Shown here in pieces: positions 1 through 64,000 of a stretch of 64,000 nt of DNA. Origin of the DNA: Candidatus Saccharimonadota bacterium (GTDB taxonomy: Bacteria > Patescibacteriota > Saccharimonadia > Saccharimonadales > Saccharimonadaceae); contig JAGQNA010000002.1 of the NCBI GenBank assembly GCA_020428315.1, forward strand, positions 1 to 64,000. The letters run 5' to 3'. The notes beneath the pieces are model-generated. The model saw nothing but the letters and a program-made list of their open reading frames with translations, made no database searches and was not told the DNA's origin. Numbering within the stretch: position 1 is the stretch's first letter; the number at the start of each line of letters is the position of its first letter. The position numbers were made by a program, and so were the translations under genes.

Positions 1-2
1 GG

Positions 3-917
3 CCATCGTATTTTGAATTTATGTTGGTCTTTGCACTTTGGGTGTTTAAGCAAGAAAACGTAGACTATGCTGTTATCGAGACAGGCCTGGGGGGTCTATA
101 TGATTCGAGTAATATTTGTACTCGGAGTGATAAAGTATGTTGTATTACAGATATTGGGCTGGACCACCAGGCTATATTAGGTGATTCAATCAAGCAGATA
201 GCACATCAGAAAGCAGGTATTATCTGGAGCGGCAATCACGTATTTACATATAATCAATCGACTGAGATTATGGATGAAATTCGCCAAAGAACAGAATCCG
301 TAGGAGCTAATTTAAATATTTGTAGTGAAAATTATCACATCACAAATCACTCAATGCCTTTATTTCAACGCCGAAATTGGCAACTAGCAAAGCAGGTCTA
401 TGACTATATAAAATCTAGAGATAAATTAGCTACAGTTGAAAGTGAACTAATTTATGGCACTACTCAAATAGTAATTCCTGCAAGGATGGAAGAGTACATC
501 GTCGGGGACAAGACCATAATTATAGATGGTGCTCATAATGAACAAAAAATGAGAACGTTTTTTGGAAGCTTTAAAGGGAAGTACGGTACAGAATTGCTAC
601 CAGTAATTATTTTATCTCTAAAACAAGGAAAGGACTATCAGTCGGTTATCCCGATTATTGCTATGCATACAGAGCTAGTAATAGCAACTGAGTTTAAAGA
701 GGATCAGGACTTACCCTATGGTCCTCAGCCCGCCAGTGAGATAGTCAGCGAACTTGAAAAGTATGAAGTTCAGGCTATTCCTACGAAATCTATGGATAGT
801 GCGCTAGAGCAAGCTATGGATAGCTCGAACAGTGACACTATCATTGTCACTGGTTCGCTATATGCCGGATCGGAAGCAAGAAGGATAATATTGAGCAACA
901 AGTACTTTACTAAATAG
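3..917 (+). CDS. folC: Folylpolyglutamate synthase-like Mur ligase (5' partial)
   Basis: The reading frame is open from the window edge, so the N-terminus with the P-loop lies outside. The first visible residues (PSYFEF) fit the FolC segment just before the conserved VIETGLGG...DSSN block. The next landmarks are DIGLDHQAILG, then HQKAGII, and later a C-terminal ligase domain with IIDGAHNEQKM and VTGSLY. FolC-family enzymes are cytoplasmic ATP ligases that add glutamate to dihydropteroate or folates; Mur ligases share the fold. The protein looks divergent and short in the middle, so substrate choice (folate versus a cell wall or other acid) is uncertain. It is followed after 23 nt by an unknown gene on the same strand. 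Confidence 0.75.
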   Translation, partial: PSYFEFMLVFALWVFKQENVDYAVIETGLGGLYDSSNICTRSDKVCCITDIGLDHQAILGDSIKQIAHQKAGIIWSGNHVFTYNQSTEIMDEIRQRTESVGANLNICSENYHITNHSMPLFQRRNWQLAKQVYDYIKSRDKLATVESELIYGTTQIVIPARMEEYIVGDKTIIIDGAHNEQKMRTFFGSFKGKYGTELLPVIILSLKQGKDYQSVIPIIAMHTELVIATEFKEDQDLPYGPQPASEIVSELEKYEVQAIPTKSMDSALEQAMDSSNSDTIIVTGSLYAGSEARRIILSNKYFTK

Positions 918-940
918 CGTATTTATGCCATTATCTTGTA

Positions 941-1840
941 ATGAGTTTTGAATATCCAAGCCCCGAATCTGATCCAGGCGAGTATGCAGAAGCGTCTTGG
1001 GTGGCTGACCCAGATAAATATAAAGAATTATTGGAATATATTAAATTAGTGTCTGTTATGATAACCCATGATAGTTTCCCAAAGTCAGATCATTACGAGT
1101 TATGCATGAATGAAGCAAACAGTTATGTTGCCGAAAGCCTAGATTTGCCTGTAAAGGCCTTTGGGAATGTATGGTATTACGATAAAATCACGAATGATTG
1201 GACTAATGAGTTAGCTGGCCTTAGCTCTGTAACCTTCACAGGAATTGTTGATACTACCAAGCTTGCCGATAGCAAAAGCTTTCCGGCTGAATTATTAGTC
1301 AATCCGTTGTGTTTTAAATTCTCTGCGCAGGAAGATTCTAGAGTAGATCAATATTATATTATTCCAGGCGATGATCGCTTCATTGTGTTTGAGAGATTAA
1401 ATATCATTTCCACAGATATAAATGGGGATTTTTCGGAAATTATTGAAATGGCTAATGACCATCAGGCCTTGATAGCAAACGGTGAAACTAGGGTAGCTAA
1501 CGAACTATTTTTAAATTTGATTGAGCATTTCGAAAAGATAACACAAGAGTCATCGCCTATACGGTTACACGTTGATCAGTGCTGCCGCGTAGAGAAAATA
1601 CCTAAAGATGACACTACTGTGACCGACTTCAGATTTTATGAAGGTGACCGGCGCCATATAGTAGTATCAAGTATAAAACCAATCTTACCCGAAACGGAGC
1701 TATATGGGATCGAGGATGATACCTCGGAGATATATGACTACCCATTTAGTGAGGGGATGCCGTACGTAGAGGTTGTGAACGATGATGATGAGGTATACTG
1801 GGTACCCTTGGATCATATACAAGGCGTTTCATATATTTAG
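941..1840 (+). CDS. Hypothetical acidic protein, 299 aa
   Basis: I do not recognise this gene. It encodes a soluble, acidic protein with no signal peptide or membrane segment and four scattered cysteines, including a Cys-Cys pair (DQCCRVEK, about residue 214). The C-terminus is rich in D/E. It starts 23 nt after the folC-like gene with no clear Shine-Dalgarno, so it may be co-transcribed or have a weak leaderless promoter. The next gene has its own -10 element, so the two need not form one operon. Base composition matches the neighbours. Confidence 0.75.
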   Translation: MSFEYPSPESDPGEYAEASWVADPDKYKELLEYIKLVSVMITHDSFPKSDHYELCMNEANSYVAESLDLPVKAFGNVWYYDKITNDWTNELAGLSSVTFTGIVDTTKLADSKSFPAELLVNPLCFKFSAQEDSRVDQYYIIPGDDRFIVFERLNIISTDINGDFSEIIEMANDHQALIANGETRVANELFLNLIEHFEKITQESSPIRLHVDQCCRVEKIPKDDTTVTDFRFYEGDRRHIVVSSIKPILPETELYGIEDDTSEIYDYPFSEGMPYVEVVNDDDEVYWVPLDHIQGVSYI

Positions 1841-1897
1841 TGTACCCAGCCGCGACAATAGCAATGCGTTTACTTTATAGTTTGACTAAAACTGTAC

Positions 1898-1903
1898 TAT
1901 AAT
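1898..1903 (+). promoter_or_regulatory. -10 element TATAAT upstream of the KwaB-like gene
   Basis: A perfect TATAAT lies 64 nt before the start codon at 1968. The TTGACT just upstream (1882-1887) is only 10 bp away, too close to be its -35; TTATAG (1875-1880) is correctly spaced but poor. Transcription would begin near 1910, directly in front of a hairpin with a T-run. Confidence 0.5.
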
Positions 1904-1912
1904 ATGTTTACT

Positions 1913-1943
1913 ACCAGCCGAAAATATTTATGGTTGGTTTTTT
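1913..1943 (+). terminator. Hairpin plus T6: terminator or attenuator
   Basis: ACCAGCC (1913-1919) pairs with GGTTGGT (1932-1938) with one G-U pair, and is followed directly by six T. It would end transcripts from the gene upstream. It also sits at the very start of the leader of the promoter at 1898-1903, so it could attenuate the KwaB-like gene. Confidence 0.55.
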
Positions 1944-1967
1944 ACTGCATAAAATGAAAAGGACAAC

Positions 1968-2978
1968 ATGGATAATAATTTATTATCATCTGAAACTACA
2001 GAAAACACTCAAGAGGTGACTGATATTTTTCAATGGGCCAATCAAACTGACGCTGTAAAGCAAGAACTTGCGATGGAGGTTTATTTATTTAATCGATATT
2101 ACACTCCATTTGTCCTAAGATATGGTACTACACTTGAGATACAGCTAAAGGCGTATTTTTTACTTGATCCACTTGGTGCGATTCAGATGGGGGCCGGTAC
2201 TGGATTGAGTATTAACAATTATGAATTGAGTGAAGCTGTCGAAAATGAGATTCAAACAACAGAATTAAGTAAAGTAGAAAATGCACAAACTTTAGTGAAC
2301 CTAATTGAAACACAACAAAATGAGATTGTAGAATTTAGCCATGAAGAACATGACATCAAGCGTATGAAGGGTATTTTGGTTCGATTTTCCGACAAAGAGT
2401 CGCGACACAAGAACGTTACATATAGCGTTAAGCTATTGCAGGGTAGTTCGGCACTGACAAATTCTAATGCCTGGCAAATTCATGGTGGAAAAGTAGATGT
2501 TCCGCAAGCGGAGGCTGAAGTAAAGATACCAAATGATAACCAAGTATTGATTATTAATAAGGATATATTTATATTTAAGCAAAATAAATTTGAGAGAATG
2601 TTTGGATATAGTTATAAGCAGCAGCTAATTGCTGATAAGAAAATCAAAGAACTTGAGGCTATGTATAAGCTCAGCTATGCAGATGAAATGAATTTAGCGA
2701 AGTTAGTTAACGATAAGCCAGGTCTTGCTACCAAGATAAATAAACTAAATATCGGCGATTTAAGCCAAGAGCAAGTCATAGAATATGCCGATGAGATGCA
2801 GTTAGATTTAATGACCGATGATGCAGGTGCAATAATAATCATGGACGATAAGGACGCAAAGATGTTTATAAATCTCGTAAGTGAAGACTATATTACCAGT
2901 GAACGAACAGGTAAACGCTATGAAATAAAAGGTAAAAAGCTGCTTGATGCACCAGACGGCGAGCCACCTAGGGGCTAA
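1968..2978 (+). CDS. KwaB-like DUF4868 protein
   Basis: The C-terminal two thirds (about residues 130-326) resembles DUF4868, the domain of KwaB from the Kiwa anti-phage system. There is a beta-rich stretch with VLIINKDIFIF, then KFERMFGYSYKQ, a helical region, and a final block with DDKDAKMFINLV and the closing ERTGKRYEIKGKK. There are no membrane segments, and no KwaA-type membrane partner is next to it. A good Shine-Dalgarno (AAAAGGA) sits 5 nt before the ATG. The family link is by eye and moderate; a defence role is inference. Solitary DUF4868 genes of unknown function are also possible. A helicase gene follows after 20 nt. Confidence 0.6.
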   Translation: MDNNLLSSETTENTQEVTDIFQWANQTDAVKQELAMEVYLFNRYYTPFVLRYGTTLEIQLKAYFLLDPLGAIQMGAGTGLSINNYELSEAVENEIQTTELSKVENAQTLVNLIETQQNEIVEFSHEEHDIKRMKGILVRFSDKESRHKNVTYSVKLLQGSSALTNSNAWQIHGGKVDVPQAEAEVKIPNDNQVLIINKDIFIFKQNKFERMFGYSYKQQLIADKKIKELEAMYKLSYADEMNLAKLVNDKPGLATKINKLNIGDLSQEQVIEYADEMQLDLMTDDAGAIIIMDDKDAKMFINLVSEDYITSERTGKRYEIKGKKLLDAPDGEPPRG

Positions 2979-2985
2979 ACTTCTG

Positions 2986-2991
2986 TATAAT
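2986..2991 (+). promoter_or_regulatory. -10 element, leaderless start of the helicase gene
   Basis: A perfect TATAAT ends 7 nt before the ATG at 2999, which puts the expected transcription start on or next to the start codon. No Shine-Dalgarno is present. Confidence 0.7.
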
Positions 2992-2998
2992 AGTATTA

Positions 2999-4516
2999 AT
3001 GGACCAACAGCTAGCGCTTAATATATTACTCGATGGGCATAATGTTTTATTAACTGGACCAGCCGGTAGCGGAAAAACCTACTTATTGAATCAGTTTATA
3101 AAGTTAGTTAAGCATGGGGGTAGAAAGGTTAGTGTAACAGCTACGACTGGGTTGGCAGCAACGCACTTAGGAGGAACAACAATTCATAGCTGGAGTGGGA
3201 TTGGTATTGCCGATAGTCTCACAGCTGGATTTGCTGAACATTTTAGCAAAGGAAGATTGGACATCATTGGTAAAACAGATATTTTGATAATTGATGAGAT
3301 TTCAATGTTACATGATTATCGACTAGATATGGTCGACGAAGTTTGTCGTGTAGTACGGAAACAGCCAGATAAGCCATTTGGTGGAATACAAGTTGTTTTG
3401 TGCGGTGATTTTTTCCAGCTACCACCAGTGAATCGTAGCGATAGTCGAGCAGGCGGTTTTGTGACAAATTCTACGGTTTGGCAAGAGCTAGACCTGGTAG
3501 TTTGCTATCTTGAAGATCAACATCGTCAGAATGACGAAGGGCTGATTGAAGTGCTAAACAGTATCCGTACAGGTGATGTTCGAAGAAATCATGCCGAAAG
3601 ATTACTCTCTCGGACCGAGATTGATGCACCAGAGGGGCTTAGACTAACTGAACTACACACCGTGAATGTCGATGTTGACACTATCAATGCTAAAGAGCTA
3701 GAAAAGTTAGATGCAGATGAGATAGCGTTTGAGCAGACGACTACAGGAAGCCAGAACTATATTGAGAGTCTTCAGCGAAGCGTATTAGCACCAGATACAC
3801 TAAAGCTCAAAGTTGGTGCTTTAGTGATGGCAGTTAAGAATTCAACTGATAAAAAATATATGAATGGAAGTATTGGCGAGGTAGTTTCATTTGAGCCTGG
3901 TACTGATTATCCAATTATTAAGTTTGTTAATAATCAAGAAGTGATAATGCAACCAGATACATGGGAACTAAGAGATGGCGACAAAAAACGGGCTAGTATA
4001 ACTCAAATACCGCTTCGGCTAGCATGGGCGATAACTATTCATAAGAGCCAAGGAATGACTTTAGATGCTGCACAAATAGATTTGCGAAAAGCCTTTGTCC
4101 CTGGAATGGGCTATGTAGCTCTTTCTAGGCTGCGGAGCCTTGATGACCTATATCTAAGAGGCATTAATCAGATGGCACTTAAGGTGAGCGATGAAGCATT
4201 GGAGATCGATAATGTTTTACGATCTAAGACCAGGGAAGATTCAGTAAGATTTAAGCATCTGAGAGGAAGTACTACAAAACTTGGCACTACTGCAGCTAAG
4301 AAACCCCAAGTTTCTGGCTGGGCAGAGAAAATAGAAAAGATGCGTAAGACATTTCCAAATGCGTATCGCCCATGGACCAGGGCAGATGACGAATTACTCA
4401 AACAGGATTTTCAAAATGGAACCAGTATTGCAAAATTAAGTAAAAGGCTTGGCAGGCACGAGGGAAGCATCGTGATGCGTATAAAAAAACATTTTGGCGA
4501 AGAGGTCGAGGTATAA
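2999..4516 (+). CDS. PIF1-like superfamily 1B DNA helicase
   Basis: This is an ATP-dependent DNA helicase of the PIF1/RecD2 group. Walker A is GPAGSGKT (residues 20-27), Walker B is LIIDE (96-100), and GDFFQLPP (136-143) is a PIF1 hallmark. The C-terminal helicase motifs are seen in LRLAWAITIHKSQGMTLD and GYVALSRL. After the helicase core, residues about 455-500 (RPWTRADDELL...) form a Myb/SANT-like helix-turn-helix, likely an extra DNA-binding module; this tail is common in Patescibacteria PIF1-like proteins. It likely acts in replication or recombination. Its own leaderless promoter sits in the 20-nt gap after the KwaB-like gene. Confidence 0.9.
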   Translation: MDQQLALNILLDGHNVLLTGPAGSGKTYLLNQFIKLVKHGGRKVSVTATTGLAATHLGGTTIHSWSGIGIADSLTAGFAEHFSKGRLDIIGKTDILIIDEISMLHDYRLDMVDEVCRVVRKQPDKPFGGIQVVLCGDFFQLPPVNRSDSRAGGFVTNSTVWQELDLVVCYLEDQHRQNDEGLIEVLNSIRTGDVRRNHAERLLSRTEIDAPEGLRLTELHTVNVDVDTINAKELEKLDADEIAFEQTTTGSQNYIESLQRSVLAPDTLKLKVGALVMAVKNSTDKKYMNGSIGEVVSFEPGTDYPIIKFVNNQEVIMQPDTWELRDGDKKRASITQIPLRLAWAITIHKSQGMTLDAAQIDLRKAFVPGMGYVALSRLRSLDDLYLRGINQMALKVSDEALEIDNVLRSKTREDSVRFKHLRGSTTKLGTTAAKKPQVSGWAEKIEKMRKTFPNAYRPWTRADDELLKQDFQNGTSIAKLSKRLGRHEGSIVMRIKKHFGEEVEV

Positions 4517-4562
4517 TAGTAGATACTTTAGCGGAATGTTACATTCGAGTTTTTGCAAGTGA

Positions 4563-4568
4563 TATAAT
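4563..4568 (+). promoter_or_regulatory. -10 element, leaderless start of the beta-glucosidase operon
   Basis: TATAAT ends 8 nt before the ATG at 4577. The position implies a leaderless or nearly leaderless mRNA for the glycosidase-yvcK-HAD operon. Confidence 0.65.
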
Positions 4569-4576
4569 AACACAGT

Positions 4577-5851
4577 ATGCCATTAAAGACCGTTAAATTT
4601 CCCAAAGAATTCCTATGGGGTGCTGCCACTGCAGCACATCAGGTCGAAGGTGGCAATCACAATCAATGGACTGTCTGGGAACAAGAAAATGCCAAGAAGA
4701 GGGCATCGATGGCATCGTCAGACTATAAGAATTTTGAGGTATGGCAGCATATTAAAGCACGTGCAACTGATCCGAGCAATTATATCTCTGGGAAAGCAGC
4801 GAATCACTTCAGCCAGTACAAGGAAGACTTTAGCATCTTAGAAAAACTCAATCTTAACGCATTCCGCTTTGGTATTGAGTGGTCTAGGTTGGAGCCTGAG
4901 AAAGGGCAGTGGGACGCTAAGGCTATTGCGCACTATAGGGATTATATTGCTGAACTTCGAAAGCGTAATATCGAACCAATGGTTACTTTTTTTCATTTTA
5001 GTTTACCGATATGGTTTGAGGAATTGGGTGGATTTGAAAAACGTAAAAACGTAAAATATTTTCTGCGATTTGTAGAAAAAGTGATGTCTGAATATGGTAA
5101 AGACGTTAAGTATTACATTACTATCAACGAGCCACAAACTTATCTAGCTCTTTGTTATTGGAGAAAAGAGTGGCCCCCGATGAAGAAATCTATTTTTCTA
5201 TTTGCAAAAGTTACATTTAATCTAGCATATGCCCATCGGCGTGCTGTAAAAATAATCCATGACCTTAATAGCCAAAGTAAGGTATCAATTTCGAATGCTT
5301 CAATAAATGTATATCCGGGTGACAATTCAATAATCACTAAGATTAGTACAAGTGTCATTCAGTATGCCACCGAGGAATATTTTCTACGTCGAGTGATAAA
5401 AAGCTGTGATTTTATAGGAGTAAATTTTTATTTTTCAAGTCGGGTTTACGGATTTCGTATCCATAACAACGATAGGAGAAAGAATGATTTAAACTGGGCG
5501 ACACACCCTGATCATCTTACTCATGTATTACGTCGATTATATTTTACATTTAAGAAGCCATTGATAGTAACAGAGAATGGAATCGCCGATCATGATGATT
5601 CTAGACGAAAGTGGTGGATTGCTTCGACTATGCTTGCTCTGCAACATGCAATAGAAGAAGAGATTGATATTCGTGGTTATTTTCACTGGAGTCTACTAGA
5701 TAATTTTGAATGGGCACATGGGCATTGGCCCGAATTCGGTCTTGTTCATGTTGACCAAAAAACTTCCAAAAGGTATATTAGACCGAGTGCTATTTGGTGG
5801 GGTAAGTTAGTTGATAGGTTTAGGAGGGAGTCAAATAATGAGGGACGCTAA
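4577..5851 (+). CDS. Glycoside hydrolase family 1 (beta-glucosidase-like)
   Basis: Family 1 retaining glycosidases cut beta-linked glucose or galactose from disaccharides and glycosides. The N-terminal signature FPKEFLWGAATAAHQVEG (residues 8-25) is clear. The acid/base glutamate is E185 in TINEP and the nucleophile is E333 in VTENG. WSLLDNFEWA (371-380) forms the sugar-binding end. At 424 residues it is shorter than usual (about 450-480), but no catalytic part is missing. No signal peptide is seen, so it is cytoplasmic. Its end overlaps the proposed start of yvcK by 14 nt, so the two are co-transcribed. Confidence 0.92.
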   Translation: MPLKTVKFPKEFLWGAATAAHQVEGGNHNQWTVWEQENAKKRASMASSDYKNFEVWQHIKARATDPSNYISGKAANHFSQYKEDFSILEKLNLNAFRFGIEWSRLEPEKGQWDAKAIAHYRDYIAELRKRNIEPMVTFFHFSLPIWFEELGGFEKRKNVKYFLRFVEKVMSEYGKDVKYYITINEPQTYLALCYWRKEWPPMKKSIFLFAKVTFNLAYAHRRAVKIIHDLNSQSKVSISNASINVYPGDNSIITKISTSVIQYATEEYFLRRVIKSCDFIGVNFYFSSRVYGFRIHNNDRRKNDLNWATHPDHLTHVLRRLYFTFKKPLIVTENGIADHDDSRRKWWIASTMLALQHAIEEEIDIRGYFHWSLLDNFEWAHGHWPEFGLVHVDQKTSKRYIRPSAIWWGKLVDRFRRESNNEGR

Positions 5852-6842
5852 CATTGTAGTGATAGGCGGTGGAACCGGTAGCTTCACTCTATTGGACGAG
5901 CTTAAAGATTATAATGATCATATATCAGTAATTGTATGTATGTCAGATGACGGCGGAAGTACAGGGGTGTTAAGAGATGAACTTGGGGTTTTACCTCCTG
6001 GAGATGTTCGCCAGTGTCTAGTGGCATTGAGTCGTAATCCAAAAATGCGCGATTTATTTAATTATCGATTTGATGTTGGCACGCTTAAGGGACATTCATT
6101 CGGTAATATATTTTTAACTGCGCTAGAGAAAACTACGGGCAGCTTTGCAGATGCGGTTGTCGAGGCATCAAATGTACTTAGGGTTGAGGGAAGAGTGATA
6201 CCTGCAACGCTAGATAACGTTCGACTAAAGATGACGTGGCCTGACGGTCAGTGCGTAGAGGGAGAGAAGGATATTGATTCAATGCACTTTAGTCAAGACC
6301 CTAGGCAGTCGTTAATAAGCTTAAGTCCTAAAGCCAAGCTGAATGAGCATGCTATCATTGCAATTTCTAATGCTGATATGATTATATTTGCACCCGGTGA
6401 TCTATATACATCGCTTGCGCCAGTGCTTGCAGTCGATGGCATGAAGTATGCGCTAGAGGATTCCCGTGCGCTAAAAGTCTATGTTTCGAATCTTGTAACA
6501 AAACAAGGCCAGACAGATGGTTTAACAGTCGATGGGCACGTAAAGGAAATAGAGCGATTTATTGGTGCGCCAATCATTGATACGGTTATTTATAATAAGC
6601 GGATACCATCAGAAGAATTAGCAGCTCGTTACGCATCCGAGGGTTCATATATAGTTCCGATAGATTCTGAGGATATATTTCGAATGGCTCATTACGAAGC
6701 AGTTGGTGCTGATTTACTGGGAGGCATCGAGACAAAAGAAAAGGCAGACATATTACCGGTTACGCGCTCATATATACGTCACGATGCAAGTAAAGTAGTA
6801 AAACTAATCAAGGAAGTCTATACTAAAAATAGCAATGACTGA
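5838..6842 (+). CDS. yvcK: YvcK/CofD-like gluconeogenesis factor
   Basis: The protein starts with the nucleotide-binding loop VVIGGGTGSFTLLDEL, then has CMSDDGGSTGVLR and LPPGDVRQCLVALS, the fingerprint of the YvcK branch of the CofD family. In Firmicutes YvcK binds UDP-sugars and is needed for normal cell wall growth on gluconeogenic carbon. I chose the ATG at 5838 because AGGAGGGAG lies just upstream; an in-frame TTG at 5811 is less likely. At 334 aa it is of normal size. It overlaps the glycosidase by 14 nt and the next gene by 8 nt. Confidence 0.88.
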   Translation: MRDANIVVIGGGTGSFTLLDELKDYNDHISVIVCMSDDGGSTGVLRDELGVLPPGDVRQCLVALSRNPKMRDLFNYRFDVGTLKGHSFGNIFLTALEKTTGSFADAVVEASNVLRVEGRVIPATLDNVRLKMTWPDGQCVEGEKDIDSMHFSQDPRQSLISLSPKAKLNEHAIIAISNADMIIFAPGDLYTSLAPVLAVDGMKYALEDSRALKVYVSNLVTKQGQTDGLTVDGHVKEIERFIGAPIIDTVIYNKRIPSEELAARYASEGSYIVPIDSEDIFRMAHYEAVGADLLGGIETKEKADILPVTRSYIRHDASKVVKLIKEVYTKNSND

Positions 6843-7617
6843 ATTTATCGAAAAGGAACGAGAAACAGTGCCTAAGCAAGTTGAACAACTAGTATTATGT
6901 GACCTCGATCGAACACTAATAAAAAGTGATGAGCTAGTTGACATTGTTCAGGAGTTTTTAATAGAGACTAAGAATTACAGTGAACAGACAACTAAAGATC
7001 TAGCCGAGCTAGTGATGAGTACTCACCAGAACGCTGGTGAATCTGTTCAGCCATATGGAGTAATGCGTGATACCTATGGGCTTGAATTAGATCCGTCTGT
7101 CTTGGCCGATCAAATCATTGGACATTTTGATATAGAGTTGCTGAAAAAGCGATTATTGATACCGGGTGCCGAGTACCTGTTTGATGCAATGAGTACTCAT
7201 AACACTGAGTATGCTATTTTAACAAGTGCAACCGATGTAATCGGTCAAAAATTTAAAATTGCACTATTTGAAAGACTGATAGAACAGAGTAAAATACCAT
7301 ATTTTATCATTAATCATGAGGCAAAATCTCAGACTGCTGAAGACCACTGGTACGAAGAAGATAGTGGTTCGTTTAAAGTACCTAAGCCCGATAACGACGA
7401 CAATCACGGAGGCTGGCAAGCAAAGAAGATAGTTATCATTGATGATAAAACCAAAAATCTTCAATCTGGTACAAATAAGGTCAGCAATATACTAAAAATT
7501 CATGTATTCGCTGATGGTGACCCAGTGACCGACGCAGTTGATTTAACGCATGTGGCAGATCAGCTAGCTAAAAACGGTCAATTTCCTGATAGCCTTAGGT
7601 ATAACGAGGCTGCGTAG
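6835..7617 (+). CDS. HAD-superfamily hydrolase-like protein
   Basis: HAD motif I is LCDLDRTLI (about residues 22-30) with both aspartates, motif II is AILTSAT, and motif IV is VIIDDKTKN. These are the marks of an aspartyl phosphatase. The substrate cannot be told. A 40-residue polar insert (AKSQTAEDHWYEEDSG...) before motif IV is unusual. The start overlaps the end of yvcK by 8 nt, showing translational coupling and a three-gene operon with the glycosidase. Confidence 0.75.
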   Translation: MTEFIEKERETVPKQVEQLVLCDLDRTLIKSDELVDIVQEFLIETKNYSEQTTKDLAELVMSTHQNAGESVQPYGVMRDTYGLELDPSVLADQIIGHFDIELLKKRLLIPGAEYLFDAMSTHNTEYAILTSATDVIGQKFKIALFERLIEQSKIPYFIINHEAKSQTAEDHWYEEDSGSFKVPKPDNDDNHGGWQAKKIVIIDDKTKNLQSGTNKVSNILKIHVFADGDPVTDAVDLTHVADQLAKNGQFPDSLRYNEAA

Positions 7618-7618
7618 T

Positions 7619-7647
7619 TTGAGTTATTATGCTTATCGTGATAGCAT
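7619..7647 (+). promoter_or_regulatory. Promoter of the small membrane protein gene
   Basis: TTGAGT (7619-7624), a 17-bp spacer and TAGCAT (7642-7647) stand 6 nt before the ATG at 7654. This is a well-spaced leaderless promoter and begins at the stop codon region of the HAD gene. Confidence 0.55.
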
Positions 7648-7653
7648 TACGAT

Positions 7654-7893
7654 ATGGTAAAGAATGAACAAATAAGTAAAAAAACCTCGAACAAGAAATC
7701 ATTAAAAACGAAGCCAAAAAGGATACCTTCGAAATCTACAGAATCAAAGACTGCTAGGTCTGGTATGGACTTTTTTGCCGCTCTCCTCATAGTGTCCTTG
7801 CTGTTTAATGCAGTTGTAATTTGCATATGGGTTGTCCTTAACGTTACTGATGACTACGATGCAGAACTAGCTAGGATACTATTAATTCATTAA
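7654..7893 (+). CDS. Small single-pass membrane protein, 79 aa
   Basis: The first 37 residues are rich in Lys, Ser and Thr, and residues about 39-63 form one hydrophobic membrane helix (FFAALLIVSLLFNAVVICIW). A short acidic tail follows. The positive N-terminus predicts an N-in, C-out topology. I do not recognise the family. It is flanked by its own promoter and a strong terminator, so it is a single-gene unit immediately before the division cluster. Confidence 0.65.
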   Translation: MVKNEQISKKTSNKKSLKTKPKRIPSKSTESKTARSGMDFFAALLIVSLLFNAVVICIWVVLNVTDDYDAELARILLIH

Positions 7894-7912
7894 AAGTTTT
7901 TGATGATTTTTT

Positions 7913-7943
7913 AATACACCGCTACTTGTAGCGGTGTATTTTT
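7913..7943 (+). terminator. Rho-independent terminator before the dcw cluster
   Basis: AATACACCGCTAC (7913-7925) and GTAGCGGTGTATT (7928-7940) form a perfect 13-bp stem, followed by TTTTATTTTTA. It separates the small membrane protein gene from mraZ. Confidence 0.9.
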
Positions 7944-8013
7944 ATTTTTAACACTAAAATTGGCAAAATCTGTGGAAAAGTGATAAAACATTAAAAATGT
8001 GTAAAAAAAGGGG

Positions 8014-8042
8014 TTGCAGTGGGTAGAAGTGAGGTATATACT
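8014..8042 (+). promoter_or_regulatory. mraZ promoter
   Basis: TTGCAG (8014-8019), 17 bp, TATACT (8037-8042). Start of transcription is expected near 8049, giving a leader of about 65 nt before mraZ, unlike most promoters in this window. The promoter overlaps the GTGGG repeats. Confidence 0.75.
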
Positions 8043-8054
8043 AATTCCAGTGGG
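8019..8054 (+). promoter_or_regulatory. MraZ operator (GTGGG-type direct repeats)
   Basis: GTGGG at 8019-8023, GTGAG at 8029-8033 and GTGGG at 8050-8054 are spaced 10 and 21 bp apart, that is on one face of the helix. In other bacteria MraZ binds TGGG direct repeats with 5-bp spacers in front of its own gene and represses the dcw operon. The repeats here cover the -35, the spacer and the start site. Confidence 0.65.
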
Positions 8055-8113
8055 TAACAAAAAACAAAAAACCACAGTAATTTAACCACCACAAACCTCA
8101 CAAAAATAACGCT

Positions 8114-8473
8114 ATGGCAAAAGTAGACTATTTCACCCGAAAGCTCGACGATAAGAACCGACTAACTATACCGGTTGAACTTCGTGCAGAGTTTGAAAGT
8201 GGAGTAGTAATAACAAAAGGCTTTGGCGACTATCTACACCTATACCCTCTATCTATTTGGCAAGAAAAGATTGAGCCAGAGCTAGAAGGTAGTTTGCTAG
8301 ATGAACAAGTAGCCGATCTAAGTGTACGCTTTAGGACTGGAAAGTCTGAAGCTGATATGGATCAAAAGCAGGGGCGCGTGACACTGAAGCAATCACAGCT
8401 AGATTTTGCTAATATTGAAAAAGATATTGAGGCAATTCGAGTCGGTAGTTACTTCCGGTTAGTAGCAACTTAA
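8114..8473 (+). CDS. mraZ: Transcriptional regulator MraZ
   Basis: MraZ is the DNA-binding regulator at the head of the division and cell wall cluster. The SpoVT/AbrB-like fold is seen in two similar halves, the first with KLDDKNRLTIPVELRAEF (residues 11-28) and the second with KQGRVTLKQSQLDFANI. At 119 aa it is shorter than the usual 140-150 aa, with both halves kept. Autorepression is likely from the GTGGG repeats in its promoter. The following gene has its own promoter, so mraZ may be transcribed partly alone. Confidence 0.93.
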   Translation: MAKVDYFTRKLDDKNRLTIPVELRAEFESGVVITKGFGDYLHLYPLSIWQEKIEPELEGSLLDEQVADLSVRFRTGKSEADMDQKQGRVTLKQSQLDFANIEKDIEAIRVGSYFRLVAT

Positions 8474-8730
8474 CAATTCAAAACAGAAACCTCGAGACCA
8501 CCAATCTGGTAGTGAGCAATGGGCATGCGGTACCATAGAAATATCCGTAGCACATAACTAAACACCTCCCAAAACTCCACCTCACACACATAAGTCTCTC
8601 AAATTGCTATATATCGACGACAATGTTGTCGCATAGCATGTAACTTATATAAAAACAAACAAAAACTGAAAAACAAACAAGCTCGCTATCAGTTTGGTGA
8701 TCTCGAATAGATAGAATATACTATCTATAA
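8474..8730 (+). other. 257-bp gap between mraZ and rsmH
   Basis: No ORF is seen. The stretch is C- and A-rich and G-poor in the middle (repeated CTCC/CACA). It holds an imperfect dyad CGACAA-TG-TTGTCG near 8616-8630, and ends with the rsmH promoter. No terminator T-run follows the dyads. Confidence 0.5.
8694..8722 (+). promoter_or_regulatory. Leaderless rsmH promoter with a dyad over the -10
   Basis: TTGGTG (8694-8699), 17 bp, TATACT (8717-8722), then 8 nt to the ATG at 8731. A perfect 8-bp inverted repeat ATAGATAG (8707-8714) / CTATCTAT (8721-8728) encloses the -10, a possible operator. Confidence 0.7.
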
Positions 8731-9624
8731 ATGAGTATTAAAGAACATCCACCACGAGTTCATGAACCAGTTCTGTTGCAATCTATACTTGACACTGTGA
8801 AGCCAAGCCAGGGTGAGAGCTATCTTGATCTTACTGCAGGTTATGGCGGACATGCCAAAAGTATATTTAGCATTACTGGTAACTACAGGGACTCAGTTCT
8901 AGTCGATCGAGACGCTAACACGTATCGGTATTTACAGAAGTTTACTCAATATGGTACTGAGATAATTCAATCTGATTTCGTAACTGCCTGTACGCAGTTA
9001 ATCGAAGCAGGGAGGCATTTCAATATCATATTAGCGGATTTGGGGGTGTCGTCACCACAGCTTGATAGAGCTGAGCGAGGTTTTTCTTTTATGAACGACG
9101 GTCCGTTAGACATGCGGATGGATCAATCGACAGGGAAAACTGCAGCCGATATAGTGAATTGCTATAGTCAAATAGAGCTAGAGCAATTGATTGTACGCTA
9201 CGGTGAAGAGCCGCGTGCAGTTGCCAGAAGAATTGCTAGAGCAATTTTAGAAGGTAGACCGTACGCGAGAACATCGGAGTTAGCAAATGTTATCAAGCAA
9301 GCAGCTCGTAGAGGAAGAACAAAAATTCATCCTGCTACACGCACCTTTCAAGCACTGAGGATCGAGATTAACGACGAGCTTCACCAGGTAGAAGAAATGC
9401 TGGCTCTATTAACAGAGTTACTACTGCCCGGCGGAAGAGCCGCTGTAATCAGTTTCCATAGTCTAGAGGATAGACTTGTTAAGACTTCATTTTCAGAACA
9501 AGTTGAGAATGGATATGAGGCTGAGCTTGAAGTTCTAACGAAGAAACCAATTCTAGGTGCAGATCAAGATGTTCACAATCCGCGCGCGAGAAGTGCTAAA
9601 CTCCGCGTAGCACGAAAAAAATAA
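8731..9624 (+). CDS. rsmH: 16S rRNA (cytosine(1402)-N(4))-methyltransferase RsmH
   Basis: RsmH methylates N4 of C1402 in the decoding centre of 16S rRNA using S-adenosylmethionine. The family marks are HEPVLLQSIL, the SAM loop LDLTAGYGGHA (about residues 33-43), DLGVSSPQLD, ERGFSFMNDGPLDMRMD, ATRTFQALRIEIN and VISFHSLEDRLVK. At 297 aa the size is standard. It is the usual second gene of the dcw cluster, here with a separate leaderless promoter. Confidence 0.96.
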   Translation: MSIKEHPPRVHEPVLLQSILDTVKPSQGESYLDLTAGYGGHAKSIFSITGNYRDSVLVDRDANTYRYLQKFTQYGTEIIQSDFVTACTQLIEAGRHFNIILADLGVSSPQLDRAERGFSFMNDGPLDMRMDQSTGKTAADIVNCYSQIELEQLIVRYGEEPRAVARRIARAILEGRPYARTSELANVIKQAARRGRTKIHPATRTFQALRIEINDELHQVEEMLALLTELLLPGGRAAVISFHSLEDRLVKTSFSEQVENGYEAELEVLTKKPILGADQDVHNPRARSAKLRVARKK

Positions 9625-9644
9625 ACACAAAGAAAGGGGACAGA

Positions 9645-9710
9645 ATGCCAGTACACATTCCAGTCCAGAATCAATCAACTGAAACGAAAGTAACCGTTCG
9701 TTTTAAGTAG
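9645..9710 (+). CDS. 21-codon ORF between rsmH and ftsL
   Basis: A short frame (MPVHIPVQNQ... to TAG at 9708) is preceded by the strongest Shine-Dalgarno of the area, AAAGGGGA, 4-5 nt before the ATG. A strong terminator follows 8 nt after its stop. The position and ribosome site suggest real translation, either a small peptide or a leader whose translation affects read-through into ftsL. No homolog is known to me. Confidence 0.5.
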   Translation: MPVHIPVQNQSTETKVTVRFK

Positions 9711-9718
9711 ATTGAATC

Positions 9719-9749
9719 AAGCAGTAGAGGCTTAGCCTCTACTGCTTTT
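9719..9749 (+). terminator. Rho-independent terminator before ftsL
   Basis: AAGCAGTAGAGGC (9719-9731), loop TTA, GCCTCTACTGCTT (9735-9747), then further T. The 13-bp stem is perfect. It lies inside the dcw cluster, so it must be partial, regulated, or bypassed by a promoter right before ftsL. Confidence 0.85.
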
Positions 9750-9777
9750 AACGAAAATAAAAATAAAAAACATCATT

Positions 9778-10125
9778 ATGAGACATCAATACAGACACAA
9801 TACTATTAATAATCATCAGAAAAACTGGGGCAGAAATCGTAATACCGTCGCATTTGCCTCGACTGTAAAACTTGGACCAATCATGCACACGGTGTTAGTC
9901 GCTTTGATGATTACAGTTCTTGGTCTTATATATCTTACCCAAGCTACCAAGGCCTATGGGTATGACTATGAGGCTAGAGATATAGACACTAAGATTCAGG
10001 AAATATCTGCAAAAAAGACTGACTTGGAAGTCGAAAACGCACGGCTTACAGCACTTAAATCAATCGAAAACAGTGATGTTGCAAAAGCTATGGTTTCGCC
10101 CAAAGACGTTCAGTCGATAAGATAA
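9778..10125 (+). CDS. ftsL: FtsL-like division protein
   Basis: The protein has a basic N-terminus, one membrane helix at about residues 35-55, and then a short extracytoplasmic coiled-coil part (TKIQEISAKKTDLEVENARL). At 115 aa it has FtsL size and sits exactly where FtsL is expected, between rsmH and ftsI. FtsL ties FtsB/FtsQ to the FtsW-FtsI synthase. Sequence alone would not prove it; context does. Confidence 0.75.
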   Translation: MRHQYRHNTINNHQKNWGRNRNTVAFASTVKLGPIMHTVLVALMITVLGLIYLTQATKAYGYDYEARDIDTKIQEISAKKTDLEVENARLTALKSIENSDVAKAMVSPKDVQSIR

Positions 10126-10129
10126 TAAC

Positions 10130-11878
10130 ATGACTAAGATGAATACATCACATAAAAGAATACTGACTCTTAAGATAGTCTTATTTTTTGTGATGGCTAT
10201 TTTTGTAGTTCGTCTATTTTATATACAAATTATTCAACATGACAACTACGTTGCACAAGCTAGTCAGGAGCAGGTCAAGAAATTGGTAGTGCCGGCAAAA
10301 AGAGGTGAGATTTATGCTCTTTCCGACGGTCAGCCAGTAAAACTAGTAATGAATGAGACTGTATTTACTGTATTTGCGGATCCTAGTGAAGTTACTGAAC
10401 CAGACGCAGTTGCCAAGGCTGTCAAGGAAATTGCAGGCGGTTCTGCTGTAGAAAATTTGTCAGAAAAAATACGTGAAACAAATCGCTATCAAGTCTTAGC
10501 GAAGTCGGTGTCTCGCCAGCAGGCACAGTTGCTAAAGAAGAAAAATCTAAAAGGAGTTGGTTTCCAGGAAATAGTCCAACGAGTATACCCAGAAGGTAAA
10601 CTGGCAGGGCAGTCGTTGGGCTTTGTAAATAATGAAGGCCGTGGCCAATATGGTGTTGAGGGCTATATGGATAAGCAGCTTGCGGGAAAAGATGGTATAC
10701 TTCAGTCTGTTACCGATGTTAGAAATGTACCACTTACAATTGGTGAGAACAATGTTCGTCAACCTGCTGTCGACGGTACAAACATAGTTCTTACAATCGA
10801 TAGAAATATACAATCGTATACTGAGCGGGCACTATCGCGATGGGCTAGAAAAATCGGAGCGACTAACGGGAGTATTATTGTAATGGATCCACAAAATGGA
10901 CAGGTACTTTCAATGGCTAATATTCCAAATTATAACCCTGCAGACTACAGTAATGTACCTAACGCCAGTGTGTACAATAATGCAGTGGTTTCAGCTCCAT
11001 ATGAACCTGGATCAGTAATCAAAACATTTACAGTCGCAACGGGTATAGATCGTGGTGTTATTAATGCAAACTCTACCTACGTGAATACAGACTCAATTCA
11101 GGTTGCTGACAGAACAATACATAATGCAAGTCGTGGTCAGACAGGTACTATAACGATGCAGCATGCGCTTAATTGGTCACTAAATACGGGTATGGTTACA
11201 ATCGGTGAAAGACTTGGAAATGGTAGTGAAATTAATTTGAATGCTCGTAAGACAATATATGATTATTTACATAATAAATTTAGACTTGGTGAAAAAACTG
11301 GTATTGAATTGGCAGGCGAGGAGCAGGGTAAGATAATATCTCCAGATAACGTACAGGGGAATGCAGTTCGATATTCAAACATGACATTCGGGCAGGGTAT
11401 GAATCCAACAATGGTACAAGTAGCAGCTGGCTTTTCTTCTATCGTTAATGGGGGTGAGTACTATAAGCCAACGGTTATTGCAGGTGAAATTGACAAAGAT
11501 GGTGATTTTAAGCCGAAAGAACCGCCAAAGCCAACACATCGGACAATATCAAAATCGGCTTCTAAGCAAGCAAAGCAGATGATACATAATGCACGGGCGG
11601 CATTCTATAGTCGGGTTGATAAGCCGGGATATGATATTGGTGGCAAGACGGGTACCTCAGAAACACTGATAAACGGTCGATATACAGACAATCAGACAGT
11701 CGGTACCTATCTTGGCTATGGTGGTGATTCTATACCACGATATGTCATAATGGTACAGGTATCTGCATCAGGAAGGTATTTTGGTGGCAACACCGAGGTC
11801 TTACCAATTTTTACAGACATATCGAACTGGATGATTGATTATAAGAAACTACAACCAAAAGGAGAGAGTGAACGATGA
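10130..11878 (+). CDS. ftsI: Penicillin-binding protein 2 / FtsI transpeptidase
   Basis: This class B PBP cross-links septal peptidoglycan. A cytoplasmic N-terminus and membrane helix (about residues 11-35) are followed by the pedestal domain and the transpeptidase with SVIK (S295, K298), SLN (S350-N352) and KTG (506-508). There is no PASTA domain. It starts 4 nt after ftsL. The 582-aa length is ordinary. Its stop overlaps the start of mraY by 4 nt (ATGA). Confidence 0.95.
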   Translation: MTKMNTSHKRILTLKIVLFFVMAIFVVRLFYIQIIQHDNYVAQASQEQVKKLVVPAKRGEIYALSDGQPVKLVMNETVFTVFADPSEVTEPDAVAKAVKEIAGGSAVENLSEKIRETNRYQVLAKSVSRQQAQLLKKKNLKGVGFQEIVQRVYPEGKLAGQSLGFVNNEGRGQYGVEGYMDKQLAGKDGILQSVTDVRNVPLTIGENNVRQPAVDGTNIVLTIDRNIQSYTERALSRWARKIGATNGSIIVMDPQNGQVLSMANIPNYNPADYSNVPNASVYNNAVVSAPYEPGSVIKTFTVATGIDRGVINANSTYVNTDSIQVADRTIHNASRGQTGTITMQHALNWSLNTGMVTIGERLGNGSEINLNARKTIYDYLHNKFRLGEKTGIELAGEEQGKIISPDNVQGNAVRYSNMTFGQGMNPTMVQVAAGFSSIVNGGEYYKPTVIAGEIDKDGDFKPKEPPKPTHRTISKSASKQAKQMIHNARAAFYSRVDKPGYDIGGKTGTSETLINGRYTDNQTVGTYLGYGGDSIPRYVIMVQVSASGRYFGGNTEVLPIFTDISNWMIDYKKLQPKGESER

Positions 11879-12918
11879 GCGTAGTAAACCTATCCCATGA
11901 AGCTTTGGTTGATCCTCTGATTCATATGGCTGTGCTTGGTAGCCTGTCCTTTTTAGTTGCAATGGCACTTACTCCTATTTATACCTATCTCGCATATCGA
12001 TACAAGTTCTGGAAAAAGCAGCGAACTACCAGCACTACCGGCGAGGCTCTACAAGTATTTACTAAATTACATGCAAAAAAATTTACAAGATCAATTCCTA
12101 CTATGGCAGGTGCAATTAGCGTAATCGCAATAATAATCGTAACTCTAGTATTTAATTTAGATCGAGGAGAGACGTGGCTACCTCTAGCTGCGTTAATCGG
12201 TGGTGCATTTGTTGGTATCCTTGACGATATAATAAACATTCGTGGTAATGGTCATGGTGTTGCGGGTCTTCGTTCAAGTATTAAATTTCTAATGATTGTT
12301 GGGATCGGTGTCGTACTGGGGTGGTTCTTTTATGAAAAGCTTGGATTCACGACAATAATGGTGCCATTTGTAGGTACATTTGATATCTCTTACTGGATTA
12401 TTCCGCTATTTGCATTTGTTGTTACAGCAACCGGAAACGCTGTAAATATAAGTGATGGGTTAGATGGATTGGCTGGAGGACTGCTAGTTGCTAGCTTTTC
12501 GGCATTTGGATTAATTGCTGTACTGCAGGGTCTACCAATGCTCGCAGCATTTTGTACTACAGTAGTTGGGGTTCTTCTTAGCTATCTTTGGTTTAATATC
12601 TATCCGGCTCGATTCTTTATGGGTGATGTTGGCAGTTTTGCGTTTGGTGTTTCGCTCGGTGTGGTTGCCATGTTGACAAACTCATTACTGCTTTTGCCAG
12701 TTATAGGTGGATTATTTGTTCTTGAGGCTGGCTCGAGCTTACTGCAGATTTTATCAAAGAAGTTATTTAAGAAGAAAATATTCATTTCTGCACCGATTCA
12801 TCATCATTTTGAAGCCATAGGTTGGCCAGAGACAAAGGTAACTATGAGATTCTGGGTTATAAGCTTCGTGCTCGCTTTTTTCGGTGTGATACTTGCACTG
12901 GCTGGAGGACATGTATAA
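11875..12918 (+). CDS. mraY: Phospho-N-acetylmuramoyl-pentapeptide transferase MraY
   Basis: MraY makes lipid I on the inner face of the membrane from UDP-MurNAc-pentapeptide and undecaprenyl phosphate. The multi-pass protein carries GILDDIINIRGN, NAVNISDGLDGLAGG, FMGDVGSFAFG and the MraY-specific APIHHHFEAIGWPE. At 347 aa it is standard. It is translationally coupled to ftsI and abuts ftsW with no gap. Confidence 0.95.
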   Translation: MSVVNLSHEALVDPLIHMAVLGSLSFLVAMALTPIYTYLAYRYKFWKKQRTTSTTGEALQVFTKLHAKKFTRSIPTMAGAISVIAIIIVTLVFNLDRGETWLPLAALIGGAFVGILDDIINIRGNGHGVAGLRSSIKFLMIVGIGVVLGWFFYEKLGFTTIMVPFVGTFDISYWIIPLFAFVVTATGNAVNISDGLDGLAGGLLVASFSAFGLIAVLQGLPMLAAFCTTVVGVLLSYLWFNIYPARFFMGDVGSFAFGVSLGVVAMLTNSLLLLPVIGGLFVLEAGSSLLQILSKKLFKKKIFISAPIHHHFEAIGWPETKVTMRFWVISFVLAFFGVILALAGGHV

Positions 12919-14214
12919 ATGGAACGACGACTCAGGAGTAATGCTCAATCTAATGATAATCAGTCTAGGGCCCGTCGACATCGTCCAGACTATTTAATCT
13001 TATTGTGCATGGGCCTACTTATGATGCTTGGACTGGTCGTAATGTATGCAATTGGACCACAAAGAGCGCAGGTTTTAAATAGCGCATTTGGATCGGATAA
13101 TTACGATAGTTCATATTTTTTTGTTAAGCAGCTAATTAGCCTAGTAATGGCAATTACTGTCTTTTTCATAGTTTACATGACACCCTTTAGTTTAATCAGA
13201 AAACATGCAAAAAAATTGCTCATAATTGCGATATTTGCATGTATTTTGCTTACAATCGGCGGATTCATTGGGCTCGGGATTGTACAGTGTTCATTAGGTG
13301 CGTGTAGGTGGTTTGACCTGGGGCCGCTTGGAAGCCTACAGCCTGCTGAATTACTAAAACTAGGACTATTGTTGTTCGTCGCAGTATTACTTGGGTCAAG
13401 GTACCGGACAGGGGACGTTGACGATAGAAGTATGACTCTTGTGCCAATTGGGGTGCTAATTATTATAGCTGCAGTGCTCGTGATATTCTTTCAGAAGGAT
13501 ATGGGTACAGGGATTTCAATACTTGCGATAGTCGCTACTATGCTTTTTGTTGTCGGGCTTGATTGGAAAATAGGAGCTATGATTATTGCTGCTATGCTAG
13601 CGCTGGGCGTTATGTTTATTTTAATTGCGCCACATAGATTAGCGCGCATTGAGGCATTTGTAGCAGGCGACCAAATTAGTACAAGCGACCCAGAGACCTA
13701 TCATATTGCACAAGCAATGATAGCAATTGGAAGCGGGGGATTGTTTGGCCTTGGTATTGGGGATAGTGTGCAGGCGACCGGCTATTTACCCGAAGCAATC
13801 AATGACTCTGTATTCGCGATTATGGGTGAAACATTTGGATTTGTAGGCTTGGTGATAGTGATTAGCCTATTCCTGACATTACTGGTCAGGATAATAAAAG
13901 TATCAGACCATTTACCAGACATGACGCAAAGATTGGTTGTTGCCGGTGTTTTTGGCTGGATGACGGCACATGTAGTATTGAATATTGCAGCTATGACTGG
14001 TGTGATGCCATTGACAGGCATAACCTTGCCGTTACTTAGTTTTGGCGGCACTAGTATGGTTTTTGTCGCGGCTGGCCTCGGCCTAGTATTTCAATTGTCA
14101 CAGTATACTGTTAGTAGTAATGAGTTAGCAACGGAAGGAGTGGGATATGAAAATTCTCGCAATCGGCGGCGGGTCAGGCGGACACGTAATGCCTATAGTG
14201 GCCGTACTTCTTGA
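12919..14214 (+). CDS. ftsW: Septal peptidoglycan polymerase FtsW
   Basis: A SEDS-family glycosyltransferase with about ten membrane helices. Marks are LQPAELLKLGLLLF, FFQKDMGTGISIL, the extracellular loop ending in LPEAINDSVFAIMGE, and GITLPLLSFGGTSM. It polymerises lipid II together with FtsI. The C-terminal arginine-rich tail overlaps the start of murG by 68 nt in another frame, which is a long overlap. Confidence 0.95.
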   Translation: MERRLRSNAQSNDNQSRARRHRPDYLILLCMGLLMMLGLVVMYAIGPQRAQVLNSAFGSDNYDSSYFFVKQLISLVMAITVFFIVYMTPFSLIRKHAKKLLIIAIFACILLTIGGFIGLGIVQCSLGACRWFDLGPLGSLQPAELLKLGLLLFVAVLLGSRYRTGDVDDRSMTLVPIGVLIIIAAVLVIFFQKDMGTGISILAIVATMLFVVGLDWKIGAMIIAAMLALGVMFILIAPHRLARIEAFVAGDQISTSDPETYHIAQAMIAIGSGGLFGLGIGDSVQATGYLPEAINDSVFAIMGETFGFVGLVIVISLFLTLLVRIIKVSDHLPDMTQRLVVAGVFGWMTAHVVLNIAAMTGVMPLTGITLPLLSFGGTSMVFVAAGLGLVFQLSQYTVSSNELATEGVGYENSRNRRRVRRTRNAYSGRTS

Positions 14215-15319
14215 AGTTAGGTTGACTAGTCCTGATGCAGAAATTCAAGTTTGGAGTGATGCCAAGTTCTTCGATCGTACCAGAGAAAGTGTATCCAGTG
14301 TCAATCCGGATATTATTGTAAAGCAGATAGTATCGGGTAAATTACGTCGGTATTATGATGTGCCACTATGGAAGCAACTCCTACGTTTTAGAACGATAGT
14401 ATTACCAAATATGTTAGATCTATTTAAGGTTGCTATTGGCATACTTCAGAGTATTTTTCGACTAATTATCTGGAGGCCAGATGTAGTATTTTGCAAGGGC
14501 GGCTTTGTTAGCTTACCAGTTGGTATTGCATCAAGAGTATTGCGTATTCCTGTAGTTTTGCATGATTCTGATGCTCATCCTGGTTTAGCCAATAAGATTT
14601 TAGCAAACTGGGCCAGTAAGATAGGAACCGGTGCAAGCATAGAGCACTATCCATATCCAAAAGACAAGACTAGGTACGTTGGCATACCGATAAGCAGAGA
14701 GTATAGACTATATACCGACAATGAGCGTAAGGAAATAAAAGTTAAGCTGGGAATACCAACTAATAAGCCACTAGTTGTAATCACTGGTGGTGGATTAGGA
14801 GCTAAGCCAATAAATGATGCTTCAGTAGCTATTATTGAGGACTTACTTAAGATAGCAAATGTAATTTTGATTTCTGGTAATTATCAATATAGTGAGTTAA
14901 AAAACAAACTTGCAAGATATAGTCATACAAAAAAAATTAAACTGTATGCATTTCTAGGAGAAACTATGCCGGCTACATTGTCGGCCGCTGACGTGGTTGT
15001 CTCACGCGCTGGTGCAACTACTCTACTAGAGCTATCGACACTCGGTAAGCCCACAGTTCTAGTACCGAACCCAAACCTGCCAGGCGGCCACCAAACAAAG
15101 AACGCACAGTCGTTTATAGACAGCAGTGCAGTTGTATCGATAGATGAGTATGAGCTTGAGGAGGATGCAACGCTACTATTTGAAGCAATACAGAGTATAA
15201 TAACAGATGCCAATCTGAGTAAAAGTCTAAGTAAAAAGATTCAGCATTTTGCGAAGCCAGACGCCGCCAAACAGATGGCCAGTATGATTATGGCTTTCTC
15301 GAAAAAAGGTAAGAAGTAA
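14147..15319 (+). CDS. murG: UDP-GlcNAc transferase MurG
   Basis: MurG converts lipid I to lipid II. The N-terminal glycine loop is AIGGGSGGHVMP, and the C-terminal GT-B domain has GGGLGAKPIND, SRAGATTLLELSTLGKP and NPNLPGGHQTKNA. The start is fixed by a strong Shine-Dalgarno (GGAAGGAG) about 7 nt before the ATG, although this places 68 nt inside ftsW. Length 390 aa is slightly long, with a longer first domain. Confidence 0.95.
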   Translation: MKILAIGGGSGGHVMPIVAVLLEVRLTSPDAEIQVWSDAKFFDRTRESVSSVNPDIIVKQIVSGKLRRYYDVPLWKQLLRFRTIVLPNMLDLFKVAIGILQSIFRLIIWRPDVVFCKGGFVSLPVGIASRVLRIPVVLHDSDAHPGLANKILANWASKIGTGASIEHYPYPKDKTRYVGIPISREYRLYTDNERKEIKVKLGIPTNKPLVVITGGGLGAKPINDASVAIIEDLLKIANVILISGNYQYSELKNKLARYSHTKKIKLYAFLGETMPATLSAADVVVSRAGATTLLELSTLGKPTVLVPNPNLPGGHQTKNAQSFIDSSAVVSIDEYELEEDATLLFEAIQSIITDANLSKSLSKKIQHFAKPDAAKQMASMIMAFSKKGKK

Positions 15320-15320
15320 T

Positions 15321-16220
15321 ATGAACACACGTAGAAGAAGTAGTAGCCCAACTAAAGATTCTAAGCAGAGCAATACACGAGTATTTAGACGGAACAGAAC
15401 AATCACTGGAAGTACGTCAAACCGTGTGTCTAGCTCGAATGAATTGAATGCTTCGATTTTATCTCCGAGAGCGCATGCACATAATTTAACAAAAACACGC
15501 AAGAAGCTTAGCTTTTATCTTTTGATCGTCATATTTGTTTCGCTGGGTATTTACTTGGTTGTAAGTCAATATATTTCAAAGATAGTAGTGGGCCCTCCTG
15601 CTGGGGCCAGTTTGACGATTGAACAGGCAGGCCGGTATCAGCAAAGAATCGAATCATATTTAAACAGTCGTCCACTTGAAAGATTCTATCCTAACCTATC
15701 TAAGGTCGGTTTGGAAGACTACGTTTCACAGCAGTATCCGGAGGTTAAGCAGCTAGATATCGAATTGACTGGGGAGCTAGGAAAAGCTCAGTTTAAGCCG
15801 GTATTTCGTCAGCCTGTCGCACGCTGGATAATTGATGGTAAGCAATTATATGTTGATGAAACAGGGGTAGTCTTTTCGTACAATGGACTTAGTAAGCCAG
15901 CAATGGAAATTATAGACGAAAATAGTAACTCTGAGAGTACTGTAGGTGCAAGTGAGCGGTTGTTGCAATTTGTTGGTACTACTGTCGGTGCCATGAATCA
16001 ATATGGCCTAACAGTTACTAGTGTGAAAATTCCACTATTGTCAGCTCGTCAATTAGTGGTAAAAGTGAAATCTGTTCCTTATGAAATAAAAATGTATATT
16101 GGCAGACCAGCAGGGGAGCAGGCGGAAGATGCACACAGAGTTGTTAAATATATTGGAAACAATAAAAAGTCTCCGAAATATATAGATGTTAGAACAAAAC
16201 AGAGAGCCTATTATAGATAG
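15321..16220 (+). CDS. ftsQ: FtsQ/DivIB-like division protein
   Basis: A basic Ser/Thr/Arg-rich cytoplasmic N-terminus of about 60 residues is followed by one membrane helix (LLIVIFVSLGIYLVV, residues 69-84) and an extracytoplasmic region with a POTRA-like part (VGLEDYVSQQYPEVKQLDIE). It begins 1 nt after murG. The role in stabilising FtsL-FtsB and the synthase is inferred from context. It is the last dcw gene here; ftsA and ftsZ do not follow. Confidence 0.75.
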   Translation: MNTRRRSSSPTKDSKQSNTRVFRRNRTITGSTSNRVSSSNELNASILSPRAHAHNLTKTRKKLSFYLLIVIFVSLGIYLVVSQYISKIVVGPPAGASLTIEQAGRYQQRIESYLNSRPLERFYPNLSKVGLEDYVSQQYPEVKQLDIELTGELGKAQFKPVFRQPVARWIIDGKQLYVDETGVVFSYNGLSKPAMEIIDENSNSESTVGASERLLQFVGTTVGAMNQYGLTVTSVKIPLLSARQLVVKVKSVPYEIKMYIGRPAGEQAEDAHRVVKYIGNNKKSPKYIDVRTKQRAYYR

Positions 16221-16787
16221 GGAGTACCTTCTCTACCGCTATGGCTATGTTCTATTTCTGTTCGTTCTATGTATTTGATTAAAAACTATATAAATACATA
16301 AATTATTAAAAAAGCAAATCATATTAATAACGGAGTAGGAGAGTGGGGGAACATAAAATCTAAAAAAAGCAAATATTGAAATATAATACTGACTAGCTGT
16401 GGACAAGTTTACAATGCTACTTGTGTAGTCTCGAATATTCAATTGCGTTGAACCAAATAACAAGTATCAAGTAAATATTTACATGCCTATATAGGTGTAA
16501 TTGTGCTTACATGTAAACGATACCCTACCTATACATGATATTCAGGTAGTACATCTATCATTCATTAGCCAGTATATTCAATGACGTAAAAGATATATTG
16601 TGCGACGTATAATTTATCTTTCAAAAAGTGCCCTGTCTTTGCTGAGCATAATTATATTTTTACTGGTTTGCGTAGGTTTGGATCAATGATCCCCCGCCCC
16701 TAGGGTGTAATTTCGGATACATGGGCCCTATACTTGGTTTACTTTTATATGTAGCACCTAGACTACATTATATTAGCTAAGTTCTAT
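16221..16787. other. 567-bp AT-rich gene-free region between convergent genes
   Basis: No convincing ORF, tRNA or terminator was found. It contains several short perfect palindromes: GTAAATATTTAC, CCTATATAGG, TTACATGTAA, and GGATC-AAT-GATCC (near 16679). One DnaA-box-like TGTGGACAA occurs near 16400, but it is alone. Confidence 0.5.
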
Positions 16788-17528
16788 TTATGTTCTATTA
16801 ATCGTAAATAGCTCTGACCATTGTGAGGCAGCGAGTTGGGACGGGCGATCTATGTCTGGAGGTATACTAGTATTTGATTTGTCAGTACTCATGAAGTATT
16901 GTTTGCTCTCAAAACAGTGCCGAATAAATTCTATATATTGTTGTTTAAGCGTGATTGGTATTAATGTTGTATGCTGCGGTGCGCGAGACTTAATCTCGAT
17001 TAGAGCAGTATCTACTGCGGGCGGCGGGGTGAAGTCGGTTTTCTTTAGTGGCTTTCTAATCCTCACAGTGAACCAGGGGGCAATTATTGCACCGAGTTGA
17101 TTCGTGAAGTGATCTCTGCTCTCAATTAGTTTATTTGCGAACTGTTTTTGAACGATAAAGTACATTGACATAGGAGGATTAGGCAAGCTTGTATAGTGTG
17201 TAATGATTGCCGAGCTTAGGTTGAACGGAATGTTAGAGAATATCTTATATTTTCCTTTAACGGGTTCAATTGTTAGGATATCTTGTTCAATTATCTGTAC
17301 ATTATTCAAGCCTTTAACATTTGCATGTAGTTTTTCTAGTGCTTTTGGCTCGACCTCAACAGCGAAAACAGTTGTGACTCGCCGTGATAGAACACTTGAT
17401 ATAATGCCACTCCCTGCCCCAAGATCATACACTGTATCGTTTTTGCGTAGGTTACTGTGACCAATTAGCTCTGCTACCAGTCGTGGAGATCGTAAGAAGT
17501 GCTGAGAATGGGTGTGAGAACGTGCCAT
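16788..17528 (-). CDS. Erm/KsgA-family rRNA adenine N6-methyltransferase
   Basis: The N-terminus HSQHFLRSPRLV and the SAM loop DLGAGSG (residues 35-41) with AVEVEP place it in the rRNA adenine dimethylase family. The catalytic motif is NIPF (99-102) in KIFSNIPFNLSSAII, which is Erm-like; KsgA/RsmA usually has NLPY. The C-terminal domain is short (246 aa in total). It may therefore act on 23S rRNA A2058 and give macrolide-type resistance, or be a reduced 16S enzyme. It begins 7 nt after the end of the VirB4-like gene, so the two are co-transcribed. Confidence 0.8.
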   Translation of the reverse strand: MARSHTHSQHFLRSPRLVAELIGHSNLRKNDTVYDLGAGSGIISSVLSRRVTTVFAVEVEPKALEKLHANVKGLNNVQIIEQDILTIEPVKGKYKIFSNIPFNLSSAIITHYTSLPNPPMSMYFIVQKQFANKLIESRDHFTNQLGAIIAPWFTVRIRKPLKKTDFTPPPAVDTALIEIKSRAPQHTTLIPITLKQQYIEFIRHCFESKQYFMSTDKSNTSIPPDIDRPSQLAASQWSELFTINRT

Positions 17529-17535
17529 TTATAAA

Positions 17536-20223
17536 CTATGCATCTCGCCTAATTTGTAGCAGGTTGTCTTCGTTCTGCTTAGTCACAGGTGTAGTATTTT
17601 TTTTGGTGTCTACAGACTTACTGTCGTTGGTGGCAGATTTCTTTTTTCTTCTCGTTCGTTTTTTCTTTGGCGCCACTTCATTTACGGCGGTGTTACTAGA
17701 TGCTGTATCCTGCACGGCATGACTGACTTGACTAGACGGACTCACAACCGGAATTGGTTTTAGCGGAGCAGCCTCGATACTACGTGCAGGCTGCGGTGTC
17801 TCTCTATTTGGATTCATTCTTGCGCTAATCTCATCTTCAATAACCGAACGACTACTTGAATAGTTACGACGAGTATTCTCGATAATAAGTCCAACATTAT
17901 CAATCTGTGGTGAAGGTAGGTTTAAGGTCTGTGCACTGAATGCAGGAGACTTCTCCCCGCCAATAACCATATTTATTATGAAATTACGATTGTGCATTTG
18001 TAGTAGATCATTTGCTTCAAAGTTTGGCTCAAATTGTTTTGCTAGGATAGGTGCATCATCTGCAGAGACCCGAAAACAGATTATACTACCAACGTTTCCA
18101 AATACGGCATCACGAACGTTATCCGACATTTGAGAAATATATTGATTGGCTACTGTAAGGTTGAGTCCATATTTTCGAGCCTCAGACAAGATTGTCGCAA
18201 AGCTATCGGTGGCAAAATTCTGAAATTCGTCTACATACAGGTAGAACGGTCGGCGATCTTCGATGTTTGGTATATCTTGCCTGCTCATGGCTGCAAGCTG
18301 TATTTTGGTGACCATAAAGGCCCCTAGTACTGCTGCGTTATCCTCGCCGATGAGACCCTTCGATAAGTTAACTACAAGAATCTTACCCTCATCCATCATC
18401 TGGCGGATATTGAAAGTACTTTTTGGTTGACCGATAATATTGCGTATCACTGGGTTTGCAGTAAACGCCCCAACTTTATTTAATACTGGCGCGACGGCTT
18501 CAGACTGGAACTTATCATTCCAGCTGGCAAATTCAACATTCCAAAATTGCAAGACTACAGTATCTTTACAGTATGTTAGGGTATCTTTTCGAAACTTCTT
18601 ATCAGTTAACATCCGTGTAATATCGAGCATGGTTGTCTCAGGCCTATCAAGTAACGCTAGGATGGTGTAGCGAAGGATATATTCAAGGCGTGGGCCCCAG
18701 CTATCGCCAAACATCCGCTTAAGCACCCCGATAACTTCAGAGCTGATGTTTGTTTTCATGCTAGGATCAGTTATCTCGAGTGGGTTAAAACCAAGTGGAA
18801 AGCTCGTGTCAGCTGGGTTGAAATATATAACATCTTGGAGTCTTGAACCAGGAATAAAGCGCAAGTTGTTGATTGCAAAATCGCCATGTGGATCAATGAT
18901 AGCGTATCCTTGATTGTGATATATGTCGCTAAGAGCTAGAAGCTCAAGGGTGCCGCTCTTCCCTGCCCCTGTTTGACCGATAATATACATGTGTCGCGAA
19001 CGATCTTCTCGTAGCATACCAAATTGATGATTTATTCCACGGAAGTTCGTCATGCCAAATGCAGAAATATTCTCATCGATTGCATCGTTTCCAGTTATAA
19101 CGGGGAGTTTGGCTGGTGGTTCAGCTGTTTTAGAGCTAGCCCAAATGATATTTGGGGTTTCAACGTTTGTGTGTGGTAAATGGAACACACTAGCTAGCTC
19201 CTCTATGTTTAGAATGAAGCCATTGTCAGTAAAATTTCTGTATTTATATAGGGATAGATCCTCTTTTTTGAAACTGCCATTTAAGCCACGAAAACCATTC
19301 AGGTTGGTGCTATTGAATTGCTTGAAGGTTCCGATGATTGCTTGCATCTGTAATTTTGCATTAGTTTGACTCTCACCTAGGTAGACTATCCTAACCTTAG
19401 TTTGGTACCCAAGTTTCGTTGCCTTTTTCTCAGCCTCAGCTATGCGGGTTTTTTCACGTTCAGTTAGTAATTTTTCTCCATCACCCCCTACCCCACCTTC
19501 GGGCGGTTTCCATAGGGCGGCAAAAAATGTTCCAAACCATCGAAAATCAAAACCATCTCCACTGAAAAGCGACATAAAAGGGTTTTTCCCTTTTACAGAT
19601 GATATCCATCTGTCGGATGATCGATGCCAATCATCTGCAAGTGGGCGAACAAGGATCTGTATCCATATTTCTTCACCTGTATTTTCTAGTTTTGCTAAGG
19701 TTCCAGTGATTCCCGCCAGAGGATCTACTTCAAAATTTTGAAATGTTTTTATTGGAAGCATTTCACTGTCAATAAGGGTTATTTCGTTTATGTAGCTAAC
19801 TCGGTGCTGCCTTTCGTGCGAAGTGTAGTCTTCGTCTGCCTGGTGTATTTGCACGCTAGGGTATTGTGAGTATATCTGTCCCTCTACAAAACTTCGAAGA
19901 TTCTTTGGGACCCAAACATAGAAGCGTATTTGACCATTTATTGAAGCAATTTCAAAACTGAGGTGTTCCTGAACCCCTTTATTTATGTGCAGTTCTTTCT
20001 TGTCTCGCAGTATGCCATGTAGACTTGCAAATAACTGCTCAGCAGATAATTCACTCTTATCATTTGCTCGAGGTATTTCGAGTGCGAGTAGTGTACTCTC
20101 TTCGGTGTGCTTTACGCTAGACTTATCATAGTTTCGCCAACTCAAAATAAGTAGTAATAAAACTAGAGGTATCCAAATGTACCATTGTAGTAATGTATCA
20201 ATTAACCATGATATTAACGACAT
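17536..20223 (-). CDS. VirB4/VirD4-like (HerA-FtsK superfamily) membrane ATPase
   Basis: One N-terminal membrane helix (residues 13-28) is followed by a long domain of unknown type and then a HerA/TraG-type ATPase. Walker A is GQTGAGKS (416-423), followed by IIDPHGDF (442-449); Walker B is YLYVDEFQ (661-668); a QYISQM and EARKYGLN segment matches the sensor region. The C-terminal 90 residues are Pro/Ser- then Lys-rich (KKKRTRRKKKSA). Such ATPases move DNA or protein across the membrane or power pilus-like systems. No other T4SS genes adjoin it. The role in uptake or effector delivery is inference. Confidence 0.85.
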   Translation of the reverse strand: MSLISWLIDTLLQWYIWIPLVLLLLILSWRNYDKSSVKHTEESTLLALEIPRANDKSELSAEQLFASLHGILRDKKELHINKGVQEHLSFEIASINGQIRFYVWVPKNLRSFVEGQIYSQYPSVQIHQADEDYTSHERQHRVSYINEITLIDSEMLPIKTFQNFEVDPLAGITGTLAKLENTGEEIWIQILVRPLADDWHRSSDRWISSVKGKNPFMSLFSGDGFDFRWFGTFFAALWKPPEGGVGGDGEKLLTEREKTRIAEAEKKATKLGYQTKVRIVYLGESQTNAKLQMQAIIGTFKQFNSTNLNGFRGLNGSFKKEDLSLYKYRNFTDNGFILNIEELASVFHLPHTNVETPNIIWASSKTAEPPAKLPVITGNDAIDENISAFGMTNFRGINHQFGMLREDRSRHMYIIGQTGAGKSGTLELLALSDIYHNQGYAIIDPHGDFAINNLRFIPGSRLQDVIYFNPADTSFPLGFNPLEITDPSMKTNISSEVIGVLKRMFGDSWGPRLEYILRYTILALLDRPETTMLDITRMLTDKKFRKDTLTYCKDTVVLQFWNVEFASWNDKFQSEAVAPVLNKVGAFTANPVIRNIIGQPKSTFNIRQMMDEGKILVVNLSKGLIGEDNAAVLGAFMVTKIQLAAMSRQDIPNIEDRRPFYLYVDEFQNFATDSFATILSEARKYGLNLTVANQYISQMSDNVRDAVFGNVGSIICFRVSADDAPILAKQFEPNFEANDLLQMHNRNFIINMVIGGEKSPAFSAQTLNLPSPQIDNVGLIIENTRRNYSSSRSVIEDEISARMNPNRETPQPARSIEAAPLKPIPVVSPSSQVSHAVQDTASSNTAVNEVAPKKKRTRRKKKSATNDSKSVDTKKNTTPVTKQNEDNLLQIRRDA

Positions 20224-20279
20224 AGTCTAGACCTATTATAGCAGCCATAGTAATGCTTACTAGTCTACCTTTTTGTATG

Positions 20280-21350
20280 CTATTTAGCTTCGGTTGATAC
20301 CAGAGCATAAGTAGCCTTGGTAACCCTTTTGAACTCCGGTCGACTCTGTAGATTTAGTATGATAGTTGTTTCTTTGACTTGTCGGCTTTTAAGAACTCGT
20401 TTTACTATTTCATCACGATGAAGCGGCTCATTGGCCTTTTCAAGTACACTTGTTATTGCATCTGCAACCGTACCTTTCTTATAACCCCAGCTACCTAGAG
20501 CATATATGCCACGGCCTATTAGTACGAATCTTTTATCTTTAATAAGTTCATTATGGATAGCTTGCGTTGTAACGTCTTTTCTCTTGAAGCTACTTTTTTT
20601 GATTGAGTTAGCAATATCACTGAAGTGCATAGGGCTATTGTTTTTATTTAAAATAACAAAAATCTTATCCCGAATGTTTTTTGGGTTGACGGTCGGCCAT
20701 CTTACAAGCCCCCACTTGTCGTGTAGCGTCGCTAAGTGCTTAGATATACTCGCTAGGGCACGAACGTAACTAGGGTGCTCGTAGTGGTCAAGCTTTTTGT
20801 AGAGATCATCGGTAAGGATAGGCTCGCCATGCTCCTTTATCATTTTTAGTACTTCGTCAACTTTTTTCTTGATAGACTTTTCATCTCCGTACTCTGCAAT
20901 TGCAACAGCATGACGGTAATGGTCATTTTCAGAAATAACTGTTAGGTTTGGAGCAAGTTCGGCGACAAATCCAACGTGAGAAATAAGTTTCTGATAATCT
21001 TTGTTGCCATTGAGCAAAGAACTGGTTAGGTCTGAAATTATTGCAGCCTTACCATTTTCAGAAAGTTGTCGTACAATTGCACGTTCGATATCACGGATTT
21101 CAGGAATTTTACCATCCTCTGTCGCAGACTTAAGCTTAGTAAGGATAGATTTTTCAAGTTGACGAACACGTTCACGGGTAATACCTAGCAGTTCACCGAT
21201 TTGCTCAAGGGTTTCTTTACGGTCATATAGACCAAAGCGTCGCGTTATAATTTCTTTTTCTCGTTCATGCTCGATATAATTAAGAATACCCTCTACTGCC
21301 AGTTTTAAATCTGTTGCTGTATCGATTGCCGCCACTGATGACTGTTCCAT
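20280..21350 (-). CDS. Sigma-region-4 / HARE-HTH regulatory protein
   Basis: Residues about 18-75 look like sigma-70 region 4 (EKEIITRRFGLYD..., LGITRERVRQLE), the part that contacts the -35 box. No region 2 is present. Two or three winged helix modules of the HARE-HTH/RpoE-delta type follow, clearest at about 226-285 (PMHFSDIANSIK) and 290-352 (PLHRDEIVKRVL). The build suggests a transcription factor tied to RNA polymerase rather than a true sigma factor. It has a strong promoter (TTGACT-17-TATAAT) and GAGAGG before the ATG. Confidence 0.75.
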   Translation of the reverse strand: MEQSSVAAIDTATDLKLAVEGILNYIEHEREKEIITRRFGLYDRKETLEQIGELLGITRERVRQLEKSILTKLKSATEDGKIPEIRDIERAIVRQLSENGKAAIISDLTSSLLNGNKDYQKLISHVGFVAELAPNLTVISENDHYRHAVAIAEYGDEKSIKKKVDEVLKMIKEHGEPILTDDLYKKLDHYEHPSYVRALASISKHLATLHDKWGLVRWPTVNPKNIRDKIFVILNKNNSPMHFSDIANSIKKSSFKRKDVTTQAIHNELIKDKRFVLIGRGIYALGSWGYKKGTVADAITSVLEKANEPLHRDEIVKRVLKSRQVKETTIILNLQSRPEFKRVTKATYALVSTEAK

Positions 21351-21403
21351 ACTATTGCCTCTCTGCCCACACTGTGATGAATTTTATTCTAAACTTTTAT
21401 TAC

Positions 21404-21432
21404 ATTATAGAACAACTATGCTGTAAAGTCAA
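21404..21432 (-). promoter_or_regulatory. Strong promoter of the sigma-like gene
   Basis: On the minus strand TTGACT (21427-21432), 17 bp, TATAAT (21404-21409). Transcription would start near 21397, giving a leader of about 46 nt with a Shine-Dalgarno. Confidence 0.8.
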
Positions 21433-21522
21433 ATACAGACATTGCTATAAATATATTATCATATTTTAGACGTCAAGTATAAATAATTTAATAAGAATAT
21501 TCTTCGTGTGTACCCATAGGTA

Positions 21523-22407
21523 CTACCAGTCATTACTGTCGGGAGGACAGCCACCCTCTTGAATATTCTTAGGGTCAGAATTACTGATGTGGTATATAAA
21601 GTTGCCATACTTTGAAGATACGGCTTCTAGGCAAAAGGCTGTTCCTGTTGAGTCAACTATACTGACAGGAGGTGGAAGAGCTACGGGTGAATAGCCAATT
21701 GAGATCGATGGAACCTTTACAGGAAATGTGCCACCGCTAGCGATAAATCGATTCTTTATTTCATTGGCGACATCAGTCATTTTTGATTTGTAGGTATTTA
21801 TACCAGGATCATTTGGGTCGCAGGGCCATGGCCATACCCAGTACCACCAGCCACATTCGATCTCGAAAGTCTGGTTTATGTAGTAATTAGGGCCACTTTG
21901 AGTCGGCTTTATCGTACCCTGATAGGTGCCAGTGGTTTTGATTCCCAAAAGTCCACCAAGGTAGAGAATCCCCGCAAGATTACCTATTGAGCAGCTATTA
22001 TGGTAAGTTTGTTTGATTGCAGGCTCTGTACTAGTCATGACATCTTTGCAGATATCAATAAATAACACTAATTCTTGAGCATCACTGAGGTTACTATAGA
22101 CCAATGACACATTTGAATTGGTATGGTAGTTCAATGTTACCATTTCCTCGGAGGAAGGAATAAACTTAGGCTGGCCATTTTCTGGATTACCAAGTTGATC
22201 AGAGTATATACGAGACGGATAGCCGTTATGGAAGTTATGGTAGTTTGTAAGTAGCGCTGCTGCTTGAGTTAAGTCGTTTTTTGCAGTGGTTTTTGATAAA
22301 TTCTGTTGCCAGCCATTGTAACCCATAATTCCAATACCGGTGAGGACACCAATAACAGCAATAATAACCAATAGCTCTACAAGGGTGAAGCCGGTATTTT
22401 TTCTCAT
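21523..22407 (-). CDS. Type IV pilin-like protein
   Basis: A class III signal with short leader and GFTLVELL (G6/F7 cleavage, Glu at +5) leads into the pilin helix. The C-terminal domain is large for a pilin. It carries six or more cysteines and an unusual Trp-rich loop CGWWYWVWPWPC (about residues 192-203). It would be processed by a prepilin peptidase and assembled into surface pili used for twitching, DNA uptake or host contact. An extended -10 (TGCTATACT) ends 6 nt before the ATG. No assembly genes are in the window. Confidence 0.85.
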   Translation of the reverse strand: MRKNTGFTLVELLVIIAVIGVLTGIGIMGYNGWQQNLSKTTAKNDLTQAAALLTNYHNFHNGYPSRIYSDQLGNPENGQPKFIPSSEEMVTLNYHTNSNVSLVYSNLSDAQELVLFIDICKDVMTSTEPAIKQTYHNSCSIGNLAGILYLGGLLGIKTTGTYQGTIKPTQSGPNYYINQTFEIECGWWYWVWPWPCDPNDPGINTYKSKMTDVANEIKNRFIASGGTFPVKVPSISIGYSPVALPPPVSIVDSTGTAFCLEAVSSKYGNFIYHISNSDPKNIQEGGCPPDSNDW

Positions 22408-22413
22408 GCTATG

Positions 22414-22419
22414 AGTATA
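22414..22419 (-). promoter_or_regulatory. Extended -10, leaderless start of the pilin gene
   Basis: TATACT preceded by TGC (TGN extended -10) ends 6 nt upstream of the ATG on the minus strand. Confidence 0.55.
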
Positions 22420-22436
22420 GCATAAGTAGAATACAA

Positions 22437-24761
22437 CTAGCTTTTTTTATTCGATTTTTTGGCCACCTTGCGTTTACCTCGAGCCTTATTAGGGGCTTTA
22501 GCTAGGAGTTCCTTGGCCTGGTCATGAGTAATAGACTTGGGTTCAGTGTCTTTAGGGATTTTTGCATTTTTCTTACCATCTGTTATATACGGCCCAAATC
22601 GTCCATTCAAAACTTTTATGCCATCACCAAAGTCGTTTATGTTTTTTTCTGCCTCGGCTTGTAGTTTTGCTGCATATAATTCAAGTGCCTTCTCTAGTTC
22701 TATAGTGTGAGGGTCCTCTGGTTTAATACTTACAAAGAGCTTATCGACTTGGATATACGGTCCAAATCGGCCAATATTTGCTTTAATATCCTTACCATCC
22801 TTTGTCTGCCCAAGTAGCCTAGGTAACTCAAAAGCCTTAAGCGCTTGCTCGAGAGTCACATCGTCAATAGTGGAACCTTTCGGCATAGGGGCAAACTGAG
22901 GCTTGTTCTCTTTGTCATCGGTACCTCCAAGCTGTAGCATTGGACCAAAGCGACCAAAGCGGGCGATTATTGGTAGATTAGTCTTTGGGTGAACACCTAT
23001 CTCGCGACTGTTGCCTACCTTGCTTCGGTCAATACTGCTAGACTTCGCGATAAGCTTACTGAAGGGGTCATAAAAATCTTGAAGCATCTTATTACGATCG
23101 AGCTTAGAGCTAGCAATGTCATCAAAGTGTTCCTCAACTTTTGCAGTAAAGCCATAATCTACGACTGGTTCAAAGTGCTCAGTTAGAAAGCCTGCGATTA
23201 ATTCACCGGCTGGTGTCGGAACAAGCTTTCCCTTGGTGGATCCTGACTTTTCTTCGACTAGCTCACGCTGTACTTCTTCCCCTACAAGATTAAGTATAAT
23301 TGCCTGCCGTGGGATACCTTCGTTCTCGCCTTTTTCGACATAGCCACGAGTTTGGACAGTATCTATTATGGTGGCATAGGTACTTGGTCGACCAATGCCT
23401 AAGTCCTCGAGCTTTTTAACTAAACTACCTTCGGTATAGCGAGCTGGTGGTTTTGCAAAAATTTGGCGTGCTTGGATTTGATTTGTTTCGATTTGATCGT
23501 TTATTTTTAAGGCTGGTAGAATCTCTTCCTTGCTAGCACCATAAACTCGTAAGAAGCCATCAAAAGCAATAATTTCACCTTTTGCTTCAAAAATAAGATT
23601 TTTATCACTCGAAGAGCTAGGGGCTATGGTAACAGTAGTCTTTTCAAGCTTAGCTGGGCTCATTTGACTTGCTAGAGTTCTTCGACGTATTAGATCATAT
23701 AGCTTTTGGTCATACTCATTATTGCTAGCAGTCTCGAGCGACATGTCTGTAGGTCGAATCGCCTCATGAGCTTCTTGAGCGTTTGAGTTTTTAGTTTTAA
23801 ATTTTCGAACAGTGCTATACTCTGGTCCGTACAGTCGTTTAATATAGTCAGTCGCACTAGCAATAGCCTGGCCGCTCAGATTGACACTGTCAGTCCGCAT
23901 ATAGGTTATTTTTCCGTCTTGATAGAGCTTCTGTGCACTTGACATAGTTGCTTTCGATCCAAAGCCGAGTCGAGAATTCGCCTCTTGTTGGAGCGTACTA
24001 GTCGTGAAAGGGGCGGATGGATTTCGAGTGCCAGGTGTCTTCTTGATATTAGTGACAGTAAACTGTGTACTATTTAAGCTTTTTAAGAAATCTGACGCAT
24101 CTGCTTCTGACTCAAAACGTTGTTTTAGTTCTGCTTTAAACTCTTGATTATCTTTATAGAATAGTGCTGTAATTTTAAAGTCACTACTGCTATTGAATGA
24201 CTTAATCTCTTGCTCGCGCTCAACTATGAGGCGTACAGCTGGACTTTGTACACGACCAGCACTCTTACCACCAGGAACTTTTTGCCAGACAACTGGACTG
24301 AGCTCAAAGCCAACTATTCGATCTAGAATTTGGCGTGCTTGTTGAGCCTGGACTAAGTCCATGTCGACTACCCGAGGTTCTTTAACTGCCTGTTCGATAG
24401 CATTTTTTGTAATTTCATGAAAAACGATTCGCTTGGTGTTCTTTGGGTCTAATTTTAAAATCTCACAGAGATGCCAAGCTATTGCTTCTCCTTCGCGGTC
24501 TTCATCGGTAGCAAGCCAGACAGTATCAGCTGCTTTAACGGCCTTTTTTAGTTCAGAAATAACTTTTTTCTTTTCTGGATCTACTTCGTATGTGGTTTTA
24601 AAGCCATTCTTTATATCGATAGGGGGATTGCCCTCTTTAGTTTTTTTAGCGATACTACGAATATGACCAATACTTGAAAGCACCTTAAAATCTTTACCAA
24701 GATACTTCTCGATTGTTTTTGCTTTTGCTGGTGACTCGACAATTACTAAATTTTTACTCAT
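22437..24761 (-). CDS. topA: DNA topoisomerase I
   Basis: A type IA topoisomerase that relaxes negative supercoils. The N-terminal TOPRIM domain starts SKNLVIVESPAKAKTIEKYLG with LATDEDREGEAIAWH. The catalytic tyrosine lies in KITYMRTDSV. The C-terminus has no zinc-finger cysteines; instead there are three GRFGP repeats (GRFGPMLQL, GRFGPYIQV, GRFGPYITD) and a basic tail. Length 774 aa is typical. The pilin gene follows 29 nt downstream on the same strand but has its own promoter. Confidence 0.97.
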   Translation of the reverse strand: MSKNLVIVESPAKAKTIEKYLGKDFKVLSSIGHIRSIAKKTKEGNPPIDIKNGFKTTYEVDPEKKKVISELKKAVKAADTVWLATDEDREGEAIAWHLCEILKLDPKNTKRIVFHEITKNAIEQAVKEPRVVDMDLVQAQQARQILDRIVGFELSPVVWQKVPGGKSAGRVQSPAVRLIVEREQEIKSFNSSSDFKITALFYKDNQEFKAELKQRFESEADASDFLKSLNSTQFTVTNIKKTPGTRNPSAPFTTSTLQQEANSRLGFGSKATMSSAQKLYQDGKITYMRTDSVNLSGQAIASATDYIKRLYGPEYSTVRKFKTKNSNAQEAHEAIRPTDMSLETASNNEYDQKLYDLIRRRTLASQMSPAKLEKTTVTIAPSSSSDKNLIFEAKGEIIAFDGFLRVYGASKEEILPALKINDQIETNQIQARQIFAKPPARYTEGSLVKKLEDLGIGRPSTYATIIDTVQTRGYVEKGENEGIPRQAIILNLVGEEVQRELVEEKSGSTKGKLVPTPAGELIAGFLTEHFEPVVDYGFTAKVEEHFDDIASSKLDRNKMLQDFYDPFSKLIAKSSSIDRSKVGNSREIGVHPKTNLPIIARFGRFGPMLQLGGTDDKENKPQFAPMPKGSTIDDVTLEQALKAFELPRLLGQTKDGKDIKANIGRFGPYIQVDKLFVSIKPEDPHTIELEKALELYAAKLQAEAEKNINDFGDGIKVLNGRFGPYITDGKKNAKIPKDTEPKSITHDQAKELLAKAPNKARGKRKVAKKSNKKS

Positions 24762-24916
24762 ATCTTACTTAATACAATAAACTCAACTGACTACTCTACG
24801 CAATAGTTTAAGAAAATGCAAATTTTCACCTTGATACCCAGTATAGTTGACATTTGCGATATTGGCTATTATTTAGTTTTTTTGTGAACTAATTACTTGT
24901 CAGACCGCTAAATACT

Positions 24917-24949
24917 AAATAAAGGGCATAGCTATTGGTGTGCTATGCC
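24917..24949 (-). terminator. Terminator of dprA
   Basis: GGCATAGC (24925-24932) and GCTATGCC (24942-24949) form a perfect 8-bp stem; read on the minus strand it is followed by CTTTATTT. The stem overlaps the dprA stop codon. Confidence 0.6.
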
Positions 24950-25800
24950 AGTGTCCACTGGTTAGCCCCAAGGCTACGTATTATACCATTAATCTCAAGC
25001 ATTGTTAGCGCTTGAGATAGCTCAGCTGCGCTTACACTTAACTTGTTTCGTATTTCGTCACCATCACGGATACCGTCAGAAAAAAGTTTAATAATACTGT
25101 CTTCAAGCGGTGTATCACCTAGAGGTAGGCTAGTTTGTTGTTTTGAGTCACTTGGCATGAGCAGCTCTATAATATCACGGCTACTAGTTAGCGGAGAGGC
25201 ACCTTGCTTGATTAGCTGATTGCAGCCAAAGCTCATCGGGCTAGTGATTGGACCTGGGACTACAAAAACATCTTTCCCCTGTTCTAATGCACGACTTGCG
25301 GTGTTCAGAGTACCACTTCGTGCCGATGCTTCTGTGATAATGATTGCATCGGCAAGACCACTGACTAGTCTATTGCGTTCTAGGAACTGGTACGGTCGAG
25401 CTCGTGAGTGCTGAGGATATTCACTAATAACCGCCCCACCATTTAAAATGATTTCTTTGCCGAGTGAAGCATTACTAGCCGGATAAATGTTAGGTAGTCC
25501 ATTGGCAAGAATTGCTATAGTTACCCCGCCGCTTTCAAGAGCTGAACGGTGAGCTATTGCATCAACTCCCAGCGCAAGTCCGCTAATAATAATAATTCCG
25601 TGACGAGCAAGTTCGCTAGTGATTTTCGATGTAACCTCTATGCCATACGAGGTAGGTTTTCTAGTACCGACAACAGCAACAGACGGTCTACGATTATTGG
25701 GTAATACGCCAATATAATCTAACTTTTTAGGAGGTTTTGCAATATGGGTCAATATCTGAATGTAATTATTTGTATCTGGTGAAATAGTATTGATTTTCAT
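24943..25800 (-). CDS. dprA: DNA-processing protein DprA
   Basis: DprA loads RecA on incoming single-stranded DNA during natural transformation. The Rossmann-type core shows VGTRKPTSYG, ISGLALGVDAIAH, LANGLPNIYP and SGTLNTASRALEQGKDVFVVPG. A C-terminal winged helix (about residues 215-285) is present. The 285-aa protein lacks the N-terminal SAM-like domain of longer forms. With the pilin gene it supports competence in this organism. Confidence 0.95.
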   Translation of the reverse strand: MKINTISPDTNNYIQILTHIAKPPKKLDYIGVLPNNRRPSVAVVGTRKPTSYGIEVTSKITSELARHGIIIISGLALGVDAIAHRSALESGGVTIAILANGLPNIYPASNASLGKEIILNGGAVISEYPQHSRARPYQFLERNRLVSGLADAIIITEASARSGTLNTASRALEQGKDVFVVPGPITSPMSFGCNQLIKQGASPLTSSRDIIELLMPSDSKQQTSLPLGDTPLEDSIIKLFSDGIRDGDEIRNKLSVSAAELSQALTMLEINGIIRSLGANQWTLA

Positions 25801-25820
25801 AGAAAAAGTTTCAAAAAGGC

Positions 25821-25849
25821 TTGACGTTATGTCAAATACGTGCTAATAT
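25821..25849 (+). promoter_or_regulatory. Strong promoter of an ORF-less transcript
   Basis: TTGACG (25821-25826), 17 bp, TAATAT (25844-25849). It points away from dprA and no coding frame follows before the terminator at 26133-26169. Confidence 0.75.
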
Positions 25850-25855
25850 TTAAGA

Positions 25856-26169
25856 TGATTGGTCATTCAGCGAGGGTGACCAAGCACCTTATACCCCCTA
25901 TTCTAACAAATCTATCGTATGATAGACAGTTAGGTTGTGTGTAACTGTGATGATAGTATTCTACCCTCCATTATCATTACGTAAGGTTACACGCATACTA
26001 ACCCCTTTAACCCCCATAGATTCTATGAGGATACCATTCAAAGAACGACTATTCAGTAGTGATTCATCAGGCGTCCACCACGTGGAGTTGGTGTCGTGCG
26101 CTTTGTTCTGGTGTGGGTTGAAGGGTAAAACGGCGCTAGGTGATGCCCACCCTTACCTAGCGCTTTTTT
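25856..26169 (+). ncRNA. Candidate structured RNA, about 314 nt, unknown family
   Basis: The unit runs from a near-consensus promoter to a strong terminator with no convincing ORF. Several hairpins can be drawn: TTGGTCA/TGACCAA at the 5' end (25859-25883); CTAAC-TCTATC/GATAGA-GTTAG (about 25903-25933); a long arm GTGTGTAAC/GTTACACGC with an inner ATGATA/TATCAT (about 25936-25995); CATAG/CTATG (about 26015-26027); CACCA/TGGTG near 26077-26093; and the terminator. The 3' neighbour zupT has a separate leaderless promoter after the terminator, so this is more likely an independent RNA than a zupT leader. Hallmarks of tmRNA, RNase P RNA, SRP RNA and 6S RNA were looked for and not found. Confidence 0.6.
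26133..26169 (+). terminator. Terminator of the structured RNA
   Basis: GCGCTAGGT (26133-26141) and ACCTAGCGC (26155-26163) form a perfect 9-bp stem with a 13-nt loop, followed by six T. Confidence 0.9.
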
Positions 26170-26185
26170 AGTTGGAAAAAATCGG

Positions 26186-26191
26186 TATACT
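26186..26191 (+). promoter_or_regulatory. -10 element, leaderless zupT
   Basis: TATACT ends 7 nt before the zupT ATG (26199) and lies downstream of the terminator. The -35 would fall in the T-run and is poor. Confidence 0.6.
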
Positions 26192-26198
26192 ATAGACA

Positions 26199-26948
26199 AT
26201 GGATAACTATTTAATTATGCTCTTTGCTATCATACTTGGTAGTGCTATATCTTTGGCAGGAGGTGCGACTATTTTTTTAAGTAAAAAGCGCCGCGTACGT
26301 GCTATCAACATCGCCCTGCCATTTGGCGCTGGTGCTTTGCTGGCAGCAGCTTTTTTTGATTTACTACCAGAGAGTTTTGAGTTAGGTGAACCACGTAGTC
26401 TACTTACATGGACGCTGATTGGCTTTACAGTATTTTTCATTCTAGAACGTACAGCTACTTGGTTTCATGCTCACCACGATCATGATAGTCACGCTAAGGA
26501 TGAGCATCAGAATACTCTAGTCGTGATTGGTGATTTACTGCACAATCTAATCGATGGTATTGCCATTGGTGCAGCATTTTTGGCTAACCCGGCGACTGGC
26601 TTAATTACAGTGCTGGCTGTTAGTGTGCACGAAATACCTAAAGAGCTAGGAACATTCGGCATATTATTATCTCGTGGGTGGCGCGATAAGAAGGTTATCG
26701 CAGCCAATGTATTAACGGCAATTGCTACGATTTTTGCCGCAACGTTGGTGTATTTATTCGGCAGCTCAACTAATCTACCGATTGGTCCCCTGCTGGCCGC
26801 TACAGCTGGAATGTTTATTTATATTGCTGCCAGTGATATCATTCCTGATATTCATGAGCAACCACGCAAGCTTGGCACTGTACAGGCGATAGTGCTGGTG
26901 CTAGGACTAGTTGTGGTGGGGGTGATTATTGCTACGCTCGGTGTATAG
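26199..26948 (+). CDS. zupT: ZIP-family metal transporter
   Basis: An eight-helix ZIP transporter for zinc or other divalent metals. The two metal-site helices are visible as HNLIDGIAIGAAF (about residues 113-125) and HEIPKELGTFGILL (142-155). A histidine-rich loop (HAHHDHDSHAKDEH) lies between helices 3 and 4 and probably binds zinc. The size of 249 aa is normal for GufA/ZupT types. Its end overlaps the convergent pth gene by 17 nt. Confidence 0.88.
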   Translation: MDNYLIMLFAIILGSAISLAGGATIFLSKKRRVRAINIALPFGAGALLAAAFFDLLPESFELGEPRSLLTWTLIGFTVFFILERTATWFHAHHDHDSHAKDEHQNTLVVIGDLLHNLIDGIAIGAAFLANPATGLITVLAVSVHEIPKELGTFGILLSRGWRDKKVIAANVLTAIATIFAATLVYLFGSSTNLPIGPLLAATAGMFIYIAASDIIPDIHEQPRKLGTVQAIVLVLGLVVVGVIIATLGV

Positions 26949-27501
26949 TACTTAACGTTGTGGGGTCTAATTGTTGATTAGTGAATTTATCGACCAACCC
27001 TAGTAGTTCGGGTAGTAAATTGTCTAATTTTTCTTGCTCAGCTTTAGTAAATTTACCTAGTACGTAGTCGCTGTCGGCGATCCGCCCTTTATCTTCTGTC
27101 GAGATGCCGATACGTAGGCGCTGCGTATTCGTGAATCCGTGCTGGTTGATACTCTTTATACCGTTGTTACCGGCTGCACTGCCGCCCGTCCTGACACGTA
27201 CGGTACCGAGTGTGAGGGCTAGGTCGTCGTGTACAGCTAGAATGTCGGTTTGGTCGATTGAGTAATAGTTGGCAATTTGTACCAAGCTCTCACCGACTAG
27301 GTTATAAAAAGTAGTCGGCTTGGCAATTATTAGCTTGGTATTCGCCATCTGTATCTCAGCTAATAAGCATTTAAATTTTGATTTATCGATAAAATGAGCA
27401 TGGTGATTGCTGGCTATTGAGTCTGCCAGCCAATAGCCGGTATTATGACGTGTGTTTTGGTATTGAATTCCTGGATTACCAAATGCGAAAAGTAATTTCA
27501 T
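26932..27501 (-). CDS. pth: Peptidyl-tRNA hydrolase
   Basis: Pth frees tRNA from stalled peptidyl-tRNA. Marks are FAFGNPGIQYQNTRHNTGYW with the catalytic His, KPTTFYNLVGESL, VHDDLALTLG and GSAAGNNGIKSI. The length of 189 aa is standard. It starts 2 nt after the end of der, so the two form an operon. Confidence 0.96.
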   Translation of the reverse strand: MKLLFAFGNPGIQYQNTRHNTGYWLADSIASNHHAHFIDKSKFKCLLAEIQMANTKLIIAKPTTFYNLVGESLVQIANYYSIDQTDILAVHDDLALTLGTVRVRTGGSAAGNNGIKSINQHGFTNTQRLRIGISTEDKGRIADSDYVLGKFTKAEQEKLDNLLPELLGLVDKFTNQQLDPTTLSTIHRA

Positions 27502-27503
27502 AT

Positions 27504-28910
27504 CTATTCTTCTGTATTTTTAGCTTGCTTGTAGGCTTTGGTAACTGGCTCAAGACCATTTTTGAGGCGCTCTTTATTTGCTTTTATTTGTTTTTCATCA
27601 CGGAAAGAAAATTTGATAGGCGTACCACTATAGTCGAATACTCCTCGGATCTTACGTTCGAGATAGCGTTTGTAGCTCCAGTGAACAAACTTAAGATTAC
27701 TACCATAGATTACAAACCATGGGGGGCTTGTGTCGGTATGGACGATATATCGGAGCTTGGGATGGGTGTTTTTCAGGCCTGCAGGAGGATGAGCTTGGAT
27801 GACCTCCTGAAGTAGATCGTTTAATTTACGTGTTTTTGGTTCTTGCTTTCGACGATTATCAATATCAAGTACCAGATCATAAATTTTTGTGACATTTTGG
27901 CCAGTAACACTACTTGTAAATATTAGTGGTGCCCAAGGTACAAAATCAAAAGTCCTAGCGATTTTAGGTGCTAGTGCATCACGCGTATAGGCGTCTTTGC
28001 CCTCGGCACTGTCCCATTTACTTACGACTAAAACTAAGCCTTTGCCAGCATCTGAAATTAGACCAGCCAATCTTTGGTCTAGTTGAACATTAAGTTCGTT
28101 GACGTCCATTAAGAGTAAGCAGACATCAGATTCTTCAATTGCCTGAATTGTTCTGAGGACACTGAATTTTTCTATGCCAACCTCTTGCTTGCCTTGTCTG
28201 CGAATGCCGGCAGTATCGAGAAGCTCAATTGCTCGTTTCTTATAGTTAATGCTTATGCGGTTAACATCTCGTGTAGTGCCTGCAACGTTAGCTACCACTG
28301 CTTGCTGCTTACCTGCGAGGGTATTAAATAGATAACTTTTTCCAACGTTTGGACGACCAATTAGAGCGATACGAAGAATATCATCTTTAGTTTCTTCAGC
28401 TTTCTTGGCGTTGGATGGTAGACACGCTGTAGTCTCATCTATTAATTCATAGACGCCGCTATTATGTTCTGCACTAGTCTGAACCGATTTACGAATACCA
28501 AGCTGTTTGAAGTCATCAATCGATAAGCTGCCCTTTAAGTCTACTTTGTTGAGTACTAAAATAACCGGCTTCTTGCTTTTTAGGGCCTTTTTGGCAACTA
28601 TTCTGTCCTCGTCACTTGGATAGCTGGTACTATCGACAACGACTAATATTACATCAGAAGCATCAGCCGCCTCAGTGATTTGTTCTTGGATACTTGCTTC
28701 AAAATCATCATCTGGGTCTTTGAGTCCAGCGGTATCGACTAGCCAAAATTGACCGTGAGGACTATCTACCTTACCAAAAACATTATCACGCGTCGTCCCG
28801 GCTTCGCGAGCTACGATTGCCTGCTGCTTTTTGAGTACACGATTAAACAAGCTACTTTTGCCTACGTTAGCACGGCCTATAATTGCTACCACTGGAAGTT
28901 TCGATGACAT
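27504..28910 (-). CDS. der: Ribosome assembly GTPase Der (EngA)
   Basis: Two GTPase domains in tandem: GRANVGKSS...(G1), DTAG and NKVD in the first; GRPNVGKSY, DTAG and SKWD in the second. A C-terminal KH-like domain ends in KFSFRDEK. Der acts in 50S assembly. Length 468 aa is typical. It is followed at once by pth. Confidence 0.97.
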   Translation of the reverse strand: MSSKLPVVAIIGRANVGKSSLFNRVLKKQQAIVAREAGTTRDNVFGKVDSPHGQFWLVDTAGLKDPDDDFEASIQEQITEAADASDVILVVVDSTSYPSDEDRIVAKKALKSKKPVILVLNKVDLKGSLSIDDFKQLGIRKSVQTSAEHNSGVYELIDETTACLPSNAKKAEETKDDILRIALIGRPNVGKSYLFNTLAGKQQAVVANVAGTTRDVNRISINYKKRAIELLDTAGIRRQGKQEVGIEKFSVLRTIQAIEESDVCLLLMDVNELNVQLDQRLAGLISDAGKGLVLVVSKWDSAEGKDAYTRDALAPKIARTFDFVPWAPLIFTSSVTGQNVTKIYDLVLDIDNRRKQEPKTRKLNDLLQEVIQAHPPAGLKNTHPKLRYIVHTDTSPPWFVIYGSNLKFVHWSYKRYLERKIRGVFDYSGTPIKFSFRDEKQIKANKERLKNGLEPVTKAYKQAKNTEE

Positions 28911-28988
28911 ACTATGGTTATTTTAACAGAATATTCATAAATTAACATCTGGATAGTTGGTTGAACCTATAGGTGAGATAATAACAAT

Positions 28989-29687
28989 CTATTGGCTGGG
29001 TAGATTGTTTAAAATCGAATACTCCCCTGACATAAGATTTCCGATTTGGTATTCGCCGAAAGTCGTACGGTGCAACATGGTTACGGTGTAGCCGAGGGCG
29101 GCAAATGTACGCCGAATCTGGCGATTACGACCTTCATGCATTGTAATAGTATACTGCAGAGGTGAACTGCTGGACTTTTCAATTGTAAATTTACTCTTTC
29201 CGTCAGCTAGCATAACGCCAAAGTCTGAAACCATTTGTTGATGTAGTGGCTGTAGCTCTCGATCTAGACAAACTGTATAGATTTTGGTTTTAATAAAACT
29301 AGGGTGTGTCATCCTATAGGTAAAATCACCATCGTTTGTGAGAAGGATTAGACCAGAGCTATCTTTATCAAGTCGTCCGACTGATTTTAGCTGATGGTAT
29401 TGTTTGGGTAAGAGCTTATATATAGTTTCGGTATCGTCTTGTTTTTTGCGCGAACAAACAAAGCCAGTTGGCTTGTTTAGTGCGATATAAAGCATAGGCT
29501 GCAGCACTAACCTACTGTCATTAAGTTTAACTACATCATCCTTTGAAATGCGTGCACCTAAGCGAGCGGTATTTCCGTTAATAGTAATTTTGCCAGCTTC
29601 GATCCATTCATCTGCTTGACGCCTTGGGCAGCCAGTGGCTAAGGCAACAAATTTATTTAGTCTAATGTCTGGCTTATTGTTTATCAT
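28989..29687 (-). CDS. rRNA pseudouridine synthase, RsuA/RluB family
   Basis: An S4-like RNA-binding domain (RLNKFVALATGCPRRQADEWI, then GARISKDD) precedes the catalytic domain with ALNKPTGFVCSR, the active Asp in VGRLDKDSSGLILLTNDG, and GRNRQIRRTFAALGY. It modifies uridine in rRNA; whether 16S or 23S cannot be told. The 232-aa length is normal. Confidence 0.9.
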   Translation of the reverse strand: MINNKPDIRLNKFVALATGCPRRQADEWIEAGKITINGNTARLGARISKDDVVKLNDSRLVLQPMLYIALNKPTGFVCSRKKQDDTETIYKLLPKQYHQLKSVGRLDKDSSGLILLTNDGDFTYRMTHPSFIKTKIYTVCLDRELQPLHQQMVSDFGVMLADGKSKFTIEKSSSSPLQYTITMHEGRNRQIRRTFAALGYTVTMLHRTTFGEYQIGNLMSGEYSILNNLPSQ

Positions 29688-29702
29688 TTCAAATCAATAA
29701 TG

Positions 29703-30671
29703 CTACTGCATTTGAGGCGGAGGTGTGAGCGGGTCTGGGGTAGGATTGTCTGAGACGCTTTGTGCTGGCATAGGTGTCTGAACTGGTACTGTAGGATTAG
29801 CTAGGTTGGCAGTAGGACCGTTAACGTTACCTTCGAGTTCCCTATCAATTTGAGCTTTAAGTGTTTCGGCTTGATTCTCTTCAGGTCTTTGCAGAGGTTC
29901 GATTACTCGGTTGTTGCCCCTATCTGGTCGTGAGGTTGAAAATGGTGCGGTTGGTTGTGGAAGTGTACTTTCGGGAGGCGAAGCTACAGTAGCTGGTGTT
30001 TGCGCAGGGTTTTGGGTAGCAGGATTTGTAGCTGGTTGCTGTGGCTCTGGGGCTACACTAACTGGTACTGTAGGTTGAGGAGCGGGATCGGGGTTAATAA
30101 CTGGAGCTTGAGGCACTGGCGGCACAGCTGGTGGCGGAGTGACCTGAGTTGGAACAGCGGCTACGGAAGGAATAGTTTGATCTGCGATAGGTGTAGGAGT
30201 TTGTGCTATGACTGGCGACTGGCTTGTAGTGGGTGCTGCAGGTGCCGGTGCTGGAGCTGGAGCTGGAGCAGTTACGATTTGAGGTTGGCTTACCCCCGAA
30301 GGACTGTCTTCAAGCACTTCGTGAACGGCACGAACAACATCCTCGATCCCAACCTGTGACTTTACGAGATACTTGTCTGCGCCAAGTTCTTCTGCGCGCT
30401 GTCGTTGATCGTCACTACTAAGAGCGGTCATCATAATGACTTTTGTGTTTCGGGTTTCTGTAGTACTGCGCAAAATATCTAGCATATCGTATCCAGATAT
30501 CTTCGGCATCATAACATCGCTTACAATAAGTGCCGGTTTTTCTTTGATTGCCATTGCAAGAGCTTCTTCCCCGTCACCAGCAGAGATAATATCGTAGCCT
30601 TCTGCAAGCAGCCTTACCCCATAAATTTCTCGTAAACTTTTATCGTCTTCAACTAATAGTATCTTTGTCAT
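29703..30671 (-). CDS. Response regulator with a long proline-rich tail
   Basis: A CheY-like receiver takes the first 120 residues (LLVEDDKSLRE, phospho-acceptor Asp in IVSDVMMPK, Lys in DKYLVKSQ). There is no DNA-binding output domain. The remaining 200 residues are low-complexity and rich in Pro, Ala, Gln and Thr (repeats such as APAPAPAPA). The ATG at 30671 lies 8 nt after TATAGT and is preferred to the GTG at 30674. It lies 52 nt downstream of the histidine kinase, its likely partner. Confidence 0.85.
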   Translation of the reverse strand: MTKILLVEDDKSLREIYGVRLLAEGYDIISAGDGEEALAMAIKEKPALIVSDVMMPKISGYDMLDILRSTTETRNTKVIMMTALSSDDQRQRAEELGADKYLVKSQVGIEDVVRAVHEVLEDSPSGVSQPQIVTAPAPAPAPAPAAPTTSQSPVIAQTPTPIADQTIPSVAAVPTQVTPPPAVPPVPQAPVINPDPAPQPTVPVSVAPEPQQPATNPATQNPAQTPATVASPPESTLPQPTAPFSTSRPDRGNNRVIEPLQRPEENQAETLKAQIDRELEGNVNGPTANLANPTVPVQTPMPAQSVSDNPTPDPLTPPPQMQ

Positions 30672-30679
30672 CACATATT

Positions 30680-30685
30680 ACTATA
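30680..30685 (-). promoter_or_regulatory. -10 element, leaderless response regulator
   Basis: TATAGT on the minus strand ends 8 nt before the ATG at 30671; no good -35 was seen. Confidence 0.45.
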
Positions 30686-30726
30686 CATAAGCATGTTTAA
30701 AAATACTAGTCATTTGCATTTACATT

Positions 30727-32802
30727 TTAATTGGATTGATCGCGAACCGGAATTTGTACGTTTACAGATTGGCGTGGGGGCTGTGGTTGCGGTGTACTCT
30801 GTGTAGGTCGAATAGTGTATACGTTATCAAGTGCAGTTGGTTGTGCCACCGGAGCTGGATTACTCTGTATGACAGGCGGTGGATTGTCTTGTGAAGTATT
30901 TACTACGGTCATGGGTTGAGCTTGACTTGGTGATACTTGTGGCAGTTCCTGTTGCGGACTTTGACTTGTAACTGTATTGTCGATTGTTTGCTGGGTTTGG
31001 GTAGGCTGTTGTGGTTCAAAAATATCCTCGATCGGAGTACTCATAGACTCTAGCTGTTCAACAGTAGGTAGCATTTTTTCAGAGTGGGTCTGTATGCCTG
31101 TCTCATCATGGCCTGATTCTGTTTCGAGTAGATGCATTGCTTCAGTTTGTTCAAGACGAGGAATTTCAAGATGAAAAGTACTGCCTTTGCCCAATTCACT
31201 TTCGATCCAGAGTCGTCCATCCATAACCTCACTAAGACGGCGACATAGGTACAGTCCAAGTCCTGTCCCTCCGATTTCGCGTGTTGCTGAGTTGTCTATG
31301 CGGTAGAACTTCTGGAAAAGATGAGGCATATCTTCTTTGGCGATACCAATACCACTGTCTTGAACGCTGATTGTGATTATGTCATCGTCCGCTGTTGCAT
31401 CGACAATAACATCGCCACTAGGTGTATATTTAATAGCGTTTTCAACTAAGTTTGAAACAAGCTCACGTAGATGATCGCTATCAACGTTGGCGTATAGTAC
31501 AGGAGAGATAAAGCGATTATTTTGAGTCGATGGATCGGCTGATGGTCGTGGCTTATAGTATAGGCGTAGATTCTTATCGGTAGCTTTTGAACGTAGCCCT
31601 TCAACAACATCAAACAGGAAGTCGACTACATCTATGACAGTTGGATGGTTCGATAGCCTGCCGTCTTCGGCCTTACTTACATCTAGAAGGTCTTGAAATA
31701 AGCGTCCTAGATGCTGTGCTGACTCATGGGCTTTTGTAATATAGTCTCTGGCTTTACTGTCAATCTGGGCCGTGTTAGGGTTTAGCGCAAGACCCAGATA
31801 TCCTTCAATACTGGCTACTGGTGTGCGCATTTCATGACTTGCAGTTGAGATAAATTCAGCTTTTTCTTTCTCTTTGGCATACTCTTTTGTAATATCTCGA
31901 AACACTACGATTGCACCATCGCCAACTTGTCCGATTGGTGAAACAACAAGCGATAAGAGGATTCGTTTTCCGCCTCCAGTTGTTGCGTATAGCTTGTCAC
32001 TTTCGGAATCTTTGTTGGTCGAAAGAACTACAGAAACTGGGTTTTCGGTTTCACCTGGTGTTCGCTTGTCTTCCGTGCTGAGCTTAAGTACGGACTCATA
32101 ACTAAGCCCCACAGCATCATTGTGACCCCAGCCGAGAATATCTTGAGCGGCAGGATTGATCAGCTGGATTACGCCTTTAGCATTAATTGATAGCACTCCA
32201 TCATCGATGGCCTGTATTACGATATCAGACTGGCTATTAGCCGCACTTAATTCATTAGCTAAGCTATAGTAAGCACTATCACGATGATCCTTTTTTGATT
32301 TAGAGTGGAAAATTATATAGCCTGCGACCAGTGGTACCAAAGTACTAGTTACCGCAACAAATATTTCTTCCACAGGTAGATATTTAGAAAGTATGACCGA
32401 ATACAGTACGTAGGAGGTGGTAGATAACACAGCTAAGGCCATGCCTACGGGTCCAAAAACGGCAGCAAAAACTACAATAATCATCCATGCTGAGATGAAT
32501 GATGAAAATGCCCCGCCAGTTGTGAATACTAGAAGGCCTACAGTCGCACCAAGTAGCATGTAGACGCTCAGTGAAGCAAAATATAGATGTTTATTTGGTG
32601 GCCGTAGGTATAGTAGCAGGCTATAGATAAGGGTTGCTGTTGCAATAATTGCGGTCCAATCAGAGACAATCAGAGAATCTTTAATATTGCCTAGATTGAC
32701 AAAATAAGGAATAAAATAAAGAACAAGTATAGCAAGAGTAACAAAAATAGTTGCCTCGCAAATACGCCTATGCCAGAACTTGGTTATTGACAGTGTCTGA
32801 AT
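30727..32802 (-). CDS. Membrane sensor histidine kinase, apparent ATT start
   Basis: The first ATG (32559) would cut off conserved-looking membrane helices. The frame stays open for 81 further codons with no ATG, GTG or TTG, back to ATT at 32802, which stands 5 nt after a very strong Shine-Dalgarno (GGGGAGG); an in-frame TAA lies 6 codons further up. The full protein (691 aa) has several membrane helices, a PAS domain (about residues 190-310), HisKA with STASHEMRTPVAS, HATPase with NLVENAIKYT and DSGIGIAKEDMPHLF, and a Pro/Gln-rich tail of about 130 residues. CTG at codon 4 is another possible start. Confidence 0.85.
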   Translation of the reverse strand: MQTLSITKFWHRRICEATIFVTLAILVLYFIPYFVNLGNIKDSLIVSDWTAIIATATLIYSLLLYLRPPNKHLYFASLSVYMLLGATVGLLVFTTGGAFSSFISAWMIIVVFAAVFGPVGMALAVLSTTSYVLYSVILSKYLPVEEIFVAVTSTLVPLVAGYIIFHSKSKKDHRDSAYYSLANELSAANSQSDIVIQAIDDGVLSINAKGVIQLINPAAQDILGWGHNDAVGLSYESVLKLSTEDKRTPGETENPVSVVLSTNKDSESDKLYATTGGGKRILLSLVVSPIGQVGDGAIVVFRDITKEYAKEKEKAEFISTASHEMRTPVASIEGYLGLALNPNTAQIDSKARDYITKAHESAQHLGRLFQDLLDVSKAEDGRLSNHPTVIDVVDFLFDVVEGLRSKATDKNLRLYYKPRPSADPSTQNNRFISPVLYANVDSDHLRELVSNLVENAIKYTPSGDVIVDATADDDIITISVQDSGIGIAKEDMPHLFQKFYRIDNSATREIGGTGLGLYLCRRLSEVMDGRLWIESELGKGSTFHLEIPRLEQTEAMHLLETESGHDETGIQTHSEKMLPTVEQLESMSTPIEDIFEPQQPTQTQQTIDNTVTSQSPQQELPQVSPSQAQPMTVVNTSQDNPPPVIQSNPAPVAQPTALDNVYTIRPTQSTPQPQPPRQSVNVQIPVRDQSN

Positions 32803-32824
32803 GTTGGCCTCCCCTTTTCCTTAT

Positions 32825-32830
32825 ATTATA
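32825..32830 (-). promoter_or_regulatory. -10 element of the histidine kinase
   Basis: TATAAT on the minus strand, 22 nt before the ATT start at 32802. It leaves a leader of about 15 nt that holds the strong GGGGAGG ribosome site. Confidence 0.6.
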
Positions 32831-32910
32831 GTATGCACGACGGTATTTTGTATTGCAATATGCTTTTAGCATAGGCTGAACCTAGTACAGGTAAAGTTAT
32901 AATAAAAATG

Positions 32911-32938
32911 TTGCTTTTTAAAAATATAGGACTATACT
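32911..32938 (+). promoter_or_regulatory. Promoter of the alpha/beta hydrolase-like gene
   Basis: TTGCTT (32911-32916), 16 bp, TATACT (32933-32938). The start would be near 32945, with a short leader holding GTAGGTAG before the ATG at 32963. Confidence 0.6.
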
Positions 32939-32962
32939 CGTAGTGTAAGTAGGTAGACAAAC

Positions 32963-34183
32963 ATGTTATTGAAAGCAGCAGAAGCGATATACAATAAAGC
33001 CGTTCCTGAGCCAGAAAAGCTATGGGAACGAGCTGGAGCAGAAGGTAAATTATACTTGCCGGGACGCTATACTGGCGAAACAGAAATGGATGATGGGCAG
33101 TTAATCAGGCAGACAGGAGAAACTTGGCTGCCTGATTTTAATTTAAGTGTAGATCGCTGCGAGGATACTAACTATCGTGAAGTCTGTGATGATAACGGTA
33201 ATATTGCCAGTAAAGTTTATGATTTTGTATTTACATTAAGTGACAGAGTAGATAGACGGGCTAGACTGGTCTTGCCATGTACGGGCGTAGAGGATTTGGA
33301 GTCAACACCAGTTGGAACATGCGGTACGGCATTTACTACAACAATCGATGGCTATGCCGGCATGCGTAGCCTAAGCTTATCTCAGGCAGCGAATATGCCT
33401 GTTATTCAGGTCGGTTGTGAATATAGTGGTCCTGGTAGCGATGTTATGGATATATTGAGTGTTGCAAAAAAATCTCCACAAATTGCGATGACAAAATCAG
33501 TCCAGGCTGAACTGGCTATCATCAACCACATTATTGAGCGATTTGGTTTGAGTCGACAGATTGTACCACATGGAGATTCTCGTGGTGGAATTAGTGCAGT
33601 GGGTCAGGCTGCATTAGCCGATGCAAAAGATTTCGTGGATCTAACAGTACCATATATGGATCCAAAAGCGGTTGTTATCCATGATCGTGTGACCTTTGAT
33701 CAAGTACCAAAGGCTTTAGAATGGTTAGTCCGAGAAATAACACTCGGTAGCGTTGTACTTTCGAAGGTGCTATCAGAGGGTGACTGCAAGGGTATTGCTA
33801 GTACTCTTTCGACAAATCCACGTTGCTTAACGGGTACAATGGCTGGAATTTTACCAGCACTTCTATCTGGTGAAGCGGGCAGATTCACTGACGCCCTGCA
33901 TCCTGAGCAGTATGGTTGCGTAGTCGCTTACGGTGAAGATCGACTGTATGATTCTGGAAATTGGGAGGCGGGACTTTCAAGACACCCGAATGTAGTTATC
34001 AAGGAAGTTAAAAAAGGTCTCCATATGCACTTAATGGCAAAAGAGTCTACATCGCAGCAAGTGAACAGGATAAGCGAAGTGGTGCCTCATATTATGAATG
34101 ATTCATTAGGAAAAGCTGCATTATGTGGTGCTGTGCACTGTAGCGAGGAAGAGCTTGAGCGACAATATGCGGCTGCAGCTTGA
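32963..34183 (+). CDS. Putative alpha/beta hydrolase-fold protein, 406 aa
   Basis: No signal peptide or membrane helix. The segment VPHGDSRGGISAVG (about residues 201-214) looks like a nucleophile elbow (G-D-S-R-G), with a serine in the expected place. LHMHLMAKE near the end could hold the catalytic His. I do not recognise a named family; similar proteins occur in Saccharibacteria and actinobacteria as hypothetical. It is a single transcription unit, convergent with the carbonic anhydrase-like gene. Confidence 0.65.
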   Translation: MLLKAAEAIYNKAVPEPEKLWERAGAEGKLYLPGRYTGETEMDDGQLIRQTGETWLPDFNLSVDRCEDTNYREVCDDNGNIASKVYDFVFTLSDRVDRRARLVLPCTGVEDLESTPVGTCGTAFTTTIDGYAGMRSLSLSQAANMPVIQVGCEYSGPGSDVMDILSVAKKSPQIAMTKSVQAELAIINHIIERFGLSRQIVPHGDSRGGISAVGQAALADAKDFVDLTVPYMDPKAVVIHDRVTFDQVPKALEWLVREITLGSVVLSKVLSEGDCKGIASTLSTNPRCLTGTMAGILPALLSGEAGRFTDALHPEQYGCVVAYGEDRLYDSGNWEAGLSRHPNVVIKEVKKGLHMHLMAKESTSQQVNRISEVVPHIMNDSLGKAALCGAVHCSEEELERQYAAAA

Positions 34184-34277
34184 TATGAGGGAGCGTGATA
34201 GGTTTAGTAAAGCTACTACAGCTACTTGCTTGAGCTATTTGACGTGATCGTAAATCTTGTTTACATCGGAATACACT

Positions 34278-35333
34278 TTATTGCGTAGTTCGTCGGTAAA
34301 CCGGTAGATCTCCGGCAGTTAATGTCCCGGCAACAGCAAGAGTACGTATAAGAAAGTCTGCGTAGGCAAGTCTAATCACACGACGACCATCAACTGTTGT
34401 ATCTTCTTCCTGAGCAATCTCAGCCACCTTATCTGCGATAGCTCGACCACGCCACACGTCAATTGAAAATGCCTGTACAATACGCGGACGATGGTCACCA
34501 CCCGCATTCTTGACTATTTCCGTAAATAACTGCTGATCAAGCGTCGTACCTTCGACGTCATTAATGATGATCGTTTCTTCAATATGGTGGCCTTGCAGCT
34601 CCTTGACAACCGCCCCCGAGCCAAGAATCTGCTCCATTGACTGTCTTCCGCTAGCATCTGCAAAGTAGCCATTATTCTTGGCAAGTGCTTCATACACACC
34701 AAAAACTTGTTCAATCTCTGATTTATTGCCTTCAAACTCATCACCGTACAGGGCTTCTAATGCACTCGTAATTTGCGGACGATATTTGATGGCATTAGTG
34801 GTAATTACAGGATATTTATCAATTGCACCACACCCACAGTTCTCTCCCTCGGCATGATCATCGCTATGTGCACCATGACTGAACTCTGCCTCTGAAAGCT
34901 TGCTAGCCATGAATGCGCGGTCGCCGCCCACTGTTTGTTCATCCTGCGGCGCACCTTGGATCGCACGCCACATACTTGCTGCCACCACAAGACCACCCCC
35001 AAATACCTTAGCACGAAGCTTTGACCTACCAAAAAGTTGAATTTTCTTTTCACCGTTCTCATCGCGGTATTCCTGGATGACTTTAGTCCATGGGCGGCCG
35101 TCCCCGCAGCCGTCATCATCTACCTCGACTTGTTTGAAAGCATTTGGATTATTAGTCAAGAATTCACGAATATGGCGTGGCGTGTCGGGCGTCAAAATAC
35201 CTTGATCAATCTGAGACTTAACACTAATGCCACCTTCGCCGAACCCTAGCCCATCTGGGGCAATACATTCGACAATTGCTGTTTGATGTTCTTTTTCTGA
35301 ATAATTCATAGGGGTGTGTTTGCCTATAGACAT
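34278..35333 (-). CDS. Cadmium-type (zeta) carbonic anhydrase-like protein
   Basis: The pattern of metal and active site residues fits CDCA of diatoms. There, Cys, then Asp and Arg in a CxDxR motif, and His followed by Cys ten residues later, form the site. Here C76-G-D78-G-R80 is followed by H156 and C166 (ten apart), then CGCGA (166-170). The family binds Cd or Zn and hydrates CO2. The 351-aa protein has one such domain plus extra parts of unknown role, and no signal peptide. AAAGGA lies 9 nt before the ATG. The assignment rests on motif spacing read by eye. Confidence 0.6.
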   Translation of the reverse strand: MSIGKHTPMNYSEKEHQTAIVECIAPDGLGFGEGGISVKSQIDQGILTPDTPRHIREFLTNNPNAFKQVEVDDDGCGDGRPWTKVIQEYRDENGEKKIQLFGRSKLRAKVFGGGLVVAASMWRAIQGAPQDEQTVGGDRAFMASKLSEAEFSHGAHSDDHAEGENCGCGAIDKYPVITTNAIKYRPQITSALEALYGDEFEGNKSEIEQVFGVYEALAKNNGYFADASGRQSMEQILGSGAVVKELQGHHIEETIIINDVEGTTLDQQLFTEIVKNAGGDHRPRIVQAFSIDVWRGRAIADKVAEIAQEEDTTVDGRRVIRLAYADFLIRTLAVAGTLTAGDLPVYRRTTQ

Positions 35334-35528
35334 TTCGTTCTGTTCCTTTTAATATTATGTAACCAATTTTGAATTATACTCCTTGCTCTAAAGAAAATAT
35401 AGCCCGAATTTACCTCATCAAAACAAAGTGTTCCGCCATATATCAGCGACTAGAGTTAGATTCCTATCACGCACCGAGGGCAGATCTAGTAATAAGTCCG
35501 GAATTATGTCAGATTTATTCGATACTAA

Positions 35529-38072
35529 TTACACGTTATCAACAAATATATTAATAAACCTAGCGAATTTGTCGGCGATGCGCTCGAGTGTGCTGCTGCG
35601 CTCGCGGATGCCGAGCTTGTAGCCGTCGCTAAAGGCTTTGGCGTAGTCGTCTTGGCGTGGTTTGCGCCCGCTGTACGAGTAGTTAGATATTAGCTTTTCG
35701 AGCCGTTCAACGTCGAGGTTTTCTTCGCCGGCGAACTTTTCTATCGCTTTTCGCTCTTCGTCGCTCCAATACTTTTGGAATTCACCATCGACCTGTTCAC
35801 CATTGGTGATTTGAGGCAAGTACCCATTGATAAATCGCTCGATCAACTCTCGCTTGCTCCGCAATTTTTCGTCGCCACTCATCAGGTCATCGACTTGCTT
35901 GCGGAGTTTATTGCGTTCATCGTCTGACGCATCGATATATTTGGCAAGTAGTTGCAGTATGTAGTCGACATTTATCTCATCGCGGCGCACTAGCTCTAGC
36001 TCGAAGTCTACTTCATTCAAGATAGAATCTTTTTCAGCGCCGTCACCTCTAGCTTCGAAGTATAGGTCAAGATATTTGCTCTTGAAATCTTCGAACTGCT
36101 GGGCGGTCATGGCGGTGTCGCTGTAGTCAAAGTCGGTAAAGCTCGTTAATACGTTGCGTGTTCGCATAACCTCACGAAATAGCTCGACAAACTGTTTTTT
36201 ATCGGCTTCGCCAGTCAGCGCGTCAATGTCGCCAAGAGTTGGAACAAACGCGAGTAGCTCGCCGACTTTGGCGTTAAATTCGTCTACATAGGCTTCGTAC
36301 GGCTTTAGGAATATCGTCTCGCGGGCGTCTTTGTTGCTAAACAATGCCACGGCTTCGTCGGTACGAGCTTTGAGATTACGGAACACTACGATATTACCCT
36401 GCGACTTGACTTCGTTGAGTATACGGTTGGTACGGCTATAGGCTTGCAGTAGTCCGTGGTAACACAAGTTTTTATCGATATACAGCGTGTTGAGCGTCTT
36501 GCTGTCAAATCCTGTCAGGAACATATTTACCACCAGCAATATGTCAATCTCGCGTGATTTGACGCGGCGAGCGATGTCTTTGTAGTAGTTATAAAAACTC
36601 TTGCTGTCGCGCGTGGTGTAATTGGTATCATACAGTGCGTTGTAGTCGCCCATAGCGCGCTCTAGCACGTCACGTGAGTGTTCGTTTACCACTGCACCGT
36701 CGCCCATGTCGATATCGACTTCGTCGATCATGCCGTCGGCATCTTTGTCATCTTCGTTAGCTTGATAGCTAAATATCGTGGCGATTCGCAGGTTGTGCCC
36801 GCGCGATTTGAAAGCGTCGTAGTATTTACGGAGCATCTCGGTAGAGCTGACACACATCATAGCAGTAAAGTCCCGGCTGTGCGTCTTGCGGTCGTGATTT
36901 GCGATGATATAGTCGACGATTTTGCCGATACGCTCGTCGCTTTCCATGACTTCGCGCGTGTCGATTGCTTCGACATCAATGTCGATGTTGGTTTCGCTAC
37001 CCTCGCGTTGTTTGAATTTGCCGACGTATTCCACGCTAAATTTCAACACGTTGCCGTCGTTTATGGCGTCGGTGATGACATAGCGGTGCAGGCACTCACC
37101 AAACAAATCGGCGGTGGTGCGCTTGCCAAAGCGTGAATTGCCGGTGGCGTTGTCGGCAAATATCGGCGTACCAGTAAAGCCAAACATCTGGAAGTTGCTG
37201 AAGTATTCGGTGATATTGTAGTGCGTCTCGCCAAACTGCGAGCGGTGACATTCGTCAAAGATAAACACAATCCGCTGATCGCGCACCGCTTCCATAGCTC
37301 CAGTGTGGCGCTCTTTTTTGATGGCGTTGTCGAGCTTTTGGATAGTCGTGACGATCAGCTTGGTGTCGGGGTCGCTGAGTTGTTTCACTAGCGCATGAGT
37401 GTTGTCGGTGCCATCCACGCTACCTTCTTTGAAGCTATTGAACTCGCGAATCGTCTGGTAGTCTAGATCGTTGCGGTCGACCACAAACAGTACTTTGTCT
37501 ACGGCAGGGTTTTCGGTCATGATCTGCGCCGCCTTGAAGCTTGTCAGGGTCTTGCCGCTACCTGTAGTGTGCCAGATATATCCGCCCTGTCCGACGCCAC
37601 TTTCAACGCGCTCGATAATCCGCTCTACAGCGTAGTATTGGTATGGGCGCAGCGCCATCAATACTTTGTCGGTTTCGTTTAGTACGATGTATTTGGTGAT
37701 CATGCGCGACACATGGCATTTCTCTAGGAAATCGCGAGCAAATTCGTCCAGCTGGCTGATGCGCTTGTTCTCGCGGTCTGTCCAGTAAAAGGTTTGTTTG
37801 AAGCTAGCTTTTTTGGCGCCGCTGTAGCTGACGCTGTTGGCGTAATATTTGGTATCGACGCCATTGCTGATGACGAATAGCTGGACGTATTGGAACAGCC
37901 CATTACCACTAGCATAGCTGTGGCGGCGGTAGCGATTTATCTGGTTAAAGGCCTCTTTGAGCTCGATGCCGCGGCGCTTGAGCTCTATCTGCACCAGTGG
38001 CAAGCCGTTTATTAGCAGCGTCACATCGTAGCGCGTGTCGTACTCGCCATTATTTACAATTTGCTGTGCCAC
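35529..38072 (-). CDS. hsdR: HsdR main fragment (nuclease and motor)
   Basis: A GTG at 38072, only 12 nt past the TAA, could restart translation and give 847 aa with the nuclease and helicase motifs complete: QIELKRRG, WHTTGSGKT, FDECHRSQFG, FGFTGTPIFA, and a RecA2 domain with FLTGFDSKTLN and YSRTNRI. Only the first 105 residues would be missing. No Shine-Dalgarno is obvious before the GTG. Codon use is more GC-rich than in the neighbouring core genes. Confidence 0.75.
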   Translation of the reverse strand: MAQQIVNNGEYDTRYDVTLLINGLPLVQIELKRRGIELKEAFNQINRYRRHSYASGNGLFQYVQLFVISNGVDTKYYANSVSYSGAKKASFKQTFYWTDRENKRISQLDEFARDFLEKCHVSRMITKYIVLNETDKVLMALRPYQYYAVERIIERVESGVGQGGYIWHTTGSGKTLTSFKAAQIMTENPAVDKVLFVVDRNDLDYQTIREFNSFKEGSVDGTDNTHALVKQLSDPDTKLIVTTIQKLDNAIKKERHTGAMEAVRDQRIVFIFDECHRSQFGETHYNITEYFSNFQMFGFTGTPIFADNATGNSRFGKRTTADLFGECLHRYVITDAINDGNVLKFSVEYVGKFKQREGSETNIDIDVEAIDTREVMESDERIGKIVDYIIANHDRKTHSRDFTAMMCVSSTEMLRKYYDAFKSRGHNLRIATIFSYQANEDDKDADGMIDEVDIDMGDGAVVNEHSRDVLERAMGDYNALYDTNYTTRDSKSFYNYYKDIARRVKSREIDILLVVNMFLTGFDSKTLNTLYIDKNLCYHGLLQAYSRTNRILNEVKSQGNIVVFRNLKARTDEAVALFSNKDARETIFLKPYEAYVDEFNAKVGELLAFVPTLGDIDALTGEADKKQFVELFREVMRTRNVLTSFTDFDYSDTAMTAQQFEDFKSKYLDLYFEARGDGAEKDSILNEVDFELELVRRDEINVDYILQLLAKYIDASDDERNKLRKQVDDLMSGDEKLRSKRELIERFINGYLPQITNGEQVDGEFQKYWSDEERKAIEKFAGEENLDVERLEKLISNYSYSGRKPRQDDYAKAFSDGYKLGIRERSSTLERIADKFARFINIFVDNV

Positions 38073-38084
38073 TTGGTATTCGTT

Positions 38085-38396
38085 TTAGCACCATTTGGTC
38101 ATGTTGATGAACTCTATATATACGCTCGTGCCGTCGTCGCGCACTAGATGCATTCGATCGCGCAGTATTTTGGCGCGGTCAAACACATTGCCTTTGTCGA
38201 GGTGATTTACGATGCGCTTGAATTCGGCTTCGCTGAAGGCAGTGCCGTCAAGTTTCTCGGCGTTGTGCTTCTCTAGCTGGCGCTTCAGGTTTGCCAGTAG
38301 CTCGGCGTTGTCGGCGATGGTAACGCGCTCATAACCCTGCTCGGCTAGCTGAGCGACAAGGTTGTTTTCGAGGGTTTGTTCGGATTGGGTTGTCAT
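38085..38396 (-). CDS. hsdR: HsdR N-terminal fragment
   Basis: 103 codons from the hsdR ATG to the in-frame TAA. It holds the family's N-terminal helices and DDGTSVYIEFINMTKWC. It begins 9 nt after the PIN toxin stop, so hsdR is probably co-transcribed with the toxin-antitoxin genes. Confidence 0.7.
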   Translation of the reverse strand: MTTQSEQTLENNLVAQLAEQGYERVTIADNAELLANLKRQLEKHNAEKLDGTAFSEAEFKRIVNHLDKGNVFDRAKILRDRMHLVRDDGTSVYIEFINMTKWC

Positions 38397-38405
38397 GATT
38401 CTATT

Positions 38406-38915
38406 TTACTTCATAAATAGTTCTTGGTATTCTTGTGGTGATAAAATAACGGGCTCGGCATCGGGATATTCTATGAAATCCGTATCGCTTGACACAATGA
38501 CCGCAGAGTTATCCAAGGCAAATTTGACGATTGGTTCATCTGCTACATCGCGAATATTAATTTTGCCGAATTCTTCACTGTCGGCAGTATCTATCAAAAA
38601 ACTGTCAAAAAATTGTTCGATTTCTTTTTTGTGCTTGCGAGATATCTTTGGGTACACCGAACTACTAAAATCAATAAGTTCATCGACTATATATTGCGAT
38701 ACTATAAATTCGTGATTAAGTACCAGGTGTTTTAGTACTTTGTTTTCAGCTCCACTCCAGAATAGACCGCTCACAAGCAGACTTGTATCAGCGACTATTT
38801 TGTATCTATCGCTATTTTGTGAGCGCGCGCCTTGCTCGGCGTTGTTTCGTAAGCTCTGTAGTAGCTTCCTCCGCTGAGCCAAACTGACTTTGGGCGCCGA
38901 TTTTTTCTGTTTCAT
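38406..38915 (-). CDS. PIN-domain toxin
   Basis: The PIN ribonuclease fold shows its acidic residues in order: VADTSLLVSGLF (about residues 41-52), VDELIDF, RDVADEPIVKFAL and VSSDTDFIEYP. It matches the PIN-family putative toxin component (COG1569-like). About 37 residues precede the fold and overlap the antitoxin frame by 104 nt; AAAGG lies 8 nt before the chosen ATG. Expression depends on the antitoxin promoter. Confidence 0.8.
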   Translation of the reverse strand: MKQKKSAPKVSLAQRRKLLQSLRNNAEQGARSQNSDRYKIVADTSLLVSGLFWSGAENKVLKHLVLNHEFIVSQYIVDELIDFSSSVYPKISRKHKKEIEQFFDSFLIDTADSEEFGKINIRDVADEPIVKFALDNSAVIVSSDTDFIEYPDAEPVILSPQEYQELFMK

Positions 38916-39072
38916 TGAAAAGCCTTTCTAGCCTTTTTTCGTCGCGTATCATTTTCAGTGCTGCTTCGCGGAGTAGATCGCTACGACTGCCAAAACGTTT
39001 TTTGGCGACAGCGTCTACCTCATCTAACAACTCCACAGGAAATGCAACGTTAAATGTCTTGGTTGATTTCAT
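38812..39072 (-). CDS. Ribbon-helix-helix antitoxin
   Basis: An 86-aa protein whose N-terminus (KTFNVAFPVELLDEVDAVAKKRFGSRSDLLREA) is a CopG/MetJ-type ribbon-helix-helix DNA-binding fold; the charged C-terminal part would bind and block the PIN toxin. AAGGA lies 8 nt before the ATG. The promoter upstream is enclosed in a perfect 17-bp inverted repeat, the likely autoregulatory operator. Confidence 0.85.
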   Translation of the reverse strand: MKSTKTFNVAFPVELLDEVDAVAKKRFGSRSDLLREAALKMIRDEKRLERLFNETEKIGAQSQFGSAEEATTELTKQRRARRALTK

Positions 39073-39163
39073 CGTTTGATTCCTTCCGTACGCGTGGACG
39101 TATTGCCGTGATTGCCGTTCACGTTGACGTAGAGCCGCGTTTTTTAAATATTACGATACTTCT

Positions 39164-39208
39164 ATTGTATAGAAATTGTATGGCAATGTCAATACAATTT
39201 CTATACAA
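39164..39208 (-). promoter_or_regulatory. Toxin-antitoxin promoter inside a perfect inverted repeat
   Basis: Minus strand: TTGACA (39187-39192), 17 bp, TACAAT (39164-39169), a near-perfect promoter. The arms 39165-39181 and 39192-39208 are a 17-bp perfect inverted repeat with a 10-nt centre. The right arm overlaps the hsdS stop codon. Binding of a ribbon-helix-helix dimer here would block RNA polymerase. Confidence 0.85.
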
Positions 39209-40448
39209 ACATCCTTTGCAAAAGTCCCTTTTTCCATGCTTTGGCGCTAGCCAGGCGGGTGGTTTCGGTGGTGATGCGCGCGTCGAGGGCGGTGAGGAAG
39301 GTGGTAATTTTTTGCTGTTCTTCGATGGATGGCAATCTTATGGACAACTTCATTACTTCAGATTTCGAAATATTGTAGCGCGTGCTGCCCTGGGCTAACC
39401 TCACGATAGCTTGTCGAACACTCATGCTGTGAAAAATATATCTTGCAAATTCGGGCAGTAGCTCACTCTTTTTGGCGCGATATCCAAAACAGAAGCTATT
39501 CAAATATAAGTTATCTACCTCGTCCAAAAGTACTGATGTATAACCAGTTTCTTCTGGAGTTTCAGAGGATGTAGTGAAGAATATATCGCCATATTGTGCT
39601 GTGTTTTGCTTCTCACTCGGTGATATTCGCACATAACCGTAGTTCTTGCTGATTTTCGTATTACTAAATATTTGCGTATAAGTTATAAAGGGTGAACCTT
39701 CACCGAAATCAACTCCACTTTTGCCCGTGAGACCATTGTAGGTGTTGCCAATATCTCCGAGTCTATTCTCCTCCCACTCTGGGTATGGATTGCCGCTTTC
39801 GTCTTTGAACCGGATTTGCTGGCTGAAGATTTGTTGCATGACGGCTTTTTTGTACTGCGCTAGGCTGGCAAGCTTCTGCTCGCCCGCCGCTATCCGCGCA
39901 TCAACCGCCGTCAAAAACTCCGCGATTTTTTCTTGCTCCGGTTTTTGCGGAAGATTTAACTTAAACGCACGAACCGCCTGGAAGTTTAAGCCCTCTTTTC
40001 CACCACCAGTTTGAGCCTTCAGTAGCTCGTTTGTACTTTCTGTTTTTGAAAGAATTGTGTGAACAATATAGGGGTTGGTTTTCTCTAATCTGATTATACA
40101 AACGTGCTGACTGAGATTTCCTTCATCGAAACTTGCAGGCACAACGCACGTCCTACCTAAAGATGCGCCTGTAATATTAAGCAGCACGTCTAAAGGCTTG
40201 ATACTTGAGTTTGCCATAAAATCATGTGTTTGTCTGTCTATGTAAACAATATCTGATAAATCTAGTTTTCCGCCATTCACATTCTGACTTCTCACAAAGG
40301 GAATACCAGCTTGCTTATAGACTTTGCTTCCGCCTCTAGGGGTTGAGCCACTTCCCACCTTGCTTGCAACATCCCCAAGCTTCTTCATCTGCCACTCACC
40401 CGAAAACTCTGGAAAACGAAGTTCTGGGGTCATTTGCTGTGGGTTCAT
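39201..40448 (-). CDS. hsdS: Type I restriction-modification specificity subunit HsdS
   Basis: HsdS sets the DNA target through two recognition domains. Each is followed by the conserved helical spacer: EKIAEFLTAVDARIAAGEQKL in the middle and QKITTFLTALDARITTETTRL at the end, a repeat that shows both halves are complete. The recognition domains are more AT-rich than the spacers, as expected from domain swapping. The start overlaps the small upstream ORF by ATGA. Confidence 0.93.
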   Translation of the reverse strand: MNPQQMTPELRFPEFSGEWQMKKLGDVASKVGSGSTPRGGSKVYKQAGIPFVRSQNVNGGKLDLSDIVYIDRQTHDFMANSSIKPLDVLLNITGASLGRTCVVPASFDEGNLSQHVCIIRLEKTNPYIVHTILSKTESTNELLKAQTGGGKEGLNFQAVRAFKLNLPQKPEQEKIAEFLTAVDARIAAGEQKLASLAQYKKAVMQQIFSQQIRFKDESGNPYPEWEENRLGDIGNTYNGLTGKSGVDFGEGSPFITYTQIFSNTKISKNYGYVRISPSEKQNTAQYGDIFFTTSSETPEETGYTSVLLDEVDNLYLNSFCFGYRAKKSELLPEFARYIFHSMSVRQAIVRLAQGSTRYNISKSEVMKLSIRLPSIEEQQKITTFLTALDARITTETTRLASAKAWKKGLLQRMFV

Positions 40449-40648
40449 GGCTTGACCTCTGTTGATTCATAGGCTACGCTAGAAGCTAACGTAGCCTGAG
40501 GGGCGTTGTTTTCTATACCAAAAAATATTGACATAAGCATTTCACTTATGCTACCATGTAAGTGGTAAGTAATTCCTCTGTCGTGGGACTCCGTATGGTT
40601 TCTCGTAAATAGCGACAGAGGTTTTATCTTTGTCTGAGACAAGATCAT
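40445..40648 (-). CDS. Small ORF coupled to DUF3800 and hsdS, 67 aa
   Basis: The frame begins in an ATGA overlap with the DUF3800 gene and ends in an ATGA overlap with hsdS, which points to translation. The product has no known domain (central GITYHLHGSISEMLMSIFFG could be a short amphipathic helix). A perfect 8-bp inverted repeat AGGCTACG/CGTAGCCT (40471-40478, 40490-40497) lies just before the hsdS start. It could be a real accessory protein or only a coupling frame. Confidence 0.5.
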   Translation of the reverse strand: MILSQTKIKPLSLFTRNHTESHDRGITYHLHGSISEMLMSIFFGIENNAPQATLASSVAYESTEVKP

Positions 40649-41298
40649 CCGAACAATCTCCCTTCTTCTACTGTAATGTCTTGAATAATATCAGCATATG
40701 ATGAATCTGTGTGCTCGTATTTACGGAAATATGACCATGCAACAAAATCTATTACTTGCAGCCCTTTCTCTTGTGATGGTTTGATAATCTCTGTCTGTAT
40801 TTTTAATTTGTGATTGCTGGCTGTCTGAGAATTGAGGTAGTTTACAAAATTTTCGTTTAGAAATTTACTGGTTTCGCGTCGTGATGCAACGAAACGAATC
40901 TCGCCATCGAGCGGAATAAGTTTTTTGCCAATCATGCGGTCTAGTAAAATATTGACGACGTAGTTGTATAGTACATGTTTCTCATCGTGGAGCCTGGTGT
41001 AGACTCGCTTTTTATCAAGCTTAAGAGTTAGTACCGACGAATTACTTTTGGCGAGACTGTTGAGTAGACGCACACGGTTTTTAGGATGCTCTTTATAGCA
41101 ATGCAGTACGCCGTGGTGATTCTTGACTTCCTTTTTGGTAAAACCATGGAATATTTTGTTAACCATCTTGTCGAGTTGCCTGGGGTGAGCAGTAAAGACG
41201 AACGACACTACGAAGTAACGACTTGTCTTTTGTTTGGTAAAGTCAAACCCCAGGTCACCACTCTCATCCATGTAAACTGTTGGCTGTATTTTTGTCAT
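40645..41298 (-). CDS. DUF3800 protein
   Basis: The start YMDESGDLGF and the later block LQVIDFVAWSYFRKYEH are hallmarks of DUF3800. The ordered acidic residues suggest an RNase H-like nuclease fold, but this is inference. DUF3800 genes often sit in defence or mobile regions. It begins 2 nt after hsdM and is more AT-rich than hsdM, so it looks like a later insertion into the hsdM-hsdS operon. Confidence 0.8.
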   Translation of the reverse strand: MTKIQPTVYMDESGDLGFDFTKQKTSRYFVVSFVFTAHPRQLDKMVNKIFHGFTKKEVKNHHGVLHCYKEHPKNRVRLLNSLAKSNSSVLTLKLDKKRVYTRLHDEKHVLYNYVVNILLDRMIGKKLIPLDGEIRFVASRRETSKFLNENFVNYLNSQTASNHKLKIQTEIIKPSQEKGLQVIDFVAWSYFRKYEHTDSSYADIIQDITVEEGRLFG

Positions 41299-41300
41299 AT

Positions 41301-42845
41301 CTAAAACGGCGATTTAATGCCGAGCTCCTTGGCAAATTTCTCTATAGCGGCGTCTAGTTCGGCGGTGGTGGCGTCGGCGGCATGGATGTCGGCGACAACT
41401 TGGTCGAGGTCTATCGGGGCTTCTGGCTCAAAGGTGTCGACATAGCGCGGGATGTTGAGGTTGTAATCGTTTTCTTGAATCTCGGCTAGAGTGGCTAGGT
41501 GGCTGTATTTGTCCTCGCTGGTGCGGCTGGCGTAGATTTCCATGATTTTATCTATATCACTCGGGCGCAGGCGGTTTTGGTTTTTGCCTTTTTCGAAATG
41601 TTTGCTGGCGTCGATAAATAGCACATCGTTAGTCGTTTTGCACTTTTTGAACACCAAGATACAAGCTGGGATGCTAGTGCCGTAGAACAGGTTGGCTGGT
41701 AGGCCGATGACGGCATCGAGGTAATTGCGCTCGATGAGTGCCTGGCGAATCACACCCTCAGCGGCGCCACGAAACAGTACACCATGCGGCATGACGACCG
41801 CCATGGTGCCGTTGTCGGCTAGCTGGTGCACCATGTGCGTGATGAAGGCGTAGTCGGCCTTGCTACTCGGTGCGACCTTGCCCCACGGGCTGAATCGTTC
41901 GTCTTGAGCGTTGAGCGGATTGCTATCGCCCGCCCATTTGGCGCTAAATGGCGGATTGGCGACGACGGCTTCGAATTTGTATTCTAGGTGCTCTGGGTGG
42001 ACAAGCGTGTCTTCTTGCTTGATGTCGAAACGGTCGAAATGCACATCGTGCAGAATCATGTTCATGCGCGCAAGGTTGTAGGTGGTGTTGTTCATCTCTT
42101 GGCCAAAGTAGCGGTCGATTTCGGTGTATTTACCGATGCGTAGCAGTAGCGAGCCCGAGCCACAGGCTGGGTCATAGACGCTTTTGAGTCGTGTTTTGCC
42201 AGTAGAGACGATGCGCGCTAGGATTTGGCTGACTTCTTGTGGAGTGTAGAACTCGCCAGCCTTTTTGCCAGCGCCGCTAGCAAACTGCCCGATGAGGTAT
42301 TCGTAAGCGTCGCCGAGGATGTCTATTTTGCTATTGCCTAGCTGAAAATCTATCTTGTCGAGATGCTTGAGGACTTTGGCGATGAGCTCACTTTTGGCGG
42401 CCATGGTCTTGCCGAGCTTGTTGGCGTTGAGGTCTAGTTCTGAGAAGAGCTTATCGAAATCTTCTTCGCTGTCGGTACCCATGGTGCTGCTTTCGATATT
42501 TGCTAAAATCCGCTGCAGGTCTTCGATGTAATCGTCGAGGTTGGTTCGGGCGGCCATTTTGCTAAACAGTTCGCTTGGTAGTAGGAAGTAGCCCAGGTGG
42601 TCGAGTGAGGCTTTGCGGACTTCGTCGATGATGTCGAAATCTGTATCGGCGATGTCTTTGTATTTGACGCCCTCGCTGGCGAGTAAATCGGTGTCGGCGT
42701 AGAGCTCGAGCTTTTCGGATAGGTATTTGTAGAAGATAAAACCTAAGATGTAGTCGCGAAACTCATCAGCGTCCATCTTGCCACGCAGTTCGTTGGCGAT
42801 ATTCCATAGAGATGTTTGTAGTTGCTTTTTTTGATCCTCACTCAT
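41301..42845 (-). CDS. hsdM: Type I restriction-modification DNA methyltransferase HsdM
   Basis: The N-terminal HsdM helical domain (LWNIANELRGKMDADEFR) is followed by an N6-adenine methyltransferase with the SAM motif DPACGSGSLL and catalytic NPPF in VVANPPFSAKW. The length of 514 aa is normal. Its GC-rich codon use sets it apart from the chromosome around it. A TATACT lies 9 nt before the ATG. It heads the operon hsdM - DUF3800 - small ORF - hsdS. Confidence 0.95.
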   Translation of the reverse strand: MSEDQKKQLQTSLWNIANELRGKMDADEFRDYILGFIFYKYLSEKLELYADTDLLASEGVKYKDIADTDFDIIDEVRKASLDHLGYFLLPSELFSKMAARTNLDDYIEDLQRILANIESSTMGTDSEEDFDKLFSELDLNANKLGKTMAAKSELIAKVLKHLDKIDFQLGNSKIDILGDAYEYLIGQFASGAGKKAGEFYTPQEVSQILARIVSTGKTRLKSVYDPACGSGSLLLRIGKYTEIDRYFGQEMNNTTYNLARMNMILHDVHFDRFDIKQEDTLVHPEHLEYKFEAVVANPPFSAKWAGDSNPLNAQDERFSPWGKVAPSSKADYAFITHMVHQLADNGTMAVVMPHGVLFRGAAEGVIRQALIERNYLDAVIGLPANLFYGTSIPACILVFKKCKTTNDVLFIDASKHFEKGKNQNRLRPSDIDKIMEIYASRTSEDKYSHLATLAEIQENDYNLNIPRYVDTFEPEAPIDLDQVVADIHAADATTAELDAAIEKFAKELGIKSPF

Positions 42846-42895
42846 AGTGCTTCTAGTATACCGTAAAAATGAGGCTAAGTGTGTAATCTATCTTG

Positions 42896-42970
42896 TGGTG
42901 ATCCCTACGGGAGTCGAACCCGTGTTGCCAGGATGAGAACCTGGAGTCCTAACCACTAGACGAAGGGACC
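42896..42970 (-). tRNA. tRNA-Glu (CTC)
   Basis: On the minus strand the gene starts GGTCCCTTCGTCTAGTGG, has anticodon stem CCAGG/CCTGG with loop TTCTCAT (anticodon CTC), a T-arm with GTTCGACT, and an encoded CCA end. The acceptor stem pairs with one G-U. It reads GAG codons. Confidence 0.95.
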
Positions 42971-43007
42971 ATGTAAATTACACTTTACCGAAAAAAGACC
43001 GAGTTGT

Positions 43008-43382
43008 CTAGGTGTCAAGCTGCTCAATAATAGATATTAATTTTCTTGGCGTGATCTCAGCTTTTATTAGGTAGGCATCGACTTTGTGTTCCATGGCTAA
43101 TCGAGATTCTTGGTCTTGTTCGAAGTTGGTAAGGACAATAACCTTAGTATTTGGTATTAAGTCTTCTTTTCCTCTGAGCGCATCTAGGATCTCGCTACCT
43201 TTCCTCTCAGGAAGCATAATGTCTAGTAGAATCAAGTCGTATGGCTTATTGCGCGCACCGACTAAGCCATCATTTCCGTCGACCATCCAGTCAACGTCAT
43301 AGCCAGCTTTTTTTAGGCTACGTACATACATCTCGCCTATGAATCTATCATCCTCGATTACTAATATGGACTTTATTGACAT
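43008..43382 (-). CDS. Single-domain response regulator
   Basis: A 124-aa CheY/OmpR-type receiver: SILVIEDDRFIGE, phospho-acceptor in LILLDIMLPE, VLTNFEQD and the conserved Lys in YLIKAEITP. There is no output domain, so it would act by protein contact. It starts 3 nt after the histidine kinase gene. Confidence 0.9.
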   Translation of the reverse strand: MSIKSILVIEDDRFIGEMYVRSLKKAGYDVDWMVDGNDGLVGARNKPYDLILLDIMLPERKGSEILDALRGKEDLIPNTKVIVLTNFEQDQESRLAMEHKVDAYLIKAEITPRKLISIIEQLDT

Positions 43383-43385
43383 AAA

Positions 43386-44912
43386 TTAACCCCTGATTTT
43401 TCCATGATTTTTTATCCAGCTCCCACTATGATTACTTATTAGAGTAGTATTACTTCCGCTATTTTTCATAAGCTTATCTTTGACTGATGAGTAAGTTGGT
43501 AGTGTAAAGCTGAATGTGGAACCTTCACCTTCAACACTCCGAACTTGCATTGTTCCGCCATGACTTTCAACTATAGCCTTCGATATGTATAATCCGATAC
43601 CAGTTCCAGCAACCGTTTCTCTACTTCGATGGCTCCGATAGAACTTGTGGAATAGATTTCCAACGATATTTGACGGCATGCCAATGCCAGTATCCGATAC
43701 GATAATCTCTACAGAACTATCTTTTTGCTCAGCGGTTACATGGACGGAACCTCCTTCATACGAGTATTTTATAGCATTATCGATGAGGTTGACTAGTACC
43801 TCAGAGACACTTGATGTGTCGGCGGCAACCGTTGGTAGGTCGAGTGGTATATCTACAGTTAGTAGTCGGTGTTGAGTTCTTGCGCGTAGGGTCATGTCGT
43901 CTGATATGGTAGAGTATATGTCGTCGATAGTAGTTTCGTGTAGATTTAGTCGTAGGTGGCGCTGATCAAACTTAGCAGAGTTTAGGATGTTATTAATGTA
44001 GCCATCCAGTCGGTTACCTGATACAACAAGCCTGTCGAATAGCTCCCTTTGCTCTCCTGTGATTTCATCACCTATTTCTTCGATGAGAGTATCTAGGTAG
44101 CCACGAATAACGGTAATAGGCCCCCTTAGTTCGTGTGCGGCGAATGCAATAAAATTGAGATCATTTTCCTCGGGTCCGTAGGTGTCTGTACGATCAAATA
44201 GGAATACTAGAACTGGAATGTTACTTCCCTTTCTGTATGACACGTGAATATCAAATAAGGTCCTACCCGATTCCCCTGCTGCTCCAGAGGCAATTCTAAG
44301 CCATGTCTTATCGGCACGGATACTATCTTCTTTGACGCTATCTACCCAGTCTTCAATCGTCTGTTCGGTATAAAATTCCAACTTTAGCCGTTTTTGGTTA
44401 TCTGAATCTACTTTGATTGGGGCGGTGTCACTATGATAGATTACTTTACAGTCTTCACTTAATGCAACAACTCCAACAGATGAGTTGGATATCGATGATA
44501 TGATTTCAGCCGCATTGTCTTGGCTATGAGGGGTAGTAGATTGCAGTGACTTGTTGCTATATATTAACTTTACAAGAGGCTGCAGGCCACTGTTAATAAT
44601 CGAACTACCGTTGATATTTGGAGGCTTAGATTCACTTCGTTCGGTTGAAGTATATACCAAAGCATCGTTTACTATTCGGAATGGTCGTACGACGATTGAA
44701 ATTAGCAAGGCGCCCAAAGAAAAGAAAAGAATCGTGATAAAGCCTGATATTATGAGTGCATCAATTTCAGATACGGAAGGCTTGTAAGAAATTAACAGTA
44801 TGCTCAATGTAGCAAGTCCAGCCACGATACTAGCTACAGTTGTATAGAGTAGAATTTGAATTTTGAACTTTGGCCAGTAATCCTTGGCTGTTTTTTGGGT
44901 TTTCACTTCCAT
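43386..44912 (-). CDS. Two-pass sensor histidine kinase
   Basis: Two membrane helices (about residues 17-43 and 51-75) with a very short loop between them, so ligand sensing is probably within the membrane or in the cytoplasm. A PAS-like region (SVGVVALSEDCKVI) is followed by HisKA with FAAHELRGPITVIRGYL and HATPase with NLIDNAIKYS, SDTGIGM and GTGIGLYISK. It forms a pair with the downstream receiver and overlaps the DUF3048 gene by 10 nt. Confidence 0.92.
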   Translation of the reverse strand: MEVKTQKTAKDYWPKFKIQILLYTTVASIVAGLATLSILLISYKPSVSEIDALIISGFITILFFSLGALLISIVVRPFRIVNDALVYTSTERSESKPPNINGSSIINSGLQPLVKLIYSNKSLQSTTPHSQDNAAEIISSISNSSVGVVALSEDCKVIYHSDTAPIKVDSDNQKRLKLEFYTEQTIEDWVDSVKEDSIRADKTWLRIASGAAGESGRTLFDIHVSYRKGSNIPVLVFLFDRTDTYGPEENDLNFIAFAAHELRGPITVIRGYLDTLIEEIGDEITGEQRELFDRLVVSGNRLDGYINNILNSAKFDQRHLRLNLHETTIDDIYSTISDDMTLRARTQHRLLTVDIPLDLPTVAADTSSVSEVLVNLIDNAIKYSYEGGSVHVTAEQKDSSVEIIVSDTGIGMPSNIVGNLFHKFYRSHRSRETVAGTGIGLYISKAIVESHGGTMQVRSVEGEGSTFSFTLPTYSSVKDKLMKNSGSNTTLISNHSGSWIKNHGKIRG

Positions 44913-46018
44913 TTTACGCTGCCAGAATTTTTAGGAACGGCTACAATCCAAGTTTGCCCTGGTTCGAGTAGGATATTCTTACCTTTTTCGTCTGTGAAGT
45001 AGAGTTGGCTTGCACGACTTTTTTTATGCCATGTTGCTTTTATAGCCTTTCCGTTCTGAAATATATGAGCCTTGCCCGAACCAGATGTCGCAATATCCGT
45101 GTGATAACCGTCGCTCATTAGTCCTTGATCGACTATTAGGGCAATAACGACCTTGGGTGTGATCAATCCCTTTTGCTGATCTTTGTGCTGGGAGCCAGCT
45201 TGGTATCGTATATAGGTATTGTGCTTTGAGTCAAACCGATACGAACTATCGTACATGTCGCTACCACCTAGCTTGATAGTAATTGATTTTACAGCTGGTG
45301 TGCTGGCTTCAGCGGTAGGTGTTGATTTTGGCTCCTTGGGATTTTTACGTTCGAGAGGCATTGGGTCTGACTTTATGTAGCGCTTACTTTTGTTAAGTGA
45401 GGCAAGAGATTTACTGCTGGTGTAGACATTATGTGGCGCATATCTGTCGGTACTACGCCAGTAGCTACCAGGATTAAAGAATTGATCAATATCCCTTACT
45501 TTTCCATTTCGAACCATAGATAGTGCCTTCGGGCTGCCTCCAACATGTGCAATGCTTGCATCATACGGATAGAACCATTCAACATAGTATGGGCGAACGC
45601 TTCGCACAGGACCAATTTTCTTAGGGCTATTCTGCTGGTAAAGAACCATAAAACGAGTAATCCCTGCCTCGGCCACAGCTTCGTATACAATTTCACCTTC
45701 GGATAGTCCAGACTGTGGTCTTGCATCGGGGCTATTCTCGACCATTACGGCTGTAACGGGACGAGTAAGATCTGACTCGTTTTTAACTTCAATTCCAGTA
45801 AGCGGTGAGTAGAACTTCTGTTTTTGAACAACCGGAATAGTCAAGTCCAGTTTGGGTTGCGGCTGATTTATTAACGCATAAGCAATGTTGCCGATGGTTA
45901 CAACTCCAAGTAGACCTACAATTATTATCGTAGCCATTCGGTGATTATTGAGCCAAGCACGAAATTTTGGTATTAGTTTTTGGTGTGTGTTGCTTTTAGG
46001 TTGTTCTGTGTCGTTCAT
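44903..46018 (-). CDS. DUF3048 (YerB-like) membrane-anchored protein
   Basis: One N-terminal membrane helix (about residues 30-50) anchors an outer domain. The DUF3048 signature is seen in RPVTAVMVENSPDARPQSGL and YEAVAEAGITRFMVLYQ, then KIGPVRSVRPYYVEW. The family is close to Firmicutes YerB lipoproteins of unknown role. It is the first gene of an operon with the histidine kinase and receiver, so it may be a partner or sensor for them. Confidence 0.88.
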   Translation of the reverse strand: MNDTEQPKSNTHQKLIPKFRAWLNNHRMATIIIVGLLGVVTIGNIAYALINQPQPKLDLTIPVVQKQKFYSPLTGIEVKNESDLTRPVTAVMVENSPDARPQSGLSEGEIVYEAVAEAGITRFMVLYQQNSPKKIGPVRSVRPYYVEWFYPYDASIAHVGGSPKALSMVRNGKVRDIDQFFNPGSYWRSTDRYAPHNVYTSSKSLASLNKSKRYIKSDPMPLERKNPKEPKSTPTAEASTPAVKSITIKLGGSDMYDSSYRFDSKHNTYIRYQAGSQHKDQQKGLITPKVVIALIVDQGLMSDGYHTDIATSGSGKAHIFQNGKAIKATWHKKSRASQLYFTDEKGKNILLEPGQTWIVAVPKNSGSVKWK

Positions 46019-46042
46019 TATAGTTTAAGTATACCATGATGC

Positions 46043-47482
46043 TTATGTCTTATCGATAAGTTCGATGGCTTGATCTATACGTCGTAGACATACATCTCTA
46101 CCTATTAGTCCCATTGTATCGTTCAGCTGAGGGCTGAATGGTGCCCATGTAGTTGCTATGCGGATTAAACTAAAAAGTGTACCCGGTTTTTGGTCAGTTT
46201 CCATAAGAAGATTATTCAAACAATCTTGGATATCTGCAGCTTTCCATTCCTTGATCTGTGACAACCTTGCTTTAGTAGTTTCTAATAACTGTACTTGCTC
46301 GGCTGGTTTAATTTTCTTAAGCTGTTTATTGCCTGAAATTAATAATAGGTTGGGTTCGGTATCGACAAAAAAATAATTTGTAAGGATAGCTAGATCGCTT
46401 AAGGTCTTTAACCTATCCTGAGCTAGACTCAAGACTTGCATTCTGTAATCATCTGTAGAGTTTTTGGCAGATTCTGGCCAGAAGGCACCAACCCTTTGAT
46501 AGAGATCGCTTAGGGGTAGCTCTCGAATAAATTGGCCATTCATCCAGAGTAATCGTTTTTCGTCAAAGCGAGCACCAGATTTTTGAACTCGAGATAAACT
46601 GAACTTTTCAATTAACTCTTTCTGTGTAAAAATTTCCTGCTCGGTGCCGTCATTCCAGCCTAAAGTCGCGATAAAACTAAGTAACGTTTCCGGTAGATAA
46701 CCTTCCTGGATATAGTTGAGAACATCTTTTGCACCGTCACGCTTGCCAAGCTTTTTATTACCATGTTCATTTAATATGTGAGGCATAGTGGCAAAAATTG
46801 GTGGTACTAGCTCTAGCGCTTCATAGAGGTTCATATAATTTGGCTGGCTCGATATAAATTCTTGACCACGAATAACATGAGAAATTTGCATCTCGGCATC
46901 GTCTACGATGTGGGCAAAGTTATAAGTTGGGTAGCCATCACTTTTTATGATGATAAAATCATCAATAACTTCTGGACCGCTGGACAGATCACCCATAACT
47001 TCGTCGTGCCAATTATACGATTTAGGATCGGACTTGAAGCGTAGCGGTGTTGTACCGTCCCAGCTGGGTGGATTCTCTGGGCGATGATTTCTAAAAAGAA
47101 AAGCTTGTTTCTTGTTTTTTGCCTGATTTCGGAACTCTTGCACCTCTTCTGGAGTGTAAGGGTCGGCGTAAGCTCGGCCGCTATCGATTAGCTTCTGAGC
47201 CCAACGCTTGTAGATATCGAGCCTGCTAGATTGCTTATATGGAGCGAAAGGCCCACCTTTATCTAGACCTTCATCGGTGTCTATCCCGAGTGTTTCTAGG
47301 CATTTTAGAATATGGTCAGCAGAACCGACTACTTCCCTGTTCTTATCGGTATCTTCAAGGCGGAGAATAAATTTGCCATCAGCATGTCGTGCCACCAGCC
47401 AGGCAAAAAGTCCGGTGCGTAAATTTCCAACGTGCATAAAGCCAGTTGGACTGGGGGCAAATCTAGTACGAACTTTTGACAT
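46043..47482 (-). CDS. gltX: Glutamyl-tRNA synthetase
   Basis: A class I synthetase: RTRFAPSPTGFMHVGNLRTG with the HIGH-type site HVGN, and KLGKRDGA for KMSKS. The ATG at 47482 is preferred, since AATAAT (47490-47495) ends 7 nt before it and CTGACA lies 18 bp further up; an upstream in-frame ATG at 47491 overlaps that -10. The length of 479 aa is typical. Its substrate tRNA-Glu is 3 kb away. Confidence 0.95.
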   Translation of the reverse strand: MSKVRTRFAPSPTGFMHVGNLRTGLFAWLVARHADGKFILRLEDTDKNREVVGSADHILKCLETLGIDTDEGLDKGGPFAPYKQSSRLDIYKRWAQKLIDSGRAYADPYTPEEVQEFRNQAKNKKQAFLFRNHRPENPPSWDGTTPLRFKSDPKSYNWHDEVMGDLSSGPEVIDDFIIIKSDGYPTYNFAHIVDDAEMQISHVIRGQEFISSQPNYMNLYEALELVPPIFATMPHILNEHGNKKLGKRDGAKDVLNYIQEGYLPETLLSFIATLGWNDGTEQEIFTQKELIEKFSLSRVQKSGARFDEKRLLWMNGQFIRELPLSDLYQRVGAFWPESAKNSTDDYRMQVLSLAQDRLKTLSDLAILTNYFFVDTEPNLLLISGNKQLKKIKPAEQVQLLETTKARLSQIKEWKAADIQDCLNNLLMETDQKPGTLFSLIRIATTWAPFSPQLNDTMGLIGRDVCLRRIDQAIELIDKT

Positions 47483-47489
47483 TAATACC

Positions 47490-47495
47490 ATTATT
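47490..47495 (-). promoter_or_regulatory. -10 element, leaderless gltX
   Basis: AATAAT on the minus strand, 7 nt before the ATG at 47482, with CTGACA 18 bp upstream. Confidence 0.5.
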
Positions 47496-47522
47496 GCACA
47501 TGTTGTGATGATTTGTCAGCTA

Positions 47523-48509
47523 TCACAGACTGACAGCTATGCGACGAATTTGGCTACTTGATAAATTAGTATTTCCTTCGATTGTGTGTAAAATGCCATC
47601 ATTCATCCAGGCGGCGCCCTTCGGGTAGGTATAGATAGTTAGTCCATTATCTACATATGTCTCATAGCTACCGTTCGAGCTCTTTTCTACGTAGTTTTCT
47701 TTTAGCGTACTTGAGTTCCAATTACTTTTTTGCTGACTCACTGTGAACCCTTGGGTACTTACGTTCGATGCAAACTTCATTGAAACCTGGCCATTTGAGT
47801 ATGCTACTGGGCCTTGTAAGCTATATCCAGAAGGAGTGTATGACGGATAATGTGCCGCTATGCCTGCTTGAGCAGCTGCTACCCTTACCGAGATGGTTGG
47901 TATATTTATGTATGTAAAATAACCTGCTAGCATTAATACGGCTAGACTAGCACTTGCAATGCTGATGAGCTTTGGATGTCGTTTGATGCGAGAATCTTTA
48001 CTTTTCTTGGTGGAGTAGTCTGCTTTTGAGTTTTTCAAAGCATTCTCAATGTGTTTCTTTTTTAGCTCTGCCGAAGTAGGCATAGGAACTTGCTTTACGG
48101 CAGCCGTAGGCTTATGAGCAAAAGATGCTTTACTGCCGAGCGTTGGTTTTCTCGTCTTTGCGGAATGGTGCACAGGGTGTTTTGATGGAGGTGCGATGTC
48201 ATTTATAGCTCGTAGCGGTTTTGCCTTGCTTGGTTGTACCGGACTAGGTTTAGCAAACTTTTGGATTAGCGGACTTTTTGATGTAGTCTGTCTTGGACTT
48301 GATTTGACTGGAGTTGGCTGTATAACACTGTTTTTAGTATGGCTACGATTCAACGTATGTGTGCGAGCTGGACTTTTATGGAGGCTTTTTGCATGAGAAA
48401 CAACTCTAGTAGTTTTCTTTTTGGCTTCTAAATCTTGATTATCAACCCGAAGACCGGTATCTTTATCGTATTTGACGCCGCCGATTGTTATGTGTTCAGA
48501 TTTTGTCAT
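47523..48509 (-). CDS. Membrane-anchored DUF4367-like protein
   Basis: The start ATG at 48509 has AGGGG 7-8 nt upstream; an in-frame TTG at 48527 is less likely. The first 175 residues are basic and rich in Lys, Ser and Pro; one membrane helix follows (SIASASLAVLMLAGYFTYI). The outer C-terminal domain (about 110 residues) with HYPSYTPSGYSL, YETYVDNGLTIYTYP and a final SSSQIRRIAVSL resembles DUF4367. The basic N-terminus is probably cytoplasmic and could touch DNA or ribosomes. Function is unknown. Confidence 0.7.
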   Translation of the reverse strand: MTKSEHITIGGVKYDKDTGLRVDNQDLEAKKKTTRVVSHAKSLHKSPARTHTLNRSHTKNSVIQPTPVKSSPRQTTSKSPLIQKFAKPSPVQPSKAKPLRAINDIAPPSKHPVHHSAKTRKPTLGSKASFAHKPTAAVKQVPMPTSAELKKKHIENALKNSKADYSTKKSKDSRIKRHPKLISIASASLAVLMLAGYFTYINIPTISVRVAAAQAGIAAHYPSYTPSGYSLQGPVAYSNGQVSMKFASNVSTQGFTVSQQKSNWNSSTLKENYVEKSSNGSYETYVDNGLTIYTYPKGAAWMNDGILHTIEGNTNLSSSQIRRIAVSL

Positions 48510-48599
48510 TTCTATATCCCCTTGCAATTACTAATCTATAATACCATGAGCAGAAAGAAAATCAATAAGTACACACTAGTTATTTTGCCAGAGAGTATT

Positions 48600-48605
48600 T
48601 ATACT
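48600..48605 (+). promoter_or_regulatory. -10 element, leaderless PEGA protein gene
   Basis: TATACT ends 8 nt before the ATG at 48614. A well-placed -35 is not clear. Confidence 0.55.
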
Positions 48606-48613
48606 GTAACAGT

Positions 48614-50065
48614 ATGCAAACAGACAAAGAGCAAAAGAAAGAATTTAGGCGTAGGGTACTTTTATACGTAGTTAGCGTCATAGTTGTGATTGTAATTACG
48701 GTTATTTTCTTTTTTCTTATGATCGGGTATAGAGTGAATCCAAAAGACGGTATTGTGCAACAAGGTGGCTTGGTCCAATTATTCTCATTTCCAAGTGGAG
48801 CTAGGGTTACGATTGGGTCGGCAGAATTGGAAAGATCAACCAATACCAAAATAACAATTAATCCAGGTACGTATGCCGTCCAGATGAACAAGGAAGGCTT
48901 TATCCCTTGGCGAAAAGACTTTTCAGTACGCAGTGGACAGGTGATATGGTTAAATTCCGCAAGACTTATACCCAAACAATTACAAACGGATACCGTTCTA
49001 ACTTTAGATGGTGTTGACGACAGTATAACTTCTCAAGGTAGTAAAGTAATGGTTTTACTGCCAGATAAAGCAAAACCGGTAATCTCGGTTGTTCAGCTGA
49101 ACGACGATAAGGAGGTGAAGGTAAAGAGCGTGAACCTTGATGGTCCTAATTTTGCTACAGAAGGTAGTGTTCAGTACAAGCTTCTCAAGCTAAGTAGTGA
49201 TAGTCGTCGCATAATAATGTCACGTACCCTTGGGAAGGCACGACAGGTACTACTTGTAGATATTTCAGACCCTAATCAGAGCATTATTTTAGGAGCGAAT
49301 GAAAATAAGTCATACCCTTCTGAAGCGATTTTCGATCCCCGATCGAATGGTAACCTAATCGTTAGGTATAAAGACGGTTCAGTATATTTATTTGACAAGG
49401 ATAGAAAGCGCTTGTCGCCAAAAATACTAGAAAAAATCAGCAGTATGAATGTAAACCAGAATATTCTTACTTACGTAACTAATGTATCTGATGGGAGCAT
49501 AAGTACAGGCGGGTACAATCTAGACGATAAAATAAATATGATTTTTGAAACACATAGGACTAAGCAGCGTATGCTGGTTAGCCTTGGTAAGTACTATTCA
49601 GATTATTTTTTGGTTACTACAATTGGCAACCAGATATCGATTAAAAAAACAGATAATCTATCCCCCGCTAGCAAAAAAATATCCTGGAGTACAGTTTTCG
49701 ATAAAAAGCTATATGAAAATGTTATTGACACCGGCTTTCAAGATGAAAATCAAATAGCGTATTTCACGCAGACAGGCTTTATGTCATCGTATGACTTAGA
49801 ATCGCTATCTTTCAGTAATACAAAGTTGGTAGCAAATACTTCGGTCGCTAGAAATATCCTATGGCTAGATAAGCATCATTTTTCAGATGATACCAATGGA
49901 ACTTTGCGTCAGTATGAATATGACGGAACAAATCAGGCTGACCTGGCTCAGGTTAGCCGTGGGCAGAGTGCAGGATATAGTACAAGTGGAAAATACCTGT
50001 ATAGTTTATCCGAAGATAAAGGTGGGCGAACTATACTTCAGCGTACCAAGATGACGCTTGATTAG
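48614..50065 (+). CDS. Membrane-anchored PEGA-domain protein
   Basis: A membrane helix at about residues 14-40 is followed by a PEGA domain (FSFPSGARVTIGS, NPGTYAVQMNKEGFIPWRKDF) and then about 350 residues of beta-strand repeats that resemble a propeller (repeated DSRRIIMSR, DPRSNGNLIVRY, SGKYLYSLS). PEGA domains are common in surface proteins. It is 483 aa and convergent with the sortase gene, 5 nt away. The end of the gene forms a perfect 7-bp hairpin (50051-50071). Confidence 0.8.
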   Translation: MQTDKEQKKEFRRRVLLYVVSVIVVIVITVIFFFLMIGYRVNPKDGIVQQGGLVQLFSFPSGARVTIGSAELERSTNTKITINPGTYAVQMNKEGFIPWRKDFSVRSGQVIWLNSARLIPKQLQTDTVLTLDGVDDSITSQGSKVMVLLPDKAKPVISVVQLNDDKEVKVKSVNLDGPNFATEGSVQYKLLKLSSDSRRIIMSRTLGKARQVLLVDISDPNQSIILGANENKSYPSEAIFDPRSNGNLIVRYKDGSVYLFDKDRKRLSPKILEKISSMNVNQNILTYVTNVSDGSISTGGYNLDDKINMIFETHRTKQRMLVSLGKYYSDYFLVTTIGNQISIKKTDNLSPASKKISWSTVFDKKLYENVIDTGFQDENQIAYFTQTGFMSSYDLESLSFSNTKLVANTSVARNILWLDKHHFSDDTNGTLRQYEYDGTNQADLAQVSRGQSAGYSTSGKYLYSLSEDKGGRTILQRTKMTLD

Positions 50066-50070
50066 CGTCA

Positions 50071-51276
50071 TTAGCCTCCAAATAAACGCTCAAAGATTGT
50101 GGGTGACTTACCAGTTAATTGAGTTGCATCGACAGATTCATCTTGGGTTGTAGTTGGTGCGGTTGAGGCCTTAGATGGACTCGGGCTTATCTGCTCCCCA
50201 AATATTAGTAGTCTACGCTCAGCTGTTCCTAATGGGGTGCACGTGATAAGTGTTGCCATTGGTTTTGTATTGCCAGTGTTGAGTGCTGCCACATTGTCGG
50301 GTTGAACTTCTTTAATCTTTGTAACGTTATAAGTGTAACGGATACCTTTATAGTTTAAGTAAAAAATATCACCTTTCTTCATGCGGAGTAGTGGAGCAAA
50401 GGCGAATTTTGCAGCCCCACCATCTGTAAAGTCATTACTACTATGACCTGCTATACCGAAATTTCCGTTTTGGCCTGGGCGTGAATCAAAACCAGCTGCA
50501 CCAAAGTATGCAACACCGTTTCTCATCGCTGCCATTTGCAGGTCGTTAGTCTTAGCTGCTGTGTTGCCCATTGTGTTTTCATATTGCACAGGCAAATCAA
50601 TATTAAATCTGGGAACAATAAGACGAGGCTCATCACTGACTTGGAGTGCTGCATTGGGATCAACTATTATATTTTGCTGATCAATGTTACCAGGGCTCAC
50701 ATAGGCTTGTGCGTACGAGAATAGAATAGAATTATATTGTAAAAAGCCAAAAATAAGCAATACACATAAAGCTGCCATGGCAGGCACAAAGTGTTTGCTT
50801 CCCCTTGCTTTTTTTGCAGATTTTGAGATTTTAGTTAGTAATTCAGAGCGTAATCCTTCAATAGCTTCTTTCTGCGACATACTGCTATCCTCATTGTGGC
50901 TAGACGTCGGATTACTATCTGGTGAATTTTGCTGTGCATGAACTGTATCTTGTAGATTCTTTGCATATTGCTGATAGGTGCTTTGAGCATTTTGAATTGC
51001 TCCAGTATAGTAACGCTCATAATATGTCTGGTAATATTTTTGCCATGAGCTATGATATTTCTGCCATTGATTATTATCTATCGATCTTGGATGTGCAGAT
51101 GGTTGTGTTTGTTGGGGTGCTGTCTGTGTTTGAGAGGCCTGCTGAGAGTATATATTATTGAGCTGGTCGCGAGTAACATTAGCAGCTGCCTCCTGTTGAT
51201 TGGTGAAGTCTCGAGGAGTAAGAGGGTTAGGTGTGTTACCAGGCTGAGGCGTTGGTGCGTTGTTACTTGGTTGCAT
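50071..51276 (-). CDS. Sortase-family transpeptidase
   Basis: The catalytic triad of sortases is visible: His in GIAGHSSND, Cys in TLITCTPLG and Arg in ERRLLIFGE. One membrane helix (AMAALCVLLIFGFLQYNSI) lies before the catalytic domain, and about 160 Gln/Pro/Ser-rich residues precede it on the cytoplasmic side, which is unusually long. Sortases attach proteins to the cell wall or build pili, and support a monoderm envelope. No LPxTG-type substrate is seen in the window. Confidence 0.88.
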   Translation of the reverse strand: MQPSNNAPTPQPGNTPNPLTPRDFTNQQEAAANVTRDQLNNIYSQQASQTQTAPQQTQPSAHPRSIDNNQWQKYHSSWQKYYQTYYERYYTGAIQNAQSTYQQYAKNLQDTVHAQQNSPDSNPTSSHNEDSSMSQKEAIEGLRSELLTKISKSAKKARGSKHFVPAMAALCVLLIFGFLQYNSILFSYAQAYVSPGNIDQQNIIVDPNAALQVSDEPRLIVPRFNIDLPVQYENTMGNTAAKTNDLQMAAMRNGVAYFGAAGFDSRPGQNGNFGIAGHSSNDFTDGGAAKFAFAPLLRMKKGDIFYLNYKGIRYTYNVTKIKEVQPDNVAALNTGNTKPMATLITCTPLGTAERRLLIFGEQISPSPSKASTAPTTTQDESVDATQLTGKSPTIFERLFGG

Positions 51277-51407
51277 ATGCTTTATTCTTTATAGATATTA
51301 TTATACACTAACTAGTAGTGTTTATATATCTTGTACTAGTATAAATCTGTACATCGTTTAAAACATTAAAGTCCTGACCATGACAAAAACTAGTCAATGA
51401 GTCATTT

Positions 51408-51494
51408 GCCGCGGTGGTGGAATTGGTAGACACGCCGGACTCAAAATCCTGTGAGCATTAGCTCGTGCCGGTTCAAGTCCGGCCCGCGGTACCA
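51408..51494 (+). tRNA. tRNA-Leu (CAA)
   Basis: A class II tRNA with acceptor GCCGCGG/CCGCGGT, anticodon loop CTCAAAA (anticodon CAA), a long variable arm, T-arm GGTTCAAGTCC and an encoded CCA. It reads UUG. Accessory genes with different base composition lie directly downstream. Confidence 0.96.
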
Positions 51495-51528
51495 TAACGG
51501 AACTAAATTGGGTGGTATTCGGACTACC

Positions 51529-51548
51529 AGCTCGTAGCGGGCTTTTTT
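51529..51548 (+). terminator. Terminator after tRNA-Leu
   Basis: AGCTCG (51529-51534), loop TAG, CGGGCT (51538-51543) with one G-U pair, then a run of T. Confidence 0.65.
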
Positions 51549-51743
51549 GTATTTACGTCCGACGTAACCCGAGGGTATTTTGACGATAGTGAACTATCTC
51601 TATCTCATGAAGAAATAGGTGTTTTCTACCTCGGGCTTAGTGCAATTATCCCGCCAGAATATTTTGCATGGTACACGCAGTACCACAAAGACTTTTTCGA
51701 CTATCTCTCTAGACAATTTAACAAGGAACAAAAAACAAGCTAA
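51543..51743 (+). pseudogene. Possible gene remnant after tRNA-Leu
   Basis: An open frame with no usable start codon runs into a protein-like end (GYFDDSELSLSHEEIG, AWYTQYHKDFFDYLSRQ, stop at 51741). The codon use looks coding. It ends 9 nt before the next ATG, so it may be the truncated last part of an accessory gene lost at the tRNA. I do not recognise it. Confidence 0.35.
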
Positions 51744-51752
51744 ACTAAAACT

Positions 51753-52951
51753 ATGGACGAAGCTCTACCAACTCAAGCAGAACAGCTCCACACACCAGAG
51801 GAAAAAACTTCCCCTGAAGTAAAGCGTGCCGCTGTCGAGATTGAGGCAACAGAGATAGCTATTGCCGCTCACACTGGACTACAGGGAAAAAACTGACTGA
51901 AGCAACTGACGATTTCCTCACAGACAAAGCCGAGCATGCGGCAAGCATGCGCGCTTCAGATACTCCTGATATTATCGAGACGGCACTGATAGAGGGGGCA
52001 TTGGAAGAAATTGATGAACGACCCCCCGCAAGTAGCGAGCATAATCCTATCAACAGGCTCGAAAAAGAGGGCTTTGGCAAACAAGTGACTGAAGGTGTGC
52101 GAAAACTTCATGAGGAACACGCTACACTTCCCGATGGTGAGTCCGCCGCTGAAGTAGTCGCAAAAAAAGTCGCCACAATAGAGGTAAATGGATATGCGGC
52201 TCACCCCGTCAAGTCGCACTATGCAGAAACGCTGACCTCTGAAATAGAAGCTTATAAAGGAAATTGGTTCAATTTACAGCAAGAGCGAATGTCCAGCCCT
52301 GACTTTAGAGAAAAGTTTGAGCAGTTTATCGAAAAACACAAACCCTCTCTCAAGGTAGGAGAGCCTAGTTCAGTGTTGCAAAAGCCAGAGAATTTTCAGT
52401 CGCATTATCAAAGCCAGCTCGATGAGTTTGACGACAATCTTGAGCGTATTGGTAGCTCGGTGGGCTATGGCAATGCGGGAGACGTGGGCGGAAAGTCTGC
52501 TGGTAGTTTGGGGCATGGCAAGATTGGAGAAACAGGAACAGTTTATCTGGACGCTGTCCACCAAGATGGCACGCCACTCACGGACGAGCAAAAAGACATC
52601 ATTGCCGCCCACGAAGCGTATCATGGTATGATTGACGCTCAAGGCTCGGCGGTAGCCGAGATCAAGAGCGGTTTTGATTGGAACGCATATAACGAATTGG
52701 TCGATACGACAGACGTAAAACAGCCGAGCTATTTACGCAACCCAGACGAACTTACGGCTCGCATGGCACAATTCAAGAATTATTTTGGTATGCAAGGCGG
52801 CGAACAGTTTACTCCAGACCATCTCGAGTATCTAAGGCAACATTATCTCGAAGATACTGGACTCGATAACGGCGTATCGACAATGCTCAAAATGGTAACG
52901 CCCACTACCCAAAAGCAGTTTATTGAGCTTATGAACAGGCTTCCAGTATAG
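51753..52951 (+). CDS. Zincin-like protein split by a -1 frameshift at A_AAA_AAC
   Basis: Frame 0 gives 47 codons (MDEALPTQAE... to TGA at 51894). Directly before this stop lies A AAA AAC (51887-51893) in the correct phase for -1 slippage, and the -1 frame is open from there for 352 codons to 52951. The joined protein would be 399 aa. It has HEAYH (full-length residues about 287-291), an HExxH zinc protease motif, and a later PDELTARM as a possible third-ligand region. No signal peptide is seen. The gene is GC-richer than core genes. A lost A in a homopolymer is the simple alternative. Confidence 0.65.
51887..51893 (+). other. Canonical -1 slippery heptamer A_AAA_AAC
   Basis: The zero frame reads GGA AAA AAC TGA. 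After a one-base backward slip the next codons are CTG ACT GAA, which begin the long downstream frame. Position next to a stop codon is typical for programmed frameshift sites. Confidence 0.5.
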
Positions 52952-52956
52952 GGTAG

Positions 52957-52989
52957 GTGTCGCTTGCGACACATAGCGGCTTCGCCGCT
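52957..52989. repeat. Two tandem perfect hairpins
   Basis: GTGTCGC/GCGACAC (52957-52963, 52966-52972) and AGCGGC/GCCGCT (52975-52980, 52984-52989) sit back to back between convergent genes. There is no T-run. They may be a small palindromic repeat unit or a bidirectional stop signal. Confidence 0.5.
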
Positions 52990-53042
52990 CCGAACCACGC
53001 CGCCTGTCTACTTCAGTCTTAGTTGTCGATGACTGCCTGTAA

Positions 53043-53933
53043 CTAGCTTTTCTGGGCAATATTCAGTATTTCTCGCCAAAGCCCGCGAGACTTTTCTATA
53101 TCTGCACCAATTTCATGCGGTAGTTTGTCTTTGTCGCTCTTCGAAAACCCACGCTCCTCTGCATCTAGTGCATTCGTCACGTAGGATACTGTCACCCCAT
53201 TTTCTTCAATCATTGACTTCCAAACAGGATGTATGGCTTGAGGGTCATATATATCAATCGGCTCGCCTAGCAGTTGTGGCGGTACAGTACCTAGATGCTT
53301 AACTTCACCCATGTCGGTATGGTTCTTGATAGGAAAAGAATCGCAACTAGAGGTCCTTTGCATATATCGTAGAGAGCGACGAGCGATTACCTCTACCCAG
53401 TCGCCACCAGAGAGGGCAGTATCAAGATAGTTATTGAGACGCACTCTCCCATCTTCATCGAGTGTACTCGCTTCTGTGCCCATAAATGAAAACATCGTGG
53501 CATTGATGTCGCGCGGAGTCACAATTGTGTTTGGCGATAGCAGCACCTCGCGAGCGTCAACAGGAAAAATATAACGTCCGTTTTGAGTTGGATGAAAAGC
53601 ACCCCAATGAAGAAATACATAACGGTGCAAACCAAGCGATTCATCCAGTGTGTGGGTTTGCGACCTCCAGTCATATATACCCTTATTAACTAGCTGATCA
53701 ATTGGCAATATCCCATCACGCTGCAGATGCTCAGGAATGCTGGCGGTGGCGTGTGATAAATTAATATCTAAAAACATGTTGCGAACACGTTCGAGCGCCT
53801 CTTGCTCGTACCTGTCAGGAATCCAGTCAAACTCGCGATAATTAGCTTTATTCGCAGCTATTTTGTCAGAATCGGTAAACTGTTCCAATTCTGGAGATAA
53901 TACTGTCTTTGGTGATTCATGATGTAGTGGCAT
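53043..53933 (-). CDS. Hypothetical protein, 296 aa
   Basis: Soluble, no signal peptide or membrane helix, and no motif that I can name. Segments with likely structure are YEQEALERVRNMFLDI, LHRYVFLHWGAFHP and GDWVEVIARRSLRYMQR. A TATAAT (53953-53958, minus strand) lies 19 nt upstream, and GGGAAG lies 6-7 nt before the ATG. With the zincin-like gene it forms the accessory stretch after tRNA-Leu. Confidence 0.6.
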   Translation of the reverse strand: MPLHHESPKTVLSPELEQFTDSDKIAANKANYREFDWIPDRYEQEALERVRNMFLDINLSHATASIPEHLQRDGILPIDQLVNKGIYDWRSQTHTLDESLGLHRYVFLHWGAFHPTQNGRYIFPVDAREVLLSPNTIVTPRDINATMFSFMGTEASTLDEDGRVRLNNYLDTALSGGDWVEVIARRSLRYMQRTSSCDSFPIKNHTDMGEVKHLGTVPPQLLGEPIDIYDPQAIHPVWKSMIEENGVTVSYVTNALDAEERGFSKSDKDKLPHEIGADIEKSRGLWREILNIAQKS

Positions 53934-54039
53934 GCGTTCTTCCCACGTTTATATTATATCATATATAAACATAAAAAGCTAGTACGTCGCTATAGATCAA
54001 TATCTTTGTGGTATAAACAGTGAGCTCTTGTATTGATGT

Positions 54040-54825
54040 TTACTGACTAAGGCTCGATAATATTGCTTGTGCACGCCGACCTGGTTGCCATAGCCAGAAA
54101 GTAGCGATTTTGGTGGCGACACTTCCCCGCCAGATAGCCATTGTGTCGCTCCAAGCAACGGTGTACACTTCACCTTTATCGGCTATAATTAGTGTGTCGT
54201 TGTGTAGTGTCACAATAGCGCAAGGGTAAGTGATTGTAAACTTATGTAAGGTTTCAACTAGCTGCAGTAGCTGCATGTTAAAAGTTACTATCTTAGGAAA
54301 ATATACAGCTTGGAATAATTTTTGTAATTGCGCAAAACTAGCAACCACAATAGTTTGCTCACGCTCAACTAGTGCATGGCTACTATTTTTTACTAAATCA
54401 ATCGCGTCTCGGGTAATAGTTATTGGTATGGTTGAGCTAGTTATAAAATTTTCGTATAAAATAGCTGTCTCGGCATTTCTACCAGCATCACCAATAAATA
54501 GTAGGCCGTCTGCCCAATTTGTTAAGCTGGTTAAATCTAAAGAAGCGTCTTTAGCTAGTCCACCAATGGCAGTAGAAGGACTATATATGACGTCAGAAAT
54601 TGCTTTCGGTACAATATTTTTAAGAGAGTCTGGTAGCAACACACGTATTTCGCCTGCGCCAGTGTTTATGCTTACCTGGTATGCTTCTGCCACGGCAATA
54701 AAATTATGCTTATTACCGCCTACGATACCGAGTTTGCCTGCCTGATCACGGCGCTCAGGTCTATACCAATCTGTGTCAGTTTTGGCTTTAGAGTCGGTCT
54801 GCTTGTGCCAATACGATAGATCCAT
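54040..54825 (-). CDS. Divergent YjeF-C/NnrD-like (ribokinase-fold) protein
   Basis: The segment GKLGIVGGNKHNFIAVAEAYQVSINTGAG resembles the start of ADP-dependent NAD(P)H-hydrate dehydratases. The normal C-terminal catalytic loop (GTGDVLAG) is absent; WRGSVATKIATFW stands in its place. So it may bind a nucleotide without the usual activity. The ATG at 54825 is chosen because AAAAGGA lies 5 nt before it; an in-frame ATG at 54885 would overlap the upstream gene by 98 nt. It overlaps the HAD gene by 38 nt. Confidence 0.55.
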   Translation of the reverse strand: MDLSYWHKQTDSKAKTDTDWYRPERRDQAGKLGIVGGNKHNFIAVAEAYQVSINTGAGEIRVLLPDSLKNIVPKAISDVIYSPSTAIGGLAKDASLDLTSLTNWADGLLFIGDAGRNAETAILYENFITSSTIPITITRDAIDLVKNSSHALVEREQTIVVASFAQLQKLFQAVYFPKIVTFNMQLLQLVETLHKFTITYPCAIVTLHNDTLIIADKGEVYTVAWSDTMAIWRGSVATKIATFWLWQPGRRAQAILSSLSQ

Positions 54826-55531
54826 CGTTGTCCTTTTGGAGAGTATACGCAATATTTTTTCGCTCAATGACAATCTTCCAGCCATTTTTTTCGGCGGCAG
54901 CTAGTAGTTGTTCGTTTGGATTGAAGGCGATCGGGTCGTCAACTAATTCGAGCATCTCGATATCAGAAGTGCTATCACCAATGCCGATGCTTCCAGTCAA
55001 CGACATGCCGTGAAGCTGAATATAGTCTTGTAGAATTTTAGCTTTTCGTCCAACAGTCTGACGAAGGGTTCTTCCAGTAAATTTATGGTCGTTTTTCTCA
55101 TATAGCCAACCAATACAATCATCAAATCCATATCGTTTAGAAAATGGTTCTACGATTTCTTGCATTGAGCCACTAATTGCAAGCAGAAAGTAGCCTTCTT
55201 CTTTTAGTTCACTGGCTAGGTTACGGGTGTATGAGTATATTTTGTGCTGTGAATCGTTTAAGATATCATCGACTATCGACTCGAAAGCAGGTACGGTTAG
55301 AGAGCTGAGTTTTGACTCAAGTGCAGGAATTGCAATTGATTCAAAAACGTGGAAATCAACCTCTCTAGATTGCCAGCCATGGAATACTTTTTTAATTTTT
55401 TGAGTTTGAGATTCATCAAAAAAATTATTTTCAAGGAGCTGGAAGACGACTTCATAATAGAGTTGCCAGCGGTATAAAGTACCATCGATATCAAATATAG
55501 CTAGTTTTTTATGGTTCTTTTTTTCAATCAT
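54788..55531 (-). CDS. HAD-superfamily phosphatase, SerB-like (class IB)
   Basis: Motif I is AIFDIDGTLY near the N-terminus, motif II is LAISGSMQEIV, and motif IV is GIGDSTSDIEMLELVDDPIAFNP. These fit phosphoserine phosphatase-like HAD IB enzymes; the substrate is not known. The ATG at 55531 is preferred over 55615, which would lie inside xthA. It overlaps the NnrD-like gene and follows xthA by 19 nt, so the three are one operon. Confidence 0.8.
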   Translation of the reverse strand: MIEKKNHKKLAIFDIDGTLYRWQLYYEVVFQLLENNFFDESQTQKIKKVFHGWQSREVDFHVFESIAIPALESKLSSLTVPAFESIVDDILNDSQHKIYSYTRNLASELKEEGYFLLAISGSMQEIVEPFSKRYGFDDCIGWLYEKNDHKFTGRTLRQTVGRKAKILQDYIQLHGMSLTGSIGIGDSTSDIEMLELVDDPIAFNPNEQLLAAAEKNGWKIVIERKNIAYTLQKDNDGSIVLAQADRL

Positions 55532-55550
55532 CTCAAAATGATTATAGCAT

Positions 55551-56345
55551 CTAGGTAATTTCAATACTGACTGGGCAGTGATCACTACCCATTTGATTTG
55601 CATGTATTGAAGCATTTTTGATACGTTGCTTGAAGCTCTTGCTGGTTAGCCAATAATCAATCCGCCAGCCGACATTACGCTCACGACTTTTTGCAAAATG
55701 GCTCCACCAGCTATAGTGTCCATTGCCTGTTGTGAATTGACGAAAGGTATCAATAAAACCTGCACTTAGCCATGACTCAAAACCCTGTCGCTCTTCGTCT
55801 GTAAAACCTTTTTTACCGCGGTTTTGTTTTGGGTTTGCTAGATCATCTTCAGTGTGAGCAACATTCATATCGCCACAGTATAAAACTGGCTTGTTCTTCT
55901 GAAGTTCAGCACAATACAGCATTAGTGCCTTATCCCACTGCTTCCGAAGCGGTATTCGACTGAGGTCGTCTTTAGCATTGGGTGTATAAGCAGTAACAAT
56001 GTAGAAATCCGCGAACTCTGCCATGATTACCCTGCCCTCGTCGTTAGCGTGACCATAGCTGTCTGCATCAAGACCGCCAAGAGACACAAACTTTTCAGGA
56101 ATATCACTAACTACCGAGATTGGTTCAATTTTTGTGAATATTGCGGTTCCAGAGTAGCCTTTTCTAGTTCGCGAGGAATTCCAATATTCTAGGTAGTCGG
56201 TAGAGTCAAATTGGGCTTGGTCGCGTTCGGCCTTAGTCTCTTGTAGGCAAAGAATATCTGGATTATATTCTGTTAAAAATTTTTGCAACTCGTTTTTTCG
56301 AATAACGGCACGAATGCCATTTACGTTCCATGACGCTAGCTTCAT
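55551..56345 (-). CDS. xthA: Exodeoxyribonuclease III
   Basis: An AP endonuclease / 3'-5' exonuclease of base excision repair. Marks are KLASWNVNGIRA, LCLQETKA, GYSGTAIF, VTAYTPNA, CGDMNVAH, WRIDYWL and the final MGSDHCPV. The length of 264 aa is typical. Confidence 0.96.
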   Translation of the reverse strand: MKLASWNVNGIRAVIRKNELQKFLTEYNPDILCLQETKAERDQAQFDSTDYLEYWNSSRTRKGYSGTAIFTKIEPISVVSDIPEKFVSLGGLDADSYGHANDEGRVIMAEFADFYIVTAYTPNAKDDLSRIPLRKQWDKALMLYCAELQKNKPVLYCGDMNVAHTEDDLANPKQNRGKKGFTDEERQGFESWLSAGFIDTFRQFTTGNGHYSWWSHFAKSRERNVGWRIDYWLTSKSFKQRIKNASIHANQMGSDHCPVSIEIT

Positions 56346-56363
56346 AGTTTACAGTATATACTA

Positions 56364-56392
56364 TTGACTTTTTGATTAAAAAAGTATAAAAT
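56364..56392 (+). promoter_or_regulatory. Leaderless promoter
   Basis: TTGACT (56364-56369), 17 bp, TAAAAT (56387-56392), then 7 nt to the ATG at 56400. One of the clearest examples in the window. Confidence 0.75.
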
Positions 56393-56399
56393 ATGTACT

Positions 56400-56831
56400 A
56401 TGAGCTATCAACAAAATTCATCAGAAGCTTGCTTGCTCGATTTAGGTTATACGAAAAGCATGCAAGGCAATCTTCCTCTTAGTCAGGAGTTTGTCAGAAC
56501 AAATTCAGGGATTTATGTTTCAAGTTTATCTGCAGTAGGTGGGTATATTCTACCGGCTTCTCAAATACAAGAAGTAATTGGAGTCAGTAAATCCGAAGTA
56601 ATGGATGCTGGGGATATTCACTTCAAGGGTTGTACGGTAGAAAGTCTAGTCGAAGGCAATGAGAGTAAAATTAAGTTAATAATTTCAGGTATTGCCCCCT
56701 GTGGCAGTATGATTGCAGCACCAGACATGAACTATGACGATACTAGGTCGATTGCTCGTGAAGGTACGAGGCTTGCTCTCGAGCGGATGATCGGAGGCGA
56801 TGGAGCCATAGAGCTAGTTGTTCGTCCCTAA
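56400..56831 (+). CDS. Hypothetical protein, 143 aa
   Basis: A soluble protein with no known domain. A central IYVSSLSAVGGYILP and a C-terminal SIAREGTRLALERMIGG helix are notable, with three cysteines. It has its own leaderless promoter and ends by overlapping the convergent smpB gene by 4 nt. Confidence 0.65.
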   Translation: MSYQQNSSEACLLDLGYTKSMQGNLPLSQEFVRTNSGIYVSSLSAVGGYILPASQIQEVIGVSKSEVMDAGDIHFKGCTVESLVEGNESKIKLIISGIAPCGSMIAAPDMNYDDTRSIAREGTRLALERMIGGDGAIELVVRP

Positions 56832-57301
56832 AGTTTCATGGCGCGCTTCGCGTCTCGCTCTTGTTCCCGACGTTTGATAGTCTCACGCTTATCGTAGCGC
56901 TTTTTACCTTTGCCTAGGGCAATTACAACCTTTATAAAACGCCCTCGATTAATTAATTTAACTGGAACGATAGACATACCCTGGTGTTTTTGTTTGATAA
57001 GTGAATCAATTTGCTTACGACTAGCTAGTAGCTTTCGGGGGCTCGTGTCGATAGTCCGACTATCCTGCCCTTTTTGATTTAGTCTTAGTGAAAAGCTAGC
57101 GTTATTTAGCCAAAGCTCATCATTGCGAATACTGACAAATGACCCTTTTAACTGAATGTGACCATCACGAGCGGCTCGCGTTTCTTGACCAGTTAGTACG
57201 ACACCTACAACTAGCTCATCGCCTAGCTGGTAATCAAAACTTGCACGGCGGTTCAAAACCGTACCTGTCTGGACTTTTCTCTTAAATTTTTTCTGTGGCA
57301 T
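56828..57301 (-). CDS. smpB: SsrA-binding protein SmpB
   Basis: SmpB escorts tmRNA to stalled ribosomes. The beta-barrel shows RRASFDYQLGDELVVGVVLTGQE, AARDGHIQLKGSFVSI and a KLINRGRFIKVVIALGKGKKRYDKRE tail. The C-terminal basic helix is complete. The length of 157 aa is typical. No tmRNA gene was found next to it. Confidence 0.95.
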   Translation of the reverse strand: MPQKKFKRKVQTGTVLNRRASFDYQLGDELVVGVVLTGQETRAARDGHIQLKGSFVSIRNDELWLNNASFSLRLNQKGQDSRTIDTSPRKLLASRKQIDSLIKQKHQGMSIVPVKLINRGRFIKVVIALGKGKKRYDKRETIKRREQERDAKRAMKL

Positions 57302-57308
57302 ATAGCTA

Positions 57309-57337
57309 TTGTATCAGGCGTCTACGTGATGTATAGT
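57309..57337 (+). promoter_or_regulatory. Leaderless cmk promoter
   Basis: TTGTAT (57309-57314), 17 bp, TATAGT (57332-57337), then 8 nt to the ATG at 57346. Confidence 0.7.
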
Positions 57338-57345
57338 ATGCCAAG

Positions 57346-58167
57346 ATGTCACAACGTGTGCCCAAACTTATCACCTTTGATGGCGAGGCTCGTAGCGGAA
57401 AAGGAACGATAGTCCAAATGACCAAAGCTTATCTTCGTGATGAGCGTGGTTATAATCCGATGCTAATCGATCGTGGACAGGCATTTCGCAGTCTGGTAGT
57501 TGCCGCCCAACGAGCTAGTGTTGATATCGACAGCCCTGACAGCATAGATGATTTTTTAAATAATCAACAAAACCTTACGTATGCAGCAGAATTTGTTAAA
57601 GATGTCTATCATATGGATAAAGATGAACGTGATGCCCTGCTCTACACCAATGAGATCGGTGAGAATAGTGCTAAGATTGGAGCACGTCCCGCGAGTCAAA
57701 AGTTTGTTATTAATCTAACGAAAAAATGGATGACTGACGCGTCTGAAGACGGTTTCGATGTAGTCCTTCTTGACGGTCGTGCCCTTGAGTCAATTGCACG
57801 TGAGATGCAGTCTGAAGGCCTGTGTGAGTATGTATTAGGGCTATATTTTGTGTGCAATTCGGAAGTTGGAGCTAGGCGGACACTTGGCTACGCTACAACT
57901 GAGTATAAAAATTTAACCAGTAGCCAGCAGGATGAAGTTAATGATTTTGTTCGTCAGATCGAAGCCCGAAATCAAGCCGATATGACACGACAGGTTGAGC
58001 GATTAATAGCACCAGCCGGTGCGACAAAAGTCTACTTACCTAGCCCGCCCGAGGGCAGCGACAATATGTATATAATAGATACTAGTATGAACATGACAAA
58101 AGAAGAAATGGCGATGCCAGTGGCTGAATTTGTTGCAAGTAGGCTGTCGGTCGACAATGCTCGTTGA
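57346..58167 (+). CDS. cmk: (d)CMP kinase-like nucleotide kinase
   Basis: A P-loop kinase: LITFDGEARSGKGTIVQ with the Walker-like loop GEARSGKGT, DRGQAFRSL (the acceptor-site region), DVVLLDGRALESI and a lid with ARRTLGYAT. It fits cytidylate kinase, which phosphorylates CMP and dCMP, but with an altered loop (Gly-Glu-Ala-Arg rather than Gly-Pro-Ala-Gly), so the call is for the family. The length is 273 aa, longer than usual. Confidence 0.7.
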   Translation: MSQRVPKLITFDGEARSGKGTIVQMTKAYLRDERGYNPMLIDRGQAFRSLVVAAQRASVDIDSPDSIDDFLNNQQNLTYAAEFVKDVYHMDKDERDALLYTNEIGENSAKIGARPASQKFVINLTKKWMTDASEDGFDVVLLDGRALESIAREMQSEGLCEYVLGLYFVCNSEVGARRTLGYATTEYKNLTSSQQDEVNDFVRQIEARNQADMTRQVERLIAPAGATKVYLPSPPEGSDNMYIIDTSMNMTKEEMAMPVAEFVASRLSVDNAR

Positions 58168-58188
58168 GTCTTGTGTCGCGTGTAATCT

Positions 58189-58216
58189 TTGAATTAATCA
58201 ATCAATATGCTATTCT
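58189..58216 (+). promoter_or_regulatory. Leaderless promoter of the first GT2 gene
   Basis: TTGAAT (58189-58194), 16 bp, TATTCT (58211-58216), then 7 nt to the ATG at 58224. Confidence 0.55.
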
Positions 58217-58223
58217 CATGAGA

Positions 58224-58910
58224 ATGAAAAACGTAGTGTCAGTAGTTGTTCCTTGCTATAACGAGCAGCGCTGTTTGGCCGATTGCCTACAGTCAATCGC
58301 TAGACAATCTGTTAAAGCGCTTGAAGTTATAGTCGTTGATAATAATTCGACTGATAACTCAGTCGAGATTGCAAAAAAGTTTGGTGCAATTGTTGTTAAC
58401 GAAAAAAAACAAGGGATTTTTTATGCTAGGAATCGTGGATTCAATGCCGCCAAAGGAAAGATAATCGCACGAATTGATGCTGATTCAGTAGCCGATGTAG
58501 ATTGGATAAAGTCCATCACAGAGACAATGAGAGATAGAAATTTAGTCGCCATTGGTGGCATCAGCTATACATATGAGCTGCGCTGGCTTTTGCCGCTAGC
58601 AATAGCGGTGCACGCAATCTTTAACCGTTTTCATGAAAAGCGATTATACGGTCTAACGGTGCTATATGGTTTTAACATGGCGGTTCGAAAAAACGTATGG
58701 AAAAATTTGGAACAACAACTTGATGAAAACTGCATAAATGAAGATATTGATTTTTCTATGCAAGTGCAAAAACACGGTAAAGTACTTCGTTCGTCGAGGA
58801 TGATTGTCGGCAATCGTCTGGCTGGTATAATGAACCCGATTAAATTGATTAGATACTGGAAGGCCGACGGTGAGAGTGCAAAACGCATAAAGAAGGAGCT
58901 TGGTAGTTGA
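58224..58910 (+). CDS. GT2-family glycosyltransferase
   Basis: The N-terminal nucleotide-binding part is VSVVVPCYNEQRCLADCL, with VVDNNSTDNS and the metal-binding IARIDADS. A C-terminal hydrophobic stretch may lie on the membrane. It is similar to the GT2 gene at 59677. The ATG at 58224 is set by the promoter; in-frame earlier starts (TTG 58164, ATG 58218) overlap it. Its stop overlaps the TTG start of the next gene (TTGA). Confidence 0.85.
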   Translation: MKNVVSVVVPCYNEQRCLADCLQSIARQSVKALEVIVVDNNSTDNSVEIAKKFGAIVVNEKKQGIFYARNRGFNAAKGKIIARIDADSVADVDWIKSITETMRDRNLVAIGGISYTYELRWLLPLAIAVHAIFNRFHEKRLYGLTVLYGFNMAVRKNVWKNLEQQLDENCINEDIDFSMQVQKHGKVLRSSRMIVGNRLAGIMNPIKLIRYWKADGESAKRIKKELGS

Positions 58911-59671
58911 AAAAAATCATACCAGTATTTTTGCACGGTTATTCTGGTGATGGTAAAGCGTTACAAGAATTTGCAGATCTGTGTTTTTCTGGCCAGAAAC
59001 CAATCTGTATTGACTTACCGGGTTTTGGTGATAACCCCCTACAGAATGGTAGTGCGGAAAATAATCCATTGGAATATATCGAGGAAATATGGAAGACTGT
59101 AAAGAAACAAGTTCCTAAGGCTGACATTCACTTAGTTGGCCATTCGTATGGAGCTGTACTAGCATTTGCATTAGCGTCAAAATACGATGAAGTCGTGCGA
59201 GTTGATTTATTTAATCCTGGCCTGTGGCCTAGATTGATACCCCATATGCTTTTGTATTATCTTAGTGTAATAAAATACATTCCCGGTGGTCTTGGTTTAG
59301 CTACCAAGATAATGAAGAATCAGCGTCTAGTCGATATAGCTACACAGTCGATGCAAAATAAGGCTTGGCCAGCTAATAGACAGAAGCAGATAAAAGCAAT
59401 GCGAAGAAAAGAGTCTGAAGTGTATTCGCCACAGATGCTTCGCTTAAGTTTATACGCATTAAAGATGCCAAGGATTTTAAAGCAAGTACGGTGTGAGGTT
59501 CCCGTACGAATTGTACACGCAAAAGACGACACAATAACTCGTTATATTAGTTGTACCTGGCTAAAAGAACGGTCTAAAGATTGTCATATTTTTGTAACGC
59601 ATGGAGGTCATCTTGGCCTGCTGGCTGAGCCAAAACGATGGTCATCAATCTTGTACGATGTGGTACAATAG
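58907..59671 (+). CDS. Alpha/beta hydrolase
   Basis: The oxyanion loop VFLHGYSGDG, the nucleophile elbow VGHSYGAVLA, the acid in VHAKDDTITR and the His in HGGHLG form a complete alpha/beta hydrolase set. It starts at TTG with AAGGAG 8 nt upstream and overlaps the GT2 stop. Between two glycosyltransferases it may be a lipase or esterase for a glycolipid; that is inference. Confidence 0.85.
   Translation: MKKIIPVFLHGYSGDGKALQEFADLCFSGQKPICIDLPGFGDNPLQNGSAENNPLEYIEEIWKTVKKQVPKADIHLVGHSYGAVLAFALASKYDEVVRVDLFNPGLWPRLIPHMLLYYLSVIKYIPGGLGLATKIMKNQRLVDIATQSMQNKAWPANRQKQIKAMRRKESEVYSPQMLRLSLYALKMPRILKQVRCEVPVRIVHAKDDTITRYISCTWLKERSKDCHIFVTHGGHLGLLAEPKRWSSILYDVVQ
59664..59669 (+). promoter_or_regulatory. 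Extended -10, leaderless second GT2 gene
   Basis: TACAAT preceded by TGG (TGN extended -10) ends 7 nt before the ATG at 59677. Confidence 0.55.
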
Positions 59672-59676
59672 TCAAT

Positions 59677-60588
59677 ATGCAAAAACCACTAAGTGTGGCT
59701 GTTGTGATCCCGGCTTTTAATGAAGAAGCAACAATAGCCAGCTGTCTTGAATCATGCTTTAACCAAAAGACGCCATTTTCTGAAATAATTGTTGTCGATA
59801 ACTTGTCAACCGACAAAACAGTCGAGATAGTTACTGGCTTACAGAAAAGACACAAGAATTTAAAGCTAGTGTTTCAGACTGATGCACAAGGTATACTCCC
59901 AACCAGGAATTTAGGCTTTAATGCTGTCAGCGCTGATATAATCGGACGAATCGACGCAGATACGATTATTGACGAGAATTGGGTGGTAAGTATTCAGGAA
60001 ACTTTTATGGACAATCACGTAGCTGCAGCTAGTGGGCCAGTAGAATACCATGACATGCCTCTGCCAAAAGTTGGTTTAGCAATCGATGAGAAAATTCGTG
60101 GCACTCTCCATAAGCTTGCCAAAAATCATCGTTTTTTATTCGGTACAAACATGGCTATTAGAAAGTCTGCCTGGAAACAGATCCGAGATATTGAACTTCA
60201 GGATCCAGATAACACGATGCACGAAGATATTAGTTTGGCACTTGCTTTATTTCAAAATGATTTTGAAATAATCTATGCACCTACTATGCTGGCCGGTATG
60301 TCAGCTAGGCGAATTGAAAATAGCCCACGCGATTTCTATCGCTATGTAATGCGTTTTGAAAATACATTCCGAGCTTACGGCCTAAAAAGTACAAGTGCCA
60401 GAATACCAATATTTATTTACCTACTGATTTACTTCCCCGTTCGCACGATTCGTAAGTTCTATGATGGCGAAAATAGCAAGTTTACTCTTGCAAAATTAAA
60501 AGATGATATTAGTCTAATGAGTGACAAAATAAAACGACCTCGACTTCGAAAAGATAAGGTCGTTATTGATGAATCGTCTGAGCTATAG
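59677..60588 (+). CDS. GT2-family glycosyltransferase
   Basis: A paralog of the gene at 58224: VAVVIPAFNEEATIASCL, VVDNLSTDKT, IGRIDADTI, then FGTNMAIRKSAWKQI and MHEDISLAL. The last part (IPIFIYLLIYFPVRTIRKF) is hydrophobic and may bind the membrane. Start at 59677 fits the extended -10; an in-frame ATG at 59638 lies inside the hydrolase gene. It is convergent with the glutaredoxin gene, 1 nt apart. Confidence 0.88.
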   Translation: MQKPLSVAVVIPAFNEEATIASCLESCFNQKTPFSEIIVVDNLSTDKTVEIVTGLQKRHKNLKLVFQTDAQGILPTRNLGFNAVSADIIGRIDADTIIDENWVVSIQETFMDNHVAAASGPVEYHDMPLPKVGLAIDEKIRGTLHKLAKNHRFLFGTNMAIRKSAWKQIRDIELQDPDNTMHEDISLALALFQNDFEIIYAPTMLAGMSARRIENSPRDFYRYVMRFENTFRAYGLKSTSARIPIFIYLLIYFPVRTIRKFYDGENSKFTLAKLKDDISLMSDKIKRPRLRKDKVVIDESSEL

Positions 60589-60589
60589 A

Positions 60590-60868
60590 TTACGCAGTAA
60601 CAAGCTTGTTCTTTTCAAGTGCAGCTTGTAGTTTTGGCCTGTCAAAGCCAAGAATGACGTCTCCAGCAATGTCAGTAACTGGAACACCTTGGAAATTGCC
60701 ATTCAATTTCTGCAGCAGCTCTTGCTCGGCAGCTTTATCAGTCTCAATATTCTTCTCAATATACTCAACATTTAGGCTGTCAAGCCATTGCTTTTCGGTT
60801 TTACAAAACGCACACCAGTTTGTGCTATAGATCACTACTTTATTGTCTTTTGCTGTGCTATCACTCAT
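60590..60868 (-). CDS. Glutaredoxin-like protein
   Basis: A 92-aa thioredoxin fold with the active site WCAFC in YSTNWCAFCKTE, followed by VPVTDIAGDVILGFDRPKL with the cis-proline. It would reduce disulfides or work with ribonucleotide reductase. The active site CAFC resembles mycoredoxin/NrdH types rather than CPYC. Confidence 0.85.
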   Translation of the reverse strand: MSDSTAKDNKVVIYSTNWCAFCKTEKQWLDSLNVEYIEKNIETDKAAEQELLQKLNGNFQGVPVTDIAGDVILGFDRPKLQAALEKNKLVTA

Positions 60869-60914
60869 GCTACTCTCCCTACTTTACTATACTTTATATA
60901 CTAAATAGTATAGG

Positions 60915-61097
60915 CTAGTCTTTTTTGCTCGTCAAGTGCCAACCGTGTCCATATGGACAGCGATAGACTTCTAGCTCGAGAGTAAGACTAGTTAACATCT
61001 GAGTCTTCATTGCCCTTTCAGCCAATTGTTTAGTTTTATAAGCTTGTTTTGAAGAACAGCTGAAATTGCTCATGTTTATTGTCTTTAGATGATTCAT
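60915..61097 (-). CDS. Small zinc-finger-like protein, 60 aa
   Basis: A short protein with Cys (MSNFSCSSKQAY), a helix (KQLAERAMKT) and VYRCPYGHGWHLTSKK; the order C...K-AY...A...YRCP.G.GWHLT matches a small conserved zinc-binding pattern seen in actinobacteria and Saccharibacteria. Start at 61097 is supported by TATATT (61104-61109, minus) 6 nt upstream; an ATG at 61073 is also possible. It is divergent from the RCC1 gene with overlapping -10 boxes. Confidence 0.6.
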   Translation of the reverse strand: MNHLKTINMSNFSCSSKQAYKTKQLAERAMKTQMLTSLTLELEVYRCPYGHGWHLTSKKD

Positions 61098-61102
61098 CGT
61101 GG

Positions 61103-61112
61103 TAATATATTA
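61103..61112. promoter_or_regulatory. Shared palindromic -10 of two divergent genes
   Basis: TAATATATTA is a perfect palindrome. It gives TATATT 7 nt before the plus-strand ATG at 61119 and TATATT 6 nt before the minus-strand ATG at 61097. The two promoters overlap and should exclude each other. Confidence 0.5.
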
Positions 61113-61118
61113 CTAGAT

Positions 61119-62954
61119 ATGGGTATATTCGGCAAAGTAAGAGCGTTCAATCCAGGCGATGGATTTGCCCTTCCGACGGTTATTATAACTTCTGTAGTTA
61201 TGATGATAGTGTTGCTTGCTGGTTTGACAGCCACTACTTCAATCTCGGGCGCAATCCACGGACACTACATGGAAAGTGCATCAAAAGACGCAACTCGTGC
61301 TGGTTTAGTGGTTGCCCAGCAATGTATCAACAAAGGTATAACCAGCTGGACAAAGCTCCACAGTGGTGACACATGTGCAGGCAGCGTCGTACAGTGTACG
61401 AACTCAGCAAGTTGCTTTGTTATGAAAGACGATGAAAACAATATACGGACTACTTTTGAGGTCTCGACTCCAGTTCTAGATGGAGATTCGTATAAGTTTA
61501 GTATCAAAGGCTCAATCTATAGAAAGTCGTATGATGGTAGTATTAACTCAACTAGTGTATATGAAAATAGTGTAAACGGTGTTTTAAAAAAGACAGAAAG
61601 TATAATTTCGAACATTAGTGCAGGCTATAAGCAGACTTGTGCAATAATGGATGGCATTACAAGATGCTGGGGTGCAAATCCACAGGGTCAACTTGGCAAT
61701 GGTACATATTCTTCCTCTACAACTCTTACTCCTGAACCAATGGTCAGGCAGGCTGGTGGGTTGCTTGGCAAGACTGATAAGATTGTCTCAGTTGGCAATG
61801 AGTTTGCTTGTGTAGCTACGACTGATAACGACATATACTGTACCGGAAAAAACGATCGAGGCGAGCTAGGTATTAATAACAAAACGAGACAAAATGTACC
61901 GACTAAGGTAATAAAGCCAGTCTCTATGAACGGAAAGACAATTACAGACTTGGCAGCCGGCAACGAAGCCATTTGTGCGGTAGCATCCGGAGATGCCTAC
62001 TGCTGGGGTAGTAGCAGTCATGGCTTGACAGCCCTCAATACAACTACTATAGACTACTTAACGCCCCAACTGGTGACATCGGCAATTGGTAATGCGGCTA
62101 GCCGCCCGGTTGTAAATATCGAGACTGATGCCACCGCTGAGCACTTTTGTGCGATTGCAAAGGATGGTTCGACGGGTCTAACCTATTGCTGGGGTTATAA
62201 CGGAAGAGGTGAACTCGGCATAAACTCTACAGCGGACAAAAGTGTTCCTGTGCAGTCAACCGCGTTGTGGACTTCGCTATGGGGTATGAACATTTCTAAG
62301 ATAGAAGTATCAGGTGGACCACCACGAAACCGAGCAAGCGTTGGCGATTATCCGTCGAGTACACCTACCCCACACGATGCACGATCAGGACATACCTGTG
62401 CAAAGTCAGACAACATCGATTGGGGTAGCAATGGCCAGATGCATTGCTGGGGATCGGATCAATATGGACAACTTGGCCAGGGGTCGGTACCCTCTAATCC
62501 ATGGCGACGGATTGTATCAATTCGCGTCAATACCTCACCCTTAAACGGTAAGACAATAGCCGATGTATCGACAACTATATCTTCGAGCTGTGCGTTAGTG
62601 CCGGGGGAAGATAGCGGAAGAGGTAACATCTATTGTTTTGGCCTGAACGAAAAAGGTCAACTAGGAAGGAATACCTTAAGTGAAACAATTTGCTCATCGC
62701 CTGGTCCACTCAATTATCAATGTTCAGTTCCCGTATTAGTCACAAAAAGCGGAACAGGCTTGGCTACTAGAACAATAGTTGACATATTCGGCGGTTCAAA
62801 TCGACATTGTGCACAGACTAGTGATAGTAAGATATTTTGCTGGGGTGCTAATGACATGGGTGGTCAAATCGGTGACGGAACCCTAGTCAATAGATCAGTG
62901 CCGACAGAGTTGTCAGCGATGCCGGCTCGTTATGGTATTTCGTCTAATTATTAA
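61119..62954 (+). CDS. Prepilin-like protein with a seven-bladed RCC1 propeller
   Basis: From the ATG at 61119 the protein starts with a class III-like signal GDGFALPTVIITSVVMM (cleavage G15/F16) and one long hydrophobic helix; Glu at +5 is missing, as in minor pseudopilins of the GspK type. After about 150 residues come seven RCC1 repeats, each ending in CWG/CxG...G.LG (for example RCWGANPQGQLGNG and FCWGANDMGGQIGDG). Each blade carries a pair of cysteines, suggesting disulfides. It is probably a pilus-tip or surface binding protein. The fusion type is unusual. Confidence 0.82.
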   Translation: MGIFGKVRAFNPGDGFALPTVIITSVVMMIVLLAGLTATTSISGAIHGHYMESASKDATRAGLVVAQQCINKGITSWTKLHSGDTCAGSVVQCTNSASCFVMKDDENNIRTTFEVSTPVLDGDSYKFSIKGSIYRKSYDGSINSTSVYENSVNGVLKKTESIISNISAGYKQTCAIMDGITRCWGANPQGQLGNGTYSSSTTLTPEPMVRQAGGLLGKTDKIVSVGNEFACVATTDNDIYCTGKNDRGELGINNKTRQNVPTKVIKPVSMNGKTITDLAAGNEAICAVASGDAYCWGSSSHGLTALNTTTIDYLTPQLVTSAIGNAASRPVVNIETDATAEHFCAIAKDGSTGLTYCWGYNGRGELGINSTADKSVPVQSTALWTSLWGMNISKIEVSGGPPRNRASVGDYPSSTPTPHDARSGHTCAKSDNIDWGSNGQMHCWGSDQYGQLGQGSVPSNPWRRIVSIRVNTSPLNGKTIADVSTTISSSCALVPGEDSGRGNIYCFGLNEKGQLGRNTLSETICSSPGPLNYQCSVPVLVTKSGTGLATRTIVDIFGGSNRHCAQTSDSKIFCWGANDMGGQIGDGTLVNRSVPTELSAMPARYGISSNY

Positions 62955-62965
62955 AATATATATGG

Positions 62966-62995
62966 TTGCAAAACCAGACTGTTAGTTGCTATAAT
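62966..62995 (+). promoter_or_regulatory. Promoter of the ATP synthase operon
   Basis: TTGCAA (62966-62971), 18 bp, TATAAT (62990-62995), with a leader of about 4-5 nt before the ATG at 63007. Confidence 0.75.
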
Positions 62996-63006
62996 GTGAA
63001 CAAGTT

Positions 63007-63261
63007 ATGGGTACAATCTCACACAATAATGATTCTAGTACCATGCAACCGGTTAACTCACCGGTTGTATTACTGATTGGTATTATTGCCGATACAACTT
63101 GGCGGATGTTTATACCAACAATTGGACTAACAATATTAGGAGTCTATATTGATAATCAGCTACATAGTATGCCTGTAGCTACTGGGGTTGGTGTAGTGCT
63201 AGGCTCAATCCTTGCATTAGTCTTGGTACGTAAACAAATAAGAAATGGAGGGAGTAGATGA
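63007..63261 (+). CDS. AtpZ/AtpI-like small membrane protein
   Basis: An 84-aa protein with two membrane helices (about residues 20-46 and 56-77) at the head of the F0F1 ATP synthase operon, the usual place of AtpI/AtpZ. These help assemble the c ring or move magnesium. The stop overlaps the atpB start (ATGA). Confidence 0.75.
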   Translation: MGTISHNNDSSTMQPVNSPVVLLIGIIADTTWRMFIPTIGLTILGVYIDNQLHSMPVATGVGVVLGSILALVLVRKQIRNGGSR

Positions 63262-64000
63262 TGTTTGCGGCAATTGATTTACATATCGACATTAAGACTG
63301 CCCCAATGTTTCATATTGGTGAGTTTGCTGTCACTAATGCTATGCTCACCGGTACAGTTAGCTTAATTGTATTTATTGCAATTTTTGGATATGTTGCCAA
63401 AATGCTAAAAACTGGAAAATATAATCGATTTGTCGGGCTTGTTCAGTGGGCTTTCGAAGGTATGCTTTCACAGATTGACAGTGTAATTCCTAATAAGAAA
63501 ATTGCCAGAAGCATTGCCCCGCTTGCATTAACAATATTTTTCTACGTATTAATATCTTACTGGATGAGTGTCTTGCCAGGTCTGGATAGCATTAAGTACG
63601 ATGGTAATCCAGTACTACGCAGCATTGCGGCAGATATGAACTTTACCTTTGCATTGGCATTTATATCTCTTATCGCAACCCAGTTTTACGCTATACGGGC
63701 GCATGGTGGCATAGGAAACCTGAAGCGTTACTTCCGTAACCCATTTAAAGATTTTATCGGTGCATTCGAAGGCATACTAGAGTTGATCGGTGAAATTAGT
63801 CGCTACTCTGCCCTATCTCTCCGATTATTCGGAAACTGTTTTGCTGGTGAAGTACTACTGCTAATAATGAGTGTGTTAACTGGTTATTTTGCAGTTATGA
63901 CACTACCTGTATTTATGGCCTTCGAGCTATTTATAGGCTTTATTCAGGCATATGTATTCTTTGTGCTCACCATCATTTTCACCAGTTTGGCAACCGAGAG
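63258..64000 (+). CDS. atpB: ATP synthase F0 subunit a (3' partial)
   Basis: The frame starts at ATG 63258 (ATGATG, so 63261 is also possible) with GGAGGGAG just upstream, and runs off the window after 247 codons. The hallmark helix with the essential Arg is SLRLFGNCFAGEVLL; the last helix shows ELFIGFIQAYVFFVLTIIF. Subunit a forms the proton half-channels against the c ring. Confidence 0.95.
   Translation, partial: MMFAAIDLHIDIKTAPMFHIGEFAVTNAMLTGTVSLIVFIAIFGYVAKMLKTGKYNRFVGLVQWAFEGMLSQIDSVIPNKKIARSIAPLALTIFFYVLISYWMSVLPGLDSIKYDGNPVLRSIAADMNFTFALAFISLIATQFYAIRAHGGIGNLKRYFRNPFKDFIGAFEGILELIGEISRYSALSLRLFGNCFAGEVLLLIMSVLTGYFAVMTLPVFMAFELFIGFIQAYVFFVLTIIFTSLATE

Follow-up and report, generated by a model that had tools for sequence, protein, structure and literature searches.

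Between dprA and zupT, in the 64,000-nucleotide stretch of DNA analysed here (the window), lie about 310 nt that look transcribed but not translated. The question that this locus raises is whether they hold a real RNA gene, and whether such an RNA would be new, a very diverged form of a known one, or a regulatory part of a neighbouring gene. The question bears on a wider group, as few regulatory RNAs are known from the Saccharibacteria, which form a large group of very small bacterial parasites and include human oral species.

A standalone structured RNA gene

The plus strand of the window contains, at 25856-26169, a standalone structured RNA gene of about 310 nt, which is supported by its fold, its homologues and their covariation, and whose ends are placed by sequence inference. 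It is almost certainly a member of a real RNA family. The promoter that an earlier note on this DNA had claimed from the letters is present on the plus strand, with TTGACG at 25821-25826, a 17-nt spacer and TAATAT at 25844-25849, and it also has an extended -10 TG at 25841-25842. The claimed structure is borne out by the calculated fold energy of 25850-26172 (+), which is -117 kcal/mol vs -80.2 +/- 5.2 in 100 dinucleotide shuffles (z = -7.06; 0/100 shuffles as low), and by conserved, covarying helices; the opposite strand folds more weakly (z = -3.44). The claimed terminator is found at 26127-26169 and consists of a 10-bp stem, an A/U extension and T6. It was missed by a simple terminator scan because its 13-nt loop exceeds the limit of 8 of that tool.

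The statement that the stretch has no ORF needs rewording. A 78-codon TTG-started frame lies at 25935-26171 (+), and a 48-codon frame is present on the minus strand. Neither is conserved as a frame and neither is a gene, because the homologues carry indels whose lengths are not divisible by three, and they vary through compensatory pair changes. Further downstream, a TATACT box at 26186-26191, 7 nt before the zupT ATG, fits a putative leaderless zupT promoter.

Distribution across the order

A plain DNA search with a 341-base query found homologues of the RNA in 162/198 genomes of the window's family, spread over 47/61 genera, and the match spans most or all of the RNA in 30/30 fetched loci. 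Two covariance models extend the range. R1, made from the 3' 70 nt of the RNA, was run on a phylum-wide draw, where all listed genomes of the window's family and 6/8 listed genomes from other families of the same order are positive, and the broader model R2 is positive in 265/393 genomes of the class, the matches listed being all in the window's order; absences in these counts make them lower bounds, the 3' models being short (60-70 nt) and the search filters strict, and 3'-based models would miss homologues of other classes with a changed 3' end. Four R1 hits elsewhere in the phylum, with E of 0.0007-0.008, were rejected as chance-level for 380 genomes searched with a limit of 0.01 each.

Records with the motif of the terminator loop are, among the matches listed, almost all labelled 'Candidatus Saccharibacteria' or TM7, and those listed include Nanosyncoccus alces and oral taxa 348 and 352; a few of the listed matches lack a taxon, and the label Chloroflexi on one of them may be a mistake. 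The pattern of the loop plus a T run occurs essentially once per cellular genome, and the reversed control almost never occurs. A second hairpin in genome G076 belongs to a full-length RNA; the bin of that genome has 8% contamination. The full-length RNA is absent from the phages and plasmids of INPHARED and PLSDB. A description of it was not found in the open-access papers searched, and one transcriptome paper on TM7x mentions neither ncRNA nor non-coding. The RNA is thus order-wide and undescribed in the sources searched.

Neighbourhood and promoter

The RNA is a single-copy gene that is inherited with the topA/dprA locus. In most loci dprA, which in the window lies outside the RNA at 24943..25800 on the minus strand, is divergent from the RNA, with its start on the opposite strand at a distance of a few dozen bases, and the two are flanked by topA and pth-der, one at either end. 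The gene zupT is downstream of the RNA in few relatives only. The synteny with topA/dprA, together with the rarity of zupT, therefore indicates vertical inheritance of the RNA with the locus, and not a zupT leader. Of the two flanks that the earlier note had named, dprA is a meaningful neighbour in most loci and zupT is incidental. In one subgroup (L121-L127, L133) dprA and the RNA together have the reverse orientation with respect to topA and pth, and therefore both have moved as a unit.

The closeness of most copies to a divergent dprA could be taken to mean that the RNA is a cis-acting element, such as a leader or 3' UTR, of dprA or zupT. However, the RNA is transcribed away from dprA and terminates on its own ahead of zupT, a gene that most copies do not have beside them, and in L107-L109 and L117 the RNA persists while dprA was not found between topA and the RNA. 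Such a cis-acting role is largely refuted by the synteny and is hardly to be credited.

A promoter of the form GTRTTGAC...TGNTA, with TTGAC and the extended -10 TGNTA (25821..25849, +, in the window), stands directly ahead of the RNA in nearly all copies. In L114 and L115 the automatic promoter pick fell inside the RNA, and L114 is cut by the contig end. A palindrome, TTGACRTTATGTCAA, covers the -35 (window 25821-25835) in many close relatives, not order-wide, and also creates a TTGACA that faces dprA on the minus strand. It was considered as an operator and rejected, being confined to some close relatives and having matches elsewhere in the window at chance level only.

Comparison with known RNA families

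With Rfam at gathering scores, the whole window gives two tRNAs and no other match. Near the RNA locus, Rfam 15 at E <= 10 gives three chance-level hits and nothing else, and the diverged members of the RNA family are also without a match in Rfam. The covariance models thus match the locus to no family.

The RNA could nevertheless be a very diverged housekeeping RNA, namely RNase P RNA, tmRNA, SRP RNA or 6S RNA. RNAs of this kind typically are of this length, occur in single copy behind a strong promoter and vary in the middle between conserved ends, as it does, and 6S RNA (RF00013) was not found in its own genome at E <= 10. Against this, the locus has no match to RNase P RNA (RF00010), whose true copy sits elsewhere in the same genome (C8:898-1226, 255 bits). 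Likewise, the locus has no match to tmRNA (RF00023), ARAGORN finds none in the window, and the true copy is at C8:3984-4388 (85 bits). SRP RNA (RF00169) has no match at the RNA locus and none above the cut-off in 41/41 relatives; similarly, the Ffh M domain (PF02978) is found in 0/15 relatives tested vs 14/14 positive controls. The diverged members matching no Rfam family also count against a housekeeping RNA. Like 6S RNA, the RNA is a single-copy gene of the abundant type with its own promoter and terminator; unlike 6S RNA, it has no long rod with a central bubble but a multi-domain fold of about 310 nt with a P5 junction. A very diverged known RNA, which the earlier note had kept as an option, is hence largely excluded, and we consider it highly improbable. 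What the note had proposed first, a new RNA family of Saccharibacteria, is upheld: the RNA is conserved across the order, its helices covary, its promoter and terminator are conserved as well, and it has no match in Rfam.

As a side observation, the window's order seems to lack the signal recognition particle, as judged from 41 genomes for the RNA and 15 genomes for the Ffh M domain. A pattern for SRP domain IV was not found in the own genome of the window, and its scattered hits are no more than in the control. An SRP-like hit in L070 (22.5 bits) was discarded as chance, as it is below the cut-off and the tested genomes are without the Ffh M domain. SRP subunits are missing from many CPR genomes (PMC8080830).

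Anatomy and covariation

The alignment of related loci comprised 84 non-redundant copies and gave covarying helices. Two kinds of controls were used, of which shuffles ignore relatedness and slid helices keep it. In the 84 copies, pairing in P1, P3, P5, P6 and the terminator stem greatly exceeds that of the slid controls, with compensatory changes, and covariation in the slid versions is far lower than in the true helices.

The consensus order is P1, J1, P3, P5 enclosing variable hairpins and P6, and the terminator hairpin T, all given here on the plus strand. The 5' hairpin P1 (25859..25883) is variable in sequence, has 6 pairs with compensatory changes, and reaches a covariation of 0.505 vs 0.265 in shuffles. 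J1 (25885..25898) is the conserved CACCUUAUACCCCC in the main subgroup and is lost in some diverged members. The long hairpin P3 (25929..26002) has 16 bp, of which 15 show compensatory double changes among the 84 sequences, 94.7% paired cells and a covariation of 0.700 vs a shuffle maximum of 0.265. The 5' strand of P5, CCCUUUAACC (26003..26012), pairs with its 3' strand, GGUUGAAGGG (26116..26125), with 97.9% paired cells and double changes in 6/10 pairs; its covariation (0.164 vs 0.114) is weak in size because the strands are nearly invariant. P6 (26069..26102), a hairpin inside P5, covaries at 0.671 vs 0.377 in shuffles. The terminator hairpin T (26127..26169), with the covarying stem 26132-26141/26155-26164 and a T tract, does so at 0.471 vs 0.229 in shuffles. 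Alternative pairings, of the first CUAAC with GUUAG or of J1 with the G-rich strand, are possible.

The apical loop of P3, UACCCUCCA (25962..25970), is C-rich, and its CCUCC core is retained in 84/84 aligned copies though the stem varies. This constancy brings in the main functional rival, an anti-Shine-Dalgarno regulator acting in trans, in which the C-rich loops (UACCCUCCA in P3 and ACCCCC in J1) would pair with G-rich ribosome-binding sites and repress translation. Such sites are scarce in the window, which weakens this rival: GGAG lies <=20 nt upstream in 4/51 long window frames vs 2/51 internal controls, and GGAGG in 2 vs 1, with starts taken mechanically. Nor would it account for the phage hairpins described below or for the near-invariance of the terminator loop, and we regard it as improbable. 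The C-rich-loop sRNAs of Firmicutes are of the RsaE and LhrC type. The RNA resembles them in a conserved unpaired C-rich loop with a CCUCC core that could target G-rich leaders; unlike them, it is longer, single copy and order-wide, and has the near-invariant terminator loop, with few SD motifs in the window.

The terminator loop and a candidate pseudoknot

The terminator loop is the most constant part of the RNA. Its length is fixed at 13 nt (GAUGCCCACCCUU, 26142..26154, +), and its near-invariant core UGCCCACCC, at 26144-26152 in the window, is present in 83/84 aligned copies, while the stem changes freely. The one exception, row L133, is not a true loop variant: here the script selected the wrong hairpin. 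The outer loop positions are G-A...U-U in 59/84 and G-G...C-C in 22/84, the second outer pair covarying from A-U to G-C, and hosts of the GG...CC type have a C.U mismatch just below the loop in 18/22 cases. One locus outside the 84, L128, has the terminator loop UGACCCACCC; this diverged homologue (2985-3330, -) also has a weakened P3 loop and is possibly degenerating.

A strand complementary to the loop lies within the RNA itself. In the window it is GUGGG (26113..26117, +), and GGUGGG is found <=230 nt upstream of the loop in 78/84 copies, the remaining six keeping GUGGG or GGGUGG, at places that differ between clades. The duplex of loop and GGUGGG has a calculated energy of -10 to -16 kcal/mol. 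A pseudoknot between the two is likely as judged from complementarity, its strictly conserved pairs being beyond a test by covariation, and the internal complement would explain part of the loop constancy without a partner. It may even be asked whether the loop does nothing but close this pseudoknot, with the phage hairpins as antisense mimics that would invade the GGUGGG strand and so unfold the host RNA. The frequency of the complement and the stability of the duplex speak for this. However, ~6-7 nt are enough for the pairing, yet hosts and phages alike also preserve the UG at the start of the loop, the R-Y pairs and the clade-specific C.U mismatch, and we think it unlikely that pairing is the whole story.

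Simple pairing fits less well than a protein partner, since conservation extends beyond CCCACCC to the length of the loop, its leading UG, the R-Y pairs and the C.U mismatch. Hence, the terminator loop is probably recognised as a unit by a partner, as far as its pattern of constancy can tell. The loops of the RNA were also compared with RNase P RNA and tmRNA, where complementarity is no better than a two-mismatch match.

Hairpins borne by phages

Exact-pattern scans of viral contigs gave 32 matches to two loop types followed by a T run, and 19/32 stand on stems of >=6 bp (20 with one bulged stem). With two permuted loops as controls, 0/33 form such a stem. The viral scan fixed the loop sequence, and loop constancy was tested separately with the 5' half left free: 6/7 phage hairpins read GATG and one reads CTGC. 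Phage hairpins of the GGTG type have the C.U mismatch of the hosts in 6/6 cases, among which L285 and L286 are near-identical neighbours. The stems are unrelated in sequence to each other or to those of the hosts, and a profile of the whole RNA matches phage contigs only at positions 268-310 of 311. This phage link, in which Saccharibacteria are putative hosts, is the surprising part of the analysis; its control is clean, and it hints that a partner in the cell reads the loop and that phages exploit this.

Several phage hairpins follow an upstream terminator and a -10 box of their own, from which a transcript of 45-90 nt is predicted, but an extended -10 is found upstream of only 10/20 phage hairpins vs 9/45 non-hairpin matches. 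On four related contigs the hairpin comes after a gene in the head-gene region, and these could be plain terminators. Several phage hairpins come just after the -10 box, and some after tRNA genes (L261, L264).

Proposed function

We put at about an even chance a reading, drawn from sequence comparison, in which this is a constitutive, standalone, trans-acting structured RNA whose 3' hairpin loop is read by a partner, and in which phages exploit the same partner. The RNA would be transcribed constitutively from its own promoter and act in trans. Its body, made of P1, P3 with the exposed CCUCC loop and the P5/P6 domain, would serve as a scaffold, and the 3' terminator hairpin would be the business end, whose 9-nt UGCCCACCC may dock either the GGUGGG strand or a protein of the cell, be it a partner in an RNP or an RNA chaperone. 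Phages of these bacteria would carry the bare hairpin to occupy or borrow the partner of the RNA. For the phage copies themselves, a role as decoys is quite conceivable, if short of an even chance, and one as shared loading tags of phage transcripts or as functional terminators may be entertained more tentatively. Equally tentative is the fuller proposal of an order-wide RNP, built on an undescribed RNA, on which Saccharibacteria would depend, and in which clade-matched terminator-hairpin RNAs of phages would mimic the 3' loop and hijack or titrate the partner.

RNA anti-CRISPRs (Racr) are phage-encoded RNA mimics. As in Racr, the phages here carry a short copy of a host RNA element; unlike in Racr, that element is no CRISPR repeat but a terminator hairpin, namely that of a housekeeping-like RNA. 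OLE, ROOL, GOLLD and raiA/ModT are orphan large structured RNAs of bacteria. The present RNA is like them in being standalone, complex and highly conserved, a few hundred nt long, discovered through sequence comparison, and with a function that is not deducible from sequence; it is unlike them in its clade, in the stand-alone hairpin copies of phages, and in having no Rfam 15 match at E <= 10. ModT (raiA) has been described as an orphan large structured RNA (PMC11706538).

An order-wide, single-copy RNA near topA/dprA is a candidate core component that was missed by Rfam-based annotation, and with the covariance models R1 and R2 it can be annotated straight away. What had been noted earlier for this locus did not include the invariant loop of the terminator, the candidate pseudoknot, the synteny with topA-dprA or the phage-borne hairpins. 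The phage copies offer a handle on function, as the loop may be used as bait for the partner and the matching of phages to hosts by loop type is testable.

The hairpins are carried by contigs L258-L261, L264-L269, L274, L277, L279-L282, L285, L286, L288 and L289. Matches to PHROG on the examined contigs include portal, capsid, terminase, protease, tape-measure and lysis proteins, which identify them as tailed phages. The portal of L258 is closest (~31% identity) to portals from phages of Gram-positive bacteria. A further phage hairpin, near 6686-6709 of L353, has a 17-bp stem and a variant loop, CUGCCCCACCCUU, which is also of 13 nt.
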